The notes below the pieces were generated by a model that saw nothing but the letters and a program-made list of their open reading frames with translations, had not been told where the DNA came from and did not search any database. A stretch of DNA of 24,971 nt from IMG/VR virus record IMGVR_UViG_3300032331_001284, positions 1 through 24,971 of that record; one strand, 5' to 3'. Source of the stretch: a virus. Shown here one piece after another: positions 1 through 24,971 of this stretch. Each line of letters opens with the position of its first letter. Position 1 is the stretch's first letter. Both the position numbers and the translations under genes were made by a program.

Positions 1-690
1 ATGGGCAAATACGACGACGACGACGACGAAGTCACGACCACATCCACCAAGTACAGCGATTCGGACGCTACTGATACAGACGAGGTTCCTGCTTCCGCAG
101 GCCGTGTGATCAAGCGCGGCTGGGGAGCGGTTGAGGAGACGAAGGCTACAGATAGCCCCTTCGCTCAGCGCCTCAAGGTCACCACTGACAAGGTGATCAT
201 CAAGTTCCTGGAGGACGACCCTTACACCTCCTTCCGTCAGCACTGGATTGAGCGTCAGGGGCAGAAGAGCTTCACCTGCACCAGCAACATCCACGCCAAG
301 GGCTGCCCGCTTTGTGATGCAGGCGACCGCCCTAGCGCACGCTTCTGCTTCAATGTGGCGTTGCTCATCGAAGGTGAGGAGCCGTTCGTCCGTTCCTACG
401 AGGTCGGCCCCCGTGTCGTGGACTCCCTCAAGAACTTCCACCAGGACCCGAAGATGGGTCCTCTCCCGAAGAACTACTGGGCTGTCAGCAAGACCGGCAA
501 GGGCGCAACGTCGCAGACGAACCATCAGATGGTCAAGGCTGGCGACCTGGAAGAGGACTGGTCGTTGGACCCCATCACTGAGGCTCAGCTTGCTGCGCTC
601 AAGAAGAAGGCGTACGACTCCAGCATCGTCAACATCCCGTCCTTTAAGACCCTGCAGCAGATCGCTGCTGAGGAACTTGGCGGGGACTGA
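1..690 (+). CDS. Phage single-stranded DNA-binding protein (gp32-like, zinc-binding)
   Basis: 229 codons from an ATG at the first base of the window, so the true start cannot be verified. The protein opens with an Asp run (D5-D9) and a polar, acidic tail of about 50 residues. A compact core follows, with a zinc-site-like cluster at C93, H98, C102 and C105 (the last two in a CPLC motif), then a Phe/Asn-rich strand (FCFNVALL) and a Trp/Tyr-bearing C-terminal half. This layout matches ssDNA-binding proteins encoded next to DNA polymerase in actinophages; such proteins coat exposed single strands at the phage fork. The stop lies 3 bases before the polymerase ATG, so the two are probably co-transcribed. 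Only the acidic N-terminus is unusual, since gp32-type proteins usually carry the acidic tail at the C-terminus. The function is inferred from the motif and the neighbour. Confidence 0.72.
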   Translation: MGKYDDDDDEVTTTSTKYSDSDATDTDEVPASAGRVIKRGWGAVEETKATDSPFAQRLKVTTDKVIIKFLEDDPYTSFRQHWIERQGQKSFTCTSNIHAKGCPLCDAGDRPSARFCFNVALLIEGEEPFVRSYEVGPRVVDSLKNFHQDPKMGPLPKNYWAVSKTGKGATSQTNHQMVKAGDLEEDWSLDPITEAQLAALKKKAYDSSIVNIPSFKTLQQIAAEELGGD

Positions 691-693
691 CCC

Positions 694-2817
694 ATGCAGC
701 GTGGCCCTCAAGCCACGTATGTCTCAACACTAGAAGAATTGGACACGCTTGTCGCTGCTGTGCAGCAGGCAGGTGAGTTCTGCTTCGACGTTGAGACGCG
801 TGGCAACGTGCACCATCACTCCGATGTGATGGCGTTGATCGAACGTGAGTGGCAGGAACATGAAGCTACCCTCAAGACTGCTAGCCCCTCTGTAAGAGAG
901 CGGTCCCGTCAGTCCGTCGTGGACCGCTGGCAGAGTTCTCTGCCACTGGACACGCTGCGCAATGAGGTGTACTGGGTTGGTATCGCTATCAATGGTCGTT
1001 CCTGGGCAATTCCGATGGGTCATCCAAACGGTGAGGTCCTCGTTAACGAGGTTAGGGGGGATGGTTCGACCATCCCCCCTCCTGGTTACCGCAAGCTTCT
1101 CTCATCTGGCAAAGAGTCGATGAGCAAGGCGAAGTACTTCATTCCGGCAGAGTTCACCCCGCCCCCCGGCCAGCTAACACAGGACCAAGTCTTCTCTGCC
1201 TTGGAGCCTCTGTTCATGGACGAGCACATCGTCAAGGTCAATCAGAACATCAAGTTCGATGTGAAGTCGATTGCCAAGTACTACGGTGGCGAGCTTGTCA
1301 AAGGTCTGTTGATCGATACTCAGGTTCTCATGCACATCGTGAACGAGAACCTCATGTCATACAGCCTCGTCAACATCTTGGACCATGAGTTTGGGCACAA
1401 CCCCTACTTCCGAGACGGCAAGATCGGTAAGACACTGGTCACTGAGCCGTTCAGTAGGGCATGCCGCTACGTGCACTACGACGTGCGCTGGACCTGGCTG
1501 GTCTACAAGCGCCTGTGGCGGCAGATCACTGCTGTGCCGTCGCTATACCACGCCTTGCAGATCGACCTCCCTGCGGTGCGTGTAGTGGCGCAGATGGAAC
1601 TCAACGGCATCCTGGTGAACACGCGTGAGATGAAGAACCTGGGTAGGGACTTGGACATCCAGACCAACGAGATCATCAGGTCCATCTCTGAGCATGCCCC
1701 CCTGGGATTCAACCCTGACTCCACCAACGACAAGGCACACCTACTCTTTGGGAAGAAGCGAGAGGGGGGCCTTGGGATGGCTATCACCAAGACCACTGAA
1801 ACTGGTAAGCCCTCTGTAGATTCTGATACCCTTGAGAAGCTCAAGGGTAAGCACCCCGTAGTAGACCTACTTCTCCAGTACGCAGAAGTGAAGAAGATGA
1901 AGTCCACCTACGTGGAGGGAATGCTTCCCCTACTCCACACCAACGGTGTGCCGAAGTTCCACGGGCGAGTCCATCCTCAGTTCCACTTCCATCGTACGGC
2001 TACTGGGCGCTTCTCTAGCAGTGACCCCAACCTGCAGAACATCCCTCGCGATGGTCGCATGCGCTCCCTGTTCGTAGCCGCCCCCGGCGACAGCCTTGTA
2101 GTAGCTGACTACTCACAGATTGAAATGCGCATCATGGCTATGTTCAGCCAGGACCCGGCCCTGCTCAACATCTTTGCTAACAACATCGACGTGCACACTG
2201 GTACTGCCACTGTCATCCTGGGGCGCGAGCCTGTCGACAGTGAAGAGCGCAACATCTACGGTAAGGTGCCGAACTTCCTCATGGGATACGGTGGGCAGGC
2301 TAAGCGCCTGGTAGAGGCAACCAGTGGAGCTATCACCTTGGAGCGTGCGCAGTTCATTGTGGACGGCTACAACAACGGCTACGCCGGTCTGACCACCTGG
2401 AAAAACCGAGTGCTGTCCAAAGCCCGTAAGGACGGGTACGTAGAGACGCTGGGAGGCCGTCGCCGTCGACTCCCAGACCTCTCCGCAGACCGTTCATCAA
2501 AGGACGGCTGGGTTGCTAGGGGCAAGGCAGAGCGTCAGGCCATCAATGCAATCATCCAGGGCACTGCTGCAGAGATCTGTAAAGAAGCTATGGTTCGACT
2601 GGACAAAGAACTTGAGTGGCCTAAGTGCAAGATGCTTGTTCAGGTGCATGACGAACTGGTAGTGTCCGTTCCTACGGACGAGTTGGGTATTTGGATTCCT
2701 ACCATCGAACGATGCATGGGCAACAACGAGATCCTGACAGACGGCAAGGTAGCCCAGGGAGTTAAACTAGAAGTGGAAGCTCATTCAGCAGGCTCTTGGA
2801 GCGAGGCAAAGGGATAA
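694..2817 (+). CDS. DNA polymerase I, family A, with 3'-5' exonuclease domain
   Basis: 707-residue replicative polymerase. The N-terminal half carries a proofreading exonuclease: motif Exo I FDVE (D32, E34), Exo II NIKFD (N185-D189) and Exo III Y259-x3-D263. The C-terminal half carries the polymerase: template-contact motif TATGRFSSSDPNLQN (about 435-449), motif A DYSQIEMR (472-479), motif B with K524, F528, Y532 and G533, and motif C QVHDE (650-654). The metal-binding aspartates are D472 and D653. There is no 5' nuclease domain, as expected for phage enzymes. Phe at the O-helix position (F528) predicts E. coli Pol I-like discrimination against dideoxynucleotides. The conserved motif B Arg appears displaced by one residue (R519). 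The enzyme copies the phage genome with the upstream ssDNA-binding protein and downstream RecA. Confidence 0.97.
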   Translation: MQRGPQATYVSTLEELDTLVAAVQQAGEFCFDVETRGNVHHHSDVMALIEREWQEHEATLKTASPSVRERSRQSVVDRWQSSLPLDTLRNEVYWVGIAINGRSWAIPMGHPNGEVLVNEVRGDGSTIPPPGYRKLLSSGKESMSKAKYFIPAEFTPPPGQLTQDQVFSALEPLFMDEHIVKVNQNIKFDVKSIAKYYGGELVKGLLIDTQVLMHIVNENLMSYSLVNILDHEFGHNPYFRDGKIGKTLVTEPFSRACRYVHYDVRWTWLVYKRLWRQITAVPSLYHALQIDLPAVRVVAQMELNGILVNTREMKNLGRDLDIQTNEIIRSISEHAPLGFNPDSTNDKAHLLFGKKREGGLGMAITKTTETGKPSVDSDTLEKLKGKHPVVDLLLQYAEVKKMKSTYVEGMLPLLHTNGVPKFHGRVHPQFHFHRTATGRFSSSDPNLQNIPRDGRMRSLFVAAPGDSLVVADYSQIEMRIMAMFSQDPALLNIFANNIDVHTGTATVILGREPVDSEERNIYGKVPNFLMGYGGQAKRLVEATSGAITLERAQFIVDGYNNGYAGLTTWKNRVLSKARKDGYVETLGGRRRRLPDLSADRSSKDGWVARGKAERQAINAIIQGTAAEICKEAMVRLDKELEWPKCKMLVQVHDELVVSVPTDELGIWIPTIERCMGNNEILTDGKVAQGVKLEVEAHSAGSWSEAKG

Positions 2818-2818
2818 C

Positions 2819-3283
2819 GTGATCGAATCAGAAGACGAGCGGGCATCCAGCCAGCGTAACTTTCTACTCAAGCTTTCGCCCCAGCTAGGGCATGTGCTAG
2901 CCGAGCAGCTTGGTGGATTTGTCACACCAGGGACCGACTCAATGGAGTCCGAGATCAGAGACACGCTTGGCCTTTGGATGCGGCTGTACCACTCTGGCGC
3001 AACTGCCACCATTAAGGATGCTTCGTGGTGGATGTCTAGGTTCACTGACAAGTACGGAAGGCTCCCCCGTGAAGAGGCTGTCGCTAAGAGCGATGAGCTA
3101 TCATGCTTTGCCATTGCAACCATCGGTCTGCTTTTAGACCAAGGCATTCTGAAGTTCACGAAAGAACCAGCGATTCCTAAACTGGTGACCTCTGATTACG
3201 ATCCAGGCAATGAAGGCATTACAAAAGCTATCCTTGACAGGATGGAAGCCGCCCTTAACAAGGACAAGGAGAAGGACAAGTGA
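2819..3283 (+). CDS. Hypothetical protein, replication-block
   Basis: 154 residues from a GTG start placed one base after the polymerase stop. I do not recognise a family. The protein is soluble and mostly helical by eye. It has a central stretch rich in Trp, Met and Tyr (around 51-68), the sequence KYGRLPREEAV that looks like a helix-turn boundary, and a highly charged Lys/Asp C-terminus (NKDKEKDK). Its stop overlaps the next GTG by 4 bases (GTGA). Its place between DNA polymerase and RecA suggests a role in replication or recombination, but nothing in the sequence proves that. Confidence 0.8.
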   Translation: MIESEDERASSQRNFLLKLSPQLGHVLAEQLGGFVTPGTDSMESEIRDTLGLWMRLYHSGATATIKDASWWMSRFTDKYGRLPREEAVAKSDELSCFAIATIGLLLDQGILKFTKEPAIPKLVTSDYDPGNEGITKAILDRMEAALNKDKEKDK

Positions 3284-3678
3284 GTAACTGGTGGGCCAAC
3301 AAGCTTGCACCTCAGGCACCCGCTAATCAGCGGGGCGGTGTGGTGCTTCCTCCAGCCATGCCTCGCACGGTACAACAGCCTCCCCACCATCAACCTCCCG
3401 GTGGGTACCAGCAGCCTCCCCAGCAAGACCCCGCTCTTGATAACCCCAACAGGGAACTCAGCGTGCGGGAGGCTATCTCTCGCTTCTCCGGTGGAGAGAG
3501 CGCACGCGTTGAGGGTGGCCTGTCCTGCCCGTCTTGCGGTAGTAAGACCGGGTATACGGAGTACCGTGGCATGGGTGGCATGTCGGCTGGCGTAATGGGC
3601 AACCGCCCCGCCCCGCACTGCTACGAGTGCGGCTTCAACGGCAAGTTCATGCAGGGTGATCAGGCTCTCTGGGCCTGA
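3280..3678 (+). CDS. Zinc-ribbon-like protein with proline/glutamine-rich N-terminus
   Basis: 132 residues, GTG start inside a GTGA overlap with the preceding stop. The first 60 residues are Pro/Gln-rich and likely disordered. They begin with a distinctive WW pair (MSNWWANKL). The C-terminal part has two Cys pairs, CPSC (C83, C86) and CYEC (C114, C117), separated by 27 residues including a glycine/methionine-rich loop, which is the pattern of a zinc ribbon. Zinc ribbons bind nucleic acid or protein partners. The Pro/Gln-rich half resembles the composition of the disordered proteins encoded at 10906-14129. No specific function is claimed. Confidence 0.82.
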   Translation: MSNWWANKLAPQAPANQRGGVVLPPAMPRTVQQPPHHQPPGGYQQPPQQDPALDNPNRELSVREAISRFSGGESARVEGGLSCPSCGSKTGYTEYRGMGGMSAGVMGNRPAPHCYECGFNGKFMQGDQALWA

Positions 3679-3712
3679 CGCTTTCTTCTACACACACTAC
3701 AAAGGACACGAC

Positions 3713-4861
3713 ATGGCAAAGGCCGCTGCTTCGGCAACCCCTAAGAAAGACCGGCTAGCCCTCATCGAAGAGCTAGCCGCAGAAGTAAACGCAAAGCTAG
3801 GCGGTAGCTTTCTGCTCAAGGGGAGTGAGACTCGTCAAGACGTTCCTCACACCACCACTGGCATTCTCGCTTTCGACCTTGCGCTGGGTGGTGGGTATGC
3901 GGCCAACCAATGGAACGAGATCGTGGGTGAGGAGAGCAGCGGTAAGACCGCTCTCGCCTACCGCATGGTCGCAGCCAACATGGACAAGGACCCCGAGTAC
4001 CTAGCTCTGTGGGTTGCTGCAGAGGAGTACGTCCCCGAGTACGCACAGTCGTTTGGGATTGATCCTGAGCGTCTGTGGGTGGTTGAGTCGAACGAGATGG
4101 AGAAGGTTCTAGACCTCGTCCTCAAGGCCGTTGTGAATCGTGCTGTGGACTGCGTAGTCATTGACTCGCTTCCCGCCCTCGTCACCAACACAGAGGTAGC
4201 CAAGGACATGGGAGAGGCCAGCGTTGCTACTGGCGCACAGATCCTCAGCCGGTTCTTCAAGAAGTGCACGATGGCACAGCGCCGCTCCATGCTCGCTGGC
4301 GAGGACGACCGCCCCTGCACCCTTATCGCCATCAACCAGTGGCGTGACAAGATCGGTGTGATGTTCGGGGACCCCCGTACCACACCCGGTGGGAAGGCCA
4401 AGAACTACTACTTCTTCACCCGCATCGAAGTACGCAGGGACGAGTGGATTCAGGAGCAGAAGAGCAACCTTGACACCCGTGTTGGTCAGACCATCAAGAT
4501 GCGTGTGATCAAGAACAAGACCTATCGCCCCCAGCAAGTCGCACAGGTAGACATGTTCTTTGCAGACTCTCCGGTCTTCGGCATGAAGATGGGGGACTTT
4601 GATACCGTAAAGGACATTGTAAATGTAGCGCTGGCGCTTGAGTTGTTTGAGGGACGCTACAAGTTTGAAGGCGAGCGCATCGCTTCCAACAAGGAGGAAC
4701 TGTATGACGCTGTACGGCAGGATCTTGGCCTACAGCGTAAGCTTGTGGAAGTGGCTCATACCACCATCCTTAGGTCTTCGCCCTCCAGTTCTTTTGTAGA
4801 GCCGTCCGAGGAGCCGAGTCTGGAAGAGTTCGTTGAGGACTTCGCTGAGGTGCTGGAGTGA
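3713..4861 (+). CDS. recA: RecA-like recombinase
   Basis: 382 residues. The start at 3713 is chosen because AAAGGA lies a few bases upstream. A longer frame from 3656 would run into the preceding gene. Walker A is GEESSGKT (72-79), the RecA catalytic Glu region is VAAEEY (around 104), and Walker B ends at D151 (CVVID). The signature NQWRDKIGVMFGDPRTTPGG (208-227) matches bacterial RecA almost position for position and includes the DNA-binding L2 region. Length is near that of host RecA (about 350), with a slightly longer N-terminus and an acidic C-terminal tail that may gate DNA access. The protein drives ATP-dependent strand exchange for phage recombination and repair. It is followed by a micro-ORF and nucleases in an overlapping operon. 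Confidence 0.95.
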   Translation: MAKAAASATPKKDRLALIEELAAEVNAKLGGSFLLKGSETRQDVPHTTTGILAFDLALGGGYAANQWNEIVGEESSGKTALAYRMVAANMDKDPEYLALWVAAEEYVPEYAQSFGIDPERLWVVESNEMEKVLDLVLKAVVNRAVDCVVIDSLPALVTNTEVAKDMGEASVATGAQILSRFFKKCTMAQRRSMLAGEDDRPCTLIAINQWRDKIGVMFGDPRTTPGGKAKNYYFFTRIEVRRDEWIQEQKSNLDTRVGQTIKMRVIKNKTYRPQQVAQVDMFFADSPVFGMKMGDFDTVKDIVNVALALELFEGRYKFEGERIASNKEELYDAVRQDLGLQRKLVEVAHTTILRSSPSSSFVEPSEEPSLEEFVEDFAEVLE

Positions 4862-4944
4862 TTCGCTTTCTACTTGGTGTGGTGGTCGGTTCTCTTCTGC
4901 TATCCATCATATTTGTGTGGATGGAAGACCGGCATACACGATGA
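4858..4944 (+). CDS. 28-residue single-span membrane micro-protein
   Basis: GTG start at 4858 overlaps the recA stop (GTGA), and the TGA stop at 4942-4944 overlaps the next ATG (ATGA). The predicted peptide has about 17 continuous hydrophobic residues (FLLGVVVGSLLLSIIFVW) after a single Arg, then a charged tail, MEDRHTR. This is the shape of a minimal one-span membrane protein. The precise coupling at both ends, identical to junctions throughout this phage, is the main argument that it is translated. Function is unknown. Membrane anchoring of the recombination complex or a lysis or exclusion micro-protein are possibilities only. Confidence 0.62.
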   Translation: MIRFLLGVVVGSLLLSIIFVWMEDRHTR

Positions 4945-5264
4945 GCCGTACTCCAGAGCAGAAGATGAGCGATGCTCAGGAGAAGCGAACTGCCAAGACA
5001 TACGGGGGCACCCTTAACTTCATGAGTGGAGCCGGGTGGATGCGGAAGGCAGATGTCCGCACCCCCGACTTCATGATTGAGAACAAGACGAAGATGAGCA
5101 TCGATGCTAAGAGCTACAGCGTGAAGGCTGTGGAGCTTCGTGATCTCACAAAGCGCGCTAGGTTGGAGGGCCGCGTCCCCCTCTTGCAGTTCGACCTAGG
5201 AGGGCACCGCTACGTGGTGCTGAATGAGACTGACTTCCTAGACATGATTGATGAGGACAAGTGA
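4941..5264 (+). CDS. Holliday junction resolvase-like PD-(D/E)XK nuclease
   Basis: 107 residues from the ATG at 4941, which overlaps the micro-ORF stop (ATGA). The open frame extends upstream into recA, but that start would give an unlikely 90-base overlap. Catalytic residues in order: E14 in the first helix, D38 in KADV, then E47-x-K49, followed by a conserved helix (AVELRDLTKRARLEGRVPLL) and a strand. This order fits the small archaeal/phage resolvase fold, which cuts four-way junctions made by RecA. Position directly after recA supports the role. A general VRR-type or other restriction-like nuclease remains possible. The stop overlaps the next gene's GTG by 4 bases. Confidence 0.78.
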   Translation: MSRTPEQKMSDAQEKRTAKTYGGTLNFMSGAGWMRKADVRTPDFMIENKTKMSIDAKSYSVKAVELRDLTKRARLEGRVPLLQFDLGGHRYVVLNETDFLDMIDEDK

Positions 5265-6136
5265 CGGAACCCACTCCCTGGTACCTGGCTGACTACAAGA
5301 AGCAGTTCAGCGCTAAGAGCCATGAGCGGCTGCTGCCCAAGATTGAGGCAGTCGTATCCCAGCAAATGCTGGAACGAAACTCCCATAGGGACACGCTCCA
5401 TAACCACCCGTCAGAGCTAGCCAAGACTGACTGGTGCCCCCGCGCCACCGTGTACAAGATCACCGACACCACCGTGAGCAACCCCGAGCACAGCAGCCTT
5501 CGCAGGCTGAACGTGTTTGCAGAGGGTAATGCTATTCACAGCAAGTGGCAGAAGTGGATGTGGGACACTGGTTGCTTGGTGGGCAACTGGCGCTGCAACC
5601 TTTGCGACCACGGGTGGATGGCCAAGTCCCCCACCTCCTGCCCCGAGTGCTTAGACTCTGACATCCGGTACCGAGAAGTACCGATCTTCGATGAGGAACA
5701 CATGATCATCGGACACGCAGACGGTGAGTGGGAAGACTCCCAGGGCAGGGCACTCGTTGAGATCAAGAGCGTAGGTCTTGGCACCATCCGCTGGGATGCT
5801 CCAGACCTGTACGAGGGTTACGATAAGGGCGAACTGTCGCTTGATGACCTTTGGAAGCGTATCAAGCGCCCCCTCCTCCCTCACCGCAGGCAGATCAACT
5901 TGTACATGTACTGCAAGAAGATCGACAGTGCGATTGTCATCTATGAGTGGAAGCCTTCGCAAGAGGTCAAAGAGTTCCAACTCAAGTTCGATCCTGCCCT
6001 GGTGGCTCCCATGCTGGCTGGAGCAAAGCTGGTGAAGGAGAGCGTGGAGCAGGGTGTGCTACCCGAGCGTCCCACTGGATACAGGAAGAGCAAGGAGTGC
6101 AGGTTCTGCCCCTACAAGGACGGCTGCTGGTCATGA
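5261..6136 (+). CDS. Cas4/RecB-like Fe-S exonuclease with inserted zinc ribbon
   Basis: 291 residues, GTG start in a GTGA overlap. It shows the PD-(D/E)XK exonuclease order: H93 (GNAIHSKW), D154 (GHADG), E168-x-K170 (EIKS) and Q211 (QINLY). Four cysteines fit the Cas4/AddB-type 4Fe-4S cluster: C59 near the N-terminus and C280, C283 and C289 at the C-terminus (CRFCPYKDGC). A second metal site, CNLC plus CPEC (C112, C115, C127, C130), sits between the His and Asp motifs and looks like an inserted zinc ribbon. The likely activity is single-strand DNA end processing during recombination. No cas genes or repeats are nearby, so this is a phage recombination nuclease and not part of a CRISPR locus. 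Confidence 0.9.
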   Translation: MTEPTPWYLADYKKQFSAKSHERLLPKIEAVVSQQMLERNSHRDTLHNHPSELAKTDWCPRATVYKITDTTVSNPEHSSLRRLNVFAEGNAIHSKWQKWMWDTGCLVGNWRCNLCDHGWMAKSPTSCPECLDSDIRYREVPIFDEEHMIIGHADGEWEDSQGRALVEIKSVGLGTIRWDAPDLYEGYDKGELSLDDLWKRIKRPLLPHRRQINLYMYCKKIDSAIVIYEWKPSQEVKEFQLKFDPALVAPMLAGAKLVKESVEQGVLPERPTGYRKSKECRFCPYKDGCWS

Positions 6137-6420
6137 GGGTGATTAGGAGTGCACCGATCAGTACAGAAGAGTCCGGTGCTATCGAAGAGGCACGGCAGCG
6201 CCGCTTCCACAAAGCCATGGCTTTGAAGGAAGAGCTAGGACTCACCAAGCAGGAACGGTATGAGCTTGCTCAGCTACTTCCTGGAGTAGACAAGGACGAT
6301 GGAGGGTCCTGGAAAGACCTCACCCCCAAGCAGCTTCACGACCTCATCACAATGATGGAGGGCTTTGTTTACATCACCCACATCCTCCAAGAGAGACTTG
6401 ACACGGAAGAAGAAGCATGA
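6133..6420 (+). CDS. Hypothetical small helical protein
   Basis: 95 residues. The ATG at 6133 overlaps the upstream nuclease stop (ATGA). A longer in-frame extension to 5947 lies wholly inside that nuclease and is rejected. The sequence reads as helices rich in Glu, Lys and Leu, with a conserved-looking segment, TKQERYELAQLLPG, then SWKDLTPKQLHDLITMMEG and an aromatic GFVYITHILQER end. No catalytic motif or membrane segment is visible. Proteins of this look are common unknowns in actinophage replication blocks. The function is not known. Confidence 0.8.
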   Translation: MRVIRSAPISTEESGAIEEARQRRFHKAMALKEELGLTKQERYELAQLLPGVDKDDGGSWKDLTPKQLHDLITMMEGFVYITHILQERLDTEEEA

Positions 6421-6626
6421 GTACAGTGGCTTGCTATATGACTACAAGAGAGTGGACCATGAATCAACCTCTATCAGAGGTTGTCGTAGGTGACATCGTG
6501 GATACTGGTGACCGCATCGTGCGTGTTACTGGCCTTCAGGTGACGGATGACCTAGTAACCCTACACTTGCGTGAGGGCACCCCCTACGCTGCGGCCCCAG
6601 ACAACCTGATCGATATCTTCCGATGA
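6417..6626 (+). CDS. Hypothetical small beta-rich protein
   Basis: 69 residues, ATGA overlap with the gene before and with the glycosyltransferase after. Alternative in-frame ATGs occur at residues 8 and 15 (the second gives MNQPLSEV), so the first 14 residues may not be translated. From about residue 21 on it alternates hydrophobic and polar residues around VVVGDIVDTGDRIVRVTG, which suggests a small beta-barrel of the KOW/SH3 kind. Such domains often bind nucleic acid or partner proteins, but no signature residue is visible. It marks the transition from DNA metabolism to the sugar cassette. Confidence 0.72.
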   Translation: MSTVACYMTTREWTMNQPLSEVVVGDIVDTGDRIVRVTGLQVTDDLVTLHLREGTPYAAAPDNLIDIFR

Positions 6627-7423
6627 TCGGCATAGGTATCTCAACTCGTAACAGGCCAGACTCTCTCCAAGCAGCACTCGCCCACTTCAAGGAGTTTCCG
6701 ACAGAGTCAGCCAAGTATGTCGTCATTGACGATAACAGCGACGACGACTCTGCAGAGCAGGTAGTTTTTGAGTGCGGAATCCCTGGCATCATCTATCACA
6801 AGTCCCCCCATAGAATCGGTATCACCGGTAACAAGAACGCTGCATTGTGGGAATTGCGCGATTGCGATCACGTATTCCTTTTTGATGATGACGCTTGGCC
6901 CTCTGCACCCGATTGGGCAGAGAAGTGGATTCGTGCCAACGAGTCAAATGGCGTTGGGCACTCCATCTTCAACCTCACCTCAAGTCACCTCCGTAAGCTG
7001 GACCCCAATATCCAAGCGCTCATGGTGATTGAGCGTGAGTTCGGTCACGGATCAGCAAAGATGCTCTCGTTCTCCAACTGTCTTGGTCCATTGCTGTACT
7101 TCTCCCGTGCATGCCTAGACACCCTTGGTGGGTACCGCCCAGACCCTCCAACCCTGTGGGGGTACGAGCACGCAGCAATGTCACAGCGAGCGTGCTGGGC
7201 AGGGTTTACCCGTAACTGCAAGTATCTCGTACCGGCAATTGCCGACCAGTTGATCTTCAGTGTAGATGCCATGCGGTTCATCAAAGCTCCCCCGCTTGAT
7301 GTGGTACTCACCACCGGCTCTTCCACTACGGAAGCGGAGAAAGCTCAAGGTGGGCTTAACTCCGTCCTCATGCAGGACACTGCTGTTTACTACCCGCTGG
7401 AGAAGCCGACATGGCTCATGTGA
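6623..7423 (+). CDS. GT2-family glycosyltransferase (GT-A fold)
   Basis: 266 residues, ATG overlapping the previous stop. The N-terminus has the GT-A nucleotide-sugar fold: first strand IGIGISTRNRP (2-12), acidic turn VIDDNSDDD (34-42), then a DxD-type metal/nucleotide motif LFDDDAWP (87-93). The middle has SFSNCLGPLLYFSRACLDTLGGYRPD, a typical acceptor-side segment before a second acidic/His region (WGYEHAAMSQRA). The enzyme should transfer a sugar from an NDP-sugar donor. Donor and acceptor cannot be read from the sequence. It is the first of five sugar-related genes in a row, so a joint product is likely. Confidence 0.88.
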   Translation: MIGIGISTRNRPDSLQAALAHFKEFPTESAKYVVIDDNSDDDSAEQVVFECGIPGIIYHKSPHRIGITGNKNAALWELRDCDHVFLFDDDAWPSAPDWAEKWIRANESNGVGHSIFNLTSSHLRKLDPNIQALMVIEREFGHGSAKMLSFSNCLGPLLYFSRACLDTLGGYRPDPPTLWGYEHAAMSQRACWAGFTRNCKYLVPAIADQLIFSVDAMRFIKAPPLDVVLTTGSSTTEAEKAQGGLNSVLMQDTAVYYPLEKPTWLM

Positions 7424-8076
7424 TCATCCCCACCAAGTCCAACATGGCTGGACTCTCTGCTCTAGTACCACCCCTTCTCTCAGACCCTTTCGTATCCCTT
7501 CTTACCATCGTTGCTGATGGACCCCAGGCTTACGCTGCTGTCAGCAGTAGCTATCCAGAGCTAGATGTGCTGCAGACCGACCTTGGCGCTGGTATCCATG
7601 CAATGTGGAACCTCGCTATGGAACTCACCCCGGTCGGTCAGCACGTGCTATTCCTCAACGACGATGTACTGGTTACTCCAGACACTGTTCGTGGCCTAGA
7701 GCAGTCCTTGAATGACAATCCAGAACTAGGCATCGTGTGCCCTCAGTACGCACCAGTTCAGGTCCCTCTCCCTTACCAGACAGTGACTGGTACCTGCGGA
7801 GGTAGGTACGACGGCTCCGGTGGACTGGCAGGGTTTTGCATGATGCTGGCCTCCGACCTCTCTCTATCTTGGAGATTCGATGAGAGAATGAAGTGGTGGT
7901 GTGGAGACGACGACGTGCTAAACTGGGTCCGCATTACGCAGGGTAGGCAAGCCGGGATCACTCCCCTAGCCACCTGCTCCAACAACCAATCGTGGACCAT
8001 CAACTACGATCCACCAGCGCATTTCAATGAGATAGTTGCTGAAGACATTCGCATTTACCACAGCAAGACCTACTAA
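7411..8076 (+). CDS. GT2-like glycosyltransferase
   Basis: 221 residues if begun at the ATG 7411, which overlaps the gene before by 13 bases. A GTG at 7420 would give the usual GTGA overlap and start directly at the first strand (VIIPTKS), so the start is uncertain by three codons. The GT-A motif FLNDDVLVTPD (81-91) corresponds to the DxD region, and GGLAGFCMMLASDL plus WWCGDDDVLNW form the acceptor-side and later acidic motifs of GT2 enzymes. It is shorter than the first enzyme and lacks a long C-terminal extension. It probably acts on the same glycan as its neighbours. Confidence 0.85.
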   Translation: MAHVIIPTKSNMAGLSALVPPLLSDPFVSLLTIVADGPQAYAAVSSSYPELDVLQTDLGAGIHAMWNLAMELTPVGQHVLFLNDDVLVTPDTVRGLEQSLNDNPELGIVCPQYAPVQVPLPYQTVTGTCGGRYDGSGGLAGFCMMLASDLSLSWRFDERMKWWCGDDDVLNWVRITQGRQAGITPLATCSNNQSWTINYDPPAHFNEIVAEDIRIYHSKTY

Positions 8077-8085
8077 GGGAGCACA

Positions 8086-8910
8086 ATGAGCAAAGTCATG
8101 GTCACAGGTTCCGGTGGATTCATCGGAAGAGCAGTAGTAGGGGAACTTGCTTTCCGTGGCGTTGAGGTGGTGGAGTTTAACCTCCCCGATCACGACGTGC
8201 AGGATGCTAACGATGTCATCCTCACCTCACAGGGGTGCGACGGGGTGATTCACCTGGCCGGTGTGCTTGGCACTCATGAGCTTTTTGACACACCCCGCGT
8301 CGCAGTGGACGTAAACATCCACGGCAGTCTGAACGTGCTAGAAGCGTGTCGTATTAACGACATGCACTACGTCGGTATCACCATGCCCCAGGTATTCCCC
8401 TCCATCTACACGGCTACAAAGGTCGCCACCACCAAGCTGGCCACTGCCTACCGCCATACCCACGGTGTTCCTGTGTCCCATGTGCGGGCTTTCAACGCCT
8501 TTGGACCCGGTCAAGCGCACGGCCCCGGTCATCCGCAGAAGATCATCCCCACGTTCGCCTACAATGCATGGCATGGCATTCCTGTCCCCGTGTGGGGAGA
8601 CGGCACGCAGGGTGTAGACCTCATCCACACCCATGAGCTTGCCAAGATGCTGGTAGATGCACTCAAGTTTGGTGATGACGAGGTGTTCGACGGCGGTACA
8701 GGCACTCCGTGGACAGTCAACGAAGTTGTCAATGAGGTGTTCCGCATTGTCGACAAGCCGATCAATGTGGAATACCTCCCCATGCGCAGAGGCGAGACAC
8801 CCACCAGCATCGTAGCCACTGGAGAAGGTTGGGATCTCCTTGGCTGGAAGCCGCAGGACATTTCACTCGCTAGCACCGTCCACTGGTACAAGGACTTTGA
8901 ACCCAAGTGA
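8086..8910 (+). CDS. NAD-dependent sugar epimerase/dehydratase (extended SDR)
   Basis: 274 residues. The start has a good Shine-Dalgarno (AAGGGAG) and is separated from the previous gene by 9 bases. The Rossmann glycine motif is TGSGGFIG (7-14), and the acidic strand end is FNLPDHDV. The active-site pair is Y108-x3-K112 (YTATK). The C-terminal segment RRGETPTSIVATGEGWDLLGWKP resembles GalE/UDP-glucuronate epimerase family proteins, which act on NDP-sugars. The usual catalytic Ser/Thr sits in the SIYTATK neighbourhood. The enzyme likely makes or modifies the nucleotide sugar used by the adjacent transferases. It is slightly shorter than typical 300-340-residue family members. Confidence 0.92.
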   Translation: MSKVMVTGSGGFIGRAVVGELAFRGVEVVEFNLPDHDVQDANDVILTSQGCDGVIHLAGVLGTHELFDTPRVAVDVNIHGSLNVLEACRINDMHYVGITMPQVFPSIYTATKVATTKLATAYRHTHGVPVSHVRAFNAFGPGQAHGPGHPQKIIPTFAYNAWHGIPVPVWGDGTQGVDLIHTHELAKMLVDALKFGDDEVFDGGTGTPWTVNEVVNEVFRIVDKPINVEYLPMRRGETPTSIVATGEGWDLLGWKPQDISLASTVHWYKDFEPK

Positions 8911-9533
8911 AGATCACAGTGATGCGCTCCGTGTATGGAGCTTACGACAACCCAGTCCCCCTGCCCCCGCAGACTCTAGAGTTTGACGAGATTCTTGTGA
9001 CAGAGAGCAACGCTCCCCGTGCTCACATGCATCCTCGTCTGGCTGCAAAGCACGCAAAGTGCTGTCCTTGGGACTACACAGACGCTGACATGATCGTGTG
9101 GCTGGATGGATCTTTCCACGTCGTCCGTCCAGACTGGCTGGAGTTCATGCGTGATCAGTCTGAGGGTCACCTCATCTCCCAGTACACCCATCCGGTTCGC
9201 GATGATGTGCTCATTGAGGCTGACGTATCTGCCACCATGCTCAAGTACCAGTCGCAGGCAGTGCACGCCCAAGCGAACCACTACCTCAGCCTAGGACATC
9301 CCCGCCACTGGGGCATGTGGTCCACTGGTATCGCGGTGTACCGAATGTATGAACCTGAGCGTCTTCGTGCGTTTGGTAACCACTGGCTAGCAGAGCAGGT
9401 CCGTTGGACATACCAAGATCAGATCTCGCAGCCGCACGTACTCCGACTACACGGTCTTCGCCCCAATCCAATCGAAGGCGACCTGTATAACACTCCGTAC
9501 TTCTTCATGTATGGGCACGCCAGCGAGGCTTGA
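8907..9533 (+). CDS. TOD1/MUCI70-like glycosyltransferase (DUF616-type)
   Basis: 208 residues, GTG start in a GTGA overlap with the epimerase. The order of motifs recalls the DUF616/TOD1 hexosyltransferase-like family: an N-terminal strand with YGAYD, an aspartate motif IVWLDGSFHV (63-72), a THPVRDD loop (94-100) followed by an acidic segment, a WGMWSTGI turn, and a QDQIS segment near the C-terminus. In that family the Asp motif plays the role of the DxD of GT-A enzymes. The clustering with an epimerase and three GT2 enzymes supports a sugar-transfer role. The family assignment is by recall of the motif pattern and was not checked by a search. Confidence 0.78.
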   Translation: MKITVMRSVYGAYDNPVPLPPQTLEFDEILVTESNAPRAHMHPRLAAKHAKCCPWDYTDADMIVWLDGSFHVVRPDWLEFMRDQSEGHLISQYTHPVRDDVLIEADVSATMLKYQSQAVHAQANHYLSLGHPRHWGMWSTGIAVYRMYEPERLRAFGNHWLAEQVRWTYQDQISQPHVLRLHGLRPNPIEGDLYNTPYFFMYGHASEA

Positions 9534-9542
9534 TCATCTCGT

Positions 9543-10136
9543 ATGGACGTAACCGTCGTCATTCCTCACATCCCCGCTAGAGGGGGGTACTTAGCACAGG
9601 CTCTCCAGTCAGTGCGCAGGCAGACAGTGCCTGTTGCTGATGTGGTGGTAGAGCCTGACCTCACTATGGAGGGGGCCTGGGTCACTCGTAACCGAGGCAT
9701 GCTGAAGGTCGACACCTCCTGGACCGCGTTCCTGGATGATGACGATCAGCTACTTCCCCACCACGTAGAGCTACTCACTCACTACGCTTACGAGTTCGAC
9801 CTTGACTTCTGCTGGGGCTGGTATCAGGTGTTTGGTGAGGCTGGCGTAGACCCAATGCCTGAGAACCGTGGCAAGCAGTGGGACCCCGACAGCCCTCACT
9901 GCTTTCCCATCACGGTGTTGGTGAAGACGGAGTTCTTGCATTCCGCATACGAGCATATGGGCGGCTTTCAGCCAGACCCCGACAGCCTTGGTTCGTGGGA
10001 TGTTCAGGACCTTCCAGTGTGGCTTGACATCGTAAAGCGACAGGGTGCCAAGCACATGGCCTTCCCAGAGGCCACGTGGCGTTGGCGGTTCCACGGTCAC
10101 CACTCCTCTGGCTTACCCCTTCCTTGGCTATGGTAA
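9543..10136 (+). CDS. GT2-family glycosyltransferase (short)
   Basis: 197 residues from an ATG nine bases after the previous stop. It has a clear GT-A start, VTVVIPHIPARGGYLAQALQ, and a DxD-type motif AFLDDDDQLLP (62-72), followed by an aromatic stretch (FCWGWYQVFGEAG) and a late acceptor segment (MGGFQPDPDSLGSWDVQD). The C-terminus is cut short relative to common 250-300-residue GT2 enzymes, so it may depend on a partner. The stop overlaps the next ATG (the nuclease at 10130) by 7 bases. Confidence 0.88.
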   Translation: MDVTVVIPHIPARGGYLAQALQSVRRQTVPVADVVVEPDLTMEGAWVTRNRGMLKVDTSWTAFLDDDDQLLPHHVELLTHYAYEFDLDFCWGWYQVFGEAGVDPMPENRGKQWDPDSPHCFPITVLVKTEFLHSAYEHMGGFQPDPDSLGSWDVQDLPVWLDIVKRQGAKHMAFPEATWRWRFHGHHSSGLPLPWLW

Positions 10137-10498
10137 ACCGGGCAAAGCAGAAGGGCACCGACGCTGAGAACAGGGTGCGAGACTACGCCAAGCTGCGTGG
10201 GTGGGCGCACGCCGACCGTCTGACCCTGTCGGGCGTGAACGACCGTGGCGACATCCGTCTTGGTGATGGCATCGACTTCACCTTGGAGGTGAAGGGAGGG
10301 CAGGGGGCGCTGTCGTCTCCCCACTCCCATCTCAGGGAGTTGAAGACAGAGATGTCCAACAACGGACACCGCTTCGGTGCTGTCATCGCTAAGAAGCCAG
10401 GTAGCACACAGGTTGGCGAGGATTGGGTAGCCATGATGCCGGTATCGGTCCTGTTTGACCTGATAAATGTCCTATATGGGAAAGGCACCCCCTCTTAA
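10130..10498 (+). CDS. Second Holliday-junction-resolvase-like PD-(D/E)XK nuclease
   Basis: 122 residues from the ATG at 10130, which overlaps the end of the glycosyltransferase. The upstream in-frame ATG at 10076 is an internal position of that gene. Catalytic layout: E13 in the first helix (GTDAENRVRDYAK), D41 in NDRGDI, and E53-x-K55 (TLEVKGG), with a hydrophobic strand AVIAKK after a helix. This is the same fold class as the protein at 4941 but in a different subfamily. It is the last gene of the transcription unit. The sugar cassette between the two nucleases may have been inserted into an older recombination block. Confidence 0.8.
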   Translation: MVNRAKQKGTDAENRVRDYAKLRGWAHADRLTLSGVNDRGDIRLGDGIDFTLEVKGGQGALSSPHSHLRELKTEMSNNGHRFGAVIAKKPGSTQVGEDWVAMMPVSVLFDLINVLYGKGTPS

Positions 10499-10588
10499 AA
10501 ACTGGGTGCACCCCTGGTCAGGCAGCCTAGTAGGCCCCCACCTGCTATCCTTCTGTTACGTACTCAAACCGTTTAGAAGGAGTTCACC
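10499..10588 (+). promoter_or_regulatory. Intergenic promoter region with extended -10 element upstream of spoVS-like gene
   Basis: The 90-base gap is the first real gap after 8076-8085. It contains TGC-TATCCT (10543-10551), an extended -10 of the TGnTAnnnT kind. No convincing TTGACA-type -35 is visible 17-18 bases upstream. The gene then has a strong Shine-Dalgarno (AGAAGGAG) near 10577. The same core, CCTGCTA-nnn-TTCT, occurs in the next gap at 10871-10885, which suggests a shared promoter type. Confidence 0.5.
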
Positions 10589-10870
10589 ATGTCAGATGAA
10601 GCAGAAGACGTAATTAAGGTGTCTGGTTCCAGCAATCCGCAGAGTGTAGGTTCGATTCTCGCCCGCTCCGTTGTTGCTGGCCATTCTCCAAAGATGCGTG
10701 CCATTGGAGCTAGCGCTGTAAACCAGGCTACAAAGGCAGCCGCTATCGCTCGCGGATTCGTCGCCCCCCGAGGTATTGACCTTCTATTTCTCATTGGGTT
10801 TGATGATGTCCCAGGTGAGAACGGCGGCACCATTTCCAGTATGACATGGAAGCCGGTCGCACGAAGCTAA
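10589..10870 (+). CDS. SpoVS-like (stage V sporulation protein S) family protein
   Basis: 93 residues. It shows the SpoVS core: KVSGSSNPQSVGSILA at the N-terminus, then AIGASAVNQATKAAAIARGFVAP, a nearly word-for-word match to the family pattern. After GIDLLFLIGFDDV, the final strand ends in TWKPVAR. SpoVS is a small Alba-like fold, nucleic-acid-binding candidate that affects sporulation and cell division timing in Bacillus and is found across Actinobacteria and some phages. It lies alone between two extended -10 elements and has a strong ribosome binding site, so it is probably well expressed. Length matches the family (about 86-90). Confidence 0.93.
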   Translation: MSDEAEDVIKVSGSSNPQSVGSILARSVVAGHSPKMRAIGASAVNQATKAAAIARGFVAPRGIDLLFLIGFDDVPGENGGTISSMTWKPVARS

Positions 10871-10872
10871 CC

Positions 10873-10881
10873 TGCTAAGAT
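10873..10881 (+). promoter_or_regulatory. Candidate extended -10 promoter upstream of the disordered-protein block
   Basis: TGC-TAAGAT sits in the 35-base gap between the SpoVS-like gene and the next ATG. It shares CCTGCTA-nnn-TTCT-nn-TA with the element at 10541-10558. The next gene's AGGAGG lies about 15 bases downstream, so the leader would be short. No clear -35 is present. Confidence 0.45.
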
Positions 10882-10905
10882 TCTCATAGTTCTAAGGAGG
10901 ATTTC

Positions 10906-11559
10906 ATGGCAAGGAAGAAGCAGCAGACACCGGCAGCACCGGAACCCATCAAGCGCGATCCCACGCCTGATCCTGTCAAGTCGTACACCATGGTGAACGA
11001 CAATCCGAACCCACCCGAGCCTATGGGTATGGACCCACGCGTTGCCGCTCAGGAACGCAGCCTAGGCACAGGGTCGTCGCTCCACCGCAGGATTCTGGGT
11101 GAGCACGCATTCCACAGCTACATGTTTGGTCGTCGTGCTGTGGGAGTTGGGGACAGCGGTGTAGCCACTGGTGGCGGTGGGCCTCTTCCTGGTGGAGCCA
11201 TTGTTCGCAGGAACGGCGAAGTCGTTAAGTTCTCTGGTGCCCCCGCCCGCACTGATTATGGACTTGTGTCTGACCTTTCTGGTAACCAGGGTCAGGCAGG
11301 TCCCCGAGTCACGCACGTGCCTGGGAGTGAGCCTAGTTTCGCTGGTGCTGAACCAAACGAGATCCGTCTTGCCCAGGAGATGGTTAACCGTCAGCGCGAG
11401 ATTGAGAGCATGATGCGCGACTCCGGTGCCCCCGGCAAGGGAGCAGGCGGTAATACCAAGATGAACGATGTGGGCATGCGTGACGACACTCCCACATCGT
11501 TGCAGAACGCTCCAGTACGTAGCTGGATTGACGAAAGCATCAAACTCAAGAAGGACTGA
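10906..11559 (+). CDS. Hypothetical protein, Pro/Gly-rich and probably partly disordered
   Basis: 217 residues with a strong AAGGAGG at 10894-10900. The first 40 residues are Lys-rich then Pro-rich. A central segment (ERSLGTGSSLHRRILGEHA, then FHSYMFGRRAVGVG) is the only part that looks folded. The rest is Gly/Ser/Asp-rich, ending with a Trp-containing basic tail (RSWIDESIKLKKD). No family recognised. It heads a chain of small genes with similar composition that could encode virion-associated or scaffold-like proteins, but no structural gene is adjacent to confirm that. Confidence 0.85.
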   Translation: MARKKQQTPAAPEPIKRDPTPDPVKSYTMVNDNPNPPEPMGMDPRVAAQERSLGTGSSLHRRILGEHAFHSYMFGRRAVGVGDSGVATGGGGPLPGGAIVRRNGEVVKFSGAPARTDYGLVSDLSGNQGQAGPRVTHVPGSEPSFAGAEPNEIRLAQEMVNRQREIESMMRDSGAPGKGAGGNTKMNDVGMRDDTPTSLQNAPVRSWIDESIKLKKD

Positions 11560-11708
11560 TGAGTAAGAAGCATCGCTTTACAGACGAATACGACGAAGAA
11601 GAGGATGACTTTATTCGTAGGATTCCTGGAAGGTACCAAGGGATTCTTAAACAAGAGTCTGTAGAAAAGATCCAACATGACAAAGACAGTTGGTATTGGG
11701 GGTGGTGA
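11559..11708 (+). CDS. Hypothetical 49-residue acidic protein
   Basis: ATG at 11559 overlaps the previous stop (TGATG), and the TGA ends one base before the next ATG at 11710. The peptide starts with a basic MSKKHR, runs through an acidic patch (DEYDEEEDDF), and ends with WYWGW. It is not a shadow of another frame because no other plus-strand gene covers this stretch. The function is unknown. The coupled position in the disordered-protein chain is its main support. Confidence 0.68.
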   Translation: MSKKHRFTDEYDEEEDDFIRRIPGRYQGILKQESVEKIQHDKDSWYWGW

Positions 11709-11709
11709 A

Positions 11710-11853
11710 ATGCCAATGGAAGAAAGAATCATCTTTCGTAAGCCAGCTAGGCTAGTTTCCCAGAAGCAGACAGGACCACGCCCCATTCCACTGAGTACCG
11801 GGCGACCAGAGGCCGTTCAGGCATTCACTGAGGGCGTAGGAAATGGCCGCTAA
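11710..11853 (+). CDS. Hypothetical 47-residue protein
   Basis: ATG at 11710, one base after the preceding stop. An alternative in-frame ATG at 11677 would add 11 residues (MTKTVGIGGGE) but overlaps the gene before. The peptide is short, basic and Pro-rich (FRKPARLVSQKQTGPRPIPLS), with a Gly/Thr-rich end. The stop overlaps the start of the 159-residue gene at 11843 by 11 bases. No family recognised. Confidence 0.6.
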   Translation: MPMEERIIFRKPARLVSQKQTGPRPIPLSTGRPEAVQAFTEGVGNGR

Positions 11854-12322
11854 CTCGTTTACTTCCTGGCAAGGCGGTGGAGATCCCAATGGTCTGTTGG
11901 GGCCGACTCCGGTATTTAGAAGTGCTATCGACAAGGTCATGGTTGCTTGGGGCGCTGGTCCCGACACGCAATACCCAGACGGCTATTTGGGAACACAGCC
12001 CGCTACCAGTAGGCGTTCCGACAAGCTTCTCAACTCTGTGCACAGGACTAACTCTCGCCCCTACTCCAGGGGAGTGCACAAGGGTGAGCGCGTTAACCCA
12101 GGTGACTACATCTGGCCTGTAGAACTGAACATGTGGTCCGGTCTTGAGTTTGAAGCTAAGGGTATGAAATGGGCACCTGTGGGTGCCGACCCAGTCATGC
12201 TCACCAACGATGGCAAGGCTGGCCCCCGTGGTATTCCTCGCAACCTAGATCGTCCGCAAATGGAGATCATCGATCAGCAGAGGCGTTCTCGCCTTAAGTC
12301 ACTAGCCCCTGGATGGAAATGA
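11843..12322 (+). CDS. Hypothetical protein of the disordered-protein block
   Basis: 159 residues. The ATG at 11843 has a weak TAGGA just upstream. The segment TSRRSDKLLNSVHRTNSRPYSRG is basic and tyrosine/serine-rich. Around it are patterned stretches with many Trp, Pro and Gly (YIWPVELNMWSGLEFEAKGM). The C-terminus is basic (RSRLKSLAPGWK). The look is of a small structural or nucleic-acid-associated phage protein, but no motif allows a function. Confidence 0.82.
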   Translation: MAANSFTSWQGGGDPNGLLGPTPVFRSAIDKVMVAWGAGPDTQYPDGYLGTQPATSRRSDKLLNSVHRTNSRPYSRGVHKGERVNPGDYIWPVELNMWSGLEFEAKGMKWAPVGADPVMLTNDGKAGPRGIPRNLDRPQMEIIDQQRRSRLKSLAPGWK

Positions 12323-12651
12323 TGAACCTACAATGGAAACAGTTCAACTTTAACAATCCTAACCGTACTGGATTCCAGGCATACGCAGACGATGGGTCGG
12401 CTGAGGTCTACCCCAATGCCGTGACATACGCTTCCGACCCAGAGGGTGCTAAGTGGCACGGCAATGTTGATAGCTTCGACGCTCAAGGGTTTGTTGGTCC
12501 GTATCGCACTCCTTACCGTGCCAAGGTGGCGACTGAGTCGCTCAACAAGAGAATGCAAGGCGCTTACAGTGCAGAAGACCGTGAAGGCATTACGAAGTCC
12601 CGTACTCTGAAGAACGGTAGAAAGTCCGTGCACATCCGTGAGTGGTGGTAG
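12319..12651 (+). CDS. Hypothetical protein of the disordered-protein block
   Basis: 110 residues if begun at the ATG 12319, which gives the typical ATGA overlap. Other ATGs at 12313 and 12322 are in frame, so the start is uncertain by one or two codons. The N-terminal part is Asn/Gln/aromatic-rich (LQWKQFNFNNPNRTGFQ). The C-terminus is basic and Trp-ended (GRKSVHIREWW). A PYRTPYRAK stretch is reminiscent of the Pro/Tyr/Arg motifs in neighbours. No family recognised. Confidence 0.8.
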   Translation: MMNLQWKQFNFNNPNRTGFQAYADDGSAEVYPNAVTYASDPEGAKWHGNVDSFDAQGFVGPYRTPYRAKVATESLNKRMQGAYSAEDREGITKSRTLKNGRKSVHIREWW

Positions 12652-12655
12652 CACC

Positions 12656-12706
12656 ATGCCGTGGACTGCTACTGATGCGCACAAGCATGACAAGGTGGAT
12701 CACTGA
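12656..12706 (+). CDS. Candidate 16-residue micro-ORF
   Basis: ATG 12656 to TGA 12704-12706. The stop overlaps the next ATG (TGATG). The peptide, MPWTATDAHKHDKVDH, has the opening pattern M-P-W-T-x-x-D-A-x-x-H that I have seen at the start of small phage proteins; here it stops after 16 residues. It could be a leader that couples translation of the next gene, or a remnant of a longer protein. Confidence 0.42.
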   Translation: MPWTATDAHKHDKVDH

Positions 12707-13022
12707 TGGCTAATCAGCTACCTACAGCAGGTCCGTGGGCTTCTCGTTCCGAGATGCTGGTAGACCAGGCACTACGCAACGCCCTAGCCGCCTCTCCAGA
12801 CGAACTCCGCAAGATGCGCCCCATTGCATCTCCGCAACAGTTGTTCCCCGAGAGAACCGGGTTCGCAGCAAACCAGTCAGGAATCAATGAAGTTTTGAAT
12901 GTAGATAGGCGTACGCCGACATATCGCTCATGGGTTAGCGGCATTATGACGCAATCTAGTGTGATTTCGGACTACACTTGGGAAGGCAGCAGTCGTAACT
13001 CAATGAGCGAAGGGGTGTTCTG

Positions 13023-13023
<1 letters not shown>
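12706..13023 (+). CDS. Hypothetical protein of the disordered-protein block
   Basis: 105 residues. The ATG at 12706 overlaps the micro-ORF stop, and its TGA overlaps the next ATG (TGATG). There is one helical section (SRSEMLVDQALRNALAASPDELRKM, described by residues 14-38), then Pro/Asn/Ser-rich loops. VDRRTPTYRSW recalls basic/Tyr-rich patches in the neighbouring genes. There is no membrane segment and no recognised family. Confidence 0.82.
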
Positions 13024-14126
<1,103 letters not shown>

Positions 14127-14129
<3 letters not shown>

Positions 14130-14135
14130 TAGGAT
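14127..14135 (+). promoter_or_regulatory. Possible extended -10 element (TGATAGGAT) near the 69-residue gene
   Basis: TGA-TAGGAT overlaps the upstream stop codon and ends 7 bases before the ATG at 14143. This would place the transcription start at or near the start codon. No good -35 is visible 17-18 bases upstream, and the same AGGA could be a ribosome binding site, so this is ambiguous. Confidence 0.3.
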
Positions 14136-14142
14136 TTCAACT

Positions 14143-14352
14143 ATGGCAGTTAACGAAACACGCAGCATGAACGCAGACCTCCGTGAAGGACTCACTGACG
14201 GAGTGGTAAAGAAGAGCACTCCCGACCGTGGTGGTGTTGTACAGCCGTCCGCGCTCTACGGTCAGCTTCATAGTGGTATCGGACACTATGACACTCTAGT
14301 GTCGGCTGTTGCTAAGGCTGAAATGGCCTTGCGTCAAACCTCTCTGCGCTGA
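14143..14352 (+). CDS. Hypothetical 69-residue protein
   Basis: 69 residues. The first half is charged (RSMNADLREGLTDGVVKKSTPDRGG). The second half is a helix with Leu, Val and Ala (YGQLHSGIGHYDTLVSAVAKAEMALRQTSLR). No motif recognised. It follows the low-complexity protein after a 13-base gap and precedes a candidate promoter. It may belong to the same structural block. Confidence 0.75.
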   Translation: MAVNETRSMNADLREGLTDGVVKKSTPDRGGVVQPSALYGQLHSGIGHYDTLVSAVAKAEMALRQTSLR

Positions 14353-14358
14353 TACACT
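14329..14358 (+). promoter_or_regulatory. Candidate promoter TTGCGT-N18-TACACT
   Basis: -35-like TTGCGT at 14329-14334 and -10-like TACACT at 14353-14358, spaced by 18 bases, with TG at 14350-14351. It lies at the end of the 69-residue gene and 33 bases before the TTG start of the next gene. Same spacing as the promoters at 16791 and 18080. The -35 matches only partly. Confidence 0.45.
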
Positions 14359-14379
14359 CTTTCAACTCGTTCTCACATT

Positions 14380-14384
14380 AGGAG
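14380..14384 (+). promoter_or_regulatory. Ribosome binding site that decides the TTG start at 14392
   Basis: AGGAG at 14380-14384 lies 7 bases before TTG 14392, which is ideal spacing. The ATG at 14401, nine bases later, would be 16 bases away. The TTG is therefore the better start. Confidence 0.6.
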
Positions 14385-14391
14385 CATTAAC

Positions 14392-14871
14392 TTGGCACGC
14401 ATGTTGATTTGCCGCACCCACAATACTGTGGATGTGCTTCCCGACTATGACACTGAGCAGGACATGGCAGGTGAGCATGACTTTCACCTCCAAGAGCGCA
14501 TTCGCCAGCACCTGGACAAGTACGGCTCTGACCCTAACCGGCACGCGTCACTCATCATGCGCATTGAGGACGACGAGCTAGCTCTTCTTGATGCCTCCAA
14601 GCTCAAGCAGGCCATCCTTGACGACTCTTTGGAGTCGTACATCAAGGGAGAGCGCGAGCAGTACAAGCAAGACGCTCTCATGTGCTTCAACCTGCATAAC
14701 CGTCCCGTGTACGGCATGCCTGGTTGCACTGACTACCGAGATAGCAGCAGGGCTATTGGCATCACTAAGGGTCTGTCCTCAGAGGAGCGCATGTACGTTT
14801 GCGACTTCTGCCCGTACCAGTCGTACGTGGACCACGCAAAGCGCAAGGCTGCTGGGCTGTACGGACGGTGA
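14392..14871 (+). CDS. Hypothetical Cys-containing protein
   Basis: 159 residues from the TTG start supported by the AGGAG seven bases upstream. The protein is hydrophilic. Cysteine sites are C7 near the start (LICRTH), two Cys around 102-116 (MCFNLHNR and GMPGC), and a CDFC pair near 140. These could bind a metal. The middle is acidic-helical (LDASKLKQAILDDSLESYIKGE). The stop overlaps the next GTG by 4 bases. It starts a three-gene coupled set (14392-16807) with no recognised family. Confidence 0.82.
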   Translation: MARMLICRTHNTVDVLPDYDTEQDMAGEHDFHLQERIRQHLDKYGSDPNRHASLIMRIEDDELALLDASKLKQAILDDSLESYIKGEREQYKQDALMCFNLHNRPVYGMPGCTDYRDSSRAIGITKGLSSEERMYVCDFCPYQSYVDHAKRKAAGLYGR

Positions 14872-15362
14872 TCACCGTTAACTTCGCTGTGCTGGCAAGG
14901 CCAGGTGCTGACTTCGCTCAGCGCATTCCTGATGCAGACGGTCTTCGTTTGTGGAGGACGCTCCACGATCAGAACCTGGGCAGGGTCGCCATTGTCGTTG
15001 ATGACGATGTGCGCAGCGAACTCCTTGAATACTGGCTGAAGTCCCACAGCATTAAAGCTGCAATGTACGAGATTCTGGACTCTACCGACCCTGTCATCAA
15101 GGCAGAGAAGGTGCACCGGATGCTGGGATCGATGGGTCGTCCTAACGACTGGTATGTCGATGTGGACCCACGCACTGCTGCCCAGACACTGGCGCTGGGT
15201 ATCCCTACGCTTCTCATGTCTGTTCCCTATGTGGTGCGCCCAGAGTGGGGTTCCTCTCAGAGGACTGCTAGGCAGTGGGGCGACCTTGTGGATGAGATCG
15301 ACCGTCAAGCCATCATGCGGGCCGAGCGTAACTGGAACGAACCGGAGGACCTGCCCTCATGA
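14868..15362 (+). CDS. Hypothetical protein with a possible HAD-like fold
   Basis: 164 residues. The GTG at 14868 sits in a GTGA overlap and begins directly at a hydrophobic strand (ITVNFAVLARPGADF), so the longer frame from 14799 is rejected. RVAIVVDDDV (around 42) and a later DVDPRTAAQTLALGIPTLLMSVP segment resemble HAD-superfamily core strands and motif IV, but the N-terminal DxDx(T/V) nucleophile motif is not seen. It could be a degenerate or pseudo-phosphatase. The stop overlaps the next ATG (ATGA). Confidence 0.8.
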   Translation: MITVNFAVLARPGADFAQRIPDADGLRLWRTLHDQNLGRVAIVVDDDVRSELLEYWLKSHSIKAAMYEILDSTDPVIKAEKVHRMLGSMGRPNDWYVDVDPRTAAQTLALGIPTLLMSVPYVVRPEWGSSQRTARQWGDLVDEIDRQAIMRAERNWNEPEDLPS

Positions 15363-16807
15363 AGATCGCCATGTCAGGTGGAGAGAAGGGCACCTACAGG
15401 AACATCCTGGTGGAGAATAGCGCCCCCCACATCGCTCTCAACATCACACAGTTCAGCATTCCAAAGCGTAAGGAACTCAATCTCAAAGAGCTTCTTAACA
15501 ACGCTGAAGTGTACGTGTATACATCTGACGAGGACGAGGACGTTCACCGCTTTGACCAGTTCGTTCGTGACTACATCGATCAGATCGATATGGTCATCGG
15601 TCGCCCCGACTACGACGGTACATGGGTGGGGGAGAAGTACGTTCCCCTCTGGAACGACCCTAAGGACGAAGAGCGCCTAGCCCACCTGTGCCAGAAGTAC
15701 GGCAGGGTAGCTATAAGTGATCGCGCCCTTAACCCAAGAACGCTTATGCGCATCAAGCAGCTTCAGCAGCGCTGGGGCTGCACTCTCGTTGCACTCACCA
15801 GCAAGGTCGACATGATCGAAGCGGTGCACTGGGATACGGTCATCGTGTCCTCCTGGACCTCCGTGGTCAGGTACGGAGAGACTCAGGTGTGGGACGGTCA
15901 TGGGCTGCGTCGCTACCCTGCTCAGAAGAAGGAGAGCAGTCGCAAGAAGCATCGTGCCGATATCGTTCGATTGGGTATCGACTTCGACTCAGTGATTGAA
16001 GACGACGTAAAAGAGGTAGCCAAACTGGCTGTACTCTCCTGGCAAGAGTGGGAGAAAAGCACCTTTGGCACCTCCACTTTTGCGGCCTATCACCCCTCCG
16101 AGGGGGAGGACGAGTACGAGTTTGAAGGCCCCACTAAGGGTGAGGTAGTTGATATCTCCCACCTTATGCCACCTAAGACAAACACGTCGAATGGGCAGTC
16201 TCTTATTGATATCCAACGTCGCTCCCAGAGCGGCGAAAACGGCAAGGAATTGCTACCGGTTATCGGCATGGAAACGGTCATTTCAGTGGGTACTCACGAC
16301 ACCACTGACGGTGAGGATTCCTTTGAAATTAACCCTCAGCGTGAACAAGTGGTCCGTTACAAGACCTCTGGAATCCGCTCATGCGATAATTGCTATCTAG
16401 CTCCCCGCTGCCCTCGTTTTGAGGAACATACAGAATGTGCGTTTGAGTTGCCTGTGGAACTCAAGACCAAGGAACAACTTCGTTCTGTGTTGCGGGCCAT
16501 GCTGGAGATGCAGACCAGCCGAATCCTCTTCGCCTCTTTCGCTGAGCAGCTTGAAGGTCAGGGCATGGACCCGGTCCTGTCGAAGGAGATGGACAGGCTC
16601 TTTGAGCTTACACAGCGCTTCAAGGACATTGAAGACACACGGGACTTGGTCAGGTTTGAGGTCGAAGCGAGGGCTGGCGCAGGAGTGCTGAGCCGCATCT
16701 TTGGTGACCGAGCAGCGGAGAAGGTCAACCAGTTGTCCGATCCACTACCGCAGGCTGCTCTGGACCAACTCATCCTTGACGCACAGGTCATTGACCCACC
16801 TGAGTGA
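15359..16807 (+). CDS. Hypothetical protein, 482 residues, with C-terminal Cys cluster and coiled-coil region
   Basis: ATG in an ATGA overlap. The first 200 residues form a likely alpha/beta domain. Residues 30-80 include VYVYTSDEDEDVHRF, and residues 158-185 (DTVIVSSWTSVVRYGETQVWDG) look like a conserved strand-turn. The middle (about 200-320) is polar. A Cys cluster CDNC, C, C (CDNCYLAPRCPRFEEHTEC) lies near residue 345. The remaining C-terminus is helical (SVLRAMLEMQTSRILFASF, ELTQRFKDIEDTRDLVRF), suggesting a coiled coil. No known domain is claimed. It is the longest unknown gene in the window and closes a three-gene coupled set. Confidence 0.88.
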   Translation: MKIAMSGGEKGTYRNILVENSAPHIALNITQFSIPKRKELNLKELLNNAEVYVYTSDEDEDVHRFDQFVRDYIDQIDMVIGRPDYDGTWVGEKYVPLWNDPKDEERLAHLCQKYGRVAISDRALNPRTLMRIKQLQQRWGCTLVALTSKVDMIEAVHWDTVIVSSWTSVVRYGETQVWDGHGLRRYPAQKKESSRKKHRADIVRLGIDFDSVIEDDVKEVAKLAVLSWQEWEKSTFGTSTFAAYHPSEGEDEYEFEGPTKGEVVDISHLMPPKTNTSNGQSLIDIQRRSQSGENGKELLPVIGMETVISVGTHDTTDGEDSFEINPQREQVVRYKTSGIRSCDNCYLAPRCPRFEEHTECAFELPVELKTKEQLRSVLRAMLEMQTSRILFASFAEQLEGQGMDPVLSKEMDRLFELTQRFKDIEDTRDLVRFEVEARAGAGVLSRIFGDRAAEKVNQLSDPLPQAALDQLILDAQVIDPPE

Positions 16808-16820
16808 GGGGCAGTATCAT
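16791..16820 (+). promoter_or_regulatory. Leaderless promoter TTGACC-N18-TATCAT
   Basis: -35 TTGACC (16791-16796), spacer of 18 bases (16797-16814), -10 TATCAT (16815-16820), then 6 bases before the ATG at 16827. The transcription start would fall on or next to the A of the ATG, and no Shine-Dalgarno is present. The promoter overlaps the last codons of the previous gene. The same geometry recurs at 18080-18109. Confidence 0.65.
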
Positions 16821-16826
16821 ATCTTG

Positions 16827-17150
16827 ATGCAAGAATCCACAAAAGACCAAGTGCCTTACAAGTCCAATGAGATCAGCAACAGGCGTGACCTCCTCAACGA
16901 GGCTGCAGAGCTAGTTGATGGTGACCGCAACGTGCAGTACGGAGATCCTATTGAGGACTTCAAGCGCACCGCTGACATGTGGAACGCGTACCTTGGTACC
17001 ACCGACCTCAAGCCACACGATGTGGCGGCGCTGATCGCAATGGTCAAGCTGAGTCGTATCAGGTGGTCCCCCACCAAGCGTGATCACTGGGCAGACCTCG
17101 CTGGTTACGCAGCATGTGGCTGGGACTGCGTGAAACGGGAAGACAAGTGA
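16827..17150 (+). CDS. DUF6378-like protein
   Basis: 107 residues. ISNRRDLLNEAAELVDGDRNVQYGDP, then DFKRTADMWNAYLG, DVAALIAMVKLSRI and HWADLAGYAACG form the motif pattern of the DUF6378 family, which is common in phages and has no defined activity. It resembles the all-helical MazG-like nucleotide-handling proteins, but the acidic cluster of those is not clearly present. The gene appears to start at a leaderless promoter. The GTGA overlap at its stop connects it to the HD hydrolase, and a shared role in nucleotide handling is plausible. Confidence 0.82.
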   Translation: MQESTKDQVPYKSNEISNRRDLLNEAAELVDGDRNVQYGDPIEDFKRTADMWNAYLGTTDLKPHDVAALIAMVKLSRIRWSPTKRDHWADLAGYAACGWDCVKREDK

Positions 17151-17719
17151 GCAGCCACCCCTCAGTGTCTACGTCGCTCCTTCTGGACGCGGTCAGCACC
17201 AACACCGCTATCTCCACCTACAACGGTCACGCCTTCGACATCTACGACCCTTCATCGTGGGTGTTCGACATCGATGAGATCGCTCAGGCTCTCTCCAACA
17301 CATGCCGCTTCGGGGGACACGTTGAGTTCTATTCCGTTGCCGAGCATTGCTGCCGAGTGGCCACCCTACTGCGGTCGCAGGGCTTCTCTGAGCGTGTGCA
17401 GTTAATCGGACTGCTGCACGATGCCATCGAAGCTTACATCGGTGATATCCCGCGCCCCATCAAGCAGACCATGACCCTCAACGACGAGAGCATCCTGGAC
17501 CTGGAGAAGGGCATGGAGTACGCACTGTTCGGTTCGTTTGGACTGCTTTCAGACAACTTCAACTCTGAATGGGCCTCTATCAAGCGGGCTGCCTTCTCCA
17601 TTTACGAGAAGGAACGCGAAGAGCGGCCGAAGGTCGGCATGGGTATGCTCCCCGCCGCAGCGAAGCGTGCGTGGCTACAGCACTTCCTTCACCTTACTGA
17701 ATACTCACAGATGGGCTAA
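17147..17719 (+). CDS. HD-domain phosphohydrolase (5'-deoxynucleotidase YfbR-like)
   Basis: 190 residues from the GTG at 17147 (GTGA overlap). The HD signature is present: H67 (SVAEHCCRVA), then the H91-D92 pair (LLHDAIEAYIGDIPRPIK), with the E/Y segment and D100 close by. The pattern with GDIPRPIK after the HD pair matches the YfbR/HDDC2 family of deoxynucleoside monophosphatases. Such enzymes remove nucleotides or supply nucleosides. In phages they may assist base replacement or dNTP pool control. The stop overlaps the ATG of the WhiB gene (TAATG). Confidence 0.85.
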   Translation: MSSHPSVSTSLLLDAVSTNTAISTYNGHAFDIYDPSSWVFDIDEIAQALSNTCRFGGHVEFYSVAEHCCRVATLLRSQGFSERVQLIGLLHDAIEAYIGDIPRPIKQTMTLNDESILDLEKGMEYALFGSFGLLSDNFNSEWASIKRAAFSIYEKEREERPKVGMGMLPAAAKRAWLQHFLHLTEYSQMG

Positions 17720-18069
17720 TGGACAGTTGGCGGGTTGGCGCAGCGTGTAAGGACAAGCACCACGACCTCTTGTTCCCTCCGTTCTCCGATGAACGGAGTG
17801 TGCCAGAACACCGCTACTACGACATGGGCAAGATGCTGTGCGAGCACTGTCCAGTAAGACGTAAGTGCGCTGAGGCAGGCCAGGAAGAGGAGTGGGGTCT
17901 GTGGGGTGGACGCACCCCTTCCGAGCGTGCGTTTGGAGAACCGTTCACGCCCCCGCCCTTTAAGCTCATTCCAAGGTATATGGATAAGATTCCAAACCAC
18001 ACCTCAGAGCGCTTGGACATTGTTGCTGCGTGGACAGAGGTCCGCAGGTTCTCTGACAAGCGTGAGTGA
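17719..18069 (+). CDS. WhiB-family transcriptional regulator (first copy)
   Basis: 116 residues. Four cysteines bind the 4Fe-4S cluster: C10 (GAACKD), C41, C44 and C50 (CEHCPVRRKC). The G-[IVLM]-W-G-G motif appears as EWGLWGGRTPSER (58-70). WhiB proteins bind host sigma factor region 4 and act as redox-responsive transcription regulators in Actinobacteria. The 45-residue C-terminal extension is basic/Pro-rich and could contact DNA. It is coupled to the HD hydrolase and followed by a promoter that drives the second WhiB, so the two may be controlled separately. Confidence 0.95.
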   Translation: MDSWRVGAACKDKHHDLLFPPFSDERSVPEHRYYDMGKMLCEHCPVRRKCAEAGQEEEWGLWGGRTPSERAFGEPFTPPPFKLIPRYMDKIPNHTSERLDIVAAWTEVRRFSDKRE

Positions 18070-18079
18070 GAAGTAATAC

Positions 18080-18109
18080 TTGCTTTCTTCCTCTTCTAGC
18101 GAGTATCCT
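18080..18109 (+). promoter_or_regulatory. Leaderless promoter TTGCTT-N18-TATCCT for second WhiB
   Basis: -35 TTGCTT (18080-18085), 18-base spacer, -10 TATCCT (18104-18109), then 6 bases to the ATG at 18116. The 46-base gap between the two WhiB genes has no Shine-Dalgarno near the ATG, and the predicted transcription start coincides with the start codon. Same geometry as 16791-16820. Confidence 0.65.
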
Positions 18110-18115
18110 CCTGGC

Positions 18116-18457
18116 ATGATCGATTTCAGCAAGATTCAAGAAGACGAGTTCACTGAGGACGCGGAACAGGTCGTTGCCCCCGACGACCTGTTCCGTATCG
18201 CTCTGCCAATCCTCAAGGTGGTTGAAGCGGACCCGTCCTGGCGCTTGGAGAGCCTGTGCCTCTCGCACCCCGATGTGGACTTCTTCGATGGCTTCCAGAA
18301 GAAGCAGGCAAAGGCCATCTGCGGTCAGTGCGCGGTTAGCGAGCGCTGCCTCCAGTTCGCCATGGAGAACAATGAAGAGGCCGGTGTGTGGGGCGGCTTG
18401 GACGACCACGAACGTAAGGCACTTAAGGGCAAGGCCCCCAGGAAGCGATACCGCTGA
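18116..18457 (+). CDS. WhiB-family transcriptional regulator (second copy)
   Basis: 113 residues. The four cluster cysteines are C48 (ESLCLS), C69, C72 and C78 (ICGQCAVSERC), with the turn motif GVWGGLDDHER (90-100) and a basic C-terminus (KGKAPRKRYR). It has a 35-residue acidic N-terminal extension not present in the first copy. The two are clearly different proteins and not a recent duplication. It probably acts with host sigma factor or competes with a host WhiB. The ATG lies 6 bases after a -10 hexamer, so a leaderless transcript is predicted. Confidence 0.96.
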   Translation: MIDFSKIQEDEFTEDAEQVVAPDDLFRIALPILKVVEADPSWRLESLCLSHPDVDFFDGFQKKQAKAICGQCAVSERCLQFAMENNEEAGVWGGLDDHERKALKGKAPRKRYR

Positions 18458-18458
18458 A

Positions 18459-18707
18459 ATGGACCAGTACGCCAAGAACAAGTACACGGAGAACCCGCAC
18501 ACAGCCAAGCCCACTCTTCCAAGTGGGGATGAGTGGAGCAAGTTCGTAAAAGACAAGCAGAACCAGTACAGCCAGTACAGCACAGACCGCTTGTCAGAGA
18601 TGATCAGCAAGGCTGTGACTCACGCAACAGAAGAGCTTGTTCAGATGATCAAGGACCTTCAAGAGCAGATCGAAGAACTATGGGAAGCAGTGTCAGATGA
18701 GGATTGA
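18459..18707 (+). CDS. Hypothetical coiled-coil protein
   Basis: 82 residues. ATG two bases after the WhiB stop. The N-terminal half is polar and Tyr/Gln-rich (DKQNQYSQYSTD). The C-terminal half shows a heptad-like pattern (EELVQMIKDLQEQIEELW), indicating a short coiled coil, then an acidic tail. It is probably co-transcribed with the second WhiB. No family recognised. Confidence 0.8.
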   Translation: MDQYAKNKYTENPHTAKPTLPSGDEWSKFVKDKQNQYSQYSTDRLSEMISKAVTHATEELVQMIKDLQEQIEELWEAVSDED

Positions 18708-18786
18708 AGTACTACGAATGATCAAGTGTCTATTGCACGAACTCAAGATGCGGGTGTACCAGTGGTGGTACAGGTGGAACCGATGA
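18697..18786 (+). CDS. Candidate 29-residue cationic, tryptophan-rich micro-protein
   Basis: ATG at 18697 overlaps the coiled-coil gene's end by 11 bases. The TGA at 18784-18786 overlaps the next ATG (ATGA). The peptide starts MRIEVLRMIKCLLHELKMR and ends VYQWWYRWNR. It is basic, amphipathic and Trp-rich, which recalls membrane-active or membrane-peripheral micro-proteins. An alternative start at 18718 would give 22 residues. The ribosome binding site is weak for both, so coupling to the upstream gene is assumed. Confidence 0.45.
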   Translation: MRIEVLRMIKCLLHELKMRVYQWWYRWNR

Positions 18787-19856
18787 AGATCGGTATAGCG
18801 AGCGCGGACTACCTGCGTGCAGACAAGAATCCCGATGGTACAGAAGCCTGGGGCGGCTCTGGGTGGGCGCGTGTCGGTCAGTACATCGACTACTACCGTG
18901 CAGCAGGCCACGAAGTGGCTGCGGGTGTGTTATGGCAGCGCGACGGCAGGTTCTACATCGAACGCGCCGACCTGAGCGTGTTGGAGCCTGACATCATCAT
19001 CATGCAGAGGCTGATGCACGATGGCATCGCTGCCACCATCAAGACTGCCAAAGCCGGTGGTCAGGTCATCATTAACGACCTTGATGACTGGTACTGGGGA
19101 CTGGACCCAAGCAACCTTGCTTTCAACGCATCGCACCCCAAGAACAGTCCCACCGAGAACACCAACTTCTATGCCAGCGTGCTTTCGTCCTCTAGTGTGC
19201 TTACCGTTAGCACCCCATACCTCGCGGAACGTATGCGCAACCGCGTAAAGTGCCCCGTCGTCGTCATTCCAAATTACATCGATGTCAACCGCTTCACACC
19301 AGTGCAGCAGTCACTTGGTACTCCCACCTTTGGGTGGGCGGGGTCCACTGGTCACCGTAGTGGCGACCTTGAGACAGTCGCTGGCGTACTACGCCGCCCC
19401 ATTACGGATAAGACGATCAACTTCCAGCACTCTGGAGAGCACCCCTCTGGAACTCCCATGCACGAACTGTTGGGAGTACCCAAGGTATCGGTAGCCACAC
19501 TGCCCCTTACCATTGCGCAGAACTACCCTTCACTGCTCAACTTTGATGTTGGCATCGTTCCTCTGCGTGATACGCCATTCAACATGGCCAAGAGCGATAT
19601 CAAGGGACTTGAGTACTCAGCTTCCGGTATCCCATTCATCGCTCAAGACCTACCGAGTTACAAGCAACTCCACAAGGAGTGGAACGGCGCATTCTGGCTG
19701 GCAGACCGTCCCAAGGACTGGGTCACCGGCATGAAGAAAATGATGGACTATTCCTATAGATGCGAACGCCAGCAAGAGCTTCTGGAGCTTGTGAAAGGTC
19801 GTGACATCGCCTATGGTGCGGGCGAGTGGCTTGACTTCCTTGACAGCGTCAAGTAG
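18783..19856 (+). CDS. GT-B glycosyltransferase (GT4-like)
   Basis: 357 residues from the ATG at 18783, which overlaps the micro-ORF stop. The longer frame from 18726 is rejected because it starts within the micro-ORF. The N-terminal domain carries a Gly-rich acceptor loop (GGSGWARVGQY, 24-34) and a stretch with IINDLDDWYWG (96-106). The second half has STPYLAERM (143-151), IPNYIDVNRF (162-171), and the donor-site pattern DVGIVPLRDTPFNMAKSDIK (255-274), then GLEYSASGIPFIA (275-287). This is the GT4-type E-x7-G layout of GT-B enzymes. It is separated from the other sugar genes by 8 kb but could act in the same glycan path. Confidence 0.86.
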   Translation: MKIGIASADYLRADKNPDGTEAWGGSGWARVGQYIDYYRAAGHEVAAGVLWQRDGRFYIERADLSVLEPDIIIMQRLMHDGIAATIKTAKAGGQVIINDLDDWYWGLDPSNLAFNASHPKNSPTENTNFYASVLSSSSVLTVSTPYLAERMRNRVKCPVVVIPNYIDVNRFTPVQQSLGTPTFGWAGSTGHRSGDLETVAGVLRRPITDKTINFQHSGEHPSGTPMHELLGVPKVSVATLPLTIAQNYPSLLNFDVGIVPLRDTPFNMAKSDIKGLEYSASGIPFIAQDLPSYKQLHKEWNGAFWLADRPKDWVTGMKKMMDYSYRCERQQELLELVKGRDIAYGAGEWLDFLDSVK

Positions 19857-19888
19857 CCTAAGCATCCCCTTAGTAGAGAAGCGACTCA

Positions 19889-20656
19889 ATGACCAAGGTA
19901 CTCATATTGGGAGACTCCCACGGGTCCCCGCAATTCATCTCCAACATTCACGCTGAAGCTCGCGAGCTAGGCGTGACGAAGGTAGTCCAGCTTGGCGACT
20001 TCGGCTATAACTTCGACTCCAACGTGCTGGCCTCCATCGGAGCATGGCTGGACCGTGACCCAGAGCACGAATGGTTCTGGCTGGACGGCAACCACGACGA
20101 GCACAACTACATCGAAGGGGCCATCCTCAAGGGGGAGTTCCCCGGCTACCCGGTGCCCCACTTCCACGCCCGCATGTACTACTGCCACCGTGGTTCGACC
20201 ACGGTCATTGGCAGCAAGTGGTGCCTGGTCCTGGGAGGTGCGTACAGCATCGACAAGCAGTACAGGACTCAGTACGTGTCGTGGTGGCCCCAAGAGATGA
20301 TTCGACAGGGAGATGTACACCGGGCACTAGAGAACGCAGAGGGGCGCAAGATCGATGTGATGTTCACGCACGATGCCCCCAACTCGCCCCATCTTCTTGA
20401 TTGGTTGAAGAGCGATGGGTACAAGATCGACCCGTTCTCGTCGGAGAACCGGGCCGCTTTGTCTTACGTTGTGGATATGGTGCGCCCCACCGACCTGTAC
20501 CACGGTCACTTCCACCACCGCTACGAGGCCCCCTACTACGGTCCTGACGGGTGGCGTACTCAGGTACACGGCGTAGGTGCCAACGTCGATGAGAAGACCT
20601 TTAGGGTCGATAACACAGCCAAGTACAATGTCAATTACATCGTAGAGGAGTGGTAA
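19889..20656 (+). CDS. Calcineurin-like metallophosphoesterase
   Basis: 255 residues. The metal-binding motifs are all present in order: D9-x-H11 (LGDSHG), GD (QLGDFG, D37), GNHDE (67-71), H161 (FTHDAP) and GHFHH (206-210). This is the full set of a two-metal phosphoesterase, which may cleave phosphate esters or nucleic-acid ends. The region around 110-135 (WCLVLGGAYSIDKQYRTQYV) has the GGAYS turn typical of family members with a compact core. The substrate is not decided by sequence. The stop overlaps the next ATG (TAATG). Confidence 0.93.
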   Translation: MTKVLILGDSHGSPQFISNIHAEARELGVTKVVQLGDFGYNFDSNVLASIGAWLDRDPEHEWFWLDGNHDEHNYIEGAILKGEFPGYPVPHFHARMYYCHRGSTTVIGSKWCLVLGGAYSIDKQYRTQYVSWWPQEMIRQGDVHRALENAEGRKIDVMFTHDAPNSPHLLDWLKSDGYKIDPFSSENRAALSYVVDMVRPTDLYHGHFHHRYEAPYYGPDGWRTQVHGVGANVDEKTFRVDNTAKYNVNYIVEEW

Positions 20657-21090
20657 TGAGTGACCTACCCGGCAAGCTCACGCAGATGAGCATGGAATCT
20701 CAATTTGATGATTACGACGGAGTACTCATGGACGCTGCCCATGAGATTCGTCGTCTGACTCAAAGTGTCTGGACGGCTGAAAGCGATATGCGTGAAGCTA
20801 CGCTGAACGCAGAGTGCTGGAAAGCCCTGAACTGCCAGGCCGCCGACGAGATCGAACGACTGCGTGCCGAAGTGGAGCAGTTGGAGAGCGCATGGACCTT
20901 CATCAACATCTGGAGGGGCCGCTACGAGTCCGAGCGTGCGTTGGCTGACCAGTTGGCCGAAGCCCTGCGTGAAGTCAGCGAGGTCACCAAGGTGTTGCAC
21001 GGTCGGGGTGATCTGGCCGACTGCTTGATCCAATCGTTTACCACTCTGGCTACTTATGAGACAGCACACAAGGAGGCCGACCGTGGCTGA
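20656..21090 (+). CDS. Hypothetical coiled-coil protein with AADEIERLRA motif
   Basis: 144 residues. The ATG at 20656 overlaps the phosphoesterase stop. A second ATG two codons on (20662) is also possible. The core is helical and charged: DAAHEIRRLTQSV, then NCQAADEIERLRAEVEQLES, then RGRYESERALADQLAEALREV. The AADEIERLRA segment, common in small actinophage and proteobacterial phage ORFs, occurs again in the next gene with a divergent DNA sequence. No function is known for it. Confidence 0.82.
   Translation: MSDLPGKLTQMSMESQFDDYDGVLMDAAHEIRRLTQSVWTAESDMREATLNAECWKALNCQAADEIERLRAEVEQLESAWTFINIWRGRYESERALADQLAEALREVSEVTKVLHGRGDLADCLIQSFTTLATYETAHKEADRG
21071..21076 (+). promoter_or_regulatory. 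Ribosome binding site that decides the GTG start at 21083
   Basis: AGGAGG at 21071-21076 with a 6-base spacer to GTG 21083. The frame upstream is open to an ATG at 21056 but that start has no such site. Confidence 0.65.
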
Positions 21091-21328
21091 CGACATTGTG
21101 ACCCGACTGCGGTGCAATCCTGTGGATTGCGACGGCAAGTGCTGGAACTGCCTAGCAGCCGACGAGATTGAACGGCTGCGTGCCGTGCTTGACGCCATCG
21201 ACGCCCTACACCGTGGCCTGTATTACTGCTGTGAATGTGATTACGAGTGGCCCTGCCCGACGCACCTGCTCATCCACCCGATGACGCTTGACGAAGCCAT
21301 CAACACGCTTGGGACGGTGCATAAGTGA
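21083..21328 (+). CDS. Hypothetical Cys-rich protein with AADEIERLRA motif
   Basis: 81 residues from the GTG at 21083, which overlaps the previous gene by 8 bases and has AGGAGG upstream. The first 25 residues carry four Cys (C10, C15, C19, C22 around RCNPVDCDGKCWNC), then AADEIERLRAV, then a second Cys group (YYCCECDYEWPC). The two clusters could form zinc fingers or a small metal-binding module. It shares the AADEIERLRA helix with its upstream neighbour. The GTGA overlap couples it to the next gene. Confidence 0.8.
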   Translation: MADDIVTRLRCNPVDCDGKCWNCLAADEIERLRAVLDAIDALHRGLYYCCECDYEWPCPTHLLIHPMTLDEAINTLGTVHK

Positions 21329-21513
21329 GTAACACCTTTGAAGAAGACCTTGCAGAAGCTAAAGCGTACGTTAGGACCCGTTACCCACTGCTCTCTGCGA
21401 TGTCTGACCAGCACAGGATGCTGGTCACTCACGTCGACAGCCATGCCGAAGCGCACAGGGCTATCACCGAACTCATCCAGATTCGGTTCACTGAGATTCA
21501 CGGGCTGAACTGA
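21325..21513 (+). CDS. Hypothetical 62-residue protein
   Basis: 62 residues, GTG start in a GTGA overlap. Helical throughout: EEDLAEAKAYVRTRYPLLSAMSD, then VDSHAEAHRAITELIQIRFTEIH. No metal-binding or catalytic residues are conserved. It is the last plus-strand gene before the terminator hairpin, 14 bases after its stop. Confidence 0.75.
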   Translation: MSNTFEEDLAEAKAYVRTRYPLLSAMSDQHRMLVTHVDSHAEAHRAITELIQIRFTEIHGLN

Positions 21514-21526
21514 CCCCGTAAACGAC

Positions 21527-21564
21527 AAATGGCCCCCTCCAGCTTCGGCTGGAGGGGGCCATTT
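21527..21564. terminator. Bidirectional hairpin terminator between convergent gene blocks
   Basis: A perfect 17-base inverted repeat (left 21527-21543, right 21548-21564) encloses a TTCG tetraloop. The GC-rich stem with AAAT/ATTT ends should stop transcription in both directions. It sits exactly between the last plus-strand gene and the lysozyme-like minus-strand gene. The U-tract is short in both directions. Confidence 0.88.
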
Positions 21565-21573
21565 CCGTATGTG

Positions 21574-22107
21574 TTATGGCACATCAATACCGGGGTGGGT
21601 GCATGCCACCCGATGGAACCGGCGTGAGTAGGAGTCGTAGCACCACGGTCGCACACCGTGTGCCTCAATCGTGGCCAGCAAGGCGCTCATAGAGGCGTAT
21701 GGCGAGCTAACGACAGCCCGTTGGGTGCAGATACCGGCACGGTCACAGGCGGCTCCCAGAGCCACTGTGGTGAGTTGCCCGTAGCCAGCCGCCCCCCGCC
21801 CACTGTAGGACAGGATGCACCCCCTACCGTCCCAGTACTTGAACTGGGCACCGTAGCGCACGTTCCAGCAACCGCCAGCTTCCTTGTTGGCGATGTCCCA
21901 CACAGCAGTCTCCCATGAAGCGACTTGCTTGGGGGTCCAGTTCCGCTGCTTCGCCACCATACGGTATGCGGTGATAACAGGAGACTTGCTCCCGTGGTTG
22001 TAGTGGATGGAGTTGACTGTTGTCCGAACCTGGACAACGGTGGGTGCCGGTGCAACCGATGGAGCATGGCTTGTCAGCATGAGCACTAGCATTGCGATGG
22101 TCTTCAT
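21574..22107 (-). CDS. Secreted lysozyme-like (transglycosylase-fold) cell-wall hydrolase
   Basis: 177 residues. The N-terminus is a signal peptide (MKTIAMLVLMLTSHA, likely cleaved near APA at 20-22). The catalytic-domain pattern is NKEAGGCW with E76 as candidate catalytic Glu, then GRGAAGYGQLT, the typical Gly/Tyr/Gln segment of lysozyme-like transglycosylases. Six Cys (C80, C97, C121, C127, C156, C169) suggest disulfides in the secreted form. It may be a lysin or a wall-remodelling enzyme for infection. The upstream two-span membrane protein and separate promoter support a lysis module. Confidence 0.75.
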   Translation of the reverse strand: MKTIAMLVLMLTSHAPSVAPAPTVVQVRTTVNSIHYNHGSKSPVITAYRMVAKQRNWTPKQVASWETAVWDIANKEAGGCWNVRYGAQFKYWDGRGCILSYSGRGAAGYGQLTTVALGAACDRAGICTQRAVVSSPYASMSALLATIEAHGVRPWCYDSYSRRFHRVACTHPGIDVP

Positions 22108-22209
22108 ATCTCACCTCTCTGGACTCCCCAAGGGGAGCCGTTGTAATGAAACTGTAATATTAGCACGGATGCACTGACCCAATCCAGTACATTGGCCATA
22201 AACGACGAA
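22108..22209 (-). promoter_or_regulatory. Promoter region of the lysozyme-like gene
   Basis: About 100 bases between the lysozyme-like start and the terminator of the gene upstream. On the minus strand TGC-TAATAT (22157-22165) is an extended -10, similar in kind to those at 10543 and 10873. The best -35 pairing, TTGGGT-N17-TATTAC, is also possible. A 14-base near-palindrome CTCCCC-AA-GGGGAG at 22124-22137 lies between the promoter and the start and could be an operator or a leader hairpin. The Shine-Dalgarno is AGAGAGG, near 22114-22120. Confidence 0.4.
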
Positions 22210-22234
22210 AGAGCGGGGGCATCGCCCCCGCTCT
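22210..22234 (-). terminator. Hairpin terminator after the acidic-tail membrane protein gene
   Basis: Perfect 11-base inverted repeat (22210-22220 and 22224-22234) around ATC, GC-rich (GAGCGGGGGC). On the minus strand it is followed by TTTCGTCGTTTA. It lies 32 bases after the membrane protein gene's stop (22267) and before the lysozyme promoter. Confidence 0.75.
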
Positions 22235-22266
22235 AACTGTTTGGCTGTGTATGAGTGCGCCCTTGC

Positions 22267-22575
22267 TTACTTGGTTTCGTCGTCGTCGTCGTCGTCTTCG
22301 TCTTCTTCGATGAACATGAGGGTTCCGCTGGAGATTTCGTCGTTGACTACGAGCCACCGCTCCACCACCGAAGCACTGGACTCTATTGCGCTCTCAAAGG
22401 AGCGGCTGGCCACCAGTGCGTCATCCACTGAGTGGACGAGGCTGAACAGTATGAGCAGGTACAGGAGGAAGAACCATGCCTGCGTGATCACGAAGGTGGG
22501 GAGAATGCCGACGAAGAGTACGAACATCGCCCCCTTCGTGCAGAGCCTCGTCTGTTGGTTCAGTATGTCTTTCAT
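22267..22575 (-). CDS. Two-span membrane protein with Asp/Glu-rich tail (holin candidate)
   Basis: 102 residues. Two hydrophobic segments at about 15-31 (GAMFVLFVGILPTFVIT) and 34-49 (WFFLLYLLILFSLVHS) are separated by a short QA turn, giving a hairpin in the membrane. The C-terminus ends in an acidic tail (about 90-100; six Asp in a row) encoded by a GAC/GAT repeat. It lies directly before the lysozyme-like gene in the transcription direction. This is the size and shape of a holin, but a different membrane function is equally possible because holins are not identified by motif. The start overlaps the upstream stop (ATGA). Confidence 0.7.
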   Translation of the reverse strand: MKDILNQQTRLCTKGAMFVLFVGILPTFVITQAWFFLLYLLILFSLVHSVDDALVASRSFESAIESSASVVERWLVVNDEISSGTLMFIEEDEDDDDDDETK

Positions 22576-23045
22576 TCGCTCATCATCTCCAGTAGGTCTT
22601 TGAGCAATTCGTTCGTTTCCTTGGCAAGTCCGACCTGTTCCTCCAGGTAGTCACGGATGGGGACCAGCATCATTGCCATGTTGTTGTCCATCTTGTTGAT
22701 GGCGTGAGTCAAGCGTCCGATTCCATCGGTGAACGACTGTTCCCGGTCGGTGGGCAGTTCGTAGTGATTTGAGGGTGCAAGCCCCTCAGTGTCTGTGGGG
22801 AAGCTGGTGGTAACCGAATTATCCACGGGCACCCCCATCGTCGTGGTGATGGTCATGGACAGGGAGTTCACCATGTACTCCAACCAGGGCCAGTAGAACT
22901 TGGCCGCATCGATTGCGTCCTTGCTCTCCTTGAGGCCCTGGTTGGTCATGTCCCGGTAGAGCTTGATTGCCGGGATGGCGCTCCCCTGGGAGATGCGCTT
23001 AGCGATGTGGTACAGATCGCCTGTGGTAATGGTCTTGAATGCCAT
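22572..23045 (-). CDS. Protein with ribosomal L7/L12 C-terminal-like segment and coiled coil
   Basis: 157 residues. Residues 22-47 (SAIPAIKLYRDMTNQGLKES, then KDAID) match the L7/L12 C-terminal domain pattern in which a helix reads AIK-x-R-x-T-x-GLKEAKD. In L7/L12 this site contacts elongation factors. Here it is fused to a polar middle and a C-terminal helix (TNELLKDLLEMM). The link to translation or another role in the phage is not established. It is in the minus-strand operon, with ATGA coupling to the membrane protein gene. Confidence 0.78.
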   Translation of the reverse strand: MAFKTITTGDLYHIAKRISQGSAIPAIKLYRDMTNQGLKESKDAIDAAKFYWPWLEYMVNSLSMTITTTMGVPVDNSVTTSFPTDTEGLAPSNHYELPTDREQSFTDGIGRLTHAINKMDNNMAMMLVPIRDYLEEQVGLAKETNELLKDLLEMMSE

Positions 23046-23057
23046 TTCAAAGCCTCT

Positions 23058-23480
23058 CTAAGAGTTAGGGGTTGGCCAAACGTACGGAAGGTCGTCGGGC
23101 ACTTCTGGCCACACTATTCCGTAGATGTCGGGGCGCTTGCGAATGAGATTGCTGCGGTGGGACACCATGACATCCATGTCGTCCAACCACTGAGGAACCG
23201 CTGAATCAGTGGTCGGAGCGTACGGGTAAAACCTTTCCAACAGGCTGTCGTTGTAGCCACGGCCAATCCACTCACGGCACATGACGATGCCGTATTGAGC
23301 GAGGGCTTCGGTGTGCCCCCGCCACATCTTCACAGCGGGATGGTTCTGCCACCCGTACTGTTCGGTGGTAAGGGCCTTGATGATCTGCCACGCTTCCACA
23401 CGCTGCTTACCAAGACGCTGGCGGTCCAACACCTCAGCAGTGCGCTTGAAGTCGGAACCGTAGGGTACGAATGTTTGCAT
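23058..23480 (-). CDS. Pyrimidine dimer DNA glycosylase-like (MSMEG_6728-type) protein
   Basis: 140 residues. The motif set MQTFVPYGSDF, AEVLDRQRLGKQRVEAWQII, and GWQNHPAVKMWRGHTEALAQYG fits the MSMEG_6728-type/pyrimidine-dimer-glycosylase family pattern. T4 endonuclease V acts as a DNA repair enzyme of UV dimers. The N-terminal amine and Glu needed for that chemistry cannot be placed with certainty here. Enzymes of this kind would protect phage DNA from UV damage. Two bases separate it from the gene before. Confidence 0.72.
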   Translation of the reverse strand: MQTFVPYGSDFKRTAEVLDRQRLGKQRVEAWQIIKALTTEQYGWQNHPAVKMWRGHTEALAQYGIVMCREWIGRGYNDSLLERFYPYAPTTDSAVPQWLDDMDVMVSHRSNLIRKRPDIYGIVWPEVPDDLPYVWPTPNS

Positions 23481-23482
23481 GA

Positions 23483-23644
23483 TCAGATCACTCTCTGTTC
23501 GGTGCTGTAGTTGATCTTCCAGTCCTCAAACTCCAAAGGGAAGCTCTCCAGTACAGCGTCAATTGCCATGATGAGATCGTGCCTCTGCTGCTCCGTCAGT
23601 GGGGCGACAGTGGCGATGTCGGTGGTGTAGATGAAGTGGTTCAT
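23483..23644 (-). CDS. Hypothetical 53-residue protein
   Basis: 53 residues from the ATG at 23644, chosen because AGGAAGAG lies a few bases upstream. The frame is open further to 23776 but that would overlap the gene upstream. The peptide starts MNHFIYTTDIATVAPLTEQQ and continues with LIMAIDAVLESFPLEFEDW, an alpha/beta-type pattern. No family recognised. A structured leader lies between it and the gene before. Confidence 0.72.
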   Translation of the reverse strand: MNHFIYTTDIATVAPLTEQQRHDLIMAIDAVLESFPLEFEDWKINYSTEQRVI

Positions 23645-23660
23645 ATCTCTTCCTGTAGTA

Positions 23661-23713
23661 GTGGGGGCGAGGCCAAGGGAGAACACCCCTGAACCCCTGG
23701 GCACCGCCCCCAC
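23661..23713 (-). other. Structured leader or terminator-like hairpin (72-base gap)
   Basis: A 9-base perfect repeat GTGGGGGCG (23661-23669) pairs with CGCCCCCAC (23705-23713), with a further partial pairing inside (CCAAGGG against CCCCTGG). It starts 4 bases after the stop of the 74-residue gene and ends 16 bases before the ATG of the 53-residue gene. There is no U-tract, so a leader structure is as likely as a terminator. It is the only gap in the minus-strand block up to 23057. Confidence 0.5.
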
Positions 23714-23717
23714 GATC

Positions 23718-23942
23718 TTAGTGAAGGCGGTGGCACTCGCAGTGGCACTCGTCATCGAACAACCAGTCGCCAACATCTTCCTGCCAGCAGTCCCTGTGCT
23801 TGCCCATTTGGCATTTGATTGAGATGCACGGGCTGACCGTGATGCGGGCGGTAGTGAAGTAGAACCACCACAACCACACCACGGTCAGCACCGTGGTGAC
23901 GATCACCGTGACGGTGACCGCCGTAACCGTGCTGGTACTCAC
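23718..23942 (-). CDS. Single-span membrane protein with Cys/His-rich C-terminus
   Basis: 74 residues. GTG start in a GTGA overlap with the VWA gene's stop. The N-terminal half is a run of Val/Thr (TAVTVTVIVTTVLTVVWLW), a membrane segment that starts at once, so the N-terminus is probably short and outside or inside with no signal. The C-terminal half has many Cys/His (CISIKCQMGKHRDCW, then CHCECH), which could bind a metal or form disulfides. The Val/Thr run is encoded by near-repeats of GTGACGGTGACC type. Confidence 0.7.
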   Translation of the reverse strand: MSTSTVTAVTVTVIVTTVLTVVWLWWFYFTTARITVSPCISIKCQMGKHRDCWQEDVGDWLFDDECHCECHRLH

Positions 23943-24971
23943 CAGCCGCTGCCGTCGTTCAGCACATCGATGAGAGCCTTCGTCAGTTCGCCGGGGAGGT
24001 CGTTGACGTTAGCGATGTCGATGTGGGAGTTGGCACCCATGTCACGGTTGGAGTGCTGCATGCCGTAGCGGACCATCACGAACGTGCGGTTGTCGCTGGC
24101 CCAACGCTGGAGGCCAGGGAAGCCGTACGTCCACTCACCATCGGTGAAGATGATGACGAGGTGACGAGAGGCTTCCTCAGGGTTGTGAGTCCCCAGGTCG
24201 TCCAGAGCATCGGTCGGGTCGGTGCCGCCCATGGCAGGCCACAGGGTGGGAGTTGGCTTGCCGTCCTGCCACACCCGGTAGTTCTGACTGCCAGCACTCC
24301 ACAGGGTGTAGGTGGCACCGATACCCAGCGCCTCGCACGCCAGAGCAGTGGCGTACAGCGCCTCGCTAAGGGCCTCCATGGGAGGTCCACCCATGCTGCC
24401 CGATACGTCGCACAGCATGCTCACATGTACATCCAGTCCGGTGTTGCCGTGGTCGTCCAGGTGGCGACGGAAGTCACGGTCGCCCGTGTTCTTCGTGCGG
24501 TACGCCAGCGGGTCGATGATGCCATTCTCCTTACGGTTCTGCCAGACAGGGGCAGAGGTCGTCACAAAGGTGTTGAGCGCCTGCTGGATGCCCTGCGAGG
24601 TAAACTCAGCACGCTCTTGCAACTCAGTCGACATGGTCGGCTCGTCATCGGGGTACGACTGGAGTCCATCGACATCGGACTTGACGTTGGCTTCACGGGC
24701 CATCTGCTGAACGTCCTGGTCCTGACGAACAGCGTTCTCGTACTTCTCCTGCATGCTGCGGAGAGCGTCCGACAGCGACTCAGTGGTCTGCTGCGTAGTG
24801 TCGCTGCTGTCATCGGATTGACCATTGCTGGAGCCGTCCGACTCGTCGTCGCCTTCCTCGTCGCCAGAGCCGCCTGCGCCGCCCTGTCCTTCCTCGTCGC
24901 CGCCCTCATCGGACTGCTCGTCGCCAGAGCCGCCTGCGTCGGGAGAACCCTCTCCCTCGTCGTCACCCTCG
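23939..24971 (-). CDS. CobT-like von Willebrand factor A protein (5' end cut by the window)
   Basis: The frame is open from the right edge through to the stop at 23939-23941. The ATG at 24754 is internal, since no in-frame stop precedes it, so the true start lies outside. About 343 residues are visible. The first 70 are a Gly/Asp/Glu/Ser-rich linker. The C-terminal half is a VWA domain with the MIDAS motif DxSxS (DVSGSM, 24392-24409), TDPTDAL and FTDGEWTYG. An acidic linker before a VWA domain is the plan of CobT, a subunit of the aerobic cobalt chelatase, and of CobT/BchD-type metallochelatase partners used by AAA ATPases. In phages, such proteins usually act with a MoxR/CobS-like ATPase, which may lie outside the window. 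The last gene in the leftward operon's upstream end. Confidence 0.85.
   Translation of the reverse strand, partial: EGDDEGEGSPDAGGSGDEQSDEGGDEEGQGGAGGSGDEEGDDESDGSSNGQSDDSSDTTQQTTESLSDALRSMQEKYENAVRQDQDVQQMAREANVKSDVDGLQSYPDDEPTMSTELQERAEFTSQGIQQALNTFVTTSAPVWQNRKENGIIDPLAYRTKNTGDRDFRRHLDDHGNTGLDVHVSMLCDVSGSMGGPPMEALSEALYATALACEALGIGATYTLWSAGSQNYRVWQDGKPTPTLWPAMGGTDPTDALDDLGTHNPEEASRHLVIIFTDGEWTYGFPGLQRWASDNRTFVMVRYGMQHSNRDMGANSHIDIANVNDLPGELTKALIDVLNDGSGW
24857..24938. repeat. 22-base direct repeat pair, 60 bases apart, in the acidic linker
   Basis: A perfect 22-base repeat occurs at 24857-24878 and 24917-24938, start-to-start distance 60 bases (20 codons), encoding AGGSGDE on the minus strand. 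Flanks are also repetitive (GAGGAAGGC-type). It likely arose by duplication of a linker segment. It is not a phage attachment or CRISPR structure. Confidence 0.8.

Follow-up and report, generated by a model that had tools for sequence, protein, structure and literature searches.

Four of five tightly packed genes in an actinophage-like genome fragment form a recurrent unit, GT2-EPI-TOD-GT5, which by homology and gene order is conserved as a mobile module across unrelated phages. The best explanation of the cassette is that it probably encodes soluble enzymes building a short glycan on a virion protein. Phage virion glycosylation is a known kind of system; what is new here is a distinct and widespread module. 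To our knowledge, no more than a few phages have been demonstrated to glycosylate their virions. A module of fixed order, recognizable by the marker pair of a TOD1/DUF616 gene beside a distinctive epimerase gene, would allow phages and prophages that glycosylate their particles to be predicted, and would permit direct tests of target, sugar and benefit.

The cassette and its enzymes

The window, meaning the whole stretch of DNA analysed, is the entire 24,971-base IMG/VR record IMGVR_UViG_3300032331_001284. The genome is incomplete in this record, the window holds no structural genes, and its gene set is actinophage-like, with PolA, a UvsX/RecA-like recombinase, two Holliday junction resolvases, a Cas4-type exonuclease and two WhiB-like genes. 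The features of the cassette and of the edges of its site are the following.

4833-5264: Holliday junction (HJ) resolvase (phrog_2002, 3.5e-20)
5261-6136, + strand: Cas4-type exonuclease, part of the conserved backbone to the left of the site (phrog_2506, 1.9e-31)
6417-6626, + strand: small gene of unknown function, left border of the cargo site (a homologue is retained in the closest relative, L009)
6623-7423, + strand: GT1, GT2-type glycosyltransferase, 266 aa (PF00535, 5.8e-9; phrog_2456, 6.5e-33)
7411-8076, + strand: GT2, divergent GT2-like glycosyltransferase, 221 aa (PF00535, 0.046 alone)
8086-8910, + strand: EPI, putative extended-SDR nucleotide-sugar epimerase/dehydratase (PF01370, 2.3e-30; phrog_540, 1.9e-46)
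8907-9533, + strand: TOD, predicted TOD1/MUCI70 (DUF616) glycosyltransferase-like protein of GT-A fold, 208 aa (PF04765, E 0.065 alone; homologues; model)
9543-10136, + strand: GT5, GT2-type glycosyltransferase (PF00535, 5.2e-7; phrog_14775, 1.9e-24)
10130-10498, + strand: RusA-like Holliday junction resolvase, forming the right border of the cargo site (phrog_244, 8e-18)

The preliminary description had placed five genes in tight overlap at 6623-10136. All are present as ORFs on the + strand, in the order GT1, GT2, EPI, TOD, GT5, with neighbours overlapping or at most 9 bases apart. The two flanking resolvase-like nucleases are also of the kinds described there, but the upstream one lies 1.4 kb from the cassette, separated from it by the Cas4-type exonuclease gene and two small genes. 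No membrane segment was found in any cassette protein (maximum Kyte-Doolittle value 1.68). Elsewhere in the window, two adjacent WhiB-like regulator genes (17719-18457) follow an HD-domain 5'-nucleotidase-like gene (17114-17719). We rejected the idea that the polymerase is of the DpoZ/2-aminoadenine type, as its score lies far under the family cut-off.

Three of the products had been described as GT2-type transferases, which holds for two of them. GT1 and GT5 pass the PF00535 cut-off of 23.3 bits (36.5 and 30.2 bits), and their translations carry the acidic metal-binding motif as FLFDDD and FLDDDD, respectively. The protein GT2 (7411-8076) scores 14.1 bits, and because this lone profile score falls below the cut-off it is named GT2-like only. 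It belongs to a wide GT2-like family, one member of which, KimJongPhill gp109, does pass (24.6 bits), and the family alignment matches solved GT2 enzymes. GT1 is homologous to the N-terminal half of Mycobacterium phage Mutaforma13 gp102 (31% identity), and GT5 has homologues in Streptomyces phage KimJongPhill (gp107, 38%) and Arthrobacter phage Atuin (gp169, 37%).

The NAD-dependent epimerase proposed for the third gene is borne out by the PF01370 and phrog_540 matches listed above. EPI keeps the Rossmann motif (TGSGGFIG, fitting GxxGxxG) and the catalytic pair Y108-x3-K112 (YxxxK). Extended SDR enzymes usually place a Ser or Thr about 24 residues ahead of the catalytic Tyr. No such residue occupies this position in the EPI clade, where a Thr lies only 9 residues before the Tyr. 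The epimerases linked to TOD, that of the window included, share the signature GI(T/S)MPxVFPSxYTATK, which retains the catalytic Tyr and Lys, and the shortening of the SDR active-site loop is conserved across the window protein (8086-8910) and the TOD-linked epimerases. The tree built for 84 epimerases has a 100/99 branch with the TOD-linked, the window and the L009 proteins all on the same side, except for one long-branch row. EPI and the L009 epimerase share 67% amino acid identity with a dN/dS of 0.18, compared with 0.13-0.14 for PolA and the exonuclease, at synonymous sites that are near saturation; purifying selection has acted on EPI.

The fourth gene had been described as encoding a TOD1/DUF616-like enzyme. 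On its own, the window protein scores 13.0 bits against PF04765 (cut-off 21.4 bits). As a lone query against IMG/VR it found no relative, and alignment-based queries were needed. An alignment of nine homologues has 21 invariant positions; PF04765 hits every one of them with E <= 1, down to 5.7e-13, and one member, from locus L201, exceeds the cut-off with 26.9 bits. The AlphaFold model built from this alignment reached a pLDDT of 88 and a pTM of 0.86, whereas a fold from the single sequence was discarded (pLDDT 28). In BFVD the model is closest to an Indivirus TOD1/MUCI70 protein (TM 0.85, E 1.5e-17), followed by a Cellulophaga phage glycosyltransferase and then two giant-virus proteins; matches in the PDB are GT-A enzymes such as GT6 transferases, at low TM scores of 0.4-0.58. 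Profile and predicted structure together indicate that the DUF616 assignment is right.

Among 50,697 phage records, the window protein matched only Synechococcus phage S-SCSM1. Cellulophaga phages, a faecal phage and a marine virus came up with a second TOD query, and identities were 25-30% throughout. The phage protein resembles the plant TOD1/MUCI70 family in the PF04765 match of all nine members and in its GT-A-like fold, and differs in being short (208 aa), soluble and phage-encoded. The phage enzyme adds a compact, soluble form to a family otherwise known chiefly from plants and giant viruses. In plants, rhamnogalacturonan galacturonosyltransferase activity is reported for MUCI70/RGGAT1 (PMC10576798), whereas Arabidopsis TOD1 is reported to be an alkaline ceramidase (PMC4309442), so that neither activity nor sugar can be transferred to the phage protein by name. 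The literature that we searched contained no paper joining DUF616 with phage glycosylation, although other literature may.

An exchangeable site in close relatives

The closest relative, L009, is collinear with the window at 70-83% nucleotide identity. At the cassette site it carries only the epimerase gene and one GT2-type gene, whose product is 35% identical to GT5. The presence of this epimerase without TOD suggests that TOD was lost there or is located outside the L009 contig. A RecA-based scan gave 18 further contigs, many of them fragments and several near-duplicates, which amount to about four close lineages. In three of them (L018, L020, L023) the site is empty, the preceding gene overlapping the start of the resolvase gene, and in two others (L012, L016) small ORFs occupy it alone. 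Across the relatives' records, a match to the GT2 family occurs only in L009 and one distant relative, and the epimerase only in L009. The cassette is accessory, exchangeable cargo between the small gene and the resolvase gene, and is not part of DNA metabolism. Such a site beside a resolvase provides a natural comparison, with and without the cassette, among close relatives.

Several other genes vary or persist in this group. L029 carries at the site a secreted-looking calcineurin-type metallophosphoesterase with a Thr-rich N-terminus (13257-14180; PF00149, 4.4e-12). L009 has an extra ORF before RecA (5946-6353), LAGLIDADG endonuclease-like by eye, that is absent from the window. The SpoVS-like protein at 10589-10870 of the window (PF04232, 1.3e-18) is 81-86% identical in most close relatives, and its gene is among the best conserved in this group of phages. 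A separate glycosyltransferase gene (18726-19856; phrog_7162) is common to relatives without the cassette whose contigs reach that far, and in L165 and L185 homologues of it are found at the flanks of TOD modules as well.

The location of the cassette inside a DNA-metabolism block, pointed out in the preliminary description, is real in the window but particular to this phage, and it reveals little about what the genes do. It might hint at glycosylation of phage DNA, with sugars placed onto a modified base to block host nucleases. The window also holds a queuine tRNA-ribosyltransferase/DpdA-like gene (15359-16807; phrog_887, 9.3e-34), suggestive of base modification, and a thymidylate-synthase-family gene occurs in two of nine TOD-bearing records. 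However, the site is empty or filled with other cargo in sister phages, and the setting is therefore no evidence for a DNA role. The DpdA-like gene belongs to the core set of those relatives with contigs that extend to it, those without the cassette included; it suggests 7-deazaguanine modification of the phage DNA, which would therefore be independent of the cassette. We saw no dCMP/dUMP hydroxymethylase among the window genes, and PF00303 is absent from seven of the nine TOD records, from L009 and from a 68 kb relative (several of these being fragments). As elsewhere the module accompanies head and tail genes, we regard DNA as an unlikely target.

A recurrent four-gene module in other phages

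Relatives of the epimerase and of GT5 are numerous in IMG/VR, and TOD was found beside them. A scan with a five-member TOD alignment yielded 57 viral loci and one Streptomyces caniscabiei contig. Of the 56 loci scored, 49 have EPI immediately upstream of TOD and 47 have GT5 within 3.5 kb downstream, with both present in 43 (counts from six-frame searches and PHROG scans, ORF calls at high-GC loci including spurious reverse-strand ORFs). Matches to GT2 (7411-8076) were found in 36 module loci. The usual order is GT2-EPI-TOD-(methyltransferase)-GT5-TerL-portal, and the last four genes of the window cassette keep it. EPI and TOD have been co-inherited. By contrast, no match to GT1 was found among the 60 module loci searched; GT1 is therefore best seen as an addition, accessory to the four-gene core. 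The idea of a self-contained glycan module is upheld by its recurrence in other phages and by the confirmed family, but of the five genes proposed for it only the last four recur together. The preliminary description would have taken a lack of conservation in relatives as refutation; most close relatives do lack the cassette at this site, but it is conserved as a mobile unit in unrelated phages.

Because homology and gene order are conserved in other phages, we exclude a chance grouping. That unrelated moron genes were assembled with no joint function would fit the variable cargo of the site, including the secreted-looking phosphoesterase of L029; it is nevertheless highly improbable given a four-gene order repeated in dozens of phages, the joint inheritance of EPI and TOD, and purifying selection on EPI.

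The surroundings of the module offer a hint about its acceptor. TerL lies within 5 kb downstream in 33 of the 56 TOD loci; these contexts belong largely to one lineage (TerL proteins about 65% identical to each other), from which the TOD scan was also seeded, and independent structural contexts therefore number about three. PHROG scans place TerL and portal genes after the module in L149 and L181, and tail genes before it in L185 and L165. In L245 it is surrounded by TerL, portal, head-tail adaptor and tape measure genes, and an adaptor gene is found in L250 too. Directly downstream of 72 GT5 homologues, we counted at least 20 TerL genes, at least 5 portal genes, one major head gene and about 10 further glycosyltransferase genes. 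Since the module recurs beside head, packaging and tail genes, its neighbourhood in other phages favours virion proteins as the predicted acceptor.

The Streptomyces contig, a chromosomal copy, could instead point at a function in the host, where the cassette would alter surface glycans during infection or lysogeny (serotype conversion or superinfection exclusion). Weak profile matches and solved relatives in teichuronic acid, capsule and N-glycan precursor synthesis agree with this possibility. However, TerL and portal genes follow the Streptomyces copy as well, and the module is placed with structural rather than lysogeny genes. O-antigen conversion of the GtrABC type employs a membrane flippase and a membrane-anchored bactoprenol glucosyltransferase. 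In contrast, the cassette has no GtrA-like gene, no polymerase and no membrane-anchored transferase, and remodelling of the host surface is improbable.

Predicted virion glycosylation and known systems

Glycosylation of phage DNA and of the host envelope are both less likely than that of a virion protein, because the window contains no base-hydroxymethylating enzyme, the thymidylate-synthase-family gene is confined to two of nine TOD records, and neither flippase nor membrane glycosyltransferase accompanies the cassette. In the favoured scheme of virion glycosylation, EPI would convert a host NDP-sugar into the donor, and one transferase would place the first sugar, in the cytoplasm, on side chains of an abundant virion protein, possibly the capsid, tail tube or a tail protein. 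The remaining transferases would then build a short glycan upon it, TOD perhaps adding a galacturonosyl- or hexosyl-type residue, and the product may alter or shield the particle surface. Several points count against this scheme: gene neighbourhood is an indirect guide, drawn from about three independent contexts, in the window phage the module does not lie beside structural genes, and GT1 is not homologous to Che8 gp110.

Two sources (PMC12363180 and PMC11256854, both citing Freeman 2023) describe mycobacteriophage capsid and tail-tube proteins glycosylated by phage-encoded glycosyltransferases, and name Che8, Corndog and Myrna as glycosylating virion proteins with their own enzymes. The window resembles these systems as an actinophage-type virus with adjacent soluble glycosyltransferases. 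Che8 carries three consecutive glycosyltransferase genes (gp108-110), and in contrast to the window cassette no epimerase or TOD1/DUF616 enzyme was seen in that region. No cassette protein matches Che8 gp110, reported to be essential for capsid glycosylation (GT1, phmmer E 9.5). GT1 was rejected as a counterpart of this capsid glycosyltransferase: its cluster F relative is Mutaforma13 gp102, whereas Che8 gp110 matches Mutaforma13 gp105.

A wider proposal, plausible but tentative, is that GT2-EPI-TOD-GT5 represents a phage glycosylation system not described before, which is exchanged horizontally and has an epimerase subfamily of its own, a TOD1/DUF616 transferase and a phage-specific virion glycan. 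Modules and single glycosyltransferases might be swapped at fixed sites, changing the phage surface in a manner comparable to virus serotype variation.

Other phages share parts of this arrangement. The epimerase nearest to EPI in an isolate phage is Microbacterium phage Magritte gp5 (36%), of the same broad family. There, gp5-gp8 comprise the epimerase-like gene and then glycosyltransferases, followed by terminase and portal genes; no TOD is annotated or was detected, and the glycosyltransferases have no detectable homology to those of the window. The glycan block of the cyanomyovirus S-SCSM1 combines a TOD homologue (27%) with two nucleotide-sugar enzymes, but is much larger, includes fucose-pathway genes and follows another order. 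In KimJongPhill (gp107-gp110) and Atuin (gp169-171), gp107 and gp169 are the GT5 homologues, and KimJongPhill gp109 is a remote homologue of GT2 (7411-8076). Both lack an epimerase and TOD, in place of which KimJongPhill carries a methyltransferase and a 2OG-Fe(II) oxygenase. In the latter phage (L007, 3990-6463), the genes for the oxygenase, a glycosyltransferase, the methyltransferase and the GT5 homologue are adjacent, and the oxygenase could hydroxylate residues prior to their glycosylation.
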